A stretch of 64,000 nt of DNA, from NCBI GenBank assembly GCA_027483795.1, contig JAIXTT010000005.1, forward strand, positions 1 to 64,000, in the 5' to 3' direction. This DNA is from Hyphomicrobiales bacterium (GTDB taxonomy: Bacteria > Pseudomonadota > Alphaproteobacteria > Rhizobiales > Beijerinckiaceae). The translations under genes were made by a program, and so were the position numbers. The stretch's first letter is position 1; each line of letters opens with the position of its first letter. Positions 1 through 64,000 of this stretch are shown piece after piece. A model generated the notes under the pieces. That model had not been told where the DNA came from and made no database searches. It saw nothing but the letters and a program-made list of their open reading frames with translations.

Positions 1-1
1 G

Positions 2-211
2 CGCCCCGAGCGCTTCGCCGCCGGCGAGAAGCTCGACGCCCGCGTCATCATGTTCGACCGCAAGTCGCGCAAGGTGCAGGTCTCGATCAAGGCGCTCGAA
101 ATGGCCGAAGAGAAGGAAGCGATCGCTCAGTACGGCTCGGCGGATGCCGGCGCCTCGCTCGGCGACATCCTCGGCGCCGCGCTCAAGCGCGCGAACGCCA
201 AGAAGGACTGA
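2..211 (+). CDS. rpsA: 30S ribosomal protein S1, C-terminal end (partial)
   Basis: This is the last 69 codons of an open frame that enters from the left edge and ends at TGA 209-211. The peptide has the end of an S1 RNA-binding domain, including RKVQVSIKALEMAEEKEA, followed by a short low-complexity tail ending RANAKKD, as in alphaproteobacterial S1. S1 binds mRNA on the small ribosomal subunit and helps initiation. A strong intrinsic terminator follows about 24 bases after the stop, so this is probably the end of its transcript. Only the tail is visible, so the call rests on that tail and the terminator. Confidence 0.85.
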   Translation, partial: RPERFAAGEKLDARVIMFDRKSRKVQVSIKALEMAEEKEAIAQYGSADAGASLGDILGAALKRANAKKD

Positions 212-234
212 CCTCCTTCCTTTCGTGAACCATG

Positions 235-266
235 AAACCCGCGCGGAGCGATCCGCGCGGGTTTTT
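235..266 (+). terminator. Intrinsic terminator after rpsA
   Basis: A 13-bp perfect stem (235-247 with 252-264) encloses the loop GCGA and runs into five T residues at 262-266. It lies just after the rpsA stop. An in-frame ATG at 232 would translate this hairpin as the start of the next gene, which argues against that start. Confidence 0.85.
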
Positions 267-333
267 CGTTGCCCGCGACGCGGTCTGCGTTCAGTGTCCC
301 GGGATCGAGCTTCTTTCTCCGTTCATTGCGCCG

Positions 334-2142
334 ATGGTCATTGCCGGACGTTCCTTCCGCCCGAAATCCGACGGGGCGAGACGCGCTTTGCGCCTCGGTC
401 TCCTGCTGCCTCTCGGCCTCGTCGCGCACGGCTTCATGGACCCCGCGCCGCTCGGCACGCGGTTCCTCGATCCGGACGACGCGATGCGGCTCGTTCAGGT
501 CCGCGATCTGGTCGCGGGGCAGGGATGGTTCGACACCGTGCCGCACCGCCTCGATCCGCCGCAGACGGTGCCGACGCATTGGTCGCGTCTTCCGGACGCG
601 CCGCTCGCCGCGATCATCCTGCTCGTCGCTCCCCTGTTCGGGCCCGCGCTCGCCGAAAAGGCCGCCTTGATGCTCTGGCCGCCGCTCTTGTGGGCCGCAT
701 CGGCCTGTGTCGCGGCGCGGATCGCGCGGCGGCTCGGCGGGCATGAAGCGATGCCCGCGGCCGTGCTGCTCGGCTTCGCCGCGGGCGTCGTCGGGCAATT
801 CCTGCCCGGTCGGATCGATCATCACGGCCTGCAGGCGGTTCTCGGGCTCGCCGCCCTCGCCTTCGCGCTCGAACGCGAGCGACCGCGGGCCGCGGGCCTC
901 GCGGGGATCTTCACCGGAGCGGCCTTCGCGGTCGGGCTCGACACCGTCGTGGTGCTCGGCTTCGTCGGACTGCTCTTCGCGGGGGACCTTCTGCTCGGCC
1001 GGGACCGAGGGGGCGTCGCCGCCTATGCGACGGGCGCGTCGGTCACCTTGCTCGCGGCTTTTCCGCTCACCTTCCATCCCGCGCAACTCGCCGTGACCGC
1101 CTGCGACGGGCCGACGCCGCGCATCGTGTTTCTCGTGACCGCCGGGCTTCTCGTCCTGCGCGTCTGCGCGACGCTGACGCGCGGGAGGAATCCGGGGGGC
1201 AGGTGCGTCGTGCTGGCGGGCGCGGCCATGCTCGGCTGGGGGCTGGTCCTCGGCGTCGCGCCGTCCTGTCTGGGCGGGCTTGCGGGCGCGACCGGGTCCG
1301 AAGCCCTGTCGCCCTGGGTCGGTCACACCCAGGAACTGTCGTCGTTGAGCGTCCTGATGCGGAGCGGGCCGCGGGGTGTCGGCGAACTGATGACGATCCT
1401 GCCGCCCGTTCTCGGGCTCGCGGGCGCGGTCCTGATCGCGCTGCTCAGCCCCGGCCGTCGCCGTGCGGCGACGGAGTTCGGCCTTTGCCTCGCGGTGCTG
1501 ACGGTGATCGGCTGGGTCGCGATCCGCGGTCTCTTCCTCGCCAATGCCGCGGCGATCGGCCCGATCGCCGCGGCCGCCGTGCTCCTTCTGCATCGCGCGA
1601 AGCTCGCCTCCATGCCCGTCGCGGTCGGGGGGATGCTCGCCGCGACGGCGATCGTCGCGACGAGCCATGTTCCGCTGAATGCGACCCGCTCCGCCGCTTC
1701 GTCCGCAACGTCCGCCGCGAGCACACCGTCGGTGCGGGTCGAAACGGCGGCGGTCGACCGGGTTTCGGCGGGGGGCGACGGCGCCTGCGACGATGCGGGC
1801 GACTACGGGGTGTTGGCCGCTCTGCCGAAGGGGCTCGTGCTCGGCCCGATCTGGAGCGGTCCGACCGTGCTCGTCTGGACGCCTCACGACGTGATCTCCT
1901 CTCCGCATCACCGGTTCGGACGCGGCAACGATTTCGGAGAGGCGATCATGAACGGGACGGTCGAAAACGCGCGGCGGGCGATCGTCGGGAGGGGTATCGA
2001 TTATGTCGTTCTGTGCCGAGCTCATCCTCACGCCGGCCCCTTCATGGACGCCCTCAGGACGGCCCCGCCGGACTGGTTGGAGCGTGCGGGCGGCCCCGGC
2101 GACGACCTGCTCGTCTTCCGCGTCCGTAAGGAAGCGCATTGA
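334..2142 (+). CDS. Polytopic membrane protein, possible GT-C fold glycosyltransferase
   Basis: A 602-residue protein with about ten hydrophobic segments in its first two thirds and a soluble C-terminal part. Near the N-terminus it reads GTRFLDPDDAMRLVQVRD, then a WFD and a PTHWSRLPDAP stretch. An acidic DPDD motif in the first external loop followed by R-x-x-Q-V-R-D recalls STT3/AglB-type and other GT-C glycosyltransferases, which take sugars from polyprenyl carriers. That link is inference from motif style only. The frame is open back to ATG 232, but those codons are the rpsA terminator, so ATG 334 is chosen; ATG 436 is possible. It stands alone between rpsA and apaG. A C-terminal stretch rich in A, S and T (about residues 450-470) probably links membrane and soluble parts. 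Confidence 0.6.
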   Translation: MVIAGRSFRPKSDGARRALRLGLLLPLGLVAHGFMDPAPLGTRFLDPDDAMRLVQVRDLVAGQGWFDTVPHRLDPPQTVPTHWSRLPDAPLAAIILLVAPLFGPALAEKAALMLWPPLLWAASACVAARIARRLGGHEAMPAAVLLGFAAGVVGQFLPGRIDHHGLQAVLGLAALAFALERERPRAAGLAGIFTGAAFAVGLDTVVVLGFVGLLFAGDLLLGRDRGGVAAYATGASVTLLAAFPLTFHPAQLAVTACDGPTPRIVFLVTAGLLVLRVCATLTRGRNPGGRCVVLAGAAMLGWGLVLGVAPSCLGGLAGATGSEALSPWVGHTQELSSLSVLMRSGPRGVGELMTILPPVLGLAGAVLIALLSPGRRRAATEFGLCLAVLTVIGWVAIRGLFLANAAAIGPIAAAAVLLLHRAKLASMPVAVGGMLAATAIVATSHVPLNATRSAASSATSAASTPSVRVETAAVDRVSAGGDGACDDAGDYGVLAALPKGLVLGPIWSGPTVLVWTPHDVISSPHHRFGRGNDFGEAIMNGTVENARRAIVGRGIDYVVLCRAHPHAGPFMDALRTAPPDWLERAGGPGDDLLVFRVRKEAH

Positions 2143-2197
2143 CCGGGACGGATGCGGGGCCTTACAGGACGAAGCGAGAGAGGACGAGGAGCCGACC

Positions 2198-2596
2198 GTG
2201 AGCTATCGGGCCGTGACGCGGGACATCGAAGTGATCGTCACGCCGAGCTATCTCGAACACGAATCCTCGCCCCGCAGCGGCCGCTGGTTCTGGGCCTATG
2301 ACGTCGCGATCGTCAATCGCGGCGACGAGGCGGTGAAGCTGCAGGCGCGCTATTGGCGGATCACCGACGCCAACGGGCAGGTGCAGGAAGTCCGCGGCGA
2401 GGGCGTGGTGGGCAAGCAGCCCGTCATCCGGCCGGGCGAGACCTTCAATTACACGAGCGGCTGCCCGCTCGGTACGCCCGAGGGCATCATGGTCGGGCAG
2501 TATTTCATGGTGTCGGCTTCGGGCGAGACCTTCGCCGTGGACATCCCCGCCTTCTCCCTGGACGGTCCCCGGGAAGGGCGGCGCGTGCTTCATTGA
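2198..2596 (+). CDS. apaG: ApaG domain protein
   Basis: A 132-residue protein matching the full length of ApaG, a fibronectin-III-like beta-sandwich family linked genetically to Co2+ resistance and Mg2+ efflux in enterobacteria; its biochemical role is not settled. Recognisable elements are YLEHESSPRSGRWFWAYDV, the RYWRITDANGQVQEVRGEGV strand pair with VVGKQPVIRPGE, and FNYTSGCPLGTPEGIMVGQY near the C-terminus. The start is GTG 2198 with a purine-rich AGGACGAGGAG (2181-2191) upstream; the frame is open further back, but no ApaG-like residues precede it. It lies 22 bases ahead of argE on the same strand. In Rhizobiales apaG is commonly close to the argD-argF-hslO group, and here that group is just beyond argE. 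Confidence 0.9.
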   Translation: MSYRAVTRDIEVIVTPSYLEHESSPRSGRWFWAYDVAIVNRGDEAVKLQARYWRITDANGQVQEVRGEGVVGKQPVIRPGETFNYTSGCPLGTPEGIMVGQYFMVSASGETFAVDIPAFSLDGPREGRRVLH

Positions 2597-2618
2597 GCCC
2601 GCGCGGCGACGAGGGCGC

Positions 2619-3776
2619 ATGATGCTCGACACGGTTCTGACGATCCTCGAACGGCTCGTCGCCTTCGACACGGTGTCGGACCGGTCCAACCTGCCGCTTC
2701 AGGATTGGGTGCAGGCGCGGCTCGAGGCCGAGGGCGTCACCGTGATCCGCGTGCCGAACGCGGCGGGCGACAAGGCGACGCTCTTCGCCACGATCGGCCC
2801 CGCGACGGACGGCGGCATCGTGCTGTCGGGCCATACCGACGTCGTGCCCGTCGCGGGACAGGTCTGGACGAGCGATCCCTTCACGCTGCGCGTCGAGGGC
2901 GGTCGGGCCTACGGCCGCGGCGCGGTCGACATGAAGGGCTTCGCGGCGATCGTGCTGGCGCTCGTGCCCGAGATGAAGACCGCCGGACTGCGCCGGCCGA
3001 TCCACATCATGCTGTCCTATGACGAGGAGACGACCTGTCTCGGCGTCGTCGACACGATCGCCCGCATGGGCGTCGATCTTCCGCGTCCCGGGATCGTGAT
3101 CGTGGGCGAGCCGACCGAACTGCAGGTCGCGGACGCACACAAGGGCGCGAGCTGCTTCTTCACCGAGATCCGCGGCCACGAGGCCCATTCCTCCAAGCCC
3201 CATCTCGGGGCCAGCGCGATCCTCGGAGCCGTCGAATTCATCAACGAACTCGAACGCGCGGCCGCGGAACTGCGCGCGGCGGGGGATGCGTCGGGCCGTT
3301 TCGATCCGCCTCATGCGACGCTGCATGTCGGCAAGATCAACGGAGGCAATGCCCGCAACATCGTCCCCGATCTCTGCACGATCGACTGGGAGATCCGCGG
3401 CCTGCCGGACACGGACGTCGCCGCCGTCGTCCGCCGCATCGCGCGGCATGCCGAAGAGGTCGTCGTTCCCAAGATGTCGATCCACGGGCATCCGAGTTCG
3501 GTGACGACGACCATGATGGTCGACGTTCCCGGTCTCGCGCCGATGGCCGGGTCGCCCGCCGAGACGCTCGCGCTGCGGCTTGCGGGCAAGAACGCCACGA
3601 TCACGGTGCCCTTCGCCACGGAATCCGGTCATTTCCGGCGGGAGGGGATTCCGACCGTCGTCTGCGGGCCGGGCAGCATCGATCAGGCGCATCGGCCGGA
3701 CGAATACATCGATCTCGCCCAGCTCGAACGCGGGGTGACCTTCATCCGGGGGATCATCGAAGAGGCGAGGCGCTGA
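2619..3776 (+). CDS. argE: Acetylornithine deacetylase (M20 family)
   Basis: A 385-residue M20 metallohydrolase that would release acetate from N-acetylornithine to give ornithine in the linear arginine pathway. Metal-site motifs are in order: SGHTDVVPV (His72 and Asp74), GRGAVDMKGF (bridging Asp104), YDEETTC (catalytic and metal Glu near 136-137), IVGEPTELQVADAHKG, and the late HRPDEYI segment. The dimerisation domain lies between, with GHEAHSSKPHLGASA. The start ATG 2619 is followed at once by a second ATG. DapE (succinyl-diaminopimelate desuccinylase) is the main alternative, but the GEPTE-L-Q-V-A-D-A-H-K-G stretch fits ArgE. It converges on hslO, and a short hairpin (3777-3791) starts right after its stop. 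Confidence 0.88.
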   Translation: MMLDTVLTILERLVAFDTVSDRSNLPLQDWVQARLEAEGVTVIRVPNAAGDKATLFATIGPATDGGIVLSGHTDVVPVAGQVWTSDPFTLRVEGGRAYGRGAVDMKGFAAIVLALVPEMKTAGLRRPIHIMLSYDEETTCLGVVDTIARMGVDLPRPGIVIVGEPTELQVADAHKGASCFFTEIRGHEAHSSKPHLGASAILGAVEFINELERAAAELRAAGDASGRFDPPHATLHVGKINGGNARNIVPDLCTIDWEIRGLPDTDVAAVVRRIARHAEEVVVPKMSIHGHPSSVTTTMMVDVPGLAPMAGSPAETLALRLAGKNATITVPFATESGHFRREGIPTVVCGPGSIDQAHRPDEYIDLAQLERGVTFIRGIIEEARR

Positions 3777-3815
3777 ACGCCGTTCCGGCGTCCGCAGGGC
3801 GGGAAGCGCGCGGCT

Positions 3816-4808
3816 TCAGGGCGTCGAGGCCGCGTCCTCGCCGTCGCCCGCACCGATCTCCTCGGGAGCGACGTGATAGCGCGTCGAGCAGAATTCGCAG
3901 GTGACGCCGACGGCGCCGTCGTCGCCGACCATGGAGCGGCGCTCCTCCGGCGTGAAGCTGCGCAGCATGGCGAGGATGCGCCCGCGGGAGCAGCGGCAGC
4001 GCTCCGCGACGCCCTGATCCTCGAAGACCTTCACGCCGCGTTCGTGGAAGAGCCGGAAGAGAAGCTCCTCGCTCGTCAGCATCGGGTCGACGAGTTCGTG
4101 ATCCTCGACGGTCTCCGCCAGAGAGCGCGCCTCGACCCAGGCGTCGTCTTCGCCGCCCGTGAGGATCTCCGCGCCTTCGGGCGCGTCGCCCGGATGGAGA
4201 TCGGCCTGCCGCATCCGGTCGGGCGAGGTCGGGATGAACTGGACGAGGATTCCGCCCGCCCGCCATGCGGGCTTCGCGCCGCCGCCGTGCGGCATCACCT
4301 CGCCCACGGCGAGACGGACGCGCGTGGGGATCTGCTCGGACTGGCGGAAATAGAGATGGGCGGCCTCTTCGAGGCCTTGGCCGTCCAGCGCGACGATGCC
4401 CTGATAGCGGGACATCTGCGGGCCCTGATCGATGGTGAAGCCGAGATGGCCCTTGCCCAGAAGCTGCGCCGGCGAGAGTTCGCCCGCCGCGAGAACCGCC
4501 TCGCGATCGAAGCGGGCATAGGCGCGGACCGAGTCGGGAAGGTCGAAATCCACCACGAGCATGTCGACGAGCCCGTCGGACTTGGTCTGAAGCTGGAAGC
4601 GGCCTTCGAATTTCAGCGAGGAGCCGAGCAGCACCGCGAGCGCCGTCGCCTCGCCGAGGAGCCGCGACACCGCATGGGGATAGTCATGACGGTCCAGGAT
4701 CGCATCCATCGCCGGGCCGAGACGCAGGATGCGTCCGCGCACGTCCAGCGCTTCGACGGCGAAGGGAAGGATGCGATCGTCGGGCGCGGCCCTGACGTCG
4801 TCGATCAT
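3816..4808 (-). CDS. hslO: Redox-regulated chaperone Hsp33
   Basis: A 330-residue Hsp33. This cytosolic holdase is switched on when its C-terminal zinc cysteines are oxidised to disulfides. All four ligands are present in the CxC plus CxxC pattern: [11 protein letters not shown], then about 30 residues later [11 protein letters not shown]. The N-terminal substrate domain is recognisable ([31 protein letters not shown]). A tail after the CxxC is rich in acidic residues. The start ATG overlaps the argF stop by four bases (ATGA at 4805-4808), so it is the last gene of argD-argF-hslO and is probably translationally coupled. An upstream in-frame extension would run far into argF and is rejected. 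Confidence 0.93.
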
Positions 4809-5740
4809 CGCTCGAGCGCTCCGAGGCACCAGGCCAGAATGCCCTTCTGCGCATGCAGGCGGTTCTCGGCCTCGTCGAACACGACGGACCGAGGCCCGTC
4901 CATGACCTCGTCCGTCACCTCTTCCCCGCGATGGGCGGGAAGGCAATGCATGAAGATCGCCTCGTCCGAGGCGGCGCGCATGAGCTTCGCGTTCACCTGA
5001 TAGGGGGCGAGGAGATTGTGGCGGCGGCCCGCATCCTCGTCGCCCATCGAGACCCAGCAGTCGGTGACGACGGCGTCGGCCCCGTCCACGGCGTCGAAGG
5101 CGTCCTTGGTGACGGTGACCTTGGCCCCTTCGCGACGCGCCCAGGAGATGAGCTGCGCCGGCGGGGCGAGTTCGTCGGGCGTCGCGATCGTCAGGCGGAA
5201 GTCGAAACGCGCCGCGGCATGGACCCATGACGCCAGCACGTTGTTGGAGTCCCCCGTCCAGGCCACGTGGCGCCCGCGGATCGGCCCGCGATGCTCTTCG
5301 AAGGTCATCACGTCCGCCATGACCTGGCAGGGATGGGAGACCTTGGTGAGCCCGTTGATGACCGGGATCGTCGCATTCTCCGCGAGCTCCCTGACGGAGG
5401 CGTGGTCGAGCGAGCGGATCATGATCGCGTCGACGAAGCGGGAGAGCACGCGGGCGGTGTCGCCGATCGTCTCGCCGCGGCCGAGCTGCATTTCCGCGCC
5501 CGTGAGCATCAGCGTCTCGCCGCCGAGTTCCCGCATGCCGACGTCGAAGGAGACGCGGGTGCGGGTCGAGGGGCGATCGAAGATCATCGCCAGCGTCTTG
5601 CCGACGAGCGGACGATCCTTCGCGATCTCGCCCTTCTTCCGACGGGACTTGATCGCCGCCGCCCCGTCGAGCACGCGGCGCAGGTCCTCGCCGGAGAAAT
5701 CGGCGAGGTCGAGAAAATGCCTGACGTCGTTCCCGCTCAT
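4805..5740 (-). CDS. argF: Ornithine carbamoyltransferase
   Basis: A 311-residue anabolic ornithine transcarbamylase that makes citrulline from ornithine and carbamoyl phosphate. Signature motifs are intact: [12 protein letters not shown] (carbamoyl phosphate loop), [16 protein letters not shown] (HPxQ), [15 protein letters not shown] (ornithine side), and [13 protein letters not shown] (HCLP). The N-terminus reads [20 protein letters not shown], typical of alphaproteobacterial ArgF. Its start overlaps the argD stop in an ATGA (5737-5740 region) and its stop overlaps the hslO start in the same way, giving a tightly packed three-gene operon. Length agrees with the family. Confidence 0.95.
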
Positions 5741-6957
5741 CACGCCGCTCCTTCGGCGGCCGCGGCCTGCGCGGCTTCGATCCGCGCGCAGGCCCGGTCG
5801 AGCCGGCCCATGGCGTCGGCGACGATCGCCTCGTCGATGATCAGCGGCGGCAGCAGACGGACGACATTGTCGCCCGCCCCGACGGACAGAAGCTTTTCCG
5901 CGCGCAGCGCCGCGACGAGATCCGTGTTGACGCATTTCGTCCTGATGCCGAGGAGCAGGCCCTCGCCGCGGATCTCCGCGATCACCGCGGGGTGCTTGTC
6001 CTTCATCTCGGCGAGGCGCTGCTTCATCAGCAGCGACATGCGTTCGACATGGTCGAGAAAGCCCGGTTCGAGCACCACGTCGAGCACGGCGTTGCCCGCC
6101 GCCATGGCGAGCGGATTGCCGCCGTAGGTGGTGCCGTGCGTGCCGGCCGTCATGCCCTTGCCCGCCTCGAAGGTGGCGAGGCATGCGCCGAGCGGAAAGC
6201 CGCCGCCGATGCCCTTGGCGACGGCCATGATGTCGGGGGTCACGCCCACGCGCTGATGCGCGAAGAGCTTGCCCGAGCGGCCGACCCCGGTCTGCACCTC
6301 GTCGAAGATCAACAGGATGCCGTGCTCGTCGCACAACTCCCGCAGGCCGCGCAGGCATTGCGGCGGAACGGCGCGCACGCCGCCTTCGCCCTGCACGGGT
6401 TCGATGAGGATGCCTGCGGTCTCCGGGCCGATCGCGGCCTTCAGCGCCTCGTGGTCGCCGAAGGGCACCTGATCGAAGCCCTCGACCTTGGGGCCGAAGC
6501 CTTCGAGATACTTCTTCTGCCCGCCTGCGGCGATGGTCGCGAGGGTGCGGCCGTGGAAGGCGCCTTCGAAGGTCACGAGCCGGTAGCGCTCGGGATGCCC
6601 GTTCGCCGCATGGTATTTGCGCGCCGTCTTGATCGCGCATTCGAGAGCTTCCGCGCCCGAATTGGTGAAGAAGACGGTGTCGGCGAAGGTCGCCTCGACG
6701 AGCCGCCGCGCGAGCTTCTCGCCGTCGGGGATCGTGTAGAGGTTCGAGACGTGCCAGAGCTTGGCCGCCTGCTCCTGCAGCGCCTTGACCAGATGCGGAT
6801 GCGAATGGCCGAGCGAATTGACGGCGATGCCCGCGGCGAAGTCGAGATAGCGCTCGCCCGAAGGCGTGAAGAGCCAAGGCCCCTCGCCTCGCTCGAAGGA
6901 GAGATCCACGCGCGCGAAGGTCGGCAGCAAAGCTGACGTCCGGCTCTCTCCCGTCAT
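5740..6957 (-). CDS. argD: Acetylornithine aminotransferase (class III)
   Basis: A 405-residue PLP-dependent class III aminotransferase that makes N-acetylornithine from the semialdehyde and glutamate. Motifs are [18 protein letters not shown] and [18 protein letters not shown] at the N-terminus, [39 protein letters not shown] with the PLP-contacting Asp, and the Schiff-base Lys in [17 protein letters not shown]. The start chosen is ATG 6957 ([12 protein letters not shown]), behind GAAAGGGACC; the frame is open 66 bases further but those residues are not family-like. It is the first gene of argD-argF-hslO. Upstream lies a 332-bp region shared with the divergent gcrA. Succinyl-DAP aminotransferase activity is also known for this family. 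Confidence 0.93.
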
Positions 6958-7289
6958 GGCTCGGTCCCTTTCTCGGCCTCGAAAAATCGAATGCCGCCCG
7001 AGAGGGCGGCACCGGCTGCGCATATTAGGAAGGGCCGCTGGGCTGTCAATCTCGCCTTGTCAAGCCGCGGACCGATTCGCGGCCGTCGTTTCCCCAGCCG
7101 ATCGCTGGGGAAAACCGGTGCGGGAGAGTCCGGCGCATTGGAAGGCAGGCCCGAGTTCTTGTAGGTTCTCGTCAAGTCAGACACGAAATCTGGGGACTTC
7201 GCCGTTCCTGACGCTCTTCACCGTGACGCCCTCCGGGTTCGCGCACGGTTTTTTGCGGCCATGGCTCGGCGTGACGGGAGTGGGAAAAG
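6958..7289. promoter_or_regulatory. Divergent control region between argD and gcrA, with a 10-bp inverted repeat
   Basis: These 332 bases carry no plausible gene and must hold the promoters of argD (left) and gcrA (right). A perfect inverted repeat, TTTCCCCAGC (7089-7098), five-base spacer, GCTGGGGAAA (7104-7113), has no T-run after it on either strand, so it looks more like an operator than a terminator. A CcrM-type GANTC site (GATTC, 7074-7078) lies 11 bases to its left. I could not pick a convincing -35/-10 pair for either gene. Confidence 0.5.
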
Positions 7290-7784
7290 ATGTCCTGGAC
7301 CGACGAGCGCGTCGAGCTGCTCAAGAAGCTCTGGAACCAAGGGTTGAGCGCGAGCCAGATCGCCGGCGAATTGGGCCACGGCATCACGCGCAACGCGGTC
7401 ATCGGCAAGGTCCATCGCCTCGGCCTTTCGGGGCGTGCGAAGGCGCCGTCGAGCTCCGTGCCGCGGGTCAGGAAGCCCGTCACCCGGGCGCCCAGCCATC
7501 CGATGACGATGGTGAGGGGCAATCTGGCCCTGAAGCCGAAGGCGACGCCTCAGGCGATGCCGATCGTCGAATATCGTCCGGAGCCCGTCGCGGAGGTCGT
7601 CGTTCCGATGTCGGAGCGGGTGACGATCATGGAATTGCGGGAGTCGATGTGCCGCTGGCCGCTCGGCGACCCGTCCACGCCGGAATTCCGCTTCTGCGGC
7701 GCTCCCTCCCCGATCGGGACGCCTTACTGCACCTTCCACGGCAAGGTGGCCTATCAGCCGTCGAGCGATCGCCGGAAGCGCTGA
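7290..7784 (+). CDS. gcrA: GcrA family cell-cycle regulator
   Basis: A 164-residue GcrA. In Caulobacter this protein binds sigma-70 RNA polymerase and activates promoters that carry CcrM-methylated GANTC sites, linking transcription to replication. The N-terminal helix-turn-helix is unmistakable: MSWTDERVELLKKLWNQGLS, SASQIAGELGHGITRNAVIG, KVHRLGLSGRAKAP. A proline- and valine-rich linker follows. The C-terminal sigma-interacting part reads MELRESMCRWPLGDPSTPEF and ends with CGAPSPIGTPYCTFHGKVAY, with conserved cysteines. It is transcribed away from argD and converges on a PhoR-like kinase gene, with a hairpin between them. Confidence 0.96.
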   Translation: MSWTDERVELLKKLWNQGLSASQIAGELGHGITRNAVIGKVHRLGLSGRAKAPSSSVPRVRKPVTRAPSHPMTMVRGNLALKPKATPQAMPIVEYRPEPVAEVVVPMSERVTIMELRESMCRWPLGDPSTPEFRFCGAPSPIGTPYCTFHGKVAYQPSSDRRKR

Positions 7785-7816
7785 AACGGCCGTGCGTCGA
7801 TGCCGGCGTGACGGTG

Positions 7817-7839
7817 AAGGCGGGCCTCGGGCCCGCCTT
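7817..7839. terminator. Hairpin between convergent gcrA and the PhoR-like kinase gene
   Basis: AAGGCGGGC (7817-7825) pairs perfectly with GCCCGCCTT (7831-7839) around a five-base loop. Each side carries AA/TT ends, so it could stop transcripts from both directions, but there is no long T-run. Confidence 0.5.
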
Positions 7840-7846
7840 CCGCGTT

Positions 7847-8914
7847 TCAGGTCGTGAGCGCGGGGATGACGACGCGGAAGCAGGCTCCCTCGCCGGGGCG
7901 GCTCTCGACGGCGAGACGACCGCCGTGGCGGTTGACGATGTGCTTCACGATGGCGAGGCCGAGGCCCGTGCCGCCCTTCTCCCGACCGACGGCCCCGTCG
8001 ACCCGGTAGAAGCGTTCGGTGAGGCGGGGCAGGTGTTCGGCCTCGATCCCCGGGCCGTAGTCCTTGACCGCGAATTCGATCTCGTCCCGCTCCGCGGAGC
8101 GGATCCGTCGGACCGTGAGATCCACGGCCCCGCCGGATCCGCCGTATCGGACGGCGTTTTCGACGAGGTTCTCGACGACCCGCAGGAGTTCGTCCCGGTC
8201 GCCCGCGCAGACCAGCGGTTCCCCGGCCTTGTCGAAACGGAGCGCGACGCCCCGCTTCTCGGCGGGACGCGCGGAGGAATCGACGATCTGCGCGACCACC
8301 GTTCCGATGTCGACCCGGTCGGTCGGGCGGCGATGGGCGTTCAATTCCGCGCGCGAGAGGGACAGAAGATCGTCGACGAGACGCTTCATGCGTTCGGCCT
8401 GCGCCAGCATGATCGCGAGAAAGCGTTCCTGAGCGGCCGCATCGCCCTTCGCGGGCCCCTGCAGCGTCTCGATGAAGCCGAGCAGCGAGGCGAGGGGCGT
8501 GCGCAGCTCATGGCTGGCATTGGCGATGAAGTCGACGCGCATCGCCTCCAGCTTGATCGCCGCGGTGCGGTCGCGCAGCGTGACGATCGCGGCGGGGCCG
8601 GAGCGGTCTGCGGGACGGGCGGTCCCGAGCGGGCAGGCGCGCAGGGCGAAGGTCCGATCGACGGCGCCCCGCGCCGTGAATTCGATGTCGACGACCGCCT
8701 CGCCGCGCAAGGCCCGTTCCACCGCATCGACCGCTTCGGGCATGCGCAGCGCGAAGGCGAGCGGGCTTCCCTGTCGCAGCGAGGGAAAGGCCGCGCGCGA
8801 CGGGCCGTTGGCGAAGACCACGGAGGCGCGACGGTCGACGAGGATCACCGGATCGGGAAGCGCTTCCAACGCTTGGGCGAGCAGGTCGTTGTCCGGCACG
8901 GTGGTCCCGTTCAT
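7847..8914 (-). CDS. PhoR-like sensor histidine kinase
   Basis: A 355-residue histidine kinase with a PAS-type N-terminus (ALEALPDPVILVDRRASVVF), a HisKA dimerisation and phosphoacceptor domain (DFIANASHELRTPLASLLGF, phosphoacceptor His about residue 135), and a HATPase domain with N box (ENLVENAVRYGG), G1 (KDYGPGIEAEH), F box (LTERFYRVDGA) and G2 (GGTGLGLAIVKHIVNRHGG). The sequence closely resembles alphaproteobacterial PhoR, the phosphate-starvation kinase, but it has no clear N-terminal membrane anchor, and no phoB or pst genes are in the window, so the signal is not certain. Its start overlaps the stop of the membrane-protein gene before it (8911-8914, ATGA), making it the last gene of a four-gene run. 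Confidence 0.82.
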   Translation of the reverse strand: MNGTTVPDNDLLAQALEALPDPVILVDRRASVVFANGPSRAAFPSLRQGSPLAFALRMPEAVDAVERALRGEAVVDIEFTARGAVDRTFALRACPLGTARPADRSGPAAIVTLRDRTAAIKLEAMRVDFIANASHELRTPLASLLGFIETLQGPAKGDAAAQERFLAIMLAQAERMKRLVDDLLSLSRAELNAHRRPTDRVDIGTVVAQIVDSSARPAEKRGVALRFDKAGEPLVCAGDRDELLRVVENLVENAVRYGGSGGAVDLTVRRIRSAERDEIEFAVKDYGPGIEAEHLPRLTERFYRVDGAVGREKGGTGLGLAIVKHIVNRHGGRLAVESRPGEGACFRVVIPALTT

Positions 8915-9945
8915 GGCGTGCGTCCCGCTTCCTCGTCCTCCGGCGCCTCGCTGCCCTCGCGATATCGGGCGACGCGCCCGGCGATCTCATAGGCCCCGAG
9001 CAGCGCCAGAGCGACCACGAAGGGCAGGAGATAATAGCAGAGGCGGAACAGCAGCAGCGCGCCGATCATGCTCTCGCGCGGCACCTGCGTGAAGGCGAGC
9101 AGCATCGTCGCTTCGAACACGCCGAGGCCGCCCGGCGAATGGCTCACGATCCCGAGGATGCAGGCGAAGGCGTAGACGGCCGCGAAGCTCGTGAAGGGAA
9201 TGCCGTGGCCGTCGGGCAGCAGGACATAGAGCACGCCCGCCGCGGCGAAGACGTCGAGCGTTCCCAGCGCGAGCTGTCCGAGGCTGACGGGCAGGGTCGG
9301 CAGCTGGATCAGCCAGCGCTGGATCCTGACCGCCCGGCGCTTCATCGCGACCCAAACCAGATAGAGCAGAATGCCGACGAGCAAGGCCGCCCCGATGAGC
9401 CGGTTCACCGTCGCGGGCAGGGCGTTGATGCGTCCCAATTCCTCCGGCCGCACGATCAGGCCCGTGCCGATCACGAGCCCCATGCCGAGCAGGAAGGTGA
9501 CCCCCGCGATCAAGGTGAGGCTCGCGACCTTGGCCGCCGAGAGGCCGCGGGGGGCGTAGATCCAGTAGCGGACGGTTCCGCCGGTCACCAGGGGGAAGCC
9601 GAGGGTGAAGGAGACGGCATAGCTCGTGAAGGAGGCGAGCGCCGTCGTGCGATAGGGGATGTCGGCTCTGAGCTGCCGCAGGGCGAGCGCGTCGTAGCCC
9701 GTGAGCAGGAGATAGCTCACCACCGTGCAGAGCAGCGCGAAGAGGAACTGCTCCGGCGAGACGGCGCGCAGCGCCGTCTTCACGTCCGCCACGCTCGCTT
9801 CGCGGATCAGCGTCCAGAGCACGGCCAGCGAAAGGCCGAACAGCACGACCCCGGCGATCGTGGCCCATTTCGAACCGCCGCCCCCCGACCGCGACGGCAT
9901 CAAACCGCGGTAACGCGCGTGCGTTCTTTCGGGGGCGACGTTCAT
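8911..9945 (-). CDS. YbhN/UPF0104-type membrane protein (lysylphosphatidylglycerol synthase TM domain family)
   Basis: A 344-residue protein with about eight predicted membrane segments, starting after a short basic leader (MPSRSGGGGSKWATIAGVVL). The pattern TALASFTSYAVSFTLGFPLV, GGTVRYWIYAPRGLSAAKVA and the late GIVSHSPGGLGVFEATML segment is typical of the flippase-like transmembrane domain shared by YbhN and the N-terminal part of MprF. The cytosolic aminoacyl-transferase domain of MprF is absent. The substrate is unknown; lipid or phospholipid translocation is a reasonable guess. ATG 9945 follows the glutathione transferase stop by 20 bases. Its own stop overlaps the kinase start. Confidence 0.75.
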   Translation of the reverse strand: MNVAPERTHARYRGLMPSRSGGGGSKWATIAGVVLFGLSLAVLWTLIREASVADVKTALRAVSPEQFLFALLCTVVSYLLLTGYDALALRQLRADIPYRTTALASFTSYAVSFTLGFPLVTGGTVRYWIYAPRGLSAAKVASLTLIAGVTFLLGMGLVIGTGLIVRPEELGRINALPATVNRLIGAALLVGILLYLVWVAMKRRAVRIQRWLIQLPTLPVSLGQLALGTLDVFAAAGVLYVLLPDGHGIPFTSFAAVYAFACILGIVSHSPGGLGVFEATMLLAFTQVPRESMIGALLLFRLCYYLLPFVVALALLGAYEIAGRVARYREGSEAPEDEEAGRTP

Positions 9946-9965
9946 GAGGGCTCCGTTGCTCGACC

Positions 9966-10574
9966 TCAGCCGTTGCGCGCCGCGGCGACCGCGGGCCGCG
10001 CCAAGGCCGCATCGAGCCAGGCGCGGACGCGCGGCGCCGCCGCGAACGCTTCCGGCGCGGGCACGGCGTAGGAATAGACCGCGGCGACATTGAGGTCGGC
10101 GACGGTGAAGCGGTCGCCGACGAGGAAATCCCTGTCGGCGAGATGCTTCTCGAGGATCGCGGTCGGCTTGCGCAGCGTGTCGATCGCCGCGATCGCGGCG
10201 GCTTCGTTCCGCTCCGCCTCGGGACGCAGGGCGCGATTGTAGAGGATCTGCAGCGCGTGGCTCTCGACCTCCGTCACGGCCCAGAAGCTCCACATGGTCA
10301 TCAGGCCGTCTTCGGCGAGATCCTTCGGGGCGAGCGGGCCGCCCCGCTTCTTCGCGAGGTAGAGCGTGATCGCCATCGATTCCCAGAGCACGAGGCCGTC
10401 GTCGTCGATCGCGGGGATGTGGCCGTTCGGATTGACCGCGAGAAAGGCGGGATCGTGCTGCTCGCCCTTGCGTTGGTCGACCGGAACGAGTTCGAAGGGG
10501 ATCCCCGCCTCATGGGCGAGCCAAAGCGGACGGAAGGCGCGGGAGCGCGGGACGCCGTAGATCTTGAGGGTCAT
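9966..10574 (-). CDS. Glutathione S-transferase family protein
   Basis: A 202-residue two-domain protein. The thioredoxin-like N-terminal domain begins MTLKIYGVPRSRAFRPLWLA, with a cis-proline region PNGHIPAIDDDGLVLWESMAI (the glutathione-binding E-S pair), followed by an all-helical C-terminal domain with the N-capping motif FLVGDRFTVADLNVAAVYSY. These fit cytosolic GSTs of the broad bacterial type. The likely catalytic Ser is in VPRSRAFRP, not a Tyr. The gene starts seven bases after the stop of the malonyl-CoA synthetase gene, so co-transcription is likely. Substrate cannot be told. Confidence 0.85.
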   Translation of the reverse strand: MTLKIYGVPRSRAFRPLWLAHEAGIPFELVPVDQRKGEQHDPAFLAVNPNGHIPAIDDDGLVLWESMAITLYLAKKRGGPLAPKDLAEDGLMTMWSFWAVTEVESHALQILYNRALRPEAERNEAAAIAAIDTLRKPTAILEKHLADRDFLVGDRFTVADLNVAAVYSYAVPAPEAFAAAPRVRAWLDAALARPAVAAARNG

Positions 10575-10581
10575 CGGTCGC

Positions 10582-12096
10582 TCAGGATTGAAAGAGGGAT
10601 TTGTAGGCGTCGCGCAGCACGTTCTTCTGCACCTTGCCCATGGTGTTGCGGGGGAGTTCGTCGACGACGAAGACGCGCTTCGGCTGCTTGAATTTGGCGA
10701 GCTTGCCCGACAGTTCGGTGACGATCCGCGCTTCGTCTACGGCGGCGCCCTTCTCGCGGACCAGCACGGCGACGACGCCCTCGCCGAAATCGGGATGCGG
10801 CACGCCGACGACGGCGCTCTCGATCACGCCGGGAACCGCGTCGATCTCCGTCTCGATCTCCTTCGGATAGACGTTGAAGCCGCCCGTGATGATCAGATCC
10901 TTGCCGCGGCCGACGATGTGGACGTAGCCGCGCGCGTCGACCTTGCCGAGGTCGCCCGTGATGAAGAAGCCGTCGGCGCGGAACTCCGAGGCGGTCTTCT
11001 CGGGCATGCGCCAATAGCCCTTGAAGACGTTCGGGCCCTTGACCTCGATCATGCCGATCTCGCCCTGCGGCAGGACCGCGCCGGTCTCGGGATCGGCGAT
11101 GCGCAGCGAGACGCCCGGCAGCGGCAGGCCGACCGTGCCCGGCACCCTGTCCCCGTCATAGGGGTTCGAGGTGTTCATGTTGGTCTCGGTCATGCCGTAG
11201 CGTTCGAGGATGGCGTGGCCCGTCTTCGCGCTCCAGTCGCGGTGCGTGTCGGCGAGAAGCGGGGCGGAGCCCGAGACGAAGAGGCGCATATGCGCGGTCG
11301 CTTCCGGCGTGAGGCCGGGATGCTGGAGCAGGCGCGTGTAGAAGGTCGGAACGCCCATCATCGTGGTGGCGCGCGGCATCAGCCGCATGACCTGATCCGC
11401 GTCGAATTTCGGCAGGAAGATCATCGAGGCGCCGGACAGAAGCACGACGTTGATCGCCACGAAGAGGCCGTGCGTGTGATAGATCGGCAGGGCGTGCAGC
11501 AGAACGTCGTCGGACGTGAAGCGCCAATGCGCGACGAGGGCGAGCGCGTTGGAGGCCAGATTGTCGTGGCTCAGCATCGCGCCCTTCGACCGCCCGGTCG
11601 TGCCGGAGGTGTAGAGGATCGCGGCGATGTCGTCCGGCCCGCGTTCGGCCGCGGGCACCGTGCCGACGGCGAGATCGGCGAGTTCGGCGAGCGAGCCTTC
11701 CCCGTTCGGGTCGAGCGTCTCGATGCGGGCGCCGACCGCGGACGCCGCCTCCCGCAGCGCCTCCCTGCGCCCGGGGTCGCAGACGAGGAGCTTCGGCTCC
11801 GCGTCGCCGACGAAATAGGCGATCTCGGCCGGCGTATAGGCCGTGTTGAGCGGCACGAAGATCACGCCCGCCCGGATCGCGCCGAGCTTCAAGGCGATCG
11901 CCTCGACGGACTTCTCGATCTGGATGCAGATCCGGTCGCCCGGGACGAGCCCCATGCCGGCCAGCACGGCGGCATGTCGCGCGGCGCGGTCGAGGACGTC
12001 GGAATAGGTGCGGCGCTCGCCAGAGGCGGTTTCCGCCAAGGTCCGGTCGGACCCGGGGACGCGGCCGAGAATCAGATCGAAGAGATGGTTCGGCAT
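10582..12096 (-). CDS. matB: Malonyl-CoA synthetase or close acyl-CoA synthetase
   Basis: A 504-residue AMP-forming acyl-CoA ligase. Motifs are ILYTSGTTGRSKGAMLSHDN (P-loop), the HALPIYHTHGLFVAIN stretch, RYGMTETNMNTSNPYDG (A5), GFFITGDLGKVDARGYVHIV (A7), GRGKDLIITGGFNVYPKEIE (A8) and the catalytic lysine in ELPRNTMGKVQKNVL. The histidine-rich IYHTHGLF and the RYGMTETNMNTSNPY region resemble MatB, which makes malonyl-CoA from malonate; no malonyl-CoA decarboxylase or malonate carrier is seen here, so the symbol is a best guess. ATG 12096 (MPNHLFDLILGR) is chosen over an upstream in-frame start because the extra 28 residues are basic and unlike the family. Confidence 0.78.
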   Translation of the reverse strand: MPNHLFDLILGRVPGSDRTLAETASGERRTYSDVLDRAARHAAVLAGMGLVPGDRICIQIEKSVEAIALKLGAIRAGVIFVPLNTAYTPAEIAYFVGDAEPKLLVCDPGRREALREAASAVGARIETLDPNGEGSLAELADLAVGTVPAAERGPDDIAAILYTSGTTGRSKGAMLSHDNLASNALALVAHWRFTSDDVLLHALPIYHTHGLFVAINVVLLSGASMIFLPKFDADQVMRLMPRATTMMGVPTFYTRLLQHPGLTPEATAHMRLFVSGSAPLLADTHRDWSAKTGHAILERYGMTETNMNTSNPYDGDRVPGTVGLPLPGVSLRIADPETGAVLPQGEIGMIEVKGPNVFKGYWRMPEKTASEFRADGFFITGDLGKVDARGYVHIVGRGKDLIITGGFNVYPKEIETEIDAVPGVIESAVVGVPHPDFGEGVVAVLVREKGAAVDEARIVTELSGKLAKFKQPKRVFVVDELPRNTMGKVQKNVLRDAYKSLFQS

Positions 12097-12382
12097 GGAC
12101 GGCTTCCGTCTTGGCGCGGTTCCTCCGCGTTCCGGACCGAACCGCGTCCGTTCGCGCTTCGGCCGGGGCGGAGAGAGCATCCGTCCGGGGCGGGCTTGTC
12201 AACCGAACATCGACCTTGACGCTCCGGAAAAATGATTGACGCTAGGGAAGGTACGCGGCCGGCAGATTTCCCCGGCAGGTTTCCCCGAACGGCGAACGCA
12301 GCGCCTTCCCCACCGTCTCGAACGTCGGAGTTCCCGCAGACATGGCCTCGGTTCGACGATCGTTTCACCCGGAGAACGCCGT
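12097..12382. promoter_or_regulatory. Divergent promoter region between matB and cysT with repeated motifs
   Basis: This 286-bp gap has no gene. It holds two copies of TTGACGCT 20 bases apart (12216-12223 and 12236-12243) and, just downstream, a tandem 13-mer: GGCAGATTTCCCC (12261-12273) followed directly by GGCAGGTTTCCCC (12274-12286), one mismatch. Repeats like these are usual for a regulator that binds on one face of the helix. No clear -10 is visible. Which gene they control is not known; the 13-mers are nearer to cysT. Confidence 0.4.
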
Positions 12383-13219
12383 TTGCGCCCGTCGCGAAGA
12401 AGGAGCGTGATCCCGGGCTTCGGCATCTCGGCGGGAATCACCCTGACGATGCTGGGGCTGATCGTGATGCTGCCGCTCGCGGCGCTCGTGCTGCGCGCCG
12501 GCGCCGCGGGCCCGGACGGCGTGCTGCGGCTCGCTCTCGAACCGCGCATCTTCGCCGCCTTGAAGACGAGCTTCGGCCTGTCGCTCGCCGCGGCGGCGCT
12601 GAACGGGATCTTCGGCGTGATCGTCGCCTGGGTGCTCGTCCGTTATTCCTTTCCGGGTCGTCGGCTCCTCGACGCGGCGGTCGACCTGCCCTTCGCGCTG
12701 CCCACGGCGGTCGCGGGCATCGCGCTGGCGGCGCTTCATGCGCCGAACGGCTGGATCGGTTCGCTCTTCGTCCCTTACGGGATCAAGATCGCCTACACGC
12801 CGCTCGGCATCTTCATCGCTCTGGTCTTCGTCGGCCTGCCCTTCGTGGTGCGGACCGTCCAGCCCGTGCTCGCGGAAGCCGAACAGGAGATCGAGGAGGC
12901 CGCCGCGACGCTGGGCGCCGGGCGCGTCCGGACCATCTTCACGGTGCTTCTGCCGCCCCTGATCCCCGCGATCCTCACGGGCGTCGCGATGTCCTTCGCC
13001 CGCGGCGTGGGGGAATACGGTTCGGTCATCTTCATCGCGGGCAACATTCCCTTCGTCTCGGAGATCGCGCCGCTGCTGATCGTCGTGAAGCTCGAAGAGC
13101 ATGATGATGCCGGGGCCACCGCGATCGCGCTGACCATGCTCGCGGTCTCCTTCCTGATCCTGCTGGCGCTCAACGCCCTCGGATCATGGACGCGCCGGAG
13201 ATACGGCCATGTCCGCTGA
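12383..13219 (+). CDS. cysT: Sulfate/thiosulfate ABC permease CysT
   Basis: A 278-residue inner-membrane permease of the sulfate importer, equal in length to E. coli CysU. It has six predicted membrane segments, with VIPGFGISAGITLTMLGLIV first, the DLPFALPTAVAGIALAALHA segment, and the EAA cytoplasmic loop EQEIEEAAATLGAGRVRTIF that contacts the ATPase. The start is uncertain: TTG 12383 has GGAGAA (12371-12376) seven bases ahead and gives the usual length; the frame is open back to ATG 12236, but those residues are arginine-rich and not family-like. GTG 12407 is a further choice. The gene overlaps cysW by 11 bases. Confidence 0.88.
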   Translation: MRPSRRRSVIPGFGISAGITLTMLGLIVMLPLAALVLRAGAAGPDGVLRLALEPRIFAALKTSFGLSLAAAALNGIFGVIVAWVLVRYSFPGRRLLDAAVDLPFALPTAVAGIALAALHAPNGWIGSLFVPYGIKIAYTPLGIFIALVFVGLPFVVRTVQPVLAEAEQEIEEAAATLGAGRVRTIFTVLLPPLIPAILTGVAMSFARGVGEYGSVIFIAGNIPFVSEIAPLLIVVKLEEHDDAGATAIALTMLAVSFLILLALNALGSWTRRRYGHVR

Positions 13220-14087
13220 ACGGCCGCAGGCTTCGGCGGCCGTCCGTTCCCGGCCCGCCACGGAGGATCCGCCCGCGCTGAAGGGCTTGCTGATCGCGCT
13301 CGCCGTCTTCTTCCTCGCTTCGTTCCTCGTGCTGCCGCTCGTCGTCGTCTTCGTCGAAGCCTTCCGGAAAGGGGCGGAGGGCTATCTGGCCGCGCTTCGC
13401 GAGGAGGACGCTCTGGCGGCGATCCGCCTCACGCTGACGGTCGCGGCGATCGCGGTTCCGGTGAACGTCGTCTTCGGCATCGCGGCCGCCTGGTGCATCG
13501 CGAAATACGAGTTCAAGGGGAAGAGCTTCCTCGTGAGCCTGATCGACCTGCCCTTTTCGGTGTCCCCGGTCGTGGCGGGCCTGGTCTACGTCCTTCTGTT
13601 CGGCGCGCATGGCCTGCTCGGCCCGACGGTTCGATCCTGGGGATGGGAGATCGTCTTCGCCGTGCCCGGCATCGTGCTCGCGACCGTCTTCGTCACGCTG
13701 CCCTTCGTCGCGCGCGAACTGATCCCGCTGATGGAGGAGCAGGGGACGACCGACGAGGAGGCGGCGCTGTCGCTGGGTGCGGGCGGACTGAAGACGTTTC
13801 TCCGCGTCACGCTCCCCAACATCAAATGGGGCCTGCTCTACGGCGTGCTGTTGTGCAATGCGCGGGCGATGGGCGAGTTCGGCGCGGTCTCGGTGATCTC
13901 GGGCCATATCCGCGGCCTCACCAACACCATGCCGCTGCAGGTGGAGGTGCTCTACAACGAATATGACGCGGTCGGCGCCTTCACGATCGCGTCGCTGCTG
14001 GCGCTTCTCGCTCTCGTCACTCTCGCGCTCAAGGCCCTTCTCGAATGGCGCTACGCCGACGAGATCGCCGGCACGCATCGCCGTTGA
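13209..14087 (+). CDS. cysW: Sulfate/thiosulfate ABC permease CysW
   Basis: The second permease, 292 residues, with six membrane segments starting KGLLIALAVFFLASFLVLPL. The segment SLIDLPFSVSPVVAGLVYVL and the EAA loop EEAALSLGAGGLKTFLRVTL are diagnostic, as is the late CNARAMGEFGAVSVISGHIR. It starts within the end of cysT, so translation is probably coupled, and ends 9 bases before cysA. Together with CysT it forms the channel for sulfate. No Sbp or CysP binding-protein gene is adjacent. Confidence 0.93.
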   Translation: MSAERPQASAAVRSRPATEDPPALKGLLIALAVFFLASFLVLPLVVVFVEAFRKGAEGYLAALREEDALAAIRLTLTVAAIAVPVNVVFGIAAAWCIAKYEFKGKSFLVSLIDLPFSVSPVVAGLVYVLLFGAHGLLGPTVRSWGWEIVFAVPGIVLATVFVTLPFVARELIPLMEEQGTTDEEAALSLGAGGLKTFLRVTLPNIKWGLLYGVLLCNARAMGEFGAVSVISGHIRGLTNTMPLQVEVLYNEYDAVGAFTIASLLALLALVTLALKALLEWRYADEIAGTHRR

Positions 14088-14096
14088 GGGTTTCCG

Positions 14097-15137
14097 ATGG
14101 ACATCCGCATCCGCAACATCGTCAAGGATTTCGGCCGGACCGCCGCCCTCGAAGGCGTGTCGCTGGACATCGCCTCGGGCGAACTCGTCGCGCTTCTCGG
14201 TCCTTCCGGGTCCGGCAAGACGACGCTGCTCCGGATCATCGCGGGCCTCGACGTTCCGAACGGCGGGCAGGTCTTCTTCGGCGACGAGGACGCGTCGCAT
14301 ACGCCCGTGCAGCACCGGAAGGTCGGCTTCGTCTTCCAGCAATACGCCCTGTTCAGGCACATGACCGTGCTCGAGAACATCGGCTTCGGTCTGAAGGTGC
14401 GGGACGGCGCCACGCGGCCGTCCGCGGCCGAGATCCGGCGGCGAAGCCTCGAACTGCTCGATCTCGTCCAGTTGCAGGGACTGGAGCGGCGCTATCCCGG
14501 CCAATTGTCCGGCGGCCAGCGCCAACGCGTGGCGCTCGCCCGCGCGCTCGCGGTCGAACCGCGCGTCCTGCTGCTCGACGAGCCCTTCGGCGCTCTCGAC
14601 GCCAAGGTGCGCAAGGATCTGCGCCGATGGCTGCGGGCGATCCATGAGCGCACCGGCCACACCACCGTCTTCGTGACGCATGACCAGGACGAGGCGCTGG
14701 AACTCGCCGACCGGGTCGCGGTGCTGAACAAGGGCCGGATCGAGCAGGTCGGCACGCCCGACGCGATCTATGACCGCCCCGAGACGCCCTTCGTCTTCCG
14801 CTTCATCGGCGAAAGCCATGCGGTTTCCGTGCAGGTGCGGGAGGGCAAGGTCTGGCTCGCCGGGCAGCCGATCCTGATGGCGGCGGGCGGGATCGCGGAG
14901 GGTCCCGCGGAGCTGCATCTTCGCCCGCAGGACGTCGAATTCGCGGCCCATGCGGCGGACGCGCTGCCGGCCCGCATCCTGTCGGTGAGACGGAGCGGTC
15001 CGACCCGGCGCGCCGAGATCCGTCTGTCGGACGTCGAAGCGGTGTTCGAGATCGATGCGCCCGCGGCGCTCACGGTCCGGCCCGGCGAGGAGCGGCCCGT
15101 CCGCATCCTGCGCGGAAGGGTGTTCCCTGCCGCATGA
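14097..15137 (+). CDS. cysA: Sulfate/thiosulfate ABC transporter ATP-binding protein CysA
   Basis: The 346-residue ATPase of the sulfate importer. It shows Walker A ([20 protein letters not shown]), a Q loop ([20 protein letters not shown]), the signature [15 protein letters not shown], Walker B with catalytic Glu ([20 protein letters not shown]), and the switch His in [20 protein letters not shown]. After about residue 235 comes the TOBE-like regulatory domain. Its stop TGA (15135-15137) faces the ubiB stop across a small inverted repeat (TGACG-CC-CGTCA, 15135-15146). Confidence 0.94.
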
Positions 15138-15143
15138 CGCCCG

Positions 15144-16703
15144 TCAGAGCGTGACGGCGATATAGGCGAGAAGGCCCGCGATCACCCAGAGCGCCGCATG
15201 GGTCCAACGGCGCGCATGCGCCTCGGCCCGGCCGATCGCGGCGGCGCTGCGCGGATCGAGCAGGAAGCCGTTCCGGGTGGCGGTTTCGAGCCGGTCGGCC
15301 ACCGTATTCGCCCGGGAGACCAGTTCCGGCAGCGTCCCGAAGATGCCCGCGAGCGAAAGCGCGCCGCGGCCCGCCTCCTCGATGCGGCCGACGGGTCCGA
15401 GATTGCGCTCGATCCATTCGCGGACGACGGGCTCGGCGGTCGACCACATGTCGAGTTGCGGATCGAGCGAACGGCCGACGCCCTCGACCACGACCATGGT
15501 CTTCTGCAGCATCACGAGTTCGGTGCGGGTCTGCATGTCGAAGAGCCCGGTCACCTCGAAAAGGAGAGTGAGCAGCTTCGCCATGGAGATTTCGTCGGCC
15601 CGGCGCTTGTGGATCGGCTCGCCGATGGCGCGGATCGCCTGTGCGAATTCGTCGACGGCGTGGATGCGCGGCACGTAGCCCGCCTCGAAATGCACTTCGG
15701 CGACGCGACGATAGTCGCGGGTGATGAAGCCCAGCAGGATCTCGGCGAGGAAACGGCGTTCCTTGATCCCGAGCCGGCCCATGATGCCGAAATCGACCGC
15801 GCAGAGCCGGCCTTCCGTATCCACGAAGAGATTGCCGGGATGCATGTCGGCATGGAAGAAGCCGTCGCGCAGCGCGTGGCGCAGGAAGGACTGGATGACC
15901 GTGCGCCCGAGCGCGACGCGGTCGTGACCCGCGGCCTCGATGGCGGCGATGTCGTTGAGCGGGATGCCGTCGATCCATTCCAGGGTGAGGACTTCGCGGC
16001 CCGTCCTGTCCCAATCGACGGTCGGCACGCGGAAATCGGGATCGCCCTCGGTGTTCTGCGCCATTTCGGAGAGGGCCGCGGCTTCGAGCCGGAGATCCAT
16101 CTCCATCGTGACGGAGCGGGCGAGCGTCTCGACCACGCCGACGAAGCGCAGGCGGCGCGCTTCCGGCGACAGTCTTTCGAGCGTGGCGGCCGCGAAGGCC
16201 ATGGAGTCGAGATCGCGCTTGAACCGTGCGCGGACGCCCGGCCGCAGCACCTTGACGGCGACGATGCGCCCGTCGGGCGTGGTCGCGCGATGCACCTGTG
16301 CGATCGAGGCGGCGGCGACGGGCTTCCCGAGTTCGGCGAAGACGTCCGAGACGGGCTTCTGGAAGGCTTCCTCGATCGAGGCGACGGCGGCGGCCATGGG
16401 GAAGGGCGGGAGCCGGTCCTGCAGCTTTTCGAGGTCGCGGGCGACGCGGACGCCGACCACGTCGGGCCGGGTCGCGAGGAACTGGCCGAATTTGACGTAG
16501 CTCGGGCCGAGCCGGGTCATGGCGGCGGCCAGCCCTGCGCCGCCCTCGGCCGCCCCCCGCTTCTCGATCAGGCGGACGAAGCGGAGCAGCGTCGCGGCCA
16601 GCGGCGGCAGATCGGCCGGATTGGCGATCGCGAACGCGCCTTCGCGGGCGAGCACGAAGCCGACGCGGGCGAGGCGGAAGAGGGACGAAACGGAAAAGGT
16701 CAC
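15144..16703 (-). CDS. ubiB: UbiB family protein kinase-like protein
   Basis: A 519-residue member of the ABC1/ADCK/UbiB family, needed for ubiquinone synthesis; members have an atypical kinase fold with ATPase activity. The diagnostic KxGQ motif is in [20 protein letters not shown], the alanine-rich loop in [20 protein letters not shown], the invariant Lys in [13 protein letters not shown], the catalytic loop in [20 protein letters not shown] with DFG next. Two hydrophobic segments at the C-terminus (about residues 495-519) anchor it in the membrane. The start is GTG 16703, 19 bases after the ubiE stop, so it is the second gene of a ubiE-ubiB operon. Confidence 0.93.
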
Positions 16704-16722
16704 GATGCGCTCGCCGTCCCGC

Positions 16723-17514
16723 TCAGAGCTTCCAGCCCGAATGGAGCCGGACGATGCCGCCCGTCATCGGACGACGCGTCACGCGGCGGAAGCCCGCATC
16801 CTCGATCATCGCCGCGAAGGCCGCGGGGGTCGGGAATTTGCGGATCGATTCCACGAGATAGCGATAGGGCTCGGCGTCGCCCGCCACCGCGCGGCCCATC
16901 AGCGGGACCACGTTGAAGGAATAGGCGTCGTAGACCTTGTCGAAGACGGGCACGTCGGCCTGGGAGAATTCGAGCACGAGGATGCGTCCGCCGCGCTTCA
17001 GAACGCGGAAGGCTTCGTCGAGCGCGGACTGGATCCGCGGCACGTTCCGGATGCCGAAGGCGATCGTATAGGCGTCGAAGGTCGCGTCGGGCAGCGGCAG
17101 ACTCTCGGCATTGCCCTGCACGAATTCGATGCGGTCGCGGAAGGGTGCGGGCGTGCGGTCGCGACCGACGGCGAGCATGTCGCCGTTGATGTCGAGCACG
17201 GTGGCTTCGGCTTGGTCCCCCGCCGCTTCGAGCACGCGGAAGGCGATGTCGCCCGTGCCGCCCGCGACGTCGAGGAGACGGAAGGGCCGGGTCTTCGGCG
17301 GGCGCAGCGTCGAGACGAGCGCGTTCTTCCAGACGCGGTGGAGGCCCGCCGACATGAAGTCGTTCATGACGTCGTAGCGCTTCGCCACCTTATGGAAGAC
17401 GTCGTCGACGAGATCCTGCTTCTCGTCGAGCCGTACGGTCGAGAAACCGAAATGGGTCTCGTCCGTCGGGATGTCTTCGTGCCGCCCGCCGCTCGCCAAG
17501 TCTCGCCTCGCCAT
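16723..17514 (-). CDS. ubiE: Ubiquinone/menaquinone C-methyltransferase UbiE
   Basis: A 263-residue class I SAM-dependent methyltransferase that methylates the quinone ring. It reads [20 protein letters not shown] near the N-terminus, then [20 protein letters not shown], the SAM site [14 protein letters not shown], the motif [20 protein letters not shown] with [13 protein letters not shown], and [20 protein letters not shown], all typical of UbiE. ATG 17514 ([19 protein letters not shown]) is preferred over a start 33 bases upstream. The gene is divergent from mutM with a 90-bp gap, a standard Rhizobiales arrangement. Confidence 0.95.
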
Positions 17515-17604
17515 CTCTCGCCTTCCGTGCCGATGCGGGCGGACCATAGCGCTTCGCGCCGCGAACCGCTATGTCCGCGCGGAAACGCAGGACGAAGTGC
17601 CGCC

Positions 17605-18489
17605 ATGCCCGAATTGCCGGAGGTCGAAACGGTCAGACGCGGTCTCGAGCCCGCCATGGCGGGAGCGACGCTGCTGCGCGTGGAGCAGAGGCGGAAGGAT
17701 CTGCGCTTTCCCTTTCCCGATCGCTTCGTCGAGCGGTTGACGGGCCGCACGGTCACGGCGCTGGGGCGGCGCGCGAAATATCTTCTGGCCGATCTCGATT
17801 CCGGCGAGGTGCTGGTGATGCATCTCGGCATGACCGGGCGCTTCACGGTGGAGACGCCCGAGGGCGAGGCGTCCGCGCCGGGCGAGTTCCACCATGCCGC
17901 GGGCGGGGCCGGGACGCATGACCATGTCGTGTTCCACCTCTCGGGCGGGCATCGGATCACCTACAACGATGCGCGGCGCTTCGGATTCATGACGTTGGTC
18001 GAGCGCGCCACGCTCGAGGAGCATGCGCTGTTCCGGCATGTCGGCATCGAGCCGCTCGGCAATGAACTCGACGGCGCGACGCTGGCCCGGCTCTTCGCCG
18101 GGCGATCCGCGCCGCTGAAGGCGGCGCTGCTCGATCAGCGGCTCGTGGCGGGGCTGGGCAACATCTATGTCTGCGAAGCGCTCCACCGGGCGGGCCTGTC
18201 GCCGAACCGAGCCGCGGGCACGCTCGCCAAGAAGGACGGCGGACCGACCGCGCGGGCGGAAACGCTCGCCCGCGTGATCCGCGAGGTGCTGGAGGAGGCG
18301 GTGGCGGCGGGCGGCTCGACGCTGCGCGACTATGCGCATACCGACGGCTCGCTCGGCTATTTCCAGCACGCCTTCCGCGCCTATGGCCGCGAGGCGGAGC
18401 CCTGCACGAAGCCGGGCTGCCGGGGCGTGATCCGGCGGATCGTGCAGTCGGGGCGTTCGACCTTCTTTTGCGGGGAGTGCCAGAGGTAG
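17605..18489 (+). CDS. mutM: Formamidopyrimidine-DNA glycosylase
   Basis: A 294-residue bifunctional DNA glycosylase/AP lyase that removes 8-oxoguanine and formamidopyrimidines. The mature N-terminus is the catalytic [15 protein letters not shown] with Pro2 and Glu3. The conserved Lys is in [17 protein letters not shown], the H2TH region in [20 protein letters not shown], and the C-terminal zinc finger is a C-x4-C-x16-C-x2-C ending [11 protein letters not shown] 17605 puts Pro at position 2, which the chemistry requires, so the longer upstream frame is excluded. It is divergent from ubiE and precedes an enoyl-CoA hydratase gene. Confidence 0.96.
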
Positions 18490-18575
18490 GGTTTTCGCGT
18501 GTCCGCGTCGCGCGTTGATCCGCGGCTCCGCCTCCGATAGCTCTTGAGCCGGGAAGGCGAGGGAGGAGACGCGCC

Positions 18576-19349
18576 ATGGCTTACGAGACCATCATCGTCG
18601 AGACGCGGGACAAGGTCGGGCTCGTGACCCTGAACCGGCCGCAGGCGCTGAACGCGCTGAATGCGCGGCTCATCGGCGAGCTCAACCTTGCGCTCGACGG
18701 TTTCGAGGCGGATCCTGCGATCGGCTGCATCGTGATCACGGGCTCGGAAAAGGCCTTCGCGGCGGGCGCGGACATCAAGGAGATGAGCGGGCTTTCCTAT
18801 CCCTCCACCTATCTCGACGACTTCATCACCTCCTGGGACCGCATCGGCAACCGGCGCAAGCCGATGGTGGCGGCGGTGGCGGGCTTCGCGCTCGGCGGGG
18901 GCTGCGAACTCGCGATGATGTGCGACTTCATCCTCGCCGCCGACACGGCCAAGTTCGGCCAGCCCGAGATCAAGCTCGGCGTGATGCCGGGCGCGGGCGG
19001 CACGCAGCGGCTCACGCGCTTCGTCGGCAAGGCCAAGGCCATGGAGATGTGCCTCACGGGCCGCATGATGGACGCGGCGGAAGCGGAACGGGCGGGGCTC
19101 GTCTCGCGGGTGATCCCGGCGGCGGAACTCGTGGACGAAGCGTTGAAGGTCGCCGCCGCGATCGCCGGCATGTCGCTGCCCATCGCCATGATGACCAAGG
19201 AAAGCGTGAACCGCTCCTATGAGACCACGCTGGCCGAAGGCATCCGCTTCGAGCGCCGCGTGTTCCACGCGATGTTCGCGACCGCGGATCAGAAGGAGGG
19301 CATGGGCGCCTTCGTCGAGAAGCGGAAGCCGGAGTTCAAGAACCGCTGA
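18576..19349 (+). CDS. Enoyl-CoA hydratase
   Basis: A 257-residue crotonase-fold enzyme that adds water to 2-enoyl-CoA, as in fatty-acid breakdown. Both catalytic glutamates are present: Glu111 in [14 protein letters not shown] and Glu131 in [18 protein letters not shown]. The oxyanion hole lies in [13 protein letters not shown] and [10 protein letters not shown]. The N-terminus [20 protein letters not shown] and the full length fit the common Rhizobiales protein found between mutM and rpsT. The last base of its stop is the A of the next gene's ATG (TGATG at 19347-19351). Confidence 0.93.
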
Positions 19350-20137
19350 TGGAATTCGGGGTCGAGATCATCGCGCTGCTCGCGGTCGTCGCCTTCTTCG
19401 CGGGCTGCGTCGATGCGGTGGCGGGCGGCGGCGGGCTCATCACCGTGCCCGCGATGCTGCTCGTCGGCTTCGATCCGGCGACGGCGGTGGCCACCAACAA
19501 GCTGCAGGGCACGTTCGGCAGCGGATCGGCCACGCTCGCCTTCGCCCGTGCCGGCCGGATCGACTGGCGCAAGTCCCTGCCGCTCGCCGTCACGGCGGTC
19601 CTCGCCTCCGTCGCGGGGGCCTTCATGGTGCGGGAACTGCCGAACGACGTGCTGGTCACGGTCGTGCCGTTCCTGCTCGTGGCGGCGGCGCTCTATTTCG
19701 GCCTGTCGCCGAAAATGTCGGACGCCTCGGCCAAGCGGCGCGTCTCTCCGCTCGTCTTCGCGCTCTGCTTCGTGCCCCTCGTCGGCTTCTATGACGGCTT
19801 CTTCGGCCCGGGCGCGGGCTCCTTCTATATGGCGGGCAGCGTGGCGCTGCTCGGGCTCGGGGTCGTCGCCGCGACGGCGCAGACCAAGCTCCTCAATTTC
19901 GCGAGCAATGCTGCGGCGCTGGTCTTCTTCGCGGGGGGCGGCCTCGTGGTCTGGCCCGTGGGTCTCGCGATGGGCGTCTTCGCCTGGCTGGGCGCGCAGG
20001 TCGGCTCGCGTCTCGCGATGCGGCACGGCGCGCGGCTGATCCAGCCCGCGCTCGTGGTGATGTGCTGCCTCGTGGCGCTGCGGCTCTTGGCCGACCCGCG
20101 AAATCCCGTTCGTTCCTATGTCGAGGGACTCTTTTGA
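19349..20137 (+). CDS. TauE/SafE (TSUP) family permease
   Basis: A 262-residue membrane protein with about eight hydrophobic segments and an internal repeat. The N-terminal half carries FFAGCVDAVAGGGGLITVPA and TAVATNKLQGTFGSGSATLA; the second half FYDGFFGPGAGSFYMAGSVA and QTKLLNFASNAAALVFF. This duplicated N-K and G-x-G-x-G-S pattern is the TSUP family, which includes sulfite, sulfoacetate and other organosulfur exporters (YfcA in E. coli). The substrate is not determinable. It begins in the stop of the enoyl-CoA hydratase gene and is followed by the rpsT promoter. It separates the hydratase gene from rpsT, which are neighbours in many relatives. Confidence 0.85.
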   Translation: MEFGVEIIALLAVVAFFAGCVDAVAGGGGLITVPAMLLVGFDPATAVATNKLQGTFGSGSATLAFARAGRIDWRKSLPLAVTAVLASVAGAFMVRELPNDVLVTVVPFLLVAAALYFGLSPKMSDASAKRRVSPLVFALCFVPLVGFYDGFFGPGAGSFYMAGSVALLGLGVVAATAQTKLLNFASNAAALVFFAGGGLVVWPVGLAMGVFAWLGAQVGSRLAMRHGARLIQPALVVMCCLVALRLLADPRNPVRSYVEGLF

Positions 20138-20147
20138 GCGTTCCGCA

Positions 20148-20176
20148 TTGACGCTGTCGCGCCCCACGGCTATAAG
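20148..20176 (+). promoter_or_regulatory. Sigma-70 type promoter of rpsT
   Basis: TTGACG (20148-20153), exactly 17 bases, then TATAAG (20171-20176). This is the cleanest housekeeping promoter in the window. Transcription would start near 20183, leaving a leader of about 100 bases before rpsT. Confidence 0.75.
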
Positions 20177-20282
20177 CCCGGCCTCATGAACGGTCGCTTC
20201 CGTGACGGAGCACCGGCGACACCCCATTACGACACGACAGGCGGCGGGCCCGAAGGCCCGTTCCGGCGTGACGAGGACAAAG

Positions 20283-20549
20283 ATGGCGAACACGACCTCC
20301 GCCAAGAAGGCGACCCGCAAGATCGAACGGCGCACCGCCGTCAACCGCGCGCGCCGCTCGCGCATGCGCACCTTCGTCAAGAAGGTCGAAGCCGCGCTTT
20401 TGGCCGGCGACGCCGCCGCCGCGGCGGAGGCCCTGAAGGCCGCCGCTCCGGAGATGATGCGGGCCGCCCAGAAGGGCGTCGTGCACAAGAACACGGCCTC
20501 CCGGAAGGTCTCGCGCCTGACCCGCGCGGTGAAGGCCCTGAGCGCCTGA
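20283..20549 (+). CDS. rpsT: 30S ribosomal protein S20
   Basis: An 88-residue S20, the small helical protein that binds 16S rRNA early in 30S assembly. The N-terminus [20 protein letters not shown] and the arginine-rich helix [16 protein letters not shown] are characteristic, as is the end [23 protein letters not shown] 20283 has GAGGACAAAG immediately upstream; the longer open frame covers its leader and is rejected. It has its own promoter (20148-20176) and a textbook terminator (20581-20611). Confidence 0.97.
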
Positions 20550-20580
20550 CGCGCTCTTCATCCGTAAGTTGTATTTCCGA

Positions 20581-20611
20581 AACCCGGCGGTCCCAGACCG
20601 CCGGGTTTTTT
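20581..20611 (+). terminator. Intrinsic terminator of rpsT
   Basis: A perfect 12-bp stem (20581-20592 with 20596-20607) with a three-base loop CCA, followed by a run of T to 20611. Very strong and correctly placed. Confidence 0.93.
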
Positions 20612-20655
20612 CGTCGCGGCGACGAAAAAAAATGCGATCCGACCCTTTTTCGGGC

Positions 20656-20818
20656 TTGACAGAGGGGTCGTCCGGAAGCGTCCGAAACGGCCCTCCGGAA
20701 GGTCGGGGTCGCGCAGACATTAATGAGTAGAACCAGGCACTTATGGGGTAAGCGACGACTTGATGACGGTTGCGCCCCGCAGCACCCTCGGCGGCTCCCG
20801 TGCGGGAGGATTTTTTTT
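20656..20818 (+). ncRNA. Candidate small RNA between rpsT and dnaA (boundaries uncertain)
   Basis: After the rpsT terminator there is a second, independent intrinsic terminator (20795-20818), which implies another transcript between them. No convincing reading frame exists here. A TTGACA (20656-20661) could be its -35, though no good -10 follows at 17 bases; ATTAAT around 20719-20724 is another possible -10. The 3' part can fold: GGGG and GCGAC at about 20745-20757 pair with GTTGC and GCCCC at about 20769-20778, and the terminator hairpin follows. The 5' end is a guess; the 3' end near 20818 is well supported. A leaderless or processed RNA is possible. Confidence 0.4.
20795..20818 (+). terminator. 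Intrinsic terminator in the rpsT-dnaA gap
   Basis: CTCCCG (20795-20800) pairs with CGGGAG (20803-20808), then GA and eight T residues (20811-20818). The stem is short but the T-run is long, and a second T-run lies at 20823-20828. It cannot belong to rpsT, which ends 180 bases earlier. Confidence 0.75.
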
Positions 20819-21231
20819 CGGATTTTTTGCGGCCCGGTTAAGGTTAAGAAATCGTGAACTTCGCCAAAGCTTTGCACGCCTGAGTTAGGGGTTTCGGCCG
20901 TTTCGGTCCGCGGGATCCCGCCCCTTTCCGGGCGCTGCCGACGACTCTCGGCGTTGCCTCTCCAGAGGCTCCTGTGTAAGGTCCGACTGTCTCGGGGCGT
21001 GCCCCGAGATGCCAGCAAACATCCGTAAATACGGTGGCTTCCGCTGGGAGCAACCGTAAGGTGTCGCCCAGAGATGGGCAGGCATTGCGGCCGCATGCGC
21101 GGGAGATAGGTGCGAAAGATTGCATTGCCGGCAGGGAGGAATTCTTGCCGCGATGAAGACGATCGAAGCACGAATGCAATTCACGGGTGCGACGTCTTTC
21201 GTACTCGATACAGGTTCAAGGGGTGGCGGTC
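20819..21231. other. Gene-free, structured interval upstream of dnaA
   Basis: I see no supportable gene here on either strand; the open frames are low-quality and the base composition is less GC-rich than the genes around. Visible structure: TTAAGGTTAA near 20838-20847 (two TTAA half-sites, CtrA-like but with wrong spacing), a GANTC site (GACTC, 20943-20947), hairpins CCTCT/AGAGG (about 20957-20968), TCTCGGGG-CGTG-CCCCGAGA (20990-21009), CCAGC/GCTGG (21012-21048) enclosing CCGTA/TACGG, GCCCA/TGGGC (about 21066-21079), and the inverted repeat ATTGCATT (21119-21126) with AATGCAAT (21173-21180). I found no DnaA box with two or fewer mismatches, so no origin is claimed. Confidence 0.5.
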
Positions 21232-21315
21232 ATGGGCGTGACGAAGGTCTTCGGCGGACGACACGGCGGGCGGCATGGCGGCGTCTTCGCGTCCGGGCGC
21301 GGTTCGGGCGGCTGA
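21232..21315 (+). CDS. Possible 27-residue leader peptide ahead of dnaA
   Basis: A short frame from ATG 21232 to TGA 21313-21315, with AAGGGG (21218-21223) eight bases ahead of the ATG, a better ribosome site than dnaA's own. The peptide begins [17 protein letters not shown] and is rich in Gly, Arg and His with no known family. It ends 76 bases before the dnaA ATG, and its stop codon lies inside the terminator-like fold at 21277-21339. That placement is what makes it interesting; a frame this short can arise by chance in GC-rich DNA. Confidence 0.35.
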
Positions 21316-21339
21316 GATCATCAGCGACGCCGCCTTTTT
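21277..21339 (+). terminator. Terminator-like attenuator structure in the dnaA leader
   Basis: GGCGGCGTC (21277-21285) pairs perfectly with GACGCCGCC (21326-21334), and five T residues follow at once (21335-21339). Inside, GCTGA (21311-21315) pairs with TCAGC (21321-21325). A shorter alternative pairs GGCGG (21307-21311) with CCGCC (21330-21334). The T-run is 52 bases before the dnaA ATG, so read-through would be needed to express dnaA from any promoter further upstream. Confidence 0.5.
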
Positions 21340-21391
21340 ACGGCTCCTCCTTTCGAGGGGTCGGCCCCGAAGATCCCGACGAGACCTCCCC

Positions 21392-22867
21392 ATGTTCCAA
21401 TCCTCGGCCCTTGAAGACGCCGCATCGCCTGCGGCTTCTCAGAACCTCGTTCCGGATTTCGCCGAAGCTTGGGACCGCGTCCGGCGTCGTCTGCGCGCCG
21501 AACTCGGAGAGGACGTGTTTTCCAGCTGGTTCGGGCGTCTCGACCTCGTCGGCGTGGCCGACGGAGCGGCCCATCTGTCCGTTCCCACCCGCTTCCTGAA
21601 GAGCTGGATTCAGTCTCATTACGTCGACCGCGTGCGGCAACTCGTCTGCGAGGAACTCGCGGGCGTGGCGCAGATCACGCTGACGGTGCGCGGCGCCGTC
21701 GCGGCCCGTCCCGCGCGCGCCGCCGCGGCGACGGAAGCGACCGCTCCCTCCGCTCCCGCAGCGCGGTCGGTCCAGGATCGTGCCGCCTCGCCGGAGCGCG
21801 CCTCCTCTGCGGAGGCGGAGGGACTTTCGGGTTCGCCGCTCGACCGGAGGCTCAGCTTCTCCTCCTTCCTCGTGGGGCGTTCGAACGCGTTGGCTCATGC
21901 CGCCGCCGAGCGCGTGGCGCGGATCGAGCCCGGCCAAGCGCCGCTCTACAATCCGCTTTACGTTCATGCCGCGGTCGGTCTCGGCAAGACGCATCTGCTG
22001 CATGCGGTCGGCCATGAGGTTCAGGCCGCGGGCCGCCGTGCGATCTATCTGACCGCCGACCGTTTCATGTACGATTTCGTGACGGCGCTGAAATCCCAGA
22101 ACGCGCTCGCCTTCAAGGAGCGCCTGCGCGGGATCGATCTGCTGATCATCGACGACGTGCAGTTCCTGCAGGGGAAGTCGATCCAGCAGGAGTTCTGCCA
22201 CACGATCAACGCTCTGGTGGATGCGGGTCGGCAGGTCGTGGTCGCGGCGGACCGTCCGCCGGCCGATCTCGAAAGCCTCGACGAACGCGTCCGGTCGCGG
22301 CTCGCGGGCGGGCTCGTGGTGGAGATGGGCGCGCTCGACGAGGCGCTGCGGGTGAAGATCCTGCAGGCGCGCATCGAAGCCGCGCGGACGCATCAGGCGA
22401 GCTTCGAGGTCAGCGACGCCGTCGTCGCCCATGTCGCCCGCACGATCACGACCAACGGCCGCGATCTCGACGGAGCGGTGAACCGGCTTCTCGCGCATAC
22501 CACGCTGACCGGCGCGTCCCTGACGGTCGAAGCGGCGGAGATCGCCGTGCGTGATCTGGTGCGCTCGCGCGAGCCGAAAAAGGTCAAGATCGAGGACATC
22601 CAGAAGCTCGTCGCGACGCATTACAATGTGAGCCGCGCCGACATCCTGTCCTCGCGACGCTCGGCGGGCGTGGTGAAGCCGCGGCAGGTCGCGATGTATC
22701 TGTCCAAGGTTCTGACCCTGCGCTCGCTGCCGGAGATCGGACGCCGCTTCGGCGGGCGGGACCATACGACCGTGCTTCATGCGGTCCGCAAGATCGAAGC
22801 GACGTCGACGGCCGATCCGGCCCTGCGCGAGGACATCGAACTCCTCAAGCGCATGTTGCAGGACTGA
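21392..22867 (+). CDS. dnaA: Chromosomal replication initiator DnaA
   Basis: A 491-residue DnaA, the AAA+ ATPase that opens the replication origin. Domain I begins [20 protein letters not shown] with [12 protein letters not shown]; a proline- and alanine-rich linker is domain II (about residues 105-165). Domain III has Walker A ([19 protein letters not shown]), Walker B ([19 protein letters not shown]) and the sensor and arginine-finger region [17 protein letters not shown]. Domain IV has the DNA-binding signature [19 protein letters not shown] 21392 is chosen because homology begins there; the ribosome site is weak. It heads dnaA-dnaN-recF-gyrB. The leader is unusually long and structured. 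Confidence 0.96.
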
Positions 22868-23027
22868 CGCCCGGAACGGGCTTTCCTGTGGATCGTTCGG
22901 GCCGCTCTGCGGGAGCGCGGCCGCAGCCCTTGCACTCGACGATCCGGCTTGCCACTCTGCCCGCCCCTCCGCCCGGCGCGTCGCCGTGCGGACCGTCCGT
23001 CACATGAAGAACGTCGCAGGATCGGGC

Positions 23028-24146
23028 ATGAAGGTCACCGTCGAACGCGCGGCTCTCTTGAAGTCGCTCGGCCATGTTCATCGCGTCGTCGAGCGTCGGA
23101 ACAACATTCCGATCCTGTCCAACGCGCTGCTCCGGGCCGAGAGCGGCACCCTGCGGCTGAAGGCGACCGATCTCGATCTCGAAGTGACCGAGACGCTGGG
23201 CGCGGACGTGGATCAGGCGGGCGACACGACGGTCCCCGCCCATACCTTCTACGACATCGTCCGCAAGCTTCCCGACGGGTCGCAGGTTTCGCTCGAGACC
23301 ACGGGCGAGACGGGCACGATGACGATCCGCTCCGGTCGTTCGCGCTTCACGCTGCAGACGCTTCCGGCGGGCGACTTTCCGGATCTCGCCGCGGGCGAAA
23401 CGGCGCACGCCTTCTCCATCGCCGCGGGCGAACTGCGCCGCCTGATCGAGAAGGCCCAATTCGCCATCTCGACGGAAGAGACGCGCTATTACCTGAACGG
23501 CATCTATTTCCACACGATCGACGTGAACGGCGAGACCGTGCTGCGCGCGGTGGCGACGGACGGGCATCGCCTCGCCCGCGTCGAGACGCCCGCGCCGGCG
23601 GGTTCGTCCGGCATGCCCGGCGTGATCGTGCCGCGCAAGGCGGTGTCGGAGATCCTGAAGCTCGTCGAGACCGCGGGCGAAGAGGTGGGGATCGAGCTTT
23701 CGCCCTCGAAGATCCGCCTCTCGCTCGGCCCCGTGGTGCTGACCTCGAAGCTCATCGACGGAACCTTCCCCGATTATCAGCGCGTGATCCCGACGGGCAA
23801 CGACAAGCAGCTCGTCGTCGACCGCGCGGAATTCGCCTCCGCGGTGGACCGCGTCTCCACGATCTCCTCCGAGCGCGGCCGCGCCGTGAAGCTGAGCCTC
23901 GGCGATCGGCGGCTCGTGCTCTCGGTCACGAATCCCGATTCGGGCTCCGCGACGGAAGAGATCGAGGTCGATTACGACGCCTCGCCGATCGAGATCGGCT
24001 TCAACGCGCGTTATCTGCTCGACATCGCGAGCCAGCTCGAAAACGACACCGCGCTGTTCCGCCTGGCCGATCCCGGTTCCCCGACGCTCATTCAGGACCG
24101 CGAGGGCGCGAGCGCGCTCTATGTGCTGATGCCGATGCGCGTGTGA
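23028..24146 (+). CDS. dnaN: DNA polymerase III sliding clamp (beta subunit)
   Basis: A 372-residue beta clamp made of three similar domains. Typical stretches are MKVTVERAALLKSLGHVHRV with VERRNNIPILSNALL, LEVTETLGADVDQAGDTTVP, LPAGDFPDLAAGE, STEETRYYLNGIYFHTIDVN, ATDGHRLARVETP, and the C-terminal ALYVLMPMRV that forms part of the protein-binding pocket. ATG 23028 follows GCAGGA. An in-frame start further upstream would overlap dnaA and is not family-like. It lies 160 bases after dnaA, where a dnaA-box-like TGTGGATCG sits at about 22887. Confidence 0.96.
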   Translation: MKVTVERAALLKSLGHVHRVVERRNNIPILSNALLRAESGTLRLKATDLDLEVTETLGADVDQAGDTTVPAHTFYDIVRKLPDGSQVSLETTGETGTMTIRSGRSRFTLQTLPAGDFPDLAAGETAHAFSIAAGELRRLIEKAQFAISTEETRYYLNGIYFHTIDVNGETVLRAVATDGHRLARVETPAPAGSSGMPGVIVPRKAVSEILKLVETAGEEVGIELSPSKIRLSLGPVVLTSKLIDGTFPDYQRVIPTGNDKQLVVDRAEFASAVDRVSTISSERGRAVKLSLGDRRLVLSVTNPDSGSATEEIEVDYDASPIEIGFNARYLLDIASQLENDTALFRLADPGSPTLIQDREGASALYVLMPMRV

Positions 24147-24176
24147 GGACGGCGGCTCTTCCGTCCTCCCCGGTGA

Positions 24177-27932
<3,756 letters not shown>

Positions 27933-27970
27933 GGCGGTGCGCGCCTGCGCGAAACGGGTCATGAATATGG

Positions 27971-28001
27971 AAAGGCCGCCCGAGGGCGGCCTTTCCGTTT
28001 T
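27971..28001. terminator. Terminator between convergent gyrB and the zinc-ribbon gene
   Basis: AAAGGCCGCCC (27971-27981) pairs with GGGCGGCCTTT (27984-27994), 11 perfect pairs with a two-base loop (in practice a larger loop), followed by CCGTTTT. Because the stem has AAA/TTT ends it may also serve the minus-strand gene. Confidence 0.8.
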
Positions 28002-28034
28002 CCGCGTGCTGCGCGCGTTTCCGCCGAAGCGATC

Positions 28035-28367
28035 TCAATCGAAATCGAAGATCTCGCCCAAGAGCGACTTCCGCTTCTTGTGGTAGCGGGGGTCATGGCC
28101 GCCGTAATGGGGCTGCGGATGGTGCGGCTGCTGATATTGCGGCTGCGGCTGCGGCCAAGGCTGTTGCTGCGGCGGCGGAGCGGGTTGCGGCTGCGGGGCT
28201 GCGGCGCGCGGCGCTTCGCGCGGCGCTTCGGCGGCCGCCGAACGGTCGATGATCTTGTCCAGTTCGCCGCGATCGAGCCAGACGCCCCGGCATTTCGGGC
28301 AATAATCGATCTCGATTCCCTGCCGCTCGGTCATCACCAGATCCGAGCCGTCCACCGGGCATTTCAT
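28035..28367 (-). CDS. TFIIB-type zinc-ribbon protein with a Gln/Pro/His-rich middle
   Basis: A 110-residue protein. Residues 1-45 are a zinc ribbon of the zf-TFIIB type: MKCPVDGSDLVMTERQGIEI with CPKCRGVWLDRGELDKII, giving C-x-x-D-G and C-x-x-C ligands. The middle (about 55-90) is strongly biased for Gln, Pro and His (PQPQPAPPPQQQPWPQPQPQ), and the tail is a basic then acidic KKRKSLLGEIFDFD. Small proteins with this layout are common and unstudied in alphaproteobacteria. ATG 28367 has GGAGAG seven bases upstream and is preferred over an in-frame ATG 15 bases earlier. Confidence 0.72.
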   Translation of the reverse strand: MKCPVDGSDLVMTERQGIEIDYCPKCRGVWLDRGELDKIIDRSAAAEAPREAPRAAAPQPQPAPPPQQQPWPQPQPQYQQPHHPQPHYGGHDPRYHKKRKSLLGEIFDFD

Positions 28368-28468
28368 TTCGCGTCTCTCCATCGCGTCCGCATGACGATG
28401 TCTAGATCGTGAGTGAGGAGCGCCGTCGCAAGGGTCCGGCGCCGCGGCGGAAAGGCCGAGGCCGGGGG

Positions 28469-29074
28469 TCAGGCGACGGAGGCGTCGTCGTCGCGGTCGT
28501 GCGCTTCGTCCGCGGAGGCTCGCGGGAGCGCGCCGGGCAGCCCGGTCAGTGCCATCATCAGCGGCGAGCAGGCCGAGTCGCGGCGCATCATGGGAGCGCT
28601 CTTGGCGATGAGCGACAGATCACGCTCCACCATCGCCCTGATGTCGCGGATGAGATCGTGTTCCGCATTGCGCAGCAGGTCGCGGGCATCGAAGGCGAGG
28701 GCGGCGACGGTCGTGGGTTCGATCCGCAGCAGCAGGGCCGCGGGCTCCGCGAAGGCCCGCACGACGGACTCGCTCACCGCCGCCTCGTCCCGCACTCCCG
28801 TCCGATCGCAGACGATCGCGGCATAGACGAGGTTCAGCGCCAGGAGGCCGACGGCGAAACGCCGGTCCTCGCTTTTGTCGCGGAGATCATAGCCGAGGCC
28901 GAAGGCCAGATCCCCGCCGAATCGCGACAGAAGCCGCTCCAGAGCGCGACGGATCGCGGCTTCGTTTCCCGCCGCGAGATCTCTCTCCGATACGATGTGG
29001 CGGAGCAGATCGTCATCCTGCGTGAAGCGGATGAGCGCTCCGATCACGTCGTCGTTCGCGGCATGCGGACTCAT
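28469..29074 (-). CDS. Protein of unknown function, about 200 residues
   Basis: I do not recognise this 201-residue protein. It appears soluble and mostly helical, with no signal peptide or membrane segment. It is rich in Arg, Asp, Glu and Leu, with stretches such as IVSERDLAAGNEAAIRRALE and MMRRDSACSPLMMALTGLPG and a charged tail rich in Asp. Coding character agrees with neighbours (high GC third positions over the full frame). It is preceded on its strand by a 168-bp gap that carries two adjacent inverted repeats (29142-29166) where an operator would sit. It may be transcribed with the zinc-ribbon gene downstream, 101 bases away. Confidence 0.55.
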   Translation of the reverse strand: MSPHAANDDVIGALIRFTQDDDLLRHIVSERDLAAGNEAAIRRALERLLSRFGGDLAFGLGYDLRDKSEDRRFAVGLLALNLVYAAIVCDRTGVRDEAAVSESVVRAFAEPAALLLRIEPTTVAALAFDARDLLRNAEHDLIRDIRAMVERDLSLIAKSAPMMRRDSACSPLMMALTGLPGALPRASADEAHDRDDDASVA

Positions 29075-29141
29075 GCAGGGCTGCTCTCGAAGCCCGACAT
29101 GTTCGGGCTCGAGCGCGAGCTTTGCATTTTCGGCGCAGAAA

Positions 29142-29166
29142 GCAACGTTGCGTTGCGGAACCGCAA
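29142..29166. repeat. Two adjacent short inverted repeats, possible operator
   Basis: GCAACGTTGC (29142-29151) is a perfect 10-base palindrome; TTGCGG-AA-CCGCAA (29153-29166) is a 6-bp inverted repeat with a two-base centre starting one base later. They lie about 70-90 bases upstream of the unknown gene at 28469-29074. Confidence 0.4.
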
Positions 29167-29242
29167 AGACGGTCGGGCGAGGGCCGCCCGCATCATGGAC
29201 CGGCGCCGCCGTCCTTCCCGGCCGGGGAACGGTCGCGCACCC

Positions 29243-30823
29243 TCAGGCTTCGACGCCCGGAAGATCCAGCGAGAGTTGGAGATCGCGCTTTTCCGCCTTG
29301 GCGGCGCGCAGGGCGCGGGCCTTGCCCGGGTCGTCCTCGTCGAGGCGGCGCTTGCGGCTGCCGTGGCGAAGGAACACTCTTTCGGCTGCGGCGCGATAGC
29401 CCGGTTCCGCCCGAAGACGCGCGAGCCTTTCGCGGGCGGTGCGGACGGCATCGGCGTGATCGACCGCCGGCGAGGGGTAATCCGTGCCGATCCGCACGCC
29501 CGCCGCCGCCTGCGTCGCGGCATCCATCTTCCACGGTTCCTGCAGGAAGGCCGGGGGCACGGAAGCGAGCTCGGGCAGTTCGCGCCGCGTGAAGACCCCG
29601 TCGGGATCCTGATCGAGGCCCTGCTTGATCACGTTGTAGATGCGCGGCGTGTTGATGCCCGTCTGCGTGGCCTGCATCTGGATCTGCGGCCAATGGATTC
29701 CGGGCTCGTAATCGGTGAAGAGCCGGGCGAGGCGCAGGCCGACCGCGTGCCAGTCGAGCCCGAGATGATGCGTGGCGAAGGCGACCGTCATGGCCCGCAT
29801 CCGGAAGTTCAGCCAGCCCGTCGCGATCAGCGAGCGCATGCAGGCGTCGAGGAAGGGGAAGCCCGTCCGGCCCGTCGCCCAGGCCTCGAGGAGCGGATCG
29901 TCCGGCGCCGTGGCCCCGCGCGCGCGTTCATGAACGGGGTGGAGCGAGCGGAACTCGATCTCCGGCTCGCTTTCGAGCTTCTGGATGAAATGGCAGTGCC
30001 AATGGAGCCGCGCGACGAGACTGTCGACCGCGGTGACGGGGATCGGCCGCGCCTCGGGCGGCATGGCGGCGAGAAGGGCGCGTTCGGCGAGGGCACGGTG
30101 CATGACCTCGCGGATCGAGACGGACCCCGTCGAAAGCGCGACGGAAAGGCGCGAACAGGCATGTTCGCCCGTCAACGGGCTCGACATCTCGCGCCGATAG
30201 CGCGCCCCGCGCCCCGCGAAGAAGCTGCGCAACCGTTCGAGCGCATCGGCGCGCGTCCCCGGCTGCGGGCCGTCGCAGCCGTCGGGCGGAAGGCCGAGAT
30301 CCTCCGCCGAGGGAACGGGGCCGGGGACCGCGCCCGGGACGGGGACGAGCCGCTCGGGCTCGGGGACGAGCGGCGCATCCATGAAGCGGCGGTGGATCGT
30401 CCCCCAGCGGTCTCGATCACGGAGCCCGCGCGCGACGCCGAACGAGGGGATTTCGACGACGGGAATGCCGCGCTCGCGGCAGAAGGCATGGACGGCGCGA
30501 TCGCGCGCGAAGGTCCATGCATTGCCCGTCTCCTCATGCGCGAGCAGGCGGGTGATGCCGACCGCATGATGGATCCGTTCGAGCACGTCGGTGACGCGGC
30601 CCGTGCGGACGACGAGCGGCGCGCCGAGAAGGGCGAGTCGTTCCCGAAGCTCGATCAAAGCGCCTTCGATCGCCGTCCATTGTCGCCGCGACGCGTCGGG
30701 CAGGGCCCGAAGATCGGGCTCGGCGACGTAGAGCGGCAGGACGGGTCCCGCCGCGGCGGCTTCGGCGAGCGGCGCATGATCGACCGTCCGCAGATCCCGC
30801 TTGAACCAGACGACCTGAACCAT
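29243..30823 (-). CDS. Photolyase/cryptochrome family protein
   Basis: A 526-residue flavoprotein of the photolyase/cryptochrome family. The N-terminal photolyase domain begins MVQVVWFKRDLRTVDHAPLA, with the typical W-F-K-R-D-L-R-x-x-D-H. The FAD-binding helical domain has LHWHCHFIQKLESEPEIEFR, GRTGFPFLDACMRSLIATGW, LNFRMRAMTVAFATHHLGLD and QMQATQTGINTPRIYNVIKQ. The C-terminal tail after about residue 470 is charged. Whether it repairs cyclobutane dimers, (6-4) products or acts as a light sensor cannot be read from the motifs alone; it is clearly not the CryPro/FeS type. It follows the M3 peptidase gene by 39 bases on the same strand. Confidence 0.88.
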   Translation of the reverse strand: MVQVVWFKRDLRTVDHAPLAEAAAAGPVLPLYVAEPDLRALPDASRRQWTAIEGALIELRERLALLGAPLVVRTGRVTDVLERIHHAVGITRLLAHEETGNAWTFARDRAVHAFCRERGIPVVEIPSFGVARGLRDRDRWGTIHRRFMDAPLVPEPERLVPVPGAVPGPVPSAEDLGLPPDGCDGPQPGTRADALERLRSFFAGRGARYRREMSSPLTGEHACSRLSVALSTGSVSIREVMHRALAERALLAAMPPEARPIPVTAVDSLVARLHWHCHFIQKLESEPEIEFRSLHPVHERARGATAPDDPLLEAWATGRTGFPFLDACMRSLIATGWLNFRMRAMTVAFATHHLGLDWHAVGLRLARLFTDYEPGIHWPQIQMQATQTGINTPRIYNVIKQGLDQDPDGVFTRRELPELASVPPAFLQEPWKMDAATQAAAGVRIGTDYPSPAVDHADAVRTARERLARLRAEPGYRAAAERVFLRHGSRKRRLDEDDPGKARALRAAKAEKRDLQLSLDLPGVEA

Positions 30824-30862
30824 GGGAGCGTTACGCGGTCCGGAAGCCGTCGGATCGCCGGA

Positions 30863-32917
30863 TCACGCGGGAAGGAAGCCGCGCTTGCGCAGCAGCGCAT
30901 CGACGTCGGGATCGCGGCCGCGGAAGGCGCGATAGGCCTCGGCCGGATCGCGCCGGGAACCCGCGGCATAGACGTGTTCGCGCAGCCGCGCGGCGAGCTC
31001 CGGATGGAAGACGTCGCCCGTCTCCTCGAAGGCCGAGAAGCCGTCGGCGTCGAGCACTTCCGACCAGAGATAGGAATAGTAGCCCGCCGAATAGCCGTCG
31101 CCCGAGAAGACATGGGTGAAATGCGGCGTCCGGTGCCGCATCGCGATCTCGGCGGGCATGCCGATGCGGGCGAGCACGTCCCTCTCGAAGGCGAGGGGGT
31201 CGACGCCCTCCGCCGTCTCCAGCGCGTGGAACGCCATGTCGACCAGCGCGGAGGAGGCGTATTCGACGGTGGCGAAGCCCATGTTGAAGTTCCGCGCCGC
31301 CTGCACCTTCTCGATCAGGCTCTGCGGCATGGGCTCGCCCGTCCCGGCATGGACCGCGAAGCGGCTCAACACCTCGGGCGTCATCAGCCAGTGCTCGTAG
31401 ACCTGCGAGGGGAATTCGACGAAGTCGCGCGCGACCGACGTGCCGGAGATCGAGGGATAGGTGACGTCCGACAGCATGCCGTGCAGCGCATGGCCGAATT
31501 CGTGGAACACGGTCCGCGCATCGTCGAAGGAGAGCAGCGTCGGCTCGCCCTCGGGCGCGCGGGCGAAGTTGAGGACGTTGACCACGATGGGCCGCACGTC
31601 TTCGCCGCCGAGCTTGTATTGGCTGCGGAAGGAGTTCATCCACGCGCCGCTGCGCTTGGAGGGACGGGCGAAATAGTCGCCGTAGAAGAGCGCGAGATGC
31701 CGGCCGTCGCGATCCTTCACCTCCCAGGCGCGGACGTCCGACCGATAGACGGGCACGTCCTTGCGCTCCTCGAAGCGGACGCCGAAGAGCCGCGTCGCCG
31801 TGTCGAAGGCGGCCTCGATGATCCTGTCGAGCTGCAGATACGGCTTGATCTCCCCCTCGTCGAGCGCATGGCGCGCGGCGCGGACCTTGGCGGAATAGTG
31901 CCGCCAGTCATGAGCCCCGAGTTCGAAGTTTCCGCCTTCGCTGCGGATCATGTCCTGCAGCGCGGCGCGCTCCTCGGCGGCGCGGTCGCGGGCCGGGGCC
32001 CAGACGCGTTCGAGCAGCCCCATGACCGCGTCGGGCGTCTTCGCCATGGCGGGTTCGAGCTTGTATTCGGCGAAGGTGCGGAAGCCCAGAAGTCGGGCGC
32101 GCTCGGCCCGCAGCGCCAGCATTTCGGCGACGACGGAGCGGTTGTCGGTCGCCCCGCCGCTTTCGCCGCGGCCGATCCAAGCCGCATAGGCCTTCTCGCG
32201 CATCGGACGCGAGGTCGAGAATTGCAGGAAGGGTTCGACGAGCGAGCGCGAGGTGGTGATCGCCCAGCCCTTCAGGCCGCGCTCCTCGGCGGTGCGGGCG
32301 GCGGCGGCGAGGAGCCAGTCGGGCAGGCCCGCGCGGTCCTCCGCCGTTTCGAGCGGGATGACCGTGTTCGCTTCGTCGGCAAGGACGTTCTGGGAGAAGG
32401 CCGTGCCGAGTTCGGCGAGCCGTTCGATGATCGCGGCGAGCCGCTTCTTGGCGTCCGGCGCGAGCATCGCGCCCGCGCGGACGAAGCGCTTGCGGGTCAA
32501 TTCGAGGACGCGGCGGCGTTCGGGGTCGAGGCCGAGGGCGTCGACGCGGTTCCAGAGCGCGTCGATCCTGCGGAACAGTCCTTCGTTCATGCCGATCGCG
32601 GCATAATGCTTGGCGGCCAGCGGCGCGATCTCGCGTTCGATCGCCTGGAGTTCCGGATTCGTGTCCGCGCTCGCGAGGTTCCAGAAGACGCCGCCCACCC
32701 GGTCGAAGAGTTCGCCCGACAGTTCGAGCGCATCGATCGTGTTCGCGAAGTCGGGCTGGGCCGGATCGTTCGCGATGGCGTCGATCTCGAGGCGATGATC
32801 CGCGAAGGCCTTGTCGAAGGCGGGACGGAAATGCTCCGGCCGGATCTCCGCGAAGGGCGGAACGCCGAAAGGCGTGGTCCAGGTCTTGAAGAAAGGATTG
32901 TCCGCCGCCGTCGCCAT
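30863..32917 (-). CDS. M3 family oligopeptidase (PrlC/Dcp type)
   Basis: A 684-residue zinc peptidase of family M3. The active site HEFGH (residues 472-476) lies in DARTVFHEFGHALHGMLSDV, and the third ligand Glu follows in RDFVEFPSQVYEHWLMTPEV. The N-terminus NPFFKTWTTPFGVPPFAEIR with PEHFRPAFDKAF and the late YSAGYYSYLWSEVLDADGFS are typical. These cytosolic enzymes degrade short peptides; M3 members called oligopeptidase A, Dcp or PrlC differ in detail and I do not choose between them. ATG 32917 is preceded by GGGAGAT; the frame is open about 240 bases further, but there is no homology. It is divergent from the phasin gene. Confidence 0.92.
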   Translation of the reverse strand: MATAADNPFFKTWTTPFGVPPFAEIRPEHFRPAFDKAFADHRLEIDAIANDPAQPDFANTIDALELSGELFDRVGGVFWNLASADTNPELQAIEREIAPLAAKHYAAIGMNEGLFRRIDALWNRVDALGLDPERRRVLELTRKRFVRAGAMLAPDAKKRLAAIIERLAELGTAFSQNVLADEANTVIPLETAEDRAGLPDWLLAAAARTAEERGLKGWAITTSRSLVEPFLQFSTSRPMREKAYAAWIGRGESGGATDNRSVVAEMLALRAERARLLGFRTFAEYKLEPAMAKTPDAVMGLLERVWAPARDRAAEERAALQDMIRSEGGNFELGAHDWRHYSAKVRAARHALDEGEIKPYLQLDRIIEAAFDTATRLFGVRFEERKDVPVYRSDVRAWEVKDRDGRHLALFYGDYFARPSKRSGAWMNSFRSQYKLGGEDVRPIVVNVLNFARAPEGEPTLLSFDDARTVFHEFGHALHGMLSDVTYPSISGTSVARDFVEFPSQVYEHWLMTPEVLSRFAVHAGTGEPMPQSLIEKVQAARNFNMGFATVEYASSALVDMAFHALETAEGVDPLAFERDVLARIGMPAEIAMRHRTPHFTHVFSGDGYSAGYYSYLWSEVLDADGFSAFEETGDVFHPELAARLREHVYAAGSRRDPAEAYRAFRGRDPDVDALLRKRGFLPA

Positions 32918-33059
32918 GCCGATCTCCCGTGACCCGCTCAGCATATAGCGATCCCGATCGCGCCGCGCCGGTCCGAGAAAATCCCCGACCCTCGGAGAAC
33001 TTCGGGCCTCGACCCGCGTTGGGAACGGCATGCCCGCCGACAGGAGAAGGACCAGCGCC

Positions 33060-33632
33060 ATGACCCATGAAGATGCAGCCGCCGAACGACACGGCCGAAA
33101 GAGCGGCGGGAGCTTCAAGCGAGAGCAGGAATCGGCCCTGAACCGCGCCGGAGACGACATGCGGGGGGCCGTGGACGAGGCGGCTCATGCGGGGAGCGAG
33201 GCGCTGCGCGCGGGTCGCGAAAGCCTTGAAAAGGCTTTGGACGTGAGCCGCGACATGGGGCGCGACATGGGGCGCGACCTCGGCAAGATCGCGCGGCGCA
33301 CCACGCGCAGCGTCGAGACGCTCTCGAAGGCCGGCACCGTTCTCATCCAAGGGATGCAGGACGTCTCGCACGAATGGATGGGGATGACTCAGGACAATCT
33401 CCGCCGCGGCACCGACATGCTGCAGCAGATGTCCCGGGCGAAGTCCCTGCCGGACATGCTCGACGCGCAGGCCGATCTCATGCGCGAGAGTCTGCAGCGG
33501 ATGATCGAGAGCGCGCGGCGCATCGGCGAGATATCGGTCCGCACCGCGACCGAGGCGTCCGACGCCGTGCGCAAGGTCGCCGAGCAGGCCGACGGCGAAC
33601 GCGATCGCGATCGCGATCGCACCGCGGCCTGA
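33060..33632 (+). CDS. Phasin family protein
   Basis: A 190-residue helical, amphipathic protein with a charged, low-complexity N-terminus, then TRSVETLSKAGTVLIQGMQD, and LPDMLDAQADLMRESLQRMI near the C-terminus. The pattern of a phasin_2-type domain (about residues 85-180) is clear; such proteins coat polyhydroxyalkanoate granules, and some act elsewhere. The N-terminal half includes a short repeat DMGRDMGRDLG and the end RDRDRDR is encoded by tandem GCGATC units. ATG 33060 has GGAGAAGG upstream. No PHA synthase is in view. It has its own terminator. Confidence 0.75.
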   Translation: MTHEDAAAERHGRKSGGSFKREQESALNRAGDDMRGAVDEAAHAGSEALRAGRESLEKALDVSRDMGRDMGRDLGKIARRTTRSVETLSKAGTVLIQGMQDVSHEWMGMTQDNLRRGTDMLQQMSRAKSLPDMLDAQADLMRESLQRMIESARRIGEISVRTATEASDAVRKVAEQADGERDRDRDRTAA

Positions 33633-33661
33633 CGGGGCGTCCCGGCGCGTCGCGGAAAAGG

Positions 33662-33698
33662 GCCCCTGCGGGCTTTCGACCCGCCGGGGCTTTCTTTT
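33662..33698 (+). terminator. Intrinsic terminator of the phasin gene
   Basis: GCCCC-T-GCGGG (about 33662-33672) pairs with CCCGC-C-GGGGC (about 33680-33690) with one mismatch, then TTTCTTTTT (33691-33699). Confidence 0.75.
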
Positions 33699-33750
33699 TG
33701 GACCCGCGGCGCTTCCCGTCTATTCTTTGCGCAAGCAGAAGGAGACGCCC

Positions 33751-34152
33751 ATGTCGCCCCGGACCGCCTCGCCCTCCGTGTTCCGCGTTCCGGCCGGACG
33801 GATCGCCGTCGTCCTCTTCGCCGCGCTCGCCGCGGGCTGTACGCAGTATCAATGGGTACATCCGACGAAGACGCCCGCCCAATACGGCGGCGACCGGCTG
33901 GCCTGCGAAAGCCGGGCGGCCGCGGTCTATCCGACCATGGCCGCCGTCGTCCGCACCGGAGGCGGTTACGTCGACCCCGGCCGGGAGATCTGTTCGCGCG
34001 GCCGGCACGGATACGTCTACTGCCGCTCGACGCCGCCGACCTATATCCCGCCGACCTATTCGACCCGAGACATCAATGCCGAACCGCGTGAACGTCTGAT
34101 CGAGGCCTGCCTCTATCAGCGCGGCTATTCGCTCGTTCCGGTTCAGCGCTGA
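33751..34152 (+). CDS. Small lipoprotein of unknown function
   Basis: A 133-residue protein with a lipoprotein signal: a basic start, the hydrophobic AVVLFAALAAGC ending in a lipobox (L-A-A-G-C, Cys30), then QYQWVHPTKTPAQYGGDRLA. The mature part has cysteines and tyrosine-rich stretches, ends in EACLYQRGYSLVPVQR, and resembles small lipoproteins with a CE-x-x-A...CL-x-x-x-GY motif found in many proteobacteria. Function is unknown. ATG 33751 has AGAAGGAG five bases upstream. The last ten bases overlap the end of the convergent AbrB-family gene. Confidence 0.7.
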   Translation: MSPRTASPSVFRVPAGRIAVVLFAALAAGCTQYQWVHPTKTPAQYGGDRLACESRAAAVYPTMAAVVRTGGGYVDPGREICSRGRHGYVYCRSTPPTYIPPTYSTRDINAEPRERLIEACLYQRGYSLVPVQR

Positions 34153-35204
34153 GGCGGATCCGGCGGCACGCCGAACCATGACGGTCGCGCCCGGAAGATC
34201 AGCGGGACGGTCAGCCCGATCGCCATGAACCGGACGAGGTGGTGCGCCGCCACATAGACCGGGTCGATGGCGAGGGTGAAGGCGAGGATCGCCATCGCCT
34301 CGAGGCCGCCGGGCGCGAAGGCCATCAGCGCCGCCGCCTGCGACACGCCGAGCAGCAGGCTCGCCGCCTCGGCGAAGGCGACCGCCACGATCGTGCTCAC
34401 CACGAAGGCTGCAAGCGCCGCCGGCGCGAGCCGCACCAGATCGCGCCGCCGCATGCTCCTGAATCGTTCGCCGATGAAGGCGCCGATCAGCGTGAAGCCC
34501 AGCGAGGCGAGCGGATCGGGAAAATCCCCCGCCACGATGCCCGACCCCGTGAGGGTCGCGCTCGCCAGCATCGCGCCGAGCAGCAGCGCCGCCGGAACCT
34601 GCAGCCTGTGCAGCAGCAGACCCGCCGGGAGCGCCGCCGCCGCGAGACCGGCGACGGAAGCGAAAGACATCGCCGACGTCGTCGAATCGACGACGGGGAG
34701 GGCGCTTCCGACGGCGATCAGGGGCGGCAGGATCAGAATCAGCATGATCAGGCGGAAGAGCTGAACCGCCGCGATGGCCGGAATGTCGGCCTGCCTTTCA
34801 TGGGCGATGAGCAGGATCGACGACAGCGCGCCCGGAACCGAGGCCAGAACCGCATCGATGCGCTTCCACCCGAAGAACCGCATCAGCACCGCCGAACAGG
34901 CGATCACGATCATGACGATCGCGGCGAAGAGAAGCGCGATGCTCAGAGGGACGGCGGCGAGCGCATGCAGCGTTTCGGGCCTGACGCCCGTTCCGATGGT
35001 GATGCCCGAGAGCAGCATCGCGAAATCGCGGACATGCACGGGCATCGGCGGGAAGCGGTCCGACGCGGCGAGAATGCCGGACACCAGCATCGCCCCGGAG
35101 AGCCACGGGGCGGGAAATCCGATCAGGGCCGCGAGCGCCCCGCCGAGGCCGGCCGCCGCAAGCGCCGCGACATGCAGCGAGATCGTCGTGACCGTCGAAG
35201 ACAT
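34143..35204 (-). CDS. AbrB family membrane protein (putative ammonia monooxygenase-like)
   Basis: A 353-residue membrane protein with about ten hydrophobic segments and an internal duplication: GLGGALAALIGFPAPWLSGA in the first half and LGAMLASATLTGSGIVAGDF in the second. This is the AbrB (PF05145-type) family, once misnamed ammonia monooxygenase; the E. coli member AbrB affects aidB expression. Its biochemical role is unknown; transport is likely. ATG 35204 is chosen because the family begins here; the frame is open further upstream across a FixK-type box and has no family features. The FNR box centre is 28 bases ahead of the ATG. Confidence 0.75.
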   Translation of the reverse strand: MSSTVTTISLHVAALAAAGLGGALAALIGFPAPWLSGAMLVSGILAASDRFPPMPVHVRDFAMLLSGITIGTGVRPETLHALAAVPLSIALLFAAIVMIVIACSAVLMRFFGWKRIDAVLASVPGALSSILLIAHERQADIPAIAAVQLFRLIMLILILPPLIAVGSALPVVDSTTSAMSFASVAGLAAAALPAGLLLHRLQVPAALLLGAMLASATLTGSGIVAGDFPDPLASLGFTLIGAFIGERFRSMRRRDLVRLAPAALAAFVVSTIVAVAFAEAASLLLGVSQAAALMAFAPGGLEAMAILAFTLAIDPVYVAAHHLVRFMAIGLTVPLIFRARPSWFGVPPDPPQR

Positions 35205-35225
35205 CGAATCGGAATTCCGCGGGAC

Positions 35226-35239
35226 TTGACCCGGATCAA
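35226..35239. promoter_or_regulatory. FNR/FixK box
   Basis: TTGACCCGGATCAA matches the FNR/FixK consensus TTGAT-N4-ATCAA at nine of ten fixed positions, the only one I found in the window. Its centre (35232.5) is 41.5 bases before position 35274 on the plus strand, the canonical class II distance, and CAAATT (35262-35267) lies where a -10 would be. Toward the AbrB-family gene it sits only 28 bases from the ATG, more suited to repression. Confidence 0.7.
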
Positions 35240-35273
35240 TGCTGTGCGGCTCCGACCGCGTCAAATTGAAATC

Positions 35274-35407
35274 GACGGGACGGTTCGGACCGCCTCCTTC
35301 GCTCCGCCCTCGGGTCGAGCCGGGAAGAGGTCCGCGACGCCCCTTCGGCTTCGGCCGGGGGTGCGGTGCTCGGCGCGGTCTCGGGGGAGCTGCGCCGAGC
35401 ACTTTTT
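35274..35407 (+). ncRNA. Candidate FixK/FNR-controlled small RNA
   Basis: A non-coding stretch of about 134 bases bounded by a class II FNR/FixK box with a weak -10 on the left and an intrinsic terminator on the right. No credible ribosome site or reading frame is present. Three hairpins can form: CGGT/ACCG (35281-35292), a UUCG-capped CGGC-TTCG-GCCG inside CCCC/GGGG (35340-35361), and the terminator (35366-35402). It points toward the fixK-like gene, whose own terminator faces it. The start point is inferred from box spacing. Confidence 0.5.
35366..35407 (+). terminator. Plus-strand intrinsic terminator with no gene upstream
   Basis: An 11-bp perfect stem, GTGCTCGGCGC (35366-35376) with GCGCCGAGCAC (35392-35402), a 15-base loop, then TTTTT (35403-35407). 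No plus-strand gene precedes it, which implies an RNA gene. Confidence 0.8.
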
Positions 35408-35424
35408 CGTTTCGGGATCTCCGC

Positions 35425-35455
35425 GAAAAAAAGCGCCGATCCTTTCGGATCGGCG
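35425..35455 (-). terminator. Intrinsic terminator of the fixK-like gene
   Basis: On the minus strand a 9-bp stem (35447-35455 with 35434-35442) with a four-base loop runs into a T-run (A residues 35425-35432 on the plus strand). It follows the fixK-like stop by 58 bases. Confidence 0.85.
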
Positions 35456-35513
35456 TCAGTCGCAAGAGGAGGAGGAAGCCCGGGAGCTTCCCGCCTCGGG
35501 GAGTTCGAAAGGC

Positions 35514-36236
35514 TCAATGCGCCCCGGTGAGCCGGCAGAGCCGGCAGACGTTCGTGACCGTCACCGCATCGTGCCGGCCGTAGCTCAGAACGCCCTCGCG
35601 CTTCAATTGCGAGAAGGCGCGGCTGACCGTCTCCAAGGTGACGCCGAGATAATCGGCGATCTCCTGGCGGGTCAGGGAGACCGTCACGGCGCTGCGGTCG
35701 GCGGGATCGGCGGGTCCCCGGCAGCCCGCGCCGCCGCGTCCCGGCAGCAGGCGGATGATGAAGGTCGCGACGCGTTCGCGCGCCGTCTTGCGGCCCAGCA
35801 GCATGGCGTGGTCGTGCAGGGCGCAGATCTGGCTCTTCATCCGCTCCGCGATCAGGAGCTGAAGATCACGGTCGGATTCGACGAGCGCCCTTTCATAGGC
35901 GGCGATCCGGCAGGGCGAGAGGGTTTCGGCCGCGCTCTGATGCGTTCCCGTCGTCGTGATGCCGAAGACGTCGCCCGGGCCGAGCAGTTCGATGATCTGC
36001 CGTCGGCCGTCGGGGAGCATTTTGGAGATCATCACCGAACCTTCGACGATCCGGTAGACGCAGCGCGCCTTTTCCGCTTCGTCGATGATCGGCCTGCGGG
36101 CCTCGAAGTCGAGCATCCGTCCGCGGACGCCGTTCTCGACGCTCGCCTTCCGGGACGGTCCGAGGCTCCAATCGGCATCGAATTTCGGCGGAACGCGGTC
36201 TTCCGCGTGGTCGAAACGGCGCGCTTCGAGGGACAT
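35514..36236 (-). CDS. Crp/Fnr family regulator, FixK-like
   Basis: A 240-residue regulator with a cyclic-nucleotide-type beta-barrel (VYRIVEGSVMISKMLPDGRR, ELLGPGDVFGITT) and a C-terminal helix-turn-helix, VSLTRQEIADYLGVTLETVS with RAFSQLKREGVL. The recognition helix E-T-V-S-R is that of FNR/FixK proteins that bind TTGA half-sites. The N-terminus lacks the cysteine cluster of FNR and FnrN, so it fits FixK, a downstream target of FixJ rather than a direct oxygen sensor. Cysteines at 231 and 234 form a C-terminal CxxC. It lies below fixL-fixJ on the same strand. Confidence 0.85.
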   Translation of the reverse strand: MSLEARRFDHAEDRVPPKFDADWSLGPSRKASVENGVRGRMLDFEARRPIIDEAEKARCVYRIVEGSVMISKMLPDGRRQIIELLGPGDVFGITTTGTHQSAAETLSPCRIAAYERALVESDRDLQLLIAERMKSQICALHDHAMLLGRKTARERVATFIIRLLPGRGGAGCRGPADPADRSAVTVSLTRQEIADYLGVTLETVSRAFSQLKREGVLSYGRHDAVTVTNVCRLCRLTGAH

Positions 36237-36392
36237 GGGCGTGCACCTGAACGGATGGTCCCGTCCCGCCTCTTCGGAAGTCTTCGCCTCGACGCGGGGG
36301 ACGCGGGCCTGATGAGGGAAGCCTAAGCGGGAACGGGAATCCCCGCATCGGGGCGGGCCCTTAAGCAGTGCTACGGACGCGGGCGGAACCGT

Positions 36393-36731
36393 TCAGACGA
36401 TCGCGGCGAACTGTTCGGGGCTCAGCGGCTTGCGCAGCACCGGACAATGTTCGAGGCCGCGCAGTTGGGCGTCGATCGCCGAGCGCGGCTGGCCGCTGAT
36501 CGCGACCACGCGGGGCGGCTCCTTGAGGCGGCTGAGCCAGCGGATGACCCGCGCGCCGCTGATTCCGGGGAGCATCAGATCCACGACGACGAGATCTTCG
36601 GGGCCGGGAATGTCGGCCGCGAAGAACGACTCCGCGTCGGCATGGGCCACCGTCCGGTGCCCCATTCCGCGCAGCAGGACGTCGAGCGAATCGCTCACGC
36701 CGGGATCGTCTTCGAGAATATGGACCGTCAC
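36393..36731 (-). CDS. Stand-alone response-regulator receiver domain
   Basis: A 112-residue CheY-like receiver with no output domain. The acidic pocket is HILEDDPGVSDS, the phosphoacceptor Asp51 is in LVVVDLMLPGISGARVIRWL, the Thr/Ser position is in RVVAISGQPRSA and the Lys in VLRKPLSPEQ. GTG 36731 is chosen with GAGGGC six bases upstream; another GTG 18 bases earlier is possible. It stands 95 bases after fixJ on the same strand. Single receivers near fixLJ can dampen or divert phosphate from FixL or mediate stress responses; which applies here is not known. Confidence 0.78.
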   Translation of the reverse strand: MTVHILEDDPGVSDSLDVLLRGMGHRTVAHADAESFFAADIPGPEDLVVVDLMLPGISGARVIRWLSRLKEPPRVVAISGQPRSAIDAQLRGLEHCPVLRKPLSPEQFAAIV

Positions 36732-36826
36732 GCGGCGCCCTCGGGACACGGATCGCGACCGGCGTCGCGATCCGGTGAACCTATCCTTTCGGAGGGCCGT
36801 GTTCAGTCGGTAGCAATGCGGACTCG

Positions 36827-37435
36827 TCAGGCCCTGCGCTCGGCATAAACGATGCGCACGAGATCCGCCGCGTTCTTCGCTCCGAGCTTCTCCATGATGC
36901 GGGCGCGATGCACCTCGATCGTGCGCGGGCTGATGCCGAGCTGGCGGCCCGCTTCCTTGTTCGATGCACCGAGAGCGATCCGTTCGAGCACCTCGCGTTC
37001 CCGCGGGGTCAGGTTCTCCTCGCCGGGGAAGGCGCCCATGGTCGAATGCGACGCGCCGTTGCGCGCCCGAGCGTCGAGCGCGTCACGGATGCGCCCGACG
37101 ACGGTCTCGGCGTCGAACGGCTTTTCGATGAAGTCGTGCGCCCCGCGCTTGATCGCTTCGACGGCCATGGGAATGTCGCCCTGGCCGGAGATCATGAAGA
37201 TCGGGATCGGGCATTTGGTCCCGAGCTCGTTCAGCACGTCGATGCCCGAGCGCCCGGGCATATGCACGTCGAGAATGATGCAGGAGGGCATGCGCGCCCG
37301 TACCGCATGGAGCAGGGCGGCCCCGTCCGGGTAGGCGCCGACCCCGTAGCCCTCCAGTTCGAGGACCATGCGGAGCGCGTCCCGCACGGCGGGATCGTCG
37401 TCGGCGATGTAGATTTCCGCGTCGTGATCGGCCAT
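36827..37435 (-). CDS. fixJ: Response regulator FixJ
   Basis: A 202-residue two-domain regulator. The receiver has YIADDDPAVRDALRMVLELE, Asp56 in CIILDVHMPGRSGIDVLNEL, ISGQGDIPMAVEAIKRGAHD and FIEKPFDAETV. The LuxR/FixJ DNA-binding domain is LTPREREVLERIALGASNKE with AGRQLGISPRTIEVHRARIM. It starts 13 bases after the fixL stop. Phosphorylated FixJ turns on fixK in the known pathway, and a fixK-like gene lies just downstream here. Confidence 0.93.
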   Translation of the reverse strand: MADHDAEIYIADDDPAVRDALRMVLELEGYGVGAYPDGAALLHAVRARMPSCIILDVHMPGRSGIDVLNELGTKCPIPIFMISGQGDIPMAVEAIKRGAHDFIEKPFDAETVVGRIRDALDARARNGASHSTMGAFPGEENLTPREREVLERIALGASNKEAGRQLGISPRTIEVHRARIMEKLGAKNAADLVRIVYAERRA

Positions 37436-37448
37436 TCGTCCCCCCTCG

Positions 37449-38612
37449 TCAGTCCTCGCCCGTTCGGGCCTCGTCGGTTTCGGCGGGCTGAAGCTTCAGC
37501 GTGAAGCGCGCCCCCCTGCCGTTGCCGCCGGGGTCGACGACGAGATCGCCCCCGTGGCTCTGCGCGATGGTGCGCGAAATCGACAGGCCGAGGCCCATGC
37601 CGGTCTTCTTCGACGTGGCGAAGGCCTTGAAGAGATCGGGCAGGGCTTCCGGCGGAATGCCCGGCCCGTTGTCGGAGACGATCACGGCGGGCCCGTCGTC
37701 CAGCGCCGTCGTCTCGATCCGCACCTCGCCGTCGGGTCGCCCGCGCAGCGCTTCCGCGGCGTTGCGCAGCAGATTGACCACGACCTGCTGGATCTGCACG
37801 GGCTCGGCGAAGGCCGGCGGCAGGTCGCGCGAATAGATGCGGACCACGCGGACCTTGTCGCGCATGCCCAACAGCGTGAGTTCGACCGCCTCGTCGATCA
37901 CGGCATTGAGGTCGACGCCGCGGCGGTTGGGTTCGCGCTTCTCCACGAACTGCCGCATCCGGCTGATGATCGCGCCCGCGCGATCGGCTTCGTGCACGGC
38001 CTTTTCCATCACCGAGATCAGGGCGTCGTCGGTGCGGGCGTCGCGCCCCTTCCGAATGGTCCGCGTGCCCGCCTGCAGATAGAGCATGATGGCCGTGAGA
38101 GGCTGATTGAGTTCATGGGCCAGCGCCGCGCCCATTTCGTCGATCGCCGAGACCCGCGCGATATGCACGAGATCGGCCTGAAGCTCGCGGACCCGCTGCT
38201 CGGCCTCCTTGCGCGGGCGAAGATCGCGGATGATCCCGATGAATTGGCGCCCCTGCGGAATGCGGGCCTCGCCGACCGAAAGCTCCACCGGGAACTCCGT
38301 CCCGTCCTTATGGCGGGCATGGACCTCGCGACCGATCCCGATGATCTTGCGCTCGCCCGTATCCATGTAGTTCGAGACGTAGGAATCATGCGCGCGGCCG
38401 TAGGCCATGGGCATGATCAGCTTCACGTTCCGGCCGATCGCCTCCTCCGCGGTCCAGCCGAAAAGGCGTTCGCAGGCGATGTTGTAGACGAGGATCCGAG
38501 CTTCCTCGTCGATCACGAGGATCCCGTCGACGGCCGTGTCGAGAAAGCTGATCAGCCGCGCTTCGGATTCGGACTCCGCCGTCGCTCTCGAAACGTCCGT
38601 CTGCAGGGACAT
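37449..38612 (-). CDS. fixL: Oxygen-sensing histidine kinase FixL
   Basis: A 387-residue soluble kinase. The PAS domain (about 18-135) has the heme pocket of FixL: proximal His75 in GRAHDSYVSNY and the regulatory Arg95 in KIIGIGREV, matching His200 and Arg220 of Bradyrhizobium FixL. HisKA has the phosphoacceptor His166 in GAALAHELNQPLTAIMLYLQ, followed by the ATPase with VNLLRNAAEALRG, VSDNGPGIPPEALPDLFKAF and TGMGLGLSISRTIAQSHGG. ATG 38612 is used. No membrane segments are seen, as in BjFixL. It heads the fixL-fixJ operon. Confidence 0.93.
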   Translation of the reverse strand: MSLQTDVSRATAESESEARLISFLDTAVDGILVIDEEARILVYNIACERLFGWTAEEAIGRNVKLIMPMAYGRAHDSYVSNYMDTGERKIIGIGREVHARHKDGTEFPVELSVGEARIPQGRQFIGIIRDLRPRKEAEQRVRELQADLVHIARVSAIDEMGAALAHELNQPLTAIMLYLQAGTRTIRKGRDARTDDALISVMEKAVHEADRAGAIISRMRQFVEKREPNRRGVDLNAVIDEAVELTLLGMRDKVRVVRIYSRDLPPAFAEPVQIQQVVVNLLRNAAEALRGRPDGEVRIETTALDDGPAVIVSDNGPGIPPEALPDLFKAFATSKKTGMGLGLSISRTIAQSHGGDLVVDPGGNGRGARFTLKLQPAETDEARTGED

Positions 38613-38686
38613 GTCGTCGGTATCCGTAAAGGAACGTATGTCGAATGTGCCCGACCCGAGGGTTGACCGCAATCCTGTACCAAAGT

Positions 38687-39871
38687 TCAGCTTCGCCGTA
38701 TGACCTCCGCCAGACGGCGGGTCGCTTCCTGCAAGTCTTCGGCTTTTCTGAGAAAACACAATCTGAGGTGGTTTTCGGCTCCGCGCCCGAAGGCCGTGCC
38801 CGGTGCGAGCCCGACGACCGCCTCGTCGATGAAGCGCATCGCGAGCGCCCGCGTGTCGGTCACGCCGTCCACGGAGAAGAAGAGGTAGAACGCTCCTTCC
38901 GGCATGGGGAAGCGGACGCGTCCCGTGGCGGCGAGCCCTTCGCAGACGATGGCGCGGCCGCGTTCGGCGCGTTCGATCTGCTGCCTGACGAAGTCTTCGC
39001 CCCCGTCGAGCGCCGCGACGCCCGCGCGCTGAAGGAAGGCCGCGACGCCGGAGGAGGAGTACTGCACGAGGCTCTCGATCGTTTCGCCGAGCGCCGGGGG
39101 GGCTTCGAGCCAGCCGAGACGCCAGCCCGTCATGGCCCAGTTCTTCGAGAAGGTCTGAACGAAGAAGATCCGGTCGTCCTCGTCCATCACGTCATGGAAG
39201 GAGGGGGCTCGGGCGGAGCCGTCGAAGACGAAGCGGCCGTAGATCTCGTCGGCGATGATCCAGAGGCCGTGCTTGCGCGCGAGCGCGAGCACCGCGACCA
39301 ATTCCTCCCGCGTGGCGGTCCAGCCCGTCGGATTGGCGGGGGAATTGATCATGATCGCCCTGCTGCGCGGCGTCACGGCCGCGGCGAGGGCGTCGACGTC
39401 GAGCGACCGGCGGCCGTTGCCCTGATCCGAGGTGAGCGCGAGGGGCACTTCGACGGGCTTCGCGCCCGCGACCACGGCCGCGCCGACGAAATTCGGCCAA
39501 GCGGGCGAGGGGATCAGCACCTCGTCGCCGTTCCCCGCCGCGATGCGCACGGCGATCTGGATCGCCTGCATCCCGCCGATGGTGACGAAGAACCGCTCCG
39601 GTCCGAGGGGCTTGTCGTAGAGGCGGCACATATAGCGGGAGATCGCGTCGCGCAGTTCCGGAATGCCGCGCTGCCAGGTGTAGAAGGTCTCGCCCGCCGC
39701 CAGCGCGCTCGCCGCCGCGTCCATGATGAAGGAGGGCGTCGGCAGGTCGCCTTCGCCCACCCAGAGCGGGATCAGGCCCGGCCGCCCGCGACCGTAATTG
39801 GACACTTCGACGATGCCGCTGGGCGGCGCGCCGGCGGCTTCGGGGCGGATGGTCGGAACGGGATGGTGCAT
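38687..39871 (-). CDS. Class I PLP-dependent aminotransferase
   Basis: A 394-residue aspartate-aminotransferase-fold enzyme. PLP-site motifs are IPLWVGEGDLPTPSFI at the N-terminus, TIGGMQAIQIAVRIAAGNGD, INSPANPTGWTATREEL, IIADEIYGRFVFDG and the Schiff-base Lys in FVQTFSKNWAMTGWRLGWLE, with the substrate Arg in HLRLCFLRKAEDL. The exact substrate cannot be read; aspartate, aromatic and alanine transaminases share this fold. It is transcribed away from the hybrid kinase and ends 74 bases before the fixL start. Confidence 0.88.
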   Translation of the reverse strand: MHHPVPTIRPEAAGAPPSGIVEVSNYGRGRPGLIPLWVGEGDLPTPSFIMDAAASALAAGETFYTWQRGIPELRDAISRYMCRLYDKPLGPERFFVTIGGMQAIQIAVRIAAGNGDEVLIPSPAWPNFVGAAVVAGAKPVEVPLALTSDQGNGRRSLDVDALAAAVTPRSRAIMINSPANPTGWTATREELVAVLALARKHGLWIIADEIYGRFVFDGSARAPSFHDVMDEDDRIFFVQTFSKNWAMTGWRLGWLEAPPALGETIESLVQYSSSGVAAFLQRAGVAALDGGEDFVRQQIERAERGRAIVCEGLAATGRVRFPMPEGAFYLFFSVDGVTDTRALAMRFIDEAVVGLAPGTAFGRGAENHLRLCFLRKAEDLQEATRRLAEVIRRS

Positions 39872-40061
39872 GGCGCGGCGTCTCGAAGAACGAGTCGAAC
39901 GATGAATCGGATGCCGCCTTTTCTCACGGTTCGGCGGTGAAAGTCTCCCCGATTTGCCGAGGGGCCGCCCTGCATCCGCGTTCCGTCGCGGGCATCGCTT
40001 TCCGCTCCCGCGCGGCTCGTCTAATCTCCTGCGCGGTGGAACCGGGGGCGGGGTCGCGGAA

Positions 40062-43000
40062 ATGATGGCGGGCTGGACGGTCGTTCTCGCGGCGCTGTTC
40101 TATCTGTGCCTGCTTTTCGCCGTCGCGCATTACGGCGACACGTCCGGCAAGAAGCTGATGCAGGGCCGGGCGCGCGCCACGATCTACGCCCTCACCCTCG
40201 CCGTCTACTGCACGTCCTGGACCTTCTACGGCTCGGTCGGTCTGGCCTCGGTCTCGGGGCTCGACTTCTTCGCCATCTATATGGGTCCGATCCTCGTCTT
40301 CACCTTCGGCGTCGATCTCGTCCGACGCATCGTGCGGCTCGCCAAGTCGCAGAACATCACCTCGATCGCCGACTTCGTGGCCGCCCGCTACGGCAAGAAC
40401 GAGCGCGTGGCCATGATCGTCTGCCTGATCGCGGTGATCGGCTCGGTGCCCTACATCGCGCTGCAACTCAAGGCGATCTCGACCTCGCTGACGACGGTGC
40501 TCGACGCCTTCGAGCCCGGATCGGTCGCTCATGCGTCCCCGATCTTCGGCGACCTCGCGCTTCTCGTCGCGCTGATCCTCGCGGGTTTCGCCACGGCCTT
40601 CGGCACGCGCCACATCGACGCGACCGAACATCAGGACGGCCTGATGCTCGCGGTGGCCGCCGAGTCCGTGGTCAAGCTGGTGGCCTTCCTCGCGGTCGGC
40701 GTCTTCGTGGTCTTCGTGATGTTCGAAGGGCCCGGGGATCTCGTCGCCCGCGCCATGGAACGTTCCGACTTCGTCGCGCCGCCGGACCGCAGCTCGGGGC
40801 CCCTCAACGTCCTGACGATGATGCTGCTCTCCGCCTCCGTGATCCTGCTGCTGCCGCGGCAGTTCCACGTGACCGTGGTCGAGAACCGCGACGAGGCCGA
40901 CGTTTCGCGGGCGGCGAAGATGTTCCCGGCCTATCTGATCCTCATCAACCTCTTCGTGGTGCCGCTCGCGATCGCGGCGGACGTGGTGTTTCCGCGAGGC
41001 AGCATCTCGCCGGACATGGCGGTGATCGAGCTTCCGCTTCGGGCCGGCCAGCATGCTCTGGCGCTGATGGTGTTCATCGGCGGGCTTTCGGCGGCGACGG
41101 CGATGGTGATCGTGGCCTGCGTCGCGCTCGCCATCATGGTGTCCAACGATCTCGTCGTTCCGGTCCTGCTGCGCCGGCGCGGACAGACGGCGGCCGACAT
41201 GGGCACGCTGGTCCTCATGATCCGCCGTGCGGCGATCGTCGTCATGATCCTGCTCGGCTATTTCTATTATCGGAACACGTCCGACGCCGCACTGGCGGCG
41301 ATCGGCCTGACCTCCTTCGCCGCCATCGCACAGATCGCGCCCGCCTTTTTCGGCGGGCTGTTCTGGCGTCGCGCCAATGCGCGGGGGGCGACCGCGGGCC
41401 TCCTCGTCGGCTTCGCCGTCTGGGCCTATACGCTGTTTCTTCCGAATCTCGCGGCGCCCGCCGCCGTCGGGCTCCGGGATCTTCTGACCTACGGCCCGTT
41501 CGGCATCGAGGCGCTGAGGCCCACGGCTCTGTTCGGCTTCGACGTCTCGCCGATCGCCAACGGCACCTTGTGGAGCCTCGCGCTCAATCTCGCGGCCTTC
41601 GTGATCTTTTCCTCGAGCCGCGCGTCCTCGCCCCTCGAAAGGCTGCAGGCGAGCGTCTTCGTGTCGCCCGACCGGCCCGTCATGGCGCAGGCCTTCCGCT
41701 TCTGGCGGACGTCCGTGACGGTCGAAGAGCTTCAGACCTGCGTCGCCCGTTATCTGGGGGAGGCGCGGACCCGCGCCGCCTTCGGCGAATTCATGCAGCG
41801 GCGGGGCCGGCCCGAGGAACCGGGGCGCGAAGCCGACATCCATCTCCTGCGCTTCGCCGAGCATCAGCTCGCCTCGGCCATCGGCGCGTCCTCGTCGCGG
41901 CTGGTACTGTCGCTGCTGCTGCGCCGCCGCAACGTGACCAAGGCCGCGGCGCTCCGACTGCTCGACGACGCTTCCGCCGCGATCCAATACAATCGCGACC
42001 TTCTCCAACACGCGCTCGACCATGTCCGGCAGGGCATCACGGTGTTCGACGGGAATCTGCGCCTCGTGAGTTGGAACCGCGCCTTCGAGGAGCTGTTCGA
42101 TCTGCCGCCGGATCTCGCCCGGGTCGGCGTCGGCCTCGACGAGATCATTCTCTTCAATGCCGGGCGCGGCATGTACGGAGCGGGCTCGGCCGACGATTTC
42201 ATCGCGGCGCGGCTCGAAAGCTTCGTCAACGACTCCGAACCCGTGCGCGTGAAGCTGCACTCCTCCGGCAAGGTGCTCGACATCCGCTCGGCGCACATGC
42301 CCGACGGCGGGATCGTGACGACCTATACGGACATCACCGCGACCGTCGAAGCCGAGGAGGCGCTCGAAAGGGCGAACGAGACGCTCGAACGGCGCGTCCG
42401 CGAGCGCACGGAGGAATTGACCCGCCTCAACGAAGAACTCGGCCGCGCCAAGGCCGAGGCGGATGAGGCGAACACGTCCAAGACCCGCTTCCTCGCCGCC
42501 GCGAGCCACGACATCCTTCAGCCGCTCAACGCGGCGCGGCTCTATGCGACGTCGCTGCTCGAACGCGATCACGCCGCGGGCGAGCCGCGCCTCGCGGAGA
42601 ACGTCGACGCCTCCCTCGAAGCGGTCGAAGAGATCCTCACGGCGCTGCTCGACATCTCCCGTCTGGACGCGGGCGCGATGAAGCCCGAGCTCTCCAATTT
42701 CCGCATCGACGAGATCCTCAACCAGCTCCGCCTCGAATTCGAGCCGATGGCGAAGGAGAAGGGCATCGATCTCGTCTTCGTGCCGTCGTCGCTCGCGGTG
42801 CGGTCGGACCGTCGTCTGCTGCGCCGTCTGCTGCAGAACCTCGTCTCCAACGCGATCAAATACACGCCGCGCGGCCGCGTTCTGGTCGGGTGTCGACGGC
42901 TGAAGGGCAAGCTCCGCATCGAGGTCCGCGACACGGGGCTCGGCATCCCGCCCTCCAAGCAGAAGGCCGTGTTCAAGGAGTTCCAGCGCCTCGACCAGGG

Positions 43001-43580
43001 GGCCCGCGCGGCGCGGGGCCTCGGGCTCGGCCTGTCGATCGTCGAGCGCATCGCCCGCGTCCTCGATCACCGCGTCCGGCTCGTCTCCTCCGTCGGGCGC
43101 GGGTCCATGTTCTCCGTGGAGCTGCAGCTCGGCCCGAATCTTCCCGCCGAAGCGCCCGCGGCCCGCGCCGTTTCGCCCGCGGCCGTGCCGCTCGCGGGCG
43201 TCGTCGTGCTCTGCGTCGACAACGAGCCCGCCATTCTCGACGGCATGCGGACCCTGATCGCGGGTTGGGGCTGCACCGTGCTGACGGCGGGGAGTCTCGC
43301 GGAGGCGCATCAGGCGCTTCGTCGCGAAAAGGCGTCGCCCGACGTGATCGTGGCCGATTATCACCTCGACGACGGCAACGGCATCGACGCGATCGTGGCG
43401 CTGCGCTGGAAATTGGGCGTGGATCTTCCCGCTCTGCTGCTGACGGCCGACCGGACCCCCGCGGTGCGCGATGCGGCGGCGGAAAAGGGCGTGCAGGTCA
43501 TGAACAAGCCCGTGAAGCCCGCGGCCCTGCGCGCCTATCTCGCCCAATGGGGGCGCGCCGAGGCTTCGGCCGCGGAATGA
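40062..43580 (+). CDS. Hybrid histidine kinase with an N-terminal Na+/solute symporter domain
   Basis: A 1172-residue membrane protein. About 13 membrane segments (residues 1-500) form an SSF/PutP-like domain (YCTSWTFYGSVGLASVSGLD, FCGT-like ATAFGTRHIDATEHQDGL). Then come a cytosolic linker, a PAS domain (about 650-770, ALDHVRQGITVFDGNLRLVS), a coiled coil, HisKA with His816 in AAASHDILQPLNAARLYATS, HATPase (RDTGLGIPPSKQKAVF, GLGLGLSIVERIARVLDH) and a C-terminal receiver with Asp1099 in VIVADYHLDDGNGIDAIV. This is the CbrA/CrbS type layout, kinases tied to carbon or acetate use in other proteobacteria; the ligand here is unknown. ATG 40062 opens the first membrane helix. No regulator partner is adjacent. 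Confidence 0.9.
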   Translation: MMAGWTVVLAALFYLCLLFAVAHYGDTSGKKLMQGRARATIYALTLAVYCTSWTFYGSVGLASVSGLDFFAIYMGPILVFTFGVDLVRRIVRLAKSQNITSIADFVAARYGKNERVAMIVCLIAVIGSVPYIALQLKAISTSLTTVLDAFEPGSVAHASPIFGDLALLVALILAGFATAFGTRHIDATEHQDGLMLAVAAESVVKLVAFLAVGVFVVFVMFEGPGDLVARAMERSDFVAPPDRSSGPLNVLTMMLLSASVILLLPRQFHVTVVENRDEADVSRAAKMFPAYLILINLFVVPLAIAADVVFPRGSISPDMAVIELPLRAGQHALALMVFIGGLSAATAMVIVACVALAIMVSNDLVVPVLLRRRGQTAADMGTLVLMIRRAAIVVMILLGYFYYRNTSDAALAAIGLTSFAAIAQIAPAFFGGLFWRRANARGATAGLLVGFAVWAYTLFLPNLAAPAAVGLRDLLTYGPFGIEALRPTALFGFDVSPIANGTLWSLALNLAAFVIFSSSRASSPLERLQASVFVSPDRPVMAQAFRFWRTSVTVEELQTCVARYLGEARTRAAFGEFMQRRGRPEEPGREADIHLLRFAEHQLASAIGASSSRLVLSLLLRRRNVTKAAALRLLDDASAAIQYNRDLLQHALDHVRQGITVFDGNLRLVSWNRAFEELFDLPPDLARVGVGLDEIILFNAGRGMYGAGSADDFIAARLESFVNDSEPVRVKLHSSGKVLDIRSAHMPDGGIVTTYTDITATVEAEEALERANETLERRVRERTEELTRLNEELGRAKAEADEANTSKTRFLAAASHDILQPLNAARLYATSLLERDHAAGEPRLAENVDASLEAVEEILTALLDISRLDAGAMKPELSNFRIDEILNQLRLEFEPMAKEKGIDLVFVPSSLAVRSDRRLLRRLLQNLVSNAIKYTPRGRVLVGCRRLKGKLRIEVRDTGLGIPPSKQKAVFKEFQRLDQGARAARGLGLGLSIVERIARVLDHRVRLVSSVGRGSMFSVELQLGPNLPAEAPAARAVSPAAVPLAGVVVLCVDNEPAILDGMRTLIAGWGCTVLTAGSLAEAHQALRREKASPDVIVADYHLDDGNGIDAIVALRWKLGVDLPALLLTADRTPAVRDAAAEKGVQVMNKPVKPAALRAYLAQWGRAEASAAE

Positions 43581-43667
43581 GGCTCCGCTCCCCGGCGAAG
43601 GCGCGAGGCCGTTTCGGAGCGCCCGTTCCCGCGTTATGACGGTTCGCGGCACACGAATCGGTACAGC

Positions 43668-44270
43668 ATGGCTTCCGTCACCGGCCCGGAGATCGAACGT
43701 CTCATCCAGCTGTTGGCCCGCGTTCCCGGTCTCGGGCCGCGGTCGGCGCGGCGCGCGGCCCTTCAGCTCATCAAGAAGCGCGAGCAATTGCTCGCGCCCC
43801 TCGCCGAAGCGATGCGGGTCGCCAACGAGCGCATTCTGACCTGTTCGGTCTGCGGCAATGTCGACACGTCCGATCCCTGCACGCTCTGCCGCGATCCCAA
43901 GCGCGATCCGACCGTGCTCGTCGTGGTGGAGGACGTCGCGGACCTCTGGGCGCTCGAGCGCGCGCAGGCGACCATGGGCGCCTATCATGTTCTCGGCGGC
44001 GTGCTGTCCGCGCTCGACGGCGTCGGCCCGAAGGATCTCGATCTCGACCGCCTCGTGGCGCGCGTCGCGGAAGGAGTGGTGAAGGAGGTCGTCCTCGCCC
44101 TCAACGCGACGGTCGACGGCCAGACGACGGCTCATTACGTCACCGAGCTTCTCGCCCCGTACGGGGTGAAGGTGACGCGGCTCGCGCACGGCGTGCCCGT
44201 GGGCGGAGAGCTCGATTATCTCGACGAAGGCACGCTCGCCGCGGCGATGCGGCAGAGGACCGCGCTTTAG
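43668..44270 (+). CDS. recR: Recombination protein RecR
   Basis: A 200-residue RecR that works with RecF and RecO in gap repair. It has the helix-hairpin-helix [20 protein letters not shown], a C4 zinc finger ([20 protein letters not shown]), and the TOPRIM part [20 protein letters not shown] with [16 protein letters not shown] and [20 protein letters not shown]. Length is standard. The usual partners dnaX and ybaB are not next to it; a hybrid kinase gene precedes instead. Confidence 0.96.
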
Positions 44271-44366
44271 GCGTGCGTCCGCCTTCGACCGCGGCGTGAT
44301 CCGCCCTTTCGACGCGGCCGAAGAGCGTTAGTATCATCAGGATCGTCGCCCCTCACGGGAGGTTCC

Positions 44367-46226
44367 ATGCGCCGCACGCTTTCAGCCGTTCTCGTATCGG
44401 CCCTGGTCGCGGGTTTCGTTCACGCTTCTCCCGCCCGCGCGCAGGACGCCGCCGGATGGCGGCATGCGCAGACGCTGATGGGCGAGCCGAAATACAAGCC
44501 CGGCTTCACGCATTTCGACTATGTGAACCCGAACGCCCCGAAGGGCGGCGTCGTCCGCATGGCCGGGCTCGGCGGCTTCGACAATTTCAACCCGGTCGTG
44601 ACGGGGGTGAAGGGGCAGCTCGAGAGCGGCGTCTCGCTCGTCTACGAGACGCTCACCGTCACCTCGCAGGACGAAGTCTCCACCGTCTACGGGCTGCTCG
44701 CCGAGGCGATGAAGTTCCCCGACGATTACTCCTCCGTCACCTATCGTCTGCGCGCCGAAGCGCGCTGGCACGACGGGCGGCCCGTGACGCCCGAGGACGT
44801 CGTCTTCTCCTTCGACGCCTTCAAGCGGCTCTCGCCGCGCTACGCCTTCTACTATCAGCACGTCGTCAAGGCGGAGAAGACGGGCGAACGCGAGGTGACC
44901 TTCACTTTCGACCAACCCGGCAACCGCGAATTGCCGCAGATCGTGGGCCAGTTCTTCGTCATGCCGAAGCATTGGTGGGAGGGCACGACGCCCGACGGCC
45001 GCCGCCGCGACATTTCTCAGACCACGCTGGAGGCTCCGCTCGGCTCCGGCCCCTATCGGTTGAAGAGCGCCTCCGCGCCGCGCACGGCGGTTTACGAGCG
45101 CGTGCCCGATCATTGGGGCCGGGCCGTTCCCGCGCGCGTCGGCCACCATAACTTCGACGAGCAGCGCAACGAGTATTTCCGCGACACGACGGTGCTCGTG
45201 GAGGCGTTCAAGGGCGATCAATATGATTTCCGCCGCGAGAACAGCGCGAAGAATTGGGCCACCGCCTATGATTTTCCGGCGGTGAAGGAGGGGCGCGTTC
45301 TGCGCGAGGAGTTCCCGCAGCGCGCGATGGGCGTGATGCAGGCCTTCGTGTTCAATCTGCGCCGGGAGCCCTTCAAGGATCAGAGGGTGCGCCGCGCCTT
45401 CAATCTCGCCTTCGACTACGAGGAGATGAACAAGACCGTCTTCTACGGCTCCTACAAGCGCATCGCGAGCTTCTTCGAAGGCACGGAACTGGCCTCGTCC
45501 GGCCTGCCGGAAGGGCTCGAAAAGGAAATCCTCGAAAGCCTGAAGGACAAGGTTCCCCCGTCGGTCTTCACCGCGCCTTACCGGAACCCGCAGGCGGGCT
45601 CGCCCGAAGCGGTACGCAACAATCTGCGCGAGGCCGATCGGCTGCTGCGTGAGGCGGGGTGGCAGGTTCGGGACGGCAAGCGGGTCAATGCGGCGGGTCG
45701 TCCGCTGACCATCGAACTCCTCGCCTATGACTCGACCTTCGAGCGCGTGCTCCTGTTCCTGAAGCCGTCGCTCGAGCGGCTCGGCATCGGCGTGACGGTC
45801 CGCATCGTCGACGCCGCCCAATACGAGAACCGGATGCGCGACTTCGACTTCGACGTCACCACGGATCTCTGGGCGCAATCGCTTTCGCCCGGCAACGAGC
45901 AGCGCGAATATTGGGGCTCGGCGGCGGCCGACCGGCCCGGCTCGCGCAATACGGCGGGCATCAAGGATCCGGCCGTGGACGCGCTGATCGACCGCGTGGT
46001 CTTCGCCAAGACGCGCGAGGAACTGTCCGCCGCGGTGAAGGCCTTGGACCGCGTCCTGCTCGCCCACGACTACGTCGTTCCGCAATGGACCTACGACAAG
46101 GAGCGCACCGCCCGTTGGGACCGTTTCGGCAAGCCCGCGACCATGCCGCTCTACGGCGCGTCGTCGTTCCCGACCATCTGGTGGTATGACGAGGACAAGG
46201 CGAAGCGAATCGGCAGAGGCGGATGA
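44367..46226 (+). CDS. yejA: Peptide ABC transporter substrate-binding protein YejA
   Basis: A 619-residue periplasmic binding protein with a Sec signal (about residues 1-25, cleaved after SPARA). Typical stretches are LMGEPKYKPGFTHFDYVNPN, APKGGVVRMAGLGGFDNFNP, YRLRAEARWHDGRPVTPEDV, and YDFRRENSAKNWATAYDFPA with PQRAMGVMQAFVFNLRREPF, all of the extracellular solute-binding family 5, YejA branch. It heads yejABEF. In E. coli and rhizobia the Yej system imports peptides including microcin C-type antibiotics. An 80-bp gap separates it from yejB. Confidence 0.93.
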   Translation: MRRTLSAVLVSALVAGFVHASPARAQDAAGWRHAQTLMGEPKYKPGFTHFDYVNPNAPKGGVVRMAGLGGFDNFNPVVTGVKGQLESGVSLVYETLTVTSQDEVSTVYGLLAEAMKFPDDYSSVTYRLRAEARWHDGRPVTPEDVVFSFDAFKRLSPRYAFYYQHVVKAEKTGEREVTFTFDQPGNRELPQIVGQFFVMPKHWWEGTTPDGRRRDISQTTLEAPLGSGPYRLKSASAPRTAVYERVPDHWGRAVPARVGHHNFDEQRNEYFRDTTVLVEAFKGDQYDFRRENSAKNWATAYDFPAVKEGRVLREEFPQRAMGVMQAFVFNLRREPFKDQRVRRAFNLAFDYEEMNKTVFYGSYKRIASFFEGTELASSGLPEGLEKEILESLKDKVPPSVFTAPYRNPQAGSPEAVRNNLREADRLLREAGWQVRDGKRVNAAGRPLTIELLAYDSTFERVLLFLKPSLERLGIGVTVRIVDAAQYENRMRDFDFDVTTDLWAQSLSPGNEQREYWGSAAADRPGSRNTAGIKDPAVDALIDRVVFAKTREELSAAVKALDRVLLAHDYVVPQWTYDKERTARWDRFGKPATMPLYGASSFPTIWWYDEDKAKRIGRGG

Positions 46227-46306
46227 GGCGGGGTTCTTCGACGGGGTTCGCGATGACGAAAGACCCGCTCCGCGGCGTCGCCCGCGGCATGCGGAGCCGC
46301 TGACCC

Positions 46307-47425
46307 ATGCTCGCTTATGTCGCGCGCCGCCTGCTGCTGATGATCCCGACGCTGTTGGGGATCATGCTCATTTCCTTCGTCATCGTGCAGTTCGCGCCGG
46401 GCGGGCCCGTCGAGCGCGTGCTGGCGCAGTTGCAGGGCAACGACTCCTCCGCGACCTCGCGCTTTTCCGGCGGCGGCAACGATTTCGGAAGCCAGAGCGC
46501 CATGCAGCCCGGCGGCTCCGCCGCCGAGGCGGGCGCTTCCAAATATCGCGGCGCGCAGGGTCTCGATCCGGCCTTCATCAAGCAGCTCGAGGCGCAATTC
46601 GGCTTCGACAAGCCCGCCCCCGAGCGCTTCGCCGCGATGCTGTGGAACTACCTGCGCTTCGACTTCGGCAAGAGCTATTTCCGTGACGTCGAAGTGCTGA
46701 CGCTCATCAAGGAAAAGCTGCCCGTTTCGATCTCGCTCGGGCTCTGGATGACGCTCCTCTCCTATGCGGTCTCGATCCCGCTCGGCATCCGCAAGGCGAT
46801 GAAGGACGGCTCGCGCTTCGACACCTGGACTTCCGCCGTGGTGATCGTCGGCTATGCCGTTCCGGGCTTTCTCTTCGCGATCCTGCTGATCGTGCTGTTC
46901 GGCGAGGGCTCGTCCTTCCTGCCCTTCTTCCCGTTGCGGGGCCTGACATCGGACGGTTTCGACGCGCTTCCCTGGCATCTGCAGATCGTCGACTATGCGC
47001 ATCACGTCGCGCTGCCGATCCTCGCCATGGCGCTCGGCGCCTTCGCCACGTCGACGCTCCTGACCAAGAACTCCTTCCTCGAGGAAATCCGCAAGCAATA
47101 CGTCCTGACCGCGCGGATGAAGGGGCTGACCGAGACGCAGGTGCTCTATCGCCACGTCTTCCGCAACGCGATGCTCATCGTGATCGCCGGATTTCCGGGC
47201 GCGTTCATCAGCGCCTTCTTCACGGGTTCGCTGCTGATCGAAACCGTGTTCTCGCTCGACGGGTTGGGCCTTCTGTCCTTCGAGTCGATCATCAATCGCG
47301 ATTACGCGGTCGTGTTCGCGACGCTCTACATCTTCTCCCTGATCGGCCTCGTGGTGAACCTCCTCTCGGACCTCACCTATACCTGGATCGATCCGCGCAT
47401 CGATTTCGAGACGCGGGAGGCCTGA
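46307..47425 (+). CDS. yejB: Peptide ABC transporter permease YejB
   Basis: A 372-residue permease starting MLAYVARRLLLMIPTLLGIM, the classic opening of DppB-type permeases, with six membrane segments. Between the first two segments is a long periplasmic part including YRGAQGLDPAFIKQLEAQFG, normal for YejB. The EAA-like loop near TARMKGLTETQVLYRHVFRN and the end DLTYTWIDPRIDFETREA match the family. It ends two bases before yejE. Confidence 0.94.
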   Translation: MLAYVARRLLLMIPTLLGIMLISFVIVQFAPGGPVERVLAQLQGNDSSATSRFSGGGNDFGSQSAMQPGGSAAEAGASKYRGAQGLDPAFIKQLEAQFGFDKPAPERFAAMLWNYLRFDFGKSYFRDVEVLTLIKEKLPVSISLGLWMTLLSYAVSIPLGIRKAMKDGSRFDTWTSAVVIVGYAVPGFLFAILLIVLFGEGSSFLPFFPLRGLTSDGFDALPWHLQIVDYAHHVALPILAMALGAFATSTLLTKNSFLEEIRKQYVLTARMKGLTETQVLYRHVFRNAMLIVIAGFPGAFISAFFTGSLLIETVFSLDGLGLLSFESIINRDYAVVFATLYIFSLIGLVVNLLSDLTYTWIDPRIDFETREA

Positions 47426-47426
47426 G

Positions 47427-48569
47427 ATGGACGGATCCGCCGCGCCGCTCGCCCCGCCCCTGCCGAGAAAGGGGCTTCTCAACCTCTCCCCGATCAACGA
47501 GCGCCGGCTCGCGAGCTTCCGCGCCAATCGGCGCGGGCTGTGGTCGCTGCGGATCTTCCTCGTGCTGTTCGGGCTGTCGCTCTTCGCGGAGTTCATCGCC
47601 AACGACCGGCCCGTCTATGTCCATTACAAGGGCGAGCATCTCTTCCCGGTCTTCGTCGATTATCCGGAGGAGAAGTTCGGCGGCTTCCTCGCGCGCACGG
47701 ATTACCGCGATCCGGTCATCGCCGAGGAGATCGCCGCCGGCGGCTTCGCGCTGTGGCCGCCGATCCGCTTCGCGCCGAACACGATCAATCTCGACCTCCC
47801 GACGCCCGCGCCGGCCGCGCCCACATGGATGCTCGCCGACGAAGTCTGTCGCCCCGTCGCCGAGAAGCGCGGCGGCACCGGCTGCGGCGATCTCGAATGG
47901 AACTGGCTCGGCACCGACGACGGCGGCCGCGACGTGCTCGCCCGCGTGCTCTACGGCTTCCGCATCTCGGTGCTTTTCGGGCTGCTGCTCGCGGGGCTCT
48001 CCTCCGTCGTCGGCATCGCCGCGGGAGCGGTGCAGGGCTATTTCGGGGGTCGTATAGACCTTTACATGCAGCGCTTCATCGAGATCTGGTCGGCGATCCC
48101 GACGCTGTATCTGCTGATGATCCTGTCGAATTTCTTCGCGCCGTCCTTCTTCACGCTGCTCGGCATCCTGCTGCTGTTCTCTTGGGTGGCGCTGGTCAGC
48201 GTGGTGCGCGCCGAATTCCTGCGGACGCGGAACTTCGATTACGTCCGCGCCGCGAAGGCGCTGGGCCTGTCGGACGCCGCCGTGATGACGAAGCACGTAC
48301 TGCCCAACGCCATGACCGCGACCCTGACCTTCCTGCCCTTCGTGCTGAACGGCTCGATCACGACGTTGACCTCGCTCGACTTCCTCGGCTTCGGCCTGCC
48401 GCCGGGCACCGCCTCGCTGGGCGAATTGCTGCTGCAGGGCAAGAGCAACCTGTCCGCGCCCTGGCTGGGCCTGACGGGCTTTCTCGTGATCGCGGTGATG
48501 CTGTCGCTCCTGATCTTCATCGGCGAGGCGGTGAGGGACGCCTTCGATCCGCGGAAGACGTTCGCATGA
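47427..48569 (+). CDS. yejE: Peptide ABC transporter permease YejE
   Basis: A 380-residue DppC-type permease. Residues near NERRLASFRANRRGLWSLRI and LFAEFIANDRPVYVHYKGEH open it; GTDDGGRDVLARVLYGFRIS, the loop AAKALGLSDAAVMTKHVLPN and DFLGFGLPPGTASLGELLLQ are diagnostic. It starts just after yejB and overlaps yejF by four bases (ATGA, 48566-48569). Confidence 0.94.
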   Translation: MDGSAAPLAPPLPRKGLLNLSPINERRLASFRANRRGLWSLRIFLVLFGLSLFAEFIANDRPVYVHYKGEHLFPVFVDYPEEKFGGFLARTDYRDPVIAEEIAAGGFALWPPIRFAPNTINLDLPTPAPAAPTWMLADEVCRPVAEKRGGTGCGDLEWNWLGTDDGGRDVLARVLYGFRISVLFGLLLAGLSSVVGIAAGAVQGYFGGRIDLYMQRFIEIWSAIPTLYLLMILSNFFAPSFFTLLGILLLFSWVALVSVVRAEFLRTRNFDYVRAAKALGLSDAAVMTKHVLPNAMTATLTFLPFVLNGSITTLTSLDFLGFGLPPGTASLGELLLQGKSNLSAPWLGLTGFLVIAVMLSLLIFIGEAVRDAFDPRKTFA

Positions 48570-50197
48570 GCGACGCCCCCCTCCTCTCCGTCCGCGATCT
48601 CTCCGTCGCCTTCCGCCAGGGCGGGACGACTTCGCTTGCGGTCGATCGCGTGTCCTTCGACATCCGGCGCGGCGAGACGCTGGCGCTCGTCGGCGAATCC
48701 GGTTCCGGCAAATCGGTCACCGCGCTGTCGGTGCTGAAGCTCCTCAACTATCCGGCGGCGTCGCATCCCTCGGGGGAGGTGCTGTTCAAGGGCGAGGATC
48801 TGATCGCGGCCGACGAGGACGCGATGCGGAAGGTGCGCGGCAACGCGATCACCATGGTCTTTCAGGAGCCGATGACCTCGCTCAATCCGCTCCACTCGAT
48901 CGAGCGGCAGATCGGGGAGATCCTGTCTCTGCACAAGGGGCTGAGCGGGGCCGCGGCGCGGCGGCGCATCGTCGAACTGCTGAGCGAGGTCGGCATTCGT
49001 GATCCGGAATCCCGGCTGGACGCCTTTCCGCATCAACTCTCGGGCGGGCAGCGGCAGCGCGTGATGATCGCCATGGCGCTGGCCAACGAGCCGGACCTGC
49101 TGATCGCGGACGAGCCCACGACCGCCCTCGACGTGACCGTGCAGGCGCAGATCCTGAAGCTTCTGAAGGAATTGCAGTCCCGCCTCGGCATGGCGATGCT
49201 CTTCATCACGCATGATCTCGGCATCGTCCGCCGTATCGCGGACCGGGTCTGCGTGATGACGAAGGGACGGATCGTCGAGGAGGGCGAGACGGCGCGGGTC
49301 TTCTCCGCGCCCGAACATCCCTACACCCGCAAGCTTCTCGAGGCGGAGCCGAAGGGCTCGCCGGCCCAGCCGCATCCTTCCGCACCCGTCGTGATCGAGG
49401 GGTCGGATCTGAAGGTCTGGTTCCCGATCAAGCGCGGCTTCCTCAAGAAGACGGTCGGACATGTGAAGGCGGTGGACGGCATTTCGGTCGCCGTCCGCGA
49501 AGGCGAGACCGTGGGCGTCGTGGGCGAATCCGGTTCGGGCAAGACGACGCTCGGCCTCGCGCTGTTGCGCCTGATGCCGGCCGAAGGCCGGATCGCCTAT
49601 CTGGGCCGACCCATCGAAGGCCTGTCCGCCGCCGCGATGCGGCCGCTGCGCCGCGATCTCCAGATCGTCTTTCAGGATCCCTACGGCTCCCTCTCGCCCC
49701 GCATGTCGGTCGCCGAGATCGTCGCGGAGGGACTGACCGTTCAGGCCCGCGGCCTGTCGGAGGCGGCCCGCCGCGAGATCGTCGCCCGCGCTCTGATCGA
49801 TGTGGGGCTCGATCCCGCCGCCATGGACCGCTATCCGCACGAATTCTCGGGCGGTCAGCGCCAGCGCATCGCGGTCGCCCGCGCCATGGCGCTCGAGCCG
49901 AAATTCGTGGTGCTCGACGAGCCGACCTCCGCGCTGGACATGTCGGTTCAGGCGCAGATCGTCGATCTGCTGCGCGACCTGCAGAAGCGGCGCAATCTCG
50001 CCTACATGTTCATCAGCCACGATCTCAAGGTCGTGCGCGCGCTCGCCTCGAACCTGATCGTGATGCAGAACGGACGCGTGGTGGAGCAGGGCCCGGCCGC
50101 CGAACTCTTCGCCGCTCCCCGGACCGAATACACCCGCGCGCTCTTCGCCGCCGCCTTCCGCATCGAGGCGGACGAGGCCGCTGCGCTGAAGGAATAG
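48566..50197 (+). CDS. yejF: Peptide ABC transporter ATP-binding protein YejF (double ATPase)
   Basis: A 543-residue protein with two full ATPase domains in one chain, as YejF requires. The first has [39 protein letters not shown] and [20 protein letters not shown]; the second [39 protein letters not shown] and [20 protein letters not shown]. It overlaps the end of yejE. The start ATG 48566 is the natural one; the upstream open frame runs through yejE and is a shadow. Confidence 0.95.
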
Positions 50198-50273
50198 CGG
50201 TCGTGTCCGCCGCGCGCTTGCCGCAGCGCCCCGTCTCGGCTTGACTGCGCCTCCCCGAAGAAGAGCACCCCGC

Positions 50274-51209
50274 ATGCGTTCCGAGCGTTCCGCCGTCACC
50301 GGCTATGCCGCCAATCCTCTCGATCGTCGCGCCGCGGAGCGCGATTCCGCCGAACGCTTCGCCGCCTGGAAGGCCGATCCCGCCGCCCGCACCCTGCTTG
50401 TCGCCGGCGACGCGCCGATTCTTCGCGATACGGGCAACGGCCTCGACGCCTTCTTCGACCTCGCCGCCGCCGAACGGATCGGCGCCGTGAGGGAGACGGT
50501 CTTTCTGGGCACGGACGCCCGCGGACCCGTCTTCGGCATGCTGATCGATGCGATGGAACCGGAGACGGTGCAGGGCCTCAACGACGTGGTGAGCGTCGAT
50601 CTGCGCAGCCTCGCGGTGGAAGGGCGGCTCGATCCGGAGACGCTGGGCATCTACAGCGAGGGGAAAAGCCTGCTCGACTGGCATCGTCGCCACGGCTTCT
50701 GCGCGCGTTGCGGCGCGCGGACCGCGCTCGCCGCAGGCGGCTGGCGGCGCGAATGCGCGGGCTGCGGGGCGCAGCATTTCCCCCGCACCGATCCGGTCGC
50801 GATCATGCTCGCCGTCAAGGGAGAGCGCTGCGTCCTCGGCCGGCAGGCGCGGTTCGCGCCCGGCGTCTATTCCTGCCTCGCGGGCTTCATCGAGCCGGGC
50901 GAGACCATGGAGGACGCGGTCCGTCGCGAACTCTTCGAGGAATCCGGCATCCGCACGGGCAAGGTCCGCTATCTGGCCTCGCAGCCTTGGCCCTTCCCCT
51001 CGTCCCTGATGATCGGCTGCATCGCCGAGGCGCTCGGGGAGGAACTGGTCGTCGACCATGAGGAGCTGGAGGATTGCCGCTGGTTCACCCGCGAGGACGT
51101 GCGCGGCATGCTCTCCGGAAAGCATCCCGACGGCTATGTCTGCCCGCCGCCGATCGCGATCGCGCATCACCTGCTGCGGGCATGGGCGGTGGACGACGAG
51201 ACGCCGTGA
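50274..51209 (+). CDS. nudC: NAD(+) diphosphatase NudC
   Basis: A 311-residue Nudix hydrolase. It has the zinc ribbon CARCGARTALAAGGWRRECA with CAGC, the Nudix box GFIEPGETMEDAVRRELFEE with SGI, and the NudC-specific SQPWPFPSSLMIGC. NudC cleaves NADH/NAD+ and removes NAD caps from RNA. ATG 50274 with GAAGAAGAGC upstream is used. It ends four bases from the MarR-like gene, convergent, with an imperfect inverted repeat over the two stops. Confidence 0.93.
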   Translation: MRSERSAVTGYAANPLDRRAAERDSAERFAAWKADPAARTLLVAGDAPILRDTGNGLDAFFDLAAAERIGAVRETVFLGTDARGPVFGMLIDAMEPETVQGLNDVVSVDLRSLAVEGRLDPETLGIYSEGKSLLDWHRRHGFCARCGARTALAAGGWRRECAGCGAQHFPRTDPVAIMLAVKGERCVLGRQARFAPGVYSCLAGFIEPGETMEDAVRRELFEESGIRTGKVRYLASQPWPFPSSLMIGCIAEALGEELVVDHEELEDCRWFTREDVRGMLSGKHPDGYVCPPPIAIAHHLLRAWAVDDETP

Positions 51210-51212
51210 GGC

Positions 51213-51599
51213 TCAGGCGAGCGCCGCCAGCGCGGCCTTGACGTCGTAGCGATCGCCGTCCGAGCCCATGATGCTCGCGGCCCGGCGCCCGAAGGCGGCA
51301 AAGGCCGTGCGGAGCTTTGCCGTCGGCTTCACGATGCTGTTGCGCTTGTCGCGCGGGTCTCGGGTCACCTCGATCAGCCCGTCGCCCTGCAGGTCCCGGA
51401 AAATCTGGCGCATATAGCTGGGGCTGTAGGGCAGCAGCGCGTTGATCGCCTTGATGTTGAGCGACGTGCTCGTCTCGTCGGCCGCCATGATCAGCACGAC
51501 CATGTCGTATGTCACGAAGGTCTCGCAGAACGGCAGCAGTTCGCGAACCGCTTGACGCAGCGTCATGAGTTGGGAAGCGCCGGCTGTTTTGTTGTTCAT
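51213..51599 (-). CDS. Winged-helix regulator, MarR-like
   Basis: A 128-residue small helix-rich protein with a winged-helix DNA-binding core: NIKAINALLPYSPSYMRQIF, RDLQGDGLIEVTRDPRDKRN. The DPRDKR turn is typical of the MarR wing. Conserved effector residues are not clear. The start is uncertain: ATG 51599 (MNNKTAGASQLM) is used; ATG 51665 would add 22 residues. DNA from about 51590 to 51720 is more AT-rich than the surrounding genes, suggesting a promoter region. It stands alone and may control itself or a neighbour. Confidence 0.68.
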   Translation of the reverse strand: MNNKTAGASQLMTLRQAVRELLPFCETFVTYDMVVLIMAADETSTSLNIKAINALLPYSPSYMRQIFRDLQGDGLIEVTRDPRDKRNSIVKPTAKLRTAFAAFGRRAASIMGSDGDRYDVKAALAALA

Positions 51600-51665
51600 T
51601 CGATCATCGACATAGCCGTTTATCGGCGCTTTAAAGTGTTTGCGCACCGAATCGAAGCACTGCAC

Positions 51666-51847
51666 TTGTAATCACTACGTACAGCGACCGTTAATGAGTG
51701 CAACAACTTATCTACACAACCGGGAGGTAGGATGCGCCCGATCCGGGTTTCGAACGCGGCACCGCGTCATCCGTTCCCCTTCCGGCAACGAATTCCTTGA
51801 GATCGCGGGGAGGCGGGGTGACGGCGCGGTACGCCCTTCGGAGGGCG
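51666..51847. promoter_or_regulatory. AT-richer gap between the MarR-like gene and pheA
   Basis: The MarR-like gene and pheA are both on the minus strand, so this gap holds the MarR promoter and the end of the kdsB-pheA transcript. Features: CGTTAATGAGT and TTATCTACACAAC (about 51690-51720), the latter one mismatch from a DnaA box core, and a 7-bp hairpin (ACGCCCT/AGGGCGT) touching the pheA stop without a T-run. No gene is seen. Confidence 0.35.
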
Positions 51848-52717
51848 TCAGCGGTCGCCGGGCGGCGTTTCCTGACGGAAAGGATGTGCCGGATAGCAGC
51901 CGAGGATCGTGACTTCCTTCGAGAAGAAGGCGAGTTCCTCGAGCGCGAGCTTGAGGCCGGGATCCTCGGGATGCCCGTCGACGTCGGCGAGGAATTGGGT
52001 CGCCGAGAACTCGCCGTCGACCATGTAGCTTTCGAGCTTGGTCATGTTGACGCCGTTCGTCGCGAAGCCGCCGAGCGCCTTGTAGAGCGCGGCCGGAACG
52101 TTGCGCACGCGGAAGAGGAAGGTCGTGACGGTCGGTCCGTTCCCGGGCGCGGCCCAATCGGGCGTCTTGGACAGGACGACGAAGCGCGTCGTGTTGTGCG
52201 CTTCATCCTCGACGTCGCGGGCGAGCACGTCGAGCCCGTAGATCTCCGCGGCAAGGGCGGTGGCGAGCGACGCGCGCGTCGGATCCTTCGATTCCGCGAC
52301 CTCGCGCGCCGAGCCCGCCGTGTCGCCCGCCACCACGGGCTTCAGCCCATGCTTTCGGATGATCTTGCGGCACTGGCCGAGGGCATGGACATGGCTGTGC
52401 ACGGTGCGGAGCGTCTGCAGCGTCGCCCCCGGAATCGCGCAGAGCTGGAAATGGATCGGCAGGAAGTATTCGCCGACGATGTGCAGCCCGGATTTCGGCA
52501 GGAAATGGTGGATGTCGGCGACGCGGCCGGCGATCGAATTCTCGATCGGGATCATGCCCAGCCCGGCCGTGCCGTCGCCGATGGACGCGAAGGCGTCCTC
52601 GAAGGAGGCGCAGGGCAGGGGCGTCCAGTCCGGGAACATGTCCCGGCAGGCGATGTCGGAATTGGCGCCCGGCTCGCCCTGATAGGCGATGACCTGTTTC
52701 ACGGTCGTCTTCGGCAT
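51848..52717 (-). CDS. pheA: Prephenate dehydratase
   Basis: A 289-residue monofunctional enzyme making phenylpyruvate. The N-terminal domain has VIAYQGEPGANSDIACRDMF, FEDAFASIGDGTAGLGMIPI with ENSIAGRVADIHHFL, and the substrate-binding DTAGSAREVAESKDPTRASL with NTTRFVVLS. The ACT domain (about 200-280) has PAALYKALGGFATNGVNMTK with LESYMVDGEF, the phenylalanine-sensing site. No chorismate-mutase part is fused, as is usual in alphaproteobacteria. ATG 52717 lies one base after the kdsB stop. Confidence 0.95.
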   Translation of the reverse strand: MPKTTVKQVIAYQGEPGANSDIACRDMFPDWTPLPCASFEDAFASIGDGTAGLGMIPIENSIAGRVADIHHFLPKSGLHIVGEYFLPIHFQLCAIPGATLQTLRTVHSHVHALGQCRKIIRKHGLKPVVAGDTAGSAREVAESKDPTRASLATALAAEIYGLDVLARDVEDEAHNTTRFVVLSKTPDWAAPGNGPTVTTFLFRVRNVPAALYKALGGFATNGVNMTKLESYMVDGEFSATQFLADVDGHPEDPGLKLALEELAFFSKEVTILGCYPAHPFRQETPPGDR

Positions 52718-52718
52718 G

Positions 52719-53462
52719 TCAGTGGCTCCGGCGCGCGGCGAGGATCGCCCGGGCGCGTTCGAGGTCGTGCGGGGTGTCGACCCCGAGCGGGACGTCGTCG
52801 ACGATGACGACGTCGATGCGCATCCCGGCTTCCAGTGCGCGCAGCTGTTCGAGCCTTTCGCGGGTCTCGAGCGGCGAGGGCGGCAACGCGACGAAGCGCT
52901 CCAGCGCCTTCCTGCGATAGGCGTAGAGGCCGACGTGATGATACAGCGGTCCCGGCCCCGTCGGCGCGGTCGCGCGGGTGAAATAGAGCGCGCGCAGACG
53001 TCCCGGCCCGATCGGCGTCGCGATCGGCTTCACCACGTTCGGGTTCGCCTTCTCATGCTCGTCGGTGATTTCGACGGCGAGCGTGGCGATGTCGACCGCG
53101 GGATCGGACAGGGGCGGAACGGAAGCGGCGATGGCTTTCGGATCGATGGTCGGCAGGTCGCCCTGTACGTTGACGACCACGTCGTGGCGCCCTTCCGGAT
53201 CGAAGATCTCGAGGGCTTCGAAGATGCGGTCCGAACCCGAGGGATGATCGGCGCGGGTCAGGACCGCGACGCCGCCGACCTTGGCGAGGGCCTCGACGAT
53301 CAGAGGCTCGTCGGTCGCCACCACGACGGGTCCGACGCCCGATTCCACGGCGCGCCGCCAGACATGCACGATCATCGGCTCGCCGAGAATGTCCGCCAGA
53401 GGCTTGTTCGGGAGACGCGTCGACGCCATGCGGGCCGGGATCAGGATGACGGGGTCTGACAT
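52719..53462 (-). CDS. kdsB: 3-deoxy-manno-octulosonate cytidylyltransferase
   Basis: A 247-residue enzyme that activates Kdo as CMP-Kdo for lipopolysaccharide. Motifs are [20 protein letters not shown] (nucleotide site), [35 protein letters not shown] and [23 protein letters not shown] 53462 ([12 protein letters not shown]) is preferred to an upstream in-frame ATG. It overlaps nothing and is followed by pheA after one base. The divergent cytochrome c gene lies across a 168-bp gap, a known alphaproteobacterial arrangement. Confidence 0.95.
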
Positions 53463-53630
53463 GGACGAGGCACCGGAGGACGAGGGAGAAGCGGCAAAAG
53501 GTATCAAGGGCGCGCGTGCTTATACGAGTTGCCAAGCGCGCGGCAAAGCAGGTAATCATCCGCCCGGTCGCGACCCGGCGGCCGTTCTGAGCGCGGGTTT
53601 CGCCCGCGTCGGCGTTTCGGAGCTCTCGGC

Positions 53631-54158
53631 ATGGATTCCTTCGAGTTTAACAAGATCGCGGGCGCCGTTCTCGGCACCCTGCTCTTCGCGATGGGCATCG
53701 GCATCGTCGCCGACATGATCTACAAGCCGAAGGGGCCCGTGGTCGCGGGTTACGAGCTGCCCTCCGCCGAAGCCGCGCCCGTCAAGACCGCGGCCGCCGC
53801 GCCCGCCGCCGCCGCCGCGCCGATCGCCGAGCGTCTCGCCTCCGCCGACGCCAAGCGCGGCGAAGCGGGCGCCCGCGCCTGCGCGTCCTGCCACGCCTTC
53901 GAGAAGGGCGGCGCCAACAAGATCGGTCCGGCGCTCCACGGCGTCGCGGACCGCGTGAAGGGCGCCGTCGCGGGCTTCGGCTATTCCGCAGCGCTCAAGG
54001 CGCGCGCCGCGCAGGGCGAGAAGTGGGACGCCGCCGCGCTCGACGGATTCATCAACAATCCCAAGGCCTATCTGCCCGGCACGTCGATGGGCTATTCCGG
54101 CCTCGCCGATCCGGCACGCCGCGCCGACATGGTAGCCTATCTCCTGTCGCTCAAATAA
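53631..54158 (+). CDS. Membrane-anchored cytochrome c (CycM type)
   Basis: A 175-residue protein with an uncleaved N-terminal helix (AGAVLGTLLFAMGIGIVADM), an alanine- and proline-rich linker, and a class I cytochrome c domain with heme motif CASCH (Cys84, Cys87, His88) and axial Met153 in YLPGTSMGYSGLAD. CycM-type cytochromes carry electrons from the bc1 complex to cytochrome oxidase. The start ATG 53631 follows a gap shared with kdsB. A terminator follows at 54182. Confidence 0.93.
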   Translation: MDSFEFNKIAGAVLGTLLFAMGIGIVADMIYKPKGPVVAGYELPSAEAAPVKTAAAAPAAAAAPIAERLASADAKRGEAGARACASCHAFEKGGANKIGPALHGVADRVKGAVAGFGYSAALKARAAQGEKWDAAALDGFINNPKAYLPGTSMGYSGLADPARRADMVAYLLSLK

Positions 54159-54181
54159 GTCTCCGACCCGAGGGTCGTGCG

Positions 54182-54206
54182 AAGGGCGCCTCCGGGCGCC
54201 CTTTTT
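54182..54206 (+). terminator. Intrinsic terminator of the cytochrome c gene
   Basis: AAGGGCGCC (54182-54190) pairs with GGCGCCCTT (54195-54203) around TCCG, with T residues to 54206. Confidence 0.88.
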
Positions 54207-54242
54207 CGTTTCGTGATCGTACGGCCGCGCTATGCTTGCGCC

Positions 54243-55988
54243 ATGAAGCCCTTCTTCGCCCGGTCCGCCTTTCTCCTCGTCGCAGCCCTCGCGACCGCCG
54301 TTCCGGCGCGGGCGCAGATGCCCGTCGCGCCCGAGGCGGCGACCGGACGGTCCGTGCGATCGACCGCCGAGGCGACGCGCTTCATGACCGCCGCCGCCAA
54401 TCCCCTCGCCGCCGAGGCGGGGCGGGAGATCCTGCGCCGGGGCGGCGGCGCGGTCGACGCCGCCATCGCGATGCAGCTCGTGCTGAACGTCGTCGAGCCG
54501 CAAAGCTCCGGCATCGGCGGCGGAGCCTTCATTCTCTTCTGGAGCGCGCGCGACAAGCGCCTGCGGAGTTTCGACGGCCGCGAGACCGCACCCGCCGCGG
54601 CCGCGCCGGACCGCTTCATGAGGCCGGACGGCACGCCCGTTCCCTTCCGCGAAGCGGTCGCGGGCGGCCGGTCGGTCGGCGTGCCCGGGACCCTGCGGGC
54701 GCTCGAGGCGGCCCATGCGGCGGGCGGGCGACTGCCTTGGGCCGTGCTTTTCGAACCCGCCGTCCGGCTCGCCGAAGAGGGCTTCGCGGTCTCTCCGCGT
54801 CTCGCCGGGCTCCTCGCCCGCGAAACCGTCCTGCGCAACGATCCGCGGGCCGCCGCCGTGTTCTTCGAAGCCGACGGCACGCCGAAGCGGGCGGGGGCCG
54901 TCCTGCGCAATCCGGCCTTGGCGCGGACCTTCCGGACGCTGGCCGCCGAGGGCGCGGCCGCGCTGCATGACGGCCCGATCGCCGAAGACGTCGTCGCCGC
55001 GGTGCGGGCGCATGCCTCCGCGCCCGGCGACCTCTCGCGCGACGATCTGCGCCGCTACCGCGCCGTCGAGCGCGAACCCGTCTGCGGCCCCTATCGCGGG
55101 CGGCGCGTGTGCAGCATGGGGCCGCCGAGTTCGGGCGGCGTCGCGCTGCTGCAGATCCTCGCGGCGCTGGAGCCGCATGATCTCGCCGCGCTCGGGCCCG
55201 TGCCCGAGGCCGGGCACCTGATCGCCGAAGCCTCCCGCCTCGCCTTCGCGGACCGCAATCTCCATCTCGCCGATCCCGATTTCGTCTCGGTGCCCGTGGA
55301 AGGACTGCTCGACGCCGACTATCTCGCCCGGCGGGCGCGGCTCGTCGATCCCGCCCGCTCCATGGGCACGGCGGCTCCCGGCGATCCGCCGCGGCGTCGG
55401 GCCGAGCCGCGTGCCGCCTCGGCGGAGGAGGAGACGGGCACGAGCCATCTCGTCGCCGTCGACGCGGAAGGCGACGTCGTGTCCATGACGACCACGATCG
55501 AGGACGCCTTCGGCTCCCGGGTCATGACGGAGGGCGGCTTCCTCCTGAACAATCAGCTCACCGACTTCTCCTTCCGCCCGGTGATCGACGGGCGGCGCGT
55601 CGCCAATGCGCTGGAGCCCGGCAAGCGCCCGCGCAGTTCGATGGCCCCGACGATCGTGTTCGACGCCGAAGGACGGCCCGTGCTCGCGCTCGGTTCGGCG
55701 GGCGGGGCGCTGATCATCGGATATGTCGCCAAGACGCTGGTCGCGATCCTCGATTGGGACATGGATCCGCAGCGGGCGGCGGATTTCGGGAACATCGGCA
55801 ATCTCAACGGCCCCGTCCTGCTCGAGGCGGGGGGCGAGACCGCCGCTTGGAAGGCTCGGCTCGAAGCGTTCGGCCATGCCGTCACGACGGGCGACATGAC
55901 CTCCGGCACGCAAGTCGTGGTGATCGCTCCCGGTCGGCTGAGGGGCGGCGCCGACGGCCGCCGCGAGGGCGTCGCGGTCGGCGATTGA
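54243..55988 (+). CDS. ggt: Gamma-glutamyltransferase
   Basis: A 581-residue Ntn hydrolase precursor, exported by a Sec signal (cleavage near ARA-QM, residues 24-25), that splits or transfers gamma-glutamyl groups of glutathione. The autoprocessing nucleophile is Thr400 in EETGTSHLVAVDAEGDVVSM, where the chain is cut into large and small subunits. Other marks are the N-terminal ANPLAAEAGREILRRGGGAV, PQSSGIGGGAFILFW, MGPPSSGGVALLQILAALEP, and PRSSMAPTIVFDAEGRPVLA. ATG 54243 begins the signal peptide. It is immediately followed by a chemoreceptor fragment. Confidence 0.93.
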   Translation: MKPFFARSAFLLVAALATAVPARAQMPVAPEAATGRSVRSTAEATRFMTAAANPLAAEAGREILRRGGGAVDAAIAMQLVLNVVEPQSSGIGGGAFILFWSARDKRLRSFDGRETAPAAAAPDRFMRPDGTPVPFREAVAGGRSVGVPGTLRALEAAHAAGGRLPWAVLFEPAVRLAEEGFAVSPRLAGLLARETVLRNDPRAAAVFFEADGTPKRAGAVLRNPALARTFRTLAAEGAAALHDGPIAEDVVAAVRAHASAPGDLSRDDLRRYRAVEREPVCGPYRGRRVCSMGPPSSGGVALLQILAALEPHDLAALGPVPEAGHLIAEASRLAFADRNLHLADPDFVSVPVEGLLDADYLARRARLVDPARSMGTAAPGDPPRRRAEPRAASAEEETGTSHLVAVDAEGDVVSMTTTIEDAFGSRVMTEGGFLLNNQLTDFSFRPVIDGRRVANALEPGKRPRSSMAPTIVFDAEGRPVLALGSAGGALIIGYVAKTLVAILDWDMDPQRAADFGNIGNLNGPVLLEAGGETAAWKARLEAFGHAVTTGDMTSGTQVVVIAPGRLRGGADGRREGVAVGD

Positions 55989-55990
55989 GG

Positions 55991-56236
55991 CGCTGTATTC
56001 CATCCATCATCCGGAACTTCCGCGAGAACGCCCGGACCAACGCCGATCTGATGTCGTCCGTGAGCGCCGCCGTCGAGGAGACCGAGGCGACGGTCACGGA
56101 GATCAACGCCTCGATGGAGCAGCTCGGCTCCGTGGGCCGGTCCAACGCGGCCTCCACCGAGGAGCTCGCCGCCACGATGAACGACCTCGCCTCGGTGGCC
56201 GACCGGATGCGCAAGCAGGTCGACGCGATCGCCTGA
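55991..56236 (+). pseudogene. Remnant of a methyl-accepting chemotaxis protein (C-terminal signalling end)
   Basis: In the frame ending at TGA 56234-56236 the translation reads SAAVEETEATVTEINASMEQ followed by SNAASTEELAATMNDLASVA and RKQVDAIA. This is the last part of an MCP signalling hairpin, where methylation-type Glu residues occur. Everything upstream, including the sensing and membrane parts, is missing, replaced by ggt. An ATG at 56051 would give only 61 residues. It is best read as a broken gene left after deletion or rearrangement; a functional micro-protein cannot be excluded. Confidence 0.7.
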
Positions 56237-56248
56237 TCAGGCGATCGC
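56225..56248. repeat. 24-bp perfect palindrome at convergent stops
   Basis: GCGATCGCCTGA is followed directly by its reverse complement (56225-56236 and 56237-56248). The TGA of the chemoreceptor remnant and the stop of the hydrolase gene on the other strand abut at its centre, so both products end A-I-A. Confidence 0.9.
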
Positions 56249-57004
56249 CTCCACCGCGGAGATCAGGCGGGCGACGTCCTCGTCGCGGCTGAGCCGATGA
56301 TCGCCGTCCTTGATGAGGGTGATCACGGCCTCGTCGCCGGGCAGGTGTTCGAGCAACTTCATCGCGTGCCGCCACGGGACGTCCGGGTCCTGCATGCCCT
56401 GCAGGACATGCACCGGGCAGCCCGGCAGGATCGGTGCGCCGAACAGAAGGTTGTTCCGTCCGTCCTCGATCAGTCCGCGCGTGATCGGATAGGGGTCGCC
56501 ATAGGCGGAGGGGCGCAGGAAGACGCCCTTCTCCCGGATCTCCTCGCGCACGGGCTCCGGAAAATGCTCCCACATCAACCGTTCCGTGAAATCCACGGCC
56601 GGGGCGATCAGGACGAGGCCCGCGGGCGGGGGAAGACCGCGCCGCGCCCTCTCCCGCGCAACGAGCAGCGCGATCCAACCGCCCATCGACGAGCCGACGA
56701 GAATCGGCGCATCCGCGACCTGGGCGTCGAGAACGGCGAGTGCGTCCTGCGTCCAGCGCGAGATCGTCCCGTCCTCGAAGCGCCCTCCCGATTCGCCGTG
56801 GCCGGAATAGTCGAACCGCACGAAAGCGCGCCCGTTCCGTTCGGCCCGACCGTCGAGCGCGGCGGCCTTGGTCGCGAGCATGTCGGAGCGGAAGCCGCCG
56901 AGCCAGACGACGGTGGGCCCGCGCCCGTCGCGGCGACGAAAGGCGATGCGACGAAGATCGGGGCCGGCGCCCACGTCCAGAAATTGCGGATCGGCTGCGG
57001 TCAT
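56237..57004 (-). CDS. Alpha/beta hydrolase
   Basis: A 255-residue hydrolase. The oxyanion and core strand are PTVVWLGGFRSDMLATKAAA and FVRFDYSGHGESGGRFEDGT, the nucleophile Ser lies in ILVGSSMGGWIALLVARERA, the acid likely in LQGMQDPDVPWRHAMKLLEH and the His in LIKDGDHRLSRDEDVARLI. It lacks a lid signature that would name a substrate; the overall form resembles the ABHD10-like esterases. ATG 57004 is chosen. It is divergent from the glycosyltransferase gene with a 49-bp gap. Confidence 0.85.
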   Translation of the reverse strand: MTAADPQFLDVGAGPDLRRIAFRRRDGRGPTVVWLGGFRSDMLATKAAALDGRAERNGRAFVRFDYSGHGESGGRFEDGTISRWTQDALAVLDAQVADAPILVGSSMGGWIALLVARERARRGLPPPAGLVLIAPAVDFTERLMWEHFPEPVREEIREKGVFLRPSAYGDPYPITRGLIEDGRNNLLFGAPILPGCPVHVLQGMQDPDVPWRHAMKLLEHLPGDEAVITLIKDGDHRLSRDEDVARLISAVEAIA

Positions 57005-57053
57005 CCTACACCTGTGACATGATTCCGCGTCCCTTACACCGCCCGCAGACCTG

Positions 57054-58292
57054 ATGCGATACGTCGCGCAGAACCCCTTCGCAGCCGCCGGCCGCTCGCC
57101 GCTCGCCGGTCGGACGGTGCTGCAGGTCGTCCCCGAACTCGACGCGGGCGGCGTCGAGCGCACCGCCGTCGACGTGGCCGAAGGCATCGCGGCCGCGGGC
57201 GCCCGCGCGCTGGTGGCCACCGAAGGCGGTCGTCTCGTCGGGGAACTGCAGGCGAAGGGCGGAGTCTGGATCCCGTTCCCGGCGAAGAGCAAGAACCCCC
57301 TGCGCATGGTCCTCAACGTCCGCGACCTCGTCGGCATCTGCCGCGAGGAAGGCGTCGATCTGATCCATGCGCGGTCCCGCGCACCGGCTTGGAGCGCGCT
57401 CGCCGCCGCGCGGCTGCTGGGCATTCCCTTCGTCACGACCTATGCGGGCAGCTATTCGGGCCGCACCGCGGTCAAGCTGCTCTACAATTCGGTGATGGCC
57501 CGCGGCGATGCCGTGATCGCCAATTCGCATTACACCGAAGGCCTGATCGCCCGGAACCATCCCTTCGCGGGGGATCGCGTCCGCGTCATCCATCGCGGCA
57601 CGGATCTGCGCGCCTTCTCCCCCTCGGCCGTCGCCGCCGAACGCGTCGACCGTCTGCGCCGCGCCTGGGGTCTCGGGCCCGATACGCGCATGATCCTCCT
57701 CGCCGCCCGGCTCACCGCGTGGAAGGGCCAGAAGGTGCTGATCGAAGCGACGCGCAGGCTCCTCGATGCGGGCGTCCGCGACGTCGCCGTCGTCTTGGCC
57801 GGCGATCCGCAGGGACGCGAGGCCTATGTCCGCGAACTCGACGATCTCGTCGCGGCGCTCGATCTTCGCGGCGTCGTGCGCCGCGTCGGCCATTGCAGCG
57901 ACATGCCCGCCGCGCTGCTCGGCGCGGCGGTATTGGCCGTCCCCTCCACCGAGCCCGAGGCCTTCGGCCGTTCCGCGGTCGAGGCGCAGGCGCTCGGGAC
58001 GCCCGTCGTCGTCAGCGATCTCGGCGCCGTTCCCGAAACGGTGCTCGCGCCGCCCCTGACGCCGGCGTCGGGCCGCACCGGCTGGCGCGTGCCGCCCGGC
58101 GATCCGGAGGCGCTCGCCGTCGCGTTGCGCGACGCTCTGGCGCTCGGCCCGAGCGCGCGCGACGCCATGGCCGAACGCGCCCGCCGCCATGTCGAGGAGC
58201 ATTTCTCGCTCGACGGCATGGTCGCCCGGACGCTCGACGTCTATGGAGCGTTGCTCGCCCGCCGCACGCAGCGGAAAGAGATGCCTCGCTGA
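57054..58292 (+). CDS. Family 4-type glycosyltransferase
   Basis: A 412-residue GT-B fold transferase. The N-terminal half has [20 protein letters not shown] and [20 protein letters not shown]; the nucleotide-sugar half has [20 protein letters not shown] and the E-x7-E motif in [20 protein letters not shown], with a late [12 protein letters not shown]. These fit GT4 enzymes that build cell-surface glycans. Acceptor and sugar are unknown. It precedes infC by 115 bases and is divergent from the hydrolase gene. Confidence 0.85.
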
Positions 58293-58407
58293 ACGGTCAT
58301 CGGTTGACTTCCATGCCGGTTCTGCGAGTTTTCCCTGTCGTCGACAGGCAGGGGCGGTGCGCTTTACGACGACACGAGGCGCAGCCCCTCAACAGGAGAT
58401 TCGAGCC

Positions 58408-58950
58408 ATTCGCAGACCGATGAGAGCCGCGCCCGTGCCCCAGAAGGAGGGCCCGCGCGCCAACCGCGACATCCGCGGCGTTCGTGAAGTTCAATTGATC
58501 GACGAGACGGGCGGCAACCGCGGCGTGATGCCGTTTTTCGATGCCCTGCGTCTCGCGGAGGAAGCGGGCCTCGATCTCGTGGAGATTTCGCCGAATTCGG
58601 CGCCGCCCGTCTGCAAGATCCTCGATTACGGCCGCTTCAAATTCGACCAGCAGAAGAAGGCGGCCGAAGCCCGCAAGAAGCAGAAGACCGTCGAGGTCAA
58701 GGAGATCAAGCTTCGCCCGGGCATCGACGACCATGACTACGAGGTCAAGATGAAGGCCGTCCGCCGCTTCTTCGAAGAGGGCGACAAGGTCAAGATCACG
58801 CTTCGCTTCCGCGGCCGCGAGATGGCGCATCAGGATCTCGGCGTGAAGGTTCTCGAGCGCGTCCGTCAGGAAATGGGCGATGTCGCGAAGGTCGAGTCCG
58901 AGCCGATGCTCGAAGGCCGCCAGATGGTGATGATCATGGCCCCGCGCTGA
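58408..58950 (+). CDS. infC: Translation initiation factor IF-3
   Basis: A 180-residue IF-3, with [40 protein letters not shown] with [11 protein letters not shown], and the C-terminal [20 protein letters not shown] with [14 protein letters not shown]. The chosen start is ATT 58408 because AGGAG (58394-58398) lies nine bases before it and the resulting N-terminus (I/M)RRPMRAAP matches relatives; the first ATG is 58420 and lacks a site. A rare ATT start is the known means by which IF-3 limits its own synthesis. A strong bidirectional terminator follows. Confidence 0.93.
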
Positions 58951-58973
58951 GCGGCGCGTCGGATCGAAGCATC

Positions 58974-59003
58974 AAAAAAGCCCGGCGCGAGCCGGGCTTT
59001 TTT
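58974..59003. terminator. Bidirectional terminator between infC and motB
   Basis: AAAAAAGCCCGGC (58974-58986) pairs with GCCGGGCTTTTTT (58991-59003) around GCGA. It gives a T-run on both strands and so can end infC and the motA-motB transcript. Confidence 0.95.
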
Positions 59004-59032
59004 CATCGAGGGGCCTCGAGCGGGCGATCGTT

Positions 59033-60121
59033 CTAACCGCCCTGTTCGTTGTATTTCACCGTGATGCTGATGCGCCGGTTGCGCGGATCGGCAGGATCGG
59101 AGGTGTTGAAGGGCTCCGTGTCGGCCACGCCCTCGATCCGGGCGAAGCGGCCCTGCGACACGCCCTGCCTTTCGAGCAGCTGCCGCGTGCTCTCCGCGCG
59201 CTCCGCCGAGAGCGTCCAGTTGTTCCGCGTGTCGCCGGGGTTGAAGGCGAGACTGTCCGTGTGGCCGCGGACCACGACCTTGTTGGGCATGTCGGCGACC
59301 GACTTGGCGACGGCCTCGATCAGCGCCTGCGCCCTCGGCAACAGGCGGGTGGTGCCGAGCGAGAACATCGAGAAATCGGCCTTGTCGATGATCTCGATGC
59401 GCAGGCCGTCCTTCTCCCGGATCAGGCGCACCTGACCCTGAAGGTCCATGAGCCGCTTGTCCTGCGAGAGCCGTTCCATCAGATCCTTTTCGACCTGATC
59501 GAACTTCTTCTGTTCGAGATCGGCGGCGATCTTCTTCTTGTCCTCTTCGGTCAGCTCGGCCGGACCGCCCGAACGGTCGCCCTCGGCGCCCTTGCCGGAG
59601 CCCGTCGCGCCGGCTTCCGCCGCCTGTCCGCCCTTGGCTTCGCCGTCGGCGGCTCCGCCCTTGGCCTGACCCTGCGAGGGTCCGCCCTTGCCTTCGCCCT
59701 GTTCCTCGGCGTCGGTCGGATCGGTTTCCGCGCCCTTGTCGCGGTCCTTGCCGCCTTCGGTATCGCGCGGATTGATCGTGTCCATGAGGCTCGTCTGGAA
59801 GGCCGCGCTCGGCAGACCTTCCGGGTCGAGGATGGAGCGGCCGCCCAGCACGCCGTTCGAGCCCGCCATCTGGCCCGTCTGGACGAGGCTCTTCGGCGTC
59901 GGCTTGAAATAGTCGGCGATGCTCTTGCGCTGCGCTTCCGAAGTGGCTCCGAGGAGCCACATCAGAAGGAAGAAGGCCATCATCGCCGTCATCATGTCCG
60001 CGAGCGCGATCTTCCACGCGCCGCCATGCGCGCCGCCGTGACCGCCCTGGATCTTCTTGATGATGATCGGTGCGACCGGAACCTCGGCCGCGCCGCCCTT
60101 TTTCGGCTTCTCGTCGGCCAT
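59033..60121 (-). CDS. motB: Flagellar stator protein MotB
   Basis: A 362-residue stator subunit that anchors MotA to peptidoglycan. The single membrane helix carries the proton-binding Asp42 in KIALADMMTAMMAFFLLMWL. A long, charged and glycine-rich linker (about 130-215) is followed by the OmpA-like peptidoglycan domain with VVRGHTDSLAFNPGDTRNNW, LSAERAESTRQLLERQGV and the end NRRISITVKY. The linker is longer than in E. coli MotB and very rich in Gly, Glu, Lys and Ala. It begins three bases after the motA stop. Confidence 0.93.
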   Translation of the reverse strand: MADEKPKKGGAAEVPVAPIIIKKIQGGHGGAHGGAWKIALADMMTAMMAFFLLMWLLGATSEAQRKSIADYFKPTPKSLVQTGQMAGSNGVLGGRSILDPEGLPSAAFQTSLMDTINPRDTEGGKDRDKGAETDPTDAEEQGEGKGGPSQGQAKGGAADGEAKGGQAAEAGATGSGKGAEGDRSGGPAELTEEDKKKIAADLEQKKFDQVEKDLMERLSQDKRLMDLQGQVRLIREKDGLRIEIIDKADFSMFSLGTTRLLPRAQALIEAVAKSVADMPNKVVVRGHTDSLAFNPGDTRNNWTLSAERAESTRQLLERQGVSQGRFARIEGVADTEPFNTSDPADPRNRRISITVKYNEQGG

Positions 60122-60124
60122 GGC

Positions 60125-60988
60125 TTATTTGCCCCGGAGCCCGTCGAAGACTTCGGCGAAGGTCGGCTGGTTGTGGTGGCTGATCGAGGAACGGGCCGCT
60201 TCGATGACGAGCGGCTGCGGATGGCCGTGCAGCGTCGCGACGATGATCTGCTTGACGACGTGATAGATCTCGCCGTCCGCCTCGATGACCTGCTTGAGCC
60301 GCGTCGCGATCGGTTCGATCACGCCGTAGGCGAGAAGCACGCCCAGCATGGTGCCCACGAGCGCCGAACCGATGAGGCCGCCGAGAATGGCGGGCGGCTG
60401 GTCGATCGAGCCCATGGTCTTCACGACGCCGAGCACGCAGGCCACGATGCCGAGCGCCGGGCAGGCGCCCGCCATGGCCGTGAGCGCGTCCACGGGCGCG
60501 AGCGCCTCGTGATGATGAGTCTTCAGCGCGTTGTCCATGACGTCGTCGACGGCATAGGCGTTGAGACCGCCCGAGGAGACGACCATCAGGCGCACCGTGT
60601 CCGTGATCATGGCGATCAAGGTATGGTCGCTCAGGAGCTTCGGATATTCGCCGAAGATCGGGCTGCCTTCGGGGTTTTCGACATGGGCTTCGAGCGCCAC
60701 CGGGCCGTCCACGCGCAGGATCTTCATCAGCTTCGAGACGAGGAAGATGACGTCGAGATAATCCTGCTTGTGGTATTGCGGGCCCTTGAGGACCTTGCCG
60801 AAGCCGCCCGCGACGCCCTTCACGATGTCCATGCTGTTGCCCATCAGCATGGCGCCGATGGCGGCGCCGCCGATCGAAGCCAGTTCGAAGGGCGCGGCCT
60901 TGATGATGGGCGTCAGGTCGCCGCCGTGCACGACGAAGACGCCGAACATCGCTCCCATGACGACGAGAAGACCGACGATCGTAAGCAT
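60125..60988 (-). CDS. motA: Flagellar stator protein MotA
   Basis: A 287-residue protein with four membrane segments, MLTIVGLLVVMGAMFGVFVV first and LGVVKTMGSIDQPPAILGGL with SALVGTMLGVLLAYG late. The cytoplasmic loop carries charged residues for rotor contact (DGPVALEAHVENPEGSPIFG). The long form with HGHPQPLVIEAARSSI at the end is that of Caulobacter-type MotA. It is followed by motB and preceded by a 50-bp gap from the Sel1-like gene. Confidence 0.93.
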   Translation of the reverse strand: MLTIVGLLVVMGAMFGVFVVHGGDLTPIIKAAPFELASIGGAAIGAMLMGNSMDIVKGVAGGFGKVLKGPQYHKQDYLDVIFLVSKLMKILRVDGPVALEAHVENPEGSPIFGEYPKLLSDHTLIAMITDTVRLMVVSSGGLNAYAVDDVMDNALKTHHHEALAPVDALTAMAGACPALGIVACVLGVVKTMGSIDQPPAILGGLIGSALVGTMLGVLLAYGVIEPIATRLKQVIEADGEIYHVVKQIIVATLHGHPQPLVIEAARSSISHHNQPTFAEVFDGLRGK

Positions 60989-61038
60989 CGTTTACCCCAC
61001 ACGCGCCCGCCGCATCCGGCGGCAGGCGGCACTCCTGA

Positions 61039-61524
61039 TCAACGCGAACTCCGATCGCCCGGGGGCGAACGAAGCGTCTTCGAAGGCGACGCCGCAACGA
61101 GCGCCGCCAGATTGAACGCGGCGGTCGGCTCGCCCATGGCGGCCGCCGCGGCATAGCGCCGGGACGCCTCGCCGCGGTCCTGCGGCACGCCGAGCCCGGC
61201 CTCGTAGAGAAGGCCGATGGCCGCTTCCGCGCGGGCGTCGCCGCGTTCGGCGGCCCTGCGATAGCGCCGCATCGCCTCCTGCGGGTCCGCGGGCACGCCC
61301 TGACCGTAATGGTGCGCCCAGCCGACCCAGAATTCCGCCGCCGCGTCGCCGCGCCGGGCTCCTTCGCACCAGATCCGCAACGCGGCCCGGGCGTCGCCCG
61401 CAGCCGCGGCGCGGAGGCCGTCCTCGACCGTCGTTCCGCGGTCCGCCTTCGACCTCTCCGCATCGGGATCGGCTCCCGGGGCCGCGGGACGATCGAAGAT
61501 CGATGCCCAGACGATGCTGCGCAT
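61039..61524 (-). CDS. Sel1-repeat protein
   Basis: A 161-residue protein with Sel1-like (TPR-type) helical repeats: AAEFWVGWAHHYGQGVPADP with QEAMRRYRRAAERGDARAEA, and AIGLLYEAGLGVPQDRGEAS with RRYAAAAAMGEPTAAF. Two to three repeats fill residues 55-145. Sel1 proteins act as scaffolds or regulators; the place between motA and a flagellar structural gene suggests a motility role, as with other motility-linked Sel1/TPR proteins, but that is inference. The start is uncertain: ATG 61524 is used, GTG 61599 would add 25 residues. No signal peptide is clear. Confidence 0.62.
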   Translation of the reverse strand: MRSIVWASIFDRPAAPGADPDAERSKADRGTTVEDGLRAAAAGDARAALRIWCEGARRGDAAAEFWVGWAHHYGQGVPADPQEAMRRYRRAAERGDARAEAAIGLLYEAGLGVPQDRGEASRRYAAAAAMGEPTAAFNLAALVAASPSKTLRSPPGDRSSR

Positions 61525-61628
61525 GCGCGAACCGTCGCCCGGACACGGCAGACCCGTGCGCGGGAGAAAGAATTCGCATGAAACGGCGAGGTTTGTCACG
61601 CGGTGCGACTTTCGATCCTACAAGGCGA

Positions 61629-62468
61629 TCAAAGTTTGTCGACGATGCGGGACGCGATCTCGACTTCGGTCTGCAACATGCGCGCATTGCCGTTGTAGAC
61701 CTGTTGGGCGCGCAACATCGTCATCAACTCTTGAGTGATGTCGACATTGGCCTGTTCGAGCGTTCCCGACATGATGTCGCCCGCCTGCGGCGAGCCCGCC
61801 TGCGTGATGACCGGTTCTCCGCTTTCGCCCGTCAAGGCGAAGTCGGTGTTGCCGACGGGACGCAGCGCCATGTCGTTGGAGAAGTTCGCGAGCGCGATGT
61901 AGCCGATGTTGCGCTGGCTGTTGTCCGAATAGGTCGCCTGCACATAGCCCTTGGGGCTGATCGAAATGGTCTGCAGCATCGATTCCGTCGGCGTATCGTC
62001 GGCCTTCACCGACGGGACCTTCGGCGGGATCGTGATGTCCGAAAGCTCGGTGCTGACGCCTTCGTCGGTCGCCGCGAAGCCTTGGACGCGGTTTCCGCTC
62101 GAATCGAGCATGCGGCCGGAAGAGTCCACATTGAAGCCGCCCGCGCGGGTGAAGAAGGTGGCCGGGGCCGAACCGTCCTCCGGCTGGGGCGATTTCAAGA
62201 CGAAATAGCCGCGGCCCGCGATCGCGAGATCGGTGATGCGGCCCGTCGACTTCATCGCGCCCTGGCTGGTATCGCGTGACACGAGGTCGACCGCCGTGCC
62301 GGAGCCCACGGAGGTGCGCGGGTTGGCCGAGGGATCGTTCGGGAACATGTCCACGAAATTCGCGTCGGACCTTTTGAACCCGACGGTGGAGGCGTTGGCG
62401 AGATTGTTGGACGTCACGCCGAGTTCCTTTTGGGCGGCGCGCAGTCCGGACATCGTGATCGGCAGCAT
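61629..62468 (-). CDS. Flagellar hook/basal-body protein, FlgE-like
   Basis: A 279-residue axial flagellar protein. The N-terminus MLPITMSGLRAAQKELGVTS with NNLANASTVGFKR has the conserved SNN-x-AN of rod and hook proteins; the C-terminus MSGTLEQANVDITQELMTML with QQVYNGNARMLQTEVEI is the matching coiled-coil pair. The middle DLAIAGRGYFVL and FFTRAGGFNVDSSGRMLDSS are also typical. FANFVDMF-like DANFVDMF after the N-terminus and the FlgE-like end point to a short hook-family protein; FlgF or FlgG are alternatives. A sigma-54 promoter (62511-62527) lies 43 bases upstream. Confidence 0.85.
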   Translation of the reverse strand: MLPITMSGLRAAQKELGVTSNNLANASTVGFKRSDANFVDMFPNDPSANPRTSVGSGTAVDLVSRDTSQGAMKSTGRITDLAIAGRGYFVLKSPQPEDGSAPATFFTRAGGFNVDSSGRMLDSSGNRVQGFAATDEGVSTELSDITIPPKVPSVKADDTPTESMLQTISISPKGYVQATYSDNSQRNIGYIALANFSNDMALRPVGNTDFALTGESGEPVITQAGSPQAGDIMSGTLEQANVDITQELMTMLRAQQVYNGNARMLQTEVEIASRIVDKL

Positions 62469-62510
62469 GGTTCCATGTCCTTGCGGATGAACTGTCTTCG
62501 GCCCTCATAC

Positions 62511-62527
62511 AGCAAGTCCCGTGCCGG
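62511..62527 (-). promoter_or_regulatory. Sigma-54 promoter of the FlgE-like gene
   Basis: On the minus strand CCGGCACGGGACTTGCT matches the sigma-54 consensus YTGGCACGRNNNTTGCW at 13 of 14 fixed positions, with GG and GC separated by exactly ten bases. Transcription would begin near 62500, leaving a leader of about 32 bases. Confidence 0.82.
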
Positions 62528-62578
62528 CTTTCCGAGGCGCCCGCGCGCCGGGTTCCGCGGCGATCATGCGTGCGGCGC

Positions 62579-62601
62579 TAAAGAAACGCGCGGCCCCGCC
62601 G
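62579..62601 (+). promoter_or_regulatory. Weak sigma-28-like promoter ahead of fliS
   Basis: TAAAGAAA (62579-62586), 11 bases, then GCCG (62598-62601). Spacing fits the flagellar sigma-28 consensus but the second half is only half matched, and many alphaproteobacteria lack this sigma factor. Confidence 0.25.
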
Positions 62602-62636
62602 TTCTCATGGGAGCGAACCGAACGGAGAGACGGACG

Positions 62637-63029
62637 ATGATTCATTCGAACGCCCTCAGAGCCTATCAGCAGGCCGAGCAGAATTTTCTGGTCGACGGGG
62701 CGGACCCTCATCGTCTGGTGAAGATCCTTTTCGACGAGCTGCTGACGGCGCTCGACCGCGTGGACGCGGCGATGGCGGACGCGGATTTCGTCGCGCGGTC
62801 GGCCTCTTCGTCCAAGGCCCTGTCGATCATCTACGTCCTGTCCTCGACGCTCGACTTCGAGCGGGGCGGGGACGTCGCCGTCTCGCTCGCGCAGGTCTAC
62901 GACTGGGCGCGCCGCGGCCTCATCAAGGCCTGCCGCACGAGTTCGCGCGAGGATTTGGCGGAGATCCGCAAGGCGATCGGGGACATCTCCGAGGCCTGGT
63001 CGACGATCGGCTCCGTCAAGGCGGCCTGA
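62637..63029 (+). CDS. fliS: Flagellar export chaperone FliS
   Basis: A 130-residue helical chaperone that binds the C-terminus of flagellin before export. It has the FliS look: NALRAYQQAEQNFLVDGADP with HRLVKILFDELLTALDRVD, and a second half with SKALSIIYVLSSTLDFERGG. ATG 62637 has GGAGAG eight to ten bases ahead. Many Rhizobiales control flagellin through FlaF/FlbT and lack FliS, so its presence is informative. It converges on the sigma-54 activator with only three bases between stops, over a hairpin. Confidence 0.85.
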   Translation: MIHSNALRAYQQAEQNFLVDGADPHRLVKILFDELLTALDRVDAAMADADFVARSASSSKALSIIYVLSSTLDFERGGDVAVSLAQVYDWARRGLIKACRTSSREDLAEIRKAIGDISEAWSTIGSVKAA

Positions 63030-63040
63030 GCGTCAGGCCG
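63022..63040. terminator. Hairpin over the convergent fliS and sigma-54 activator stops
   Basis: CGGCCTGA (63022-63029) pairs perfectly with TCAGGCCG (63033-63040) around GCG. Both stop codons are in the stem. No T-run is present. Confidence 0.45.
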
Positions 63041-64000
63041 AGAGCCGCTCGGTCCCGTTCCGGTCGATCGCGAATTTCCGGATCTTCTCGATCAGCGTCG
63101 TCCGCTGGAAGCCGAGGATCCGCGCGGCGCCGCTCACCGAGCCGCCCGCGTCCTCGAGCGCGATCCGGATGAAGTCGGACTCCATCTCGGCCATATAGTC
63201 CTTCAGGCTGAACTTGTCCGTTCGGCGCAGGACCGCGCGGACGTCGATCGTGTCCGCAGCCGCGGCGGGGCGGGCATCGAAGGCGTCGTCTTCGAAGGCG
63301 CGGTCGATCGCGTCTTCGATCGGTGCGGAGGCTCGCTCGGAGGGCGCCGCAGTTTCGGCCTCCGCGAGACCGTCCTCGAAACCGTCCGCCGCCGCCAATT
63401 CGCCCGCGGCCTCCCACAGGGCCTCGGCCTCGGCCGCGCGGTCGATCCGCTTGGCCGGCTTCACGAGACGCGAGATCATCGATGCGTCGACGGGGCGGTC
63501 GCCGTAGAGCACGCCCGCACGCTCGAGCACGTTGCGCAGCTGGCGGACATTGCCGGGCCATGCCGCCGCCTGCAGGGCGGCCACGGCATCGGGCCGAAGC
63601 CGGGGCACGTTCAGGAAGCCCTGTTCGCGAAAGCGTTCGAGGATCAGCTCGACGAGCGGCGGCACGTCCTCCGGCCGGTCGTCCAGAGCGGCGATGCCGA
63701 TCGGGAAGACGTTGATCCGGTAATAGAGGTCTTCGCGGAAGGCGCCGGTCTCGACGAGCTTGTCGAGGTCGCGATGGGTCGCGCAGACGATCCGGAGGTC
63801 GGCCTTGATCGAACGGTCGCCGCCGAGGCGGGTGAAGCTGCGCTCTTCGAGCACGCGCAGCATCTTCACCTGCATGTCGTGGGGCATGTCGCCGATTTCG
63901 TCGAGGACCAGCGTTCCGCCGGAGGCGATCTCCATGAGCCCCTGACGGGTCTTGATCGACCCCGTGAAGGCGCCCTTCTCGCTGCCGAACAGTTCCCCTT
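63033..64000 (-). CDS. Sigma-54-dependent transcriptional activator (flagellar type), N-terminal part outside the window
   Basis: At least 322 residues of an AAA+ enhancer-binding protein whose start lies beyond 64000. Visible are GELFGSEKGAFTGSIKTRQG (the sigma-54-contacting loop, here GAFTGS rather than GAFTGA), GGTLVLDEIGDMPHDMQVKM (Walker B), LRIVCATHRDLDKLV, EDLYYRINVFPIGI, and AWPGNVRQLRNVLERAGVLY with the arginine finger region. An acidic linker (about 80 residues) follows, then a Fis-type helix-turn-helix, GGSVSGAARILGFQRTTLIE. That HTH, plus the motA, fliS and hook genes nearby, points to a FlbD/FleQ-like flagellar regulator. No receiver can be judged. Confidence 0.85.
   Translation of the reverse strand, partial: GELFGSEKGAFTGSIKTRQGLMEIASGGTLVLDEIGDMPHDMQVKMLRVLEERSFTRLGGDRSIKADLRIVCATHRDLDKLVETGAFREDLYYRINVFPIGIAALDDRPEDVPPLVELILERFREQGFLNVPRLRPDAVAALQAAAWPGNVRQLRNVLERAGVLYGDRPVDASMISRLVKPAKRIDRAAEAEALWEAAGELAAADGFEDGLAEAETAAPSERASAPIEDAIDRAFEDDAFDARPAAAADTIDVRAVLRRTDKFSLKDYMAEMESDFIRIALEDAGGSVSGAARILGFQRTTLIEKIRKFAIDRNGTERLSA

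Follow-up and report, generated by a model that had tools for sequence, protein, structure and literature searches.

A probable FixK-activated small RNA gene with an invariant terminator tip in a family of Hyphomicrobiales

To our knowledge, what has been mapped of FixK/FNR regulons consists mostly of protein-coding genes. In the stretch of 64,000 nucleotides analysed here (the window), which is part of contig C23 of a 2.85-Mb assembly (91% complete) of a Hyphomicrobiales bacterium, a FixK/FNR-type box lies in the gap between an abrB-family gene and a fixK-like gene, with response regulator, FixJ-like and FixL-like genes farther on. What does this box control? A preliminary description of the window had proposed a small RNA gene, and we examined this proposal by comparison with related genomes. 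The neighbouring genes are as follows.

34143..35204, minus strand: AbrB-family membrane protein gene (PF05145, TIGR03082), with its start codon 21 nt from the box
35514..36236, minus strand: FixK-like Crp/Fnr regulator gene (Pfam cNMP_binding and HTH_Crp_2)
36393..36749, minus strand: single-domain response regulator gene beside fixK (PF00072)
36827..37435, minus strand: FixJ-like response regulator gene (Response_reg and GerE; top NCBIfam model FixJ, under its cut-off)
37449..38759, minus strand: FixL-like histidine kinase gene (PAS, HisKA and HATPase_c; top NCBIfam model FixL, under its cut-off)

The top PDB match of the FixK-like protein was FixK2 (4i2o, E 7.3e-29), and the alignment places ETVSRA in the helix-turn-helix of both proteins, so that the protein of the window has a FixK-type recognition helix. 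A helix of this kind reads TTGA. The elements predicted in the gap are listed below.

35226..35239, plus strand: FixK/FNR box TTGACCCGGATCAA, found as TTG[AC]N6TCAA ahead of the hairpin tip in 33 of 33 loci
35262..35267, plus strand: -10-like element CAAATT, 22 nt past the box
35274..35407, plus strand: predicted small RNA, the start placed at the box centre plus 41.5 and the end at the T run
35366..35407, plus strand: conserved terminal hairpin with T5, a probable intrinsic terminator (28 aligned copies, covariation)
35380..35389, plus strand: hairpin tip CTCGGGGGAG (CUC-GGGG-GAG), identical in 33 loci
35434..35455, minus strand: facing terminator of the fixK-like gene, listed by the terminator scan

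In class II FNR-type promoters the box is centred 41.5 bp upstream of the start. The box of the window is centred at 35232.5, which places the start at 35274 and CAAATT at -12 to -7. The near-perfect box, its class II spacing and the hexamer in the -10 window had all been pointed out in the preliminary description; letters, coordinates and arithmetic were correct, and all 33 tip-bearing loci have the box followed by a hexamer. The offset between the two is constant despite the varying distance between box and tip (91-174 nt, counted from the first base of the box). A occupies position 2 of the hexamer in 28 of the 33 loci, and T occupies position 6 in 23; the hexamer reads TATAAA, TATAAG or TATGAG in four loci with a changed hairpin stem (L132, L133, L135, L136) and is weaker in Salinarimonas-type and L065-type loci. 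The comparison thus shows a FixK-type promoter architecture and supports a putative FixK site.

By frequency in the window, the loose box TTGMN6KCAA is unremarkable (three found, 1.44 expected, and as many in 21 of 100 shuffles). The strict palindrome TTGAYN4RTCAA is found at five places in the 2.85-Mb assembly, one of them being the box under study, against none for the reversed control. Another of these strict boxes lies upstream of ccoN (TIGR00780, E 2.6e-41, called on a 200-aa fragment), a classic FixK target, with its first base 143 nt ahead of the start codon. Strict boxes were also seen 22 nt before the possible start of a DUF2460 gene (L201, G000:C40:82035-82048), which we take to be phage- or gene-transfer-agent-like, and between a class-V aminotransferase gene, presumably cysteine desulphurase-like, and a hydrolase gene (L203, G000:C88:21799-21812), where the palindrome CTTAGAATTATTCTAAG adjoins. 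Within the window, a further box-like sequence, TTGACCCGCCTCAA, lies at 42417-42430.

At the other end of the predicted RNA, an 11-bp stem, GTGCTCGGCGC/GCGCCGAGCAC, is followed by TTTTT and ends at 35407, just as the intrinsic terminator had been described before, and the predicted fold extends the stem inward to a GGGG loop. This terminator is absent from the terminator scan, which accepts loops of up to 8 nt, because the loop enclosed by its 11-bp stem is longer. The facing terminator proposed for fixK is in the scan, at 35455-35434 on the minus strand. Judged by its sequence, the intergenic region of the window holds a putative promoter and a probable Rho-independent terminator of its own. 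Three hairpins make up the fold of the predicted RNA (35274-35407), and one of them has its C(UUCG)G loop at 35349-35354. The fold of 35274-35412 has a z-score of -3.47, with one of 200 shuffles folding as well. The three hairpins noticed earlier, including the UUCG-capped one, are thus all present in the predicted fold, but the UUCG hairpin is not what the relatives keep. Conservation of the box and hairpins in relatives had been named as the test of the proposal: the box, the -10 region and the terminal hairpin with its tip are kept, whereas the RNA 5' of that hairpin varies in length and sequence between genera, and so do the 5' hairpins. In some relatives the T run after the hairpin is poor. 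We infer a predicted RNA of about 134 nt in the window and of about 73-156 nt in the relatives.

The 3' region of fixK (35434-35500, minus strand) gave sub-threshold Rfam matches to suhB/mmgR and ar14. In the window and in both congeners, a CUCCUCC stretch precedes the fixK terminator there. This region is possibly the source of a 3'-UTR-derived RNA.

A DNA search of 60 relatives detected the terminal hairpin in the two congeners and in two other genera (the weakest being G011, E 0.007). These copies all adjoin abrB and have a FixK box with GTCAA 20 nt after it. A hairpin covariance model built from five loci, the E-values of which are rough, then matched 29 of 298 genomes of the GTDB family at E <= 0.01. 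Four of the 30 matches (L055, L056, L058, L059) had neither tip, nearby box, abrB nor fixK and were dropped as chance, which left 25 model-found genomes, one of them (G147) with two copies. A pattern scan of public genomes, one per species, gave 38 matches. Thirteen of these came from unrelated bacteria (Gordonia, Streptomyces and others), had neither the box nor the abrB/fixK context and were rejected, while 25 had the box together with abrB or fixK nearby. The pattern scan is not independent of the family search, since 22 of its 25 true matches lie on contigs equal in length to those of loci found there; the three further ones are L065, L083 and L101. In total, the element was found at 33 loci in 32 genomes, 29 of the family of the window and three further Hyphomicrobiales metagenome-assembled genomes. 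The carriers include strains of Salinarimonas rosea, S. ramus, Alsobacter soli and A. metallidurans; Salinarimonas, Alsobacter and the window belong to one GTDB family, and NCBI lists separate Salinarimonadaceae and Alsobacteraceae.

When the 298 family genomes were searched with the FixK protein instead, 28 had an orthologue at E <= 1e-35, a cut of our own choice, the next genome being G024 at 1.5e-32. All 28 carry the element: 24 were found by the hairpin model and four (G231, G252, G243, G179) by inspection beside fixK, where a changed stem bears the same tip. G024 gave no match by the hairpin model and has no tip in its fixK neighbourhood. The other 270 family genomes, searched only with the hairpin model, which had missed the four changed forms, gave a single match (G107), and this copy adjoins a diverged fixK-like gene. 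The comparison of genomes thus shows a linkage to FixK, which may partly reflect shared descent because the genomes are related. fixK adjoins the element in 27 of the 33 loci; in G013 and G021 it lies far away, elsewhere on the contig. Five fixK homologues from further families of this order (L111-L115) had no tip beside them on the strand where it would be expected. Outside the family, four matches in 397 genomes of the order and one in 385 genomes of the class included none with both tip and box; one locus (L062) has the tip, without the box or the context. For each genome these wider scans score only 16 first-look candidates and may therefore overlook distant members.

The terminal hairpin is conserved as a structure with covariation. 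In an alignment of 28 of 29 loci (L057 fell below the alignment cut; 23 copies are distinct), 98.1% of the cells were paired, against 34.0-52.7% when the partners were slid, a figure favoured by the fact that the alignment was fitted to the structure and that the rows are related. Changes on both sides were seen at ten of the 16 stem pairs, which was reached by four of 500 shuffles. No shuffle reached the 55 cells with double changes or the covariation score of 0.492. The number of further pair types was not beyond the shuffles (21 versus 19.4; 107 of 500). Five pairs are invariant, including the three apical ones, and the four further copies with a changed stem retain the same tip. In the FixK-bearing genomes of the family, the tip was seen in 24 by way of a model that tolerates changes and in four only by way of fixK. 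These 28 genomes, having been selected by FixK and not by the hairpin, are the least biased evidence that the tip is fixed. As the sole part common to all copies, the tip should be the working part of the RNA.

From these data we propose the following course of events. FixK, made by the neighbouring gene or, in some relatives, by a distant one, would bind the box and activate the class II promoter. Transcription would start near 35274 and stop at the hairpin ending at 35407, yielding an RNA of about 134 nt. The acting part of this RNA would be the invariant tip of its last hairpin, which most likely pairs in trans with all or part of a C-rich sequence, CUCCCCCGAG, in other RNAs; the FixK regulon would thereby gain a post-transcriptional arm. 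Transcription, activation by FixK and action in trans are what we infer from the comparison. Taken as a whole, a stand-alone gene for a FixK-activated, trans-acting small RNA of this kind is the reading that we hold with good, though not full, confidence. As to its last step, pairing of the tip with C-rich RNA is our simplest guess, and binding of a protein is the main rival.

The exact complement of the tip occurs at 107 sites in eight genomes, against 60 for the reversed control, and eight of the 107 are the RNA gene itself. By genome, the counts of complement and control are 14 and 11 (G000), 10 and 9 (G002), 20 and 13 (G011), 6 and 2 (G013), 38 and 15 (G021), 2 and 1 (G030), 12 and 3 (G035), and 5 and 6 (G107), so that the excess comes mostly from G021 and G035. 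We compared 60 stretches covering 61 of the 99 other sites (all except 37 in G021 and one in G011), using open frames of at least 90 aa. Among these 61 sites in eight genomes, the complement never recurs, in mRNA sense, at an equivalent position of a compared gene in a second genome. The site in an ABC-transporter-like gene does keep its position between two genomes (L152, L196), but it lies on the non-coding strand and was rejected. Sites near fixH in three genomes (L143, L163, L172) differ in place and strand and were taken as coincidence. At the start of fixH/ccoH, CTCCCCCG, which is complementary to the tip, directly follows the start codon (codons 2-5) in six of 24 loci (L204-L209); they comprise every matched locus of genera g20 and g34, and PF05751 identified the L172 copy. 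In the other 18 loci CTCCCCCG is absent within the 90 nt shown. Of 60 shuffles each, 5, 21, 9, 20, 28 and 11 reached or beat the duplex energies of the six, and for two of the six the most favourable duplex forms at another position.

That no conserved complementary target was found among the sites examined would fit an RNA that binds a protein through its CUC-GGGG-GAG tip, by titration or as a scaffold, instead of pairing with other RNAs. Both sides of the apical CUC/GAG pairing are invariant, and the fold prediction also has the tip paired, which would suit such a protein site. We know of no protein or motif that binds such a tip. Equal invariance is expected, however, of a pairing seed with several targets, and the excess of exact complements over the reversed control, mostly from G021 and G035, also speaks for pairing. 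We therefore regard protein binding as possible and somewhat unlikely. It is also conceivable that the G-rich tip, by resembling a Shine-Dalgarno sequence, captures RNAs rich in C and U (anti-SD), for example stretches at the fixK 3' end: GGGGGAG can pair with CUUCCUC, and CUCCUCC is at hand 3' of fixK in the window and the two congeners. This mimicry is unlikely, since the predicted duplex between the tip and this part of fixK was no better than that of shuffles in 27 loci, where 6 to 95 of 100 shuffles did as well.

The alternative that the box serves abrB, by activation or repression, and that the hairpin is merely a terminator or a leader element of abrB without any small RNA, draws on the palindromic form of the box, the short distance of 21 nt to the abrB start in the window and the presence of abrB beside the element in 26 of the 33 loci. 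In the other seven (L048, L053, L057, L132, L133, L135, L136), no abrB match is found in the 1,150-1,424 bases before the box, and the box, hexamer and hairpin are nevertheless kept; three of them (L048, L053, L057) have a homologue of the 33727-34152 gene of the window in place of abrB. The box is thus not just that of abrB, and regulation of abrB was rejected as the whole story. Moreover, minus-strand transcription from a class II promoter would begin at 35191, within the abrB gene as called, the -10-like hexamer is on the plus-strand side, and a plain terminator needs no fixed tip. Taken together, these points leave an abrB-only function distinctly improbable.

The preliminary description had seen no credible frame in the 130 bases after the promoter. 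Open reading frames do cross the region (for example 35239-35583, plus strand), but those of the predicted transcripts of 31 relatives disagree among themselves. A short protein encoded across the hairpin is highly improbable. A frame with S-G-E at the tip is open in many of the 31 loci listed, but none of 33 loci has a synonymous substitution within the nine bases TCGGGGGAG, and the stem covaries in the manner of an RNA. The loci also disagree in the start codon, the length of the frame and the residues farther downstream, and the frame was rejected. In L034 and L035 (genus g12), the ATG of a frame that at a first look resembles a secreted binding protein lies 16 nt past the T run on the same strand, and the RNA could therefore also be a leader in this genus.

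The signal to which the proposed FixK-activated RNA would respond was considered from the neighbouring FixL-like kinase. Its PAS domain aligns with the haem PAS domain of FixL (1dp6, E 9.4e-30). Where 1dp6 reads DPHIIGIGR the window reads ERKIIGIGR, with Lys in place of His, and K or R occupies this position in six of six further aligned loci (L078, L087, L070, L065, L083, L101). This His is presumably the haem ligand of 1dp6. If so, oxygen sensing by the FixL-like kinase through haem is doubtful, and low oxygen as the signal is uncertain.

Is the RNA already known? Neither the window nor the loci of 13 relatives matched any Rfam 15 family, FnrS included, at gathering score. Of five sub-threshold matches, four were on the minus strand and the single plus-strand one scored 15.6 against a cut-off of 380, and all were rejected. 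The candidate resembles class II FNR/FixK2-dependent promoters such as those of ccoN/fixN in having its box centred 41.5 bp upstream of the start, and differs from them in that its product is apparently a non-coding RNA. Rhodobacter sphaeroides, the host of the small RNA PcrZ, belongs to another order. According to passages of PMC8139620 and PMC4263372, PcrZ is induced at low oxygen with input from PrrA and FnrL, and an incoherent feed-forward loop has been proposed; a table in PMC8139620 gives its regulators as 'PrrA, FnrL (indirect?)'. PcrZ is thus an alphaproteobacterial small RNA with FnrL input, which we set beside the candidate by description and not by sequence. Also in R. sphaeroides, FnrL ChIP-seq sites lie in the putative promoter regions of RSs0019 (Pos19) and RSs2461, as stated in part of PMC4263372, and Pos19 is described in PMC5036791 as a small coding RNA of the RpoE regulon; these two have a site for an FNR-type regulator at a putative small RNA promoter, as is predicted for the candidate, and were likened to it by description, not by sequence or locus. 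The placing of FNR-controlled small RNAs in enterobacteria and pseudomonads in the preliminary description was hence too narrow: PcrZ, RSs0019 and RSs2461 are alphaproteobacterial cases already reported in the passages cited. In E. coli, FnrS is activated by FNR and represses more than 30 mRNAs upon pulse overproduction (PMC8139620, in part). The candidate is predicted to be, like FnrS, a small RNA under an FNR-type regulator, but it belongs to another lineage and regulator branch and lacks an Rfam match. A literature search with few subscription journals within its reach found no FixK-controlled small RNA of these bacteria, nor is one of this group named in the FixK passages of PMC5082802, PMC5596092, PMC7143759 and PMC4842269. 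Since PcrZ, RSs0019 and RSs2461 have been reported, what is new is the family and not the FNR-type control, and the family is set apart from the known RNAs by description and Rfam only.

In this group of bacteria from soil and water, the candidate thus looks like a real, undescribed small RNA gene that is probably switched on by FixK. Its carriers include strains of named species, which makes direct tests possible, and a fixed tip on a changing stem lends itself well to asking what the loop of a terminator is able to recognise. With such an RNA in all sampled family genomes that have this FixK orthologue, riboregulation would be central to FixK control in this part of the Hyphomicrobiales. We tentatively suggest, as an idea that may well prove wrong, that the RNAs form a FixK-bound riboregulator family, kept wherever the FixK orthologue is kept, in which the tip on the covarying terminator stem meets one ancient partner, either RNA or protein. 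If this is true, every FixK response in the clade would have a built-in post-transcriptional arm.
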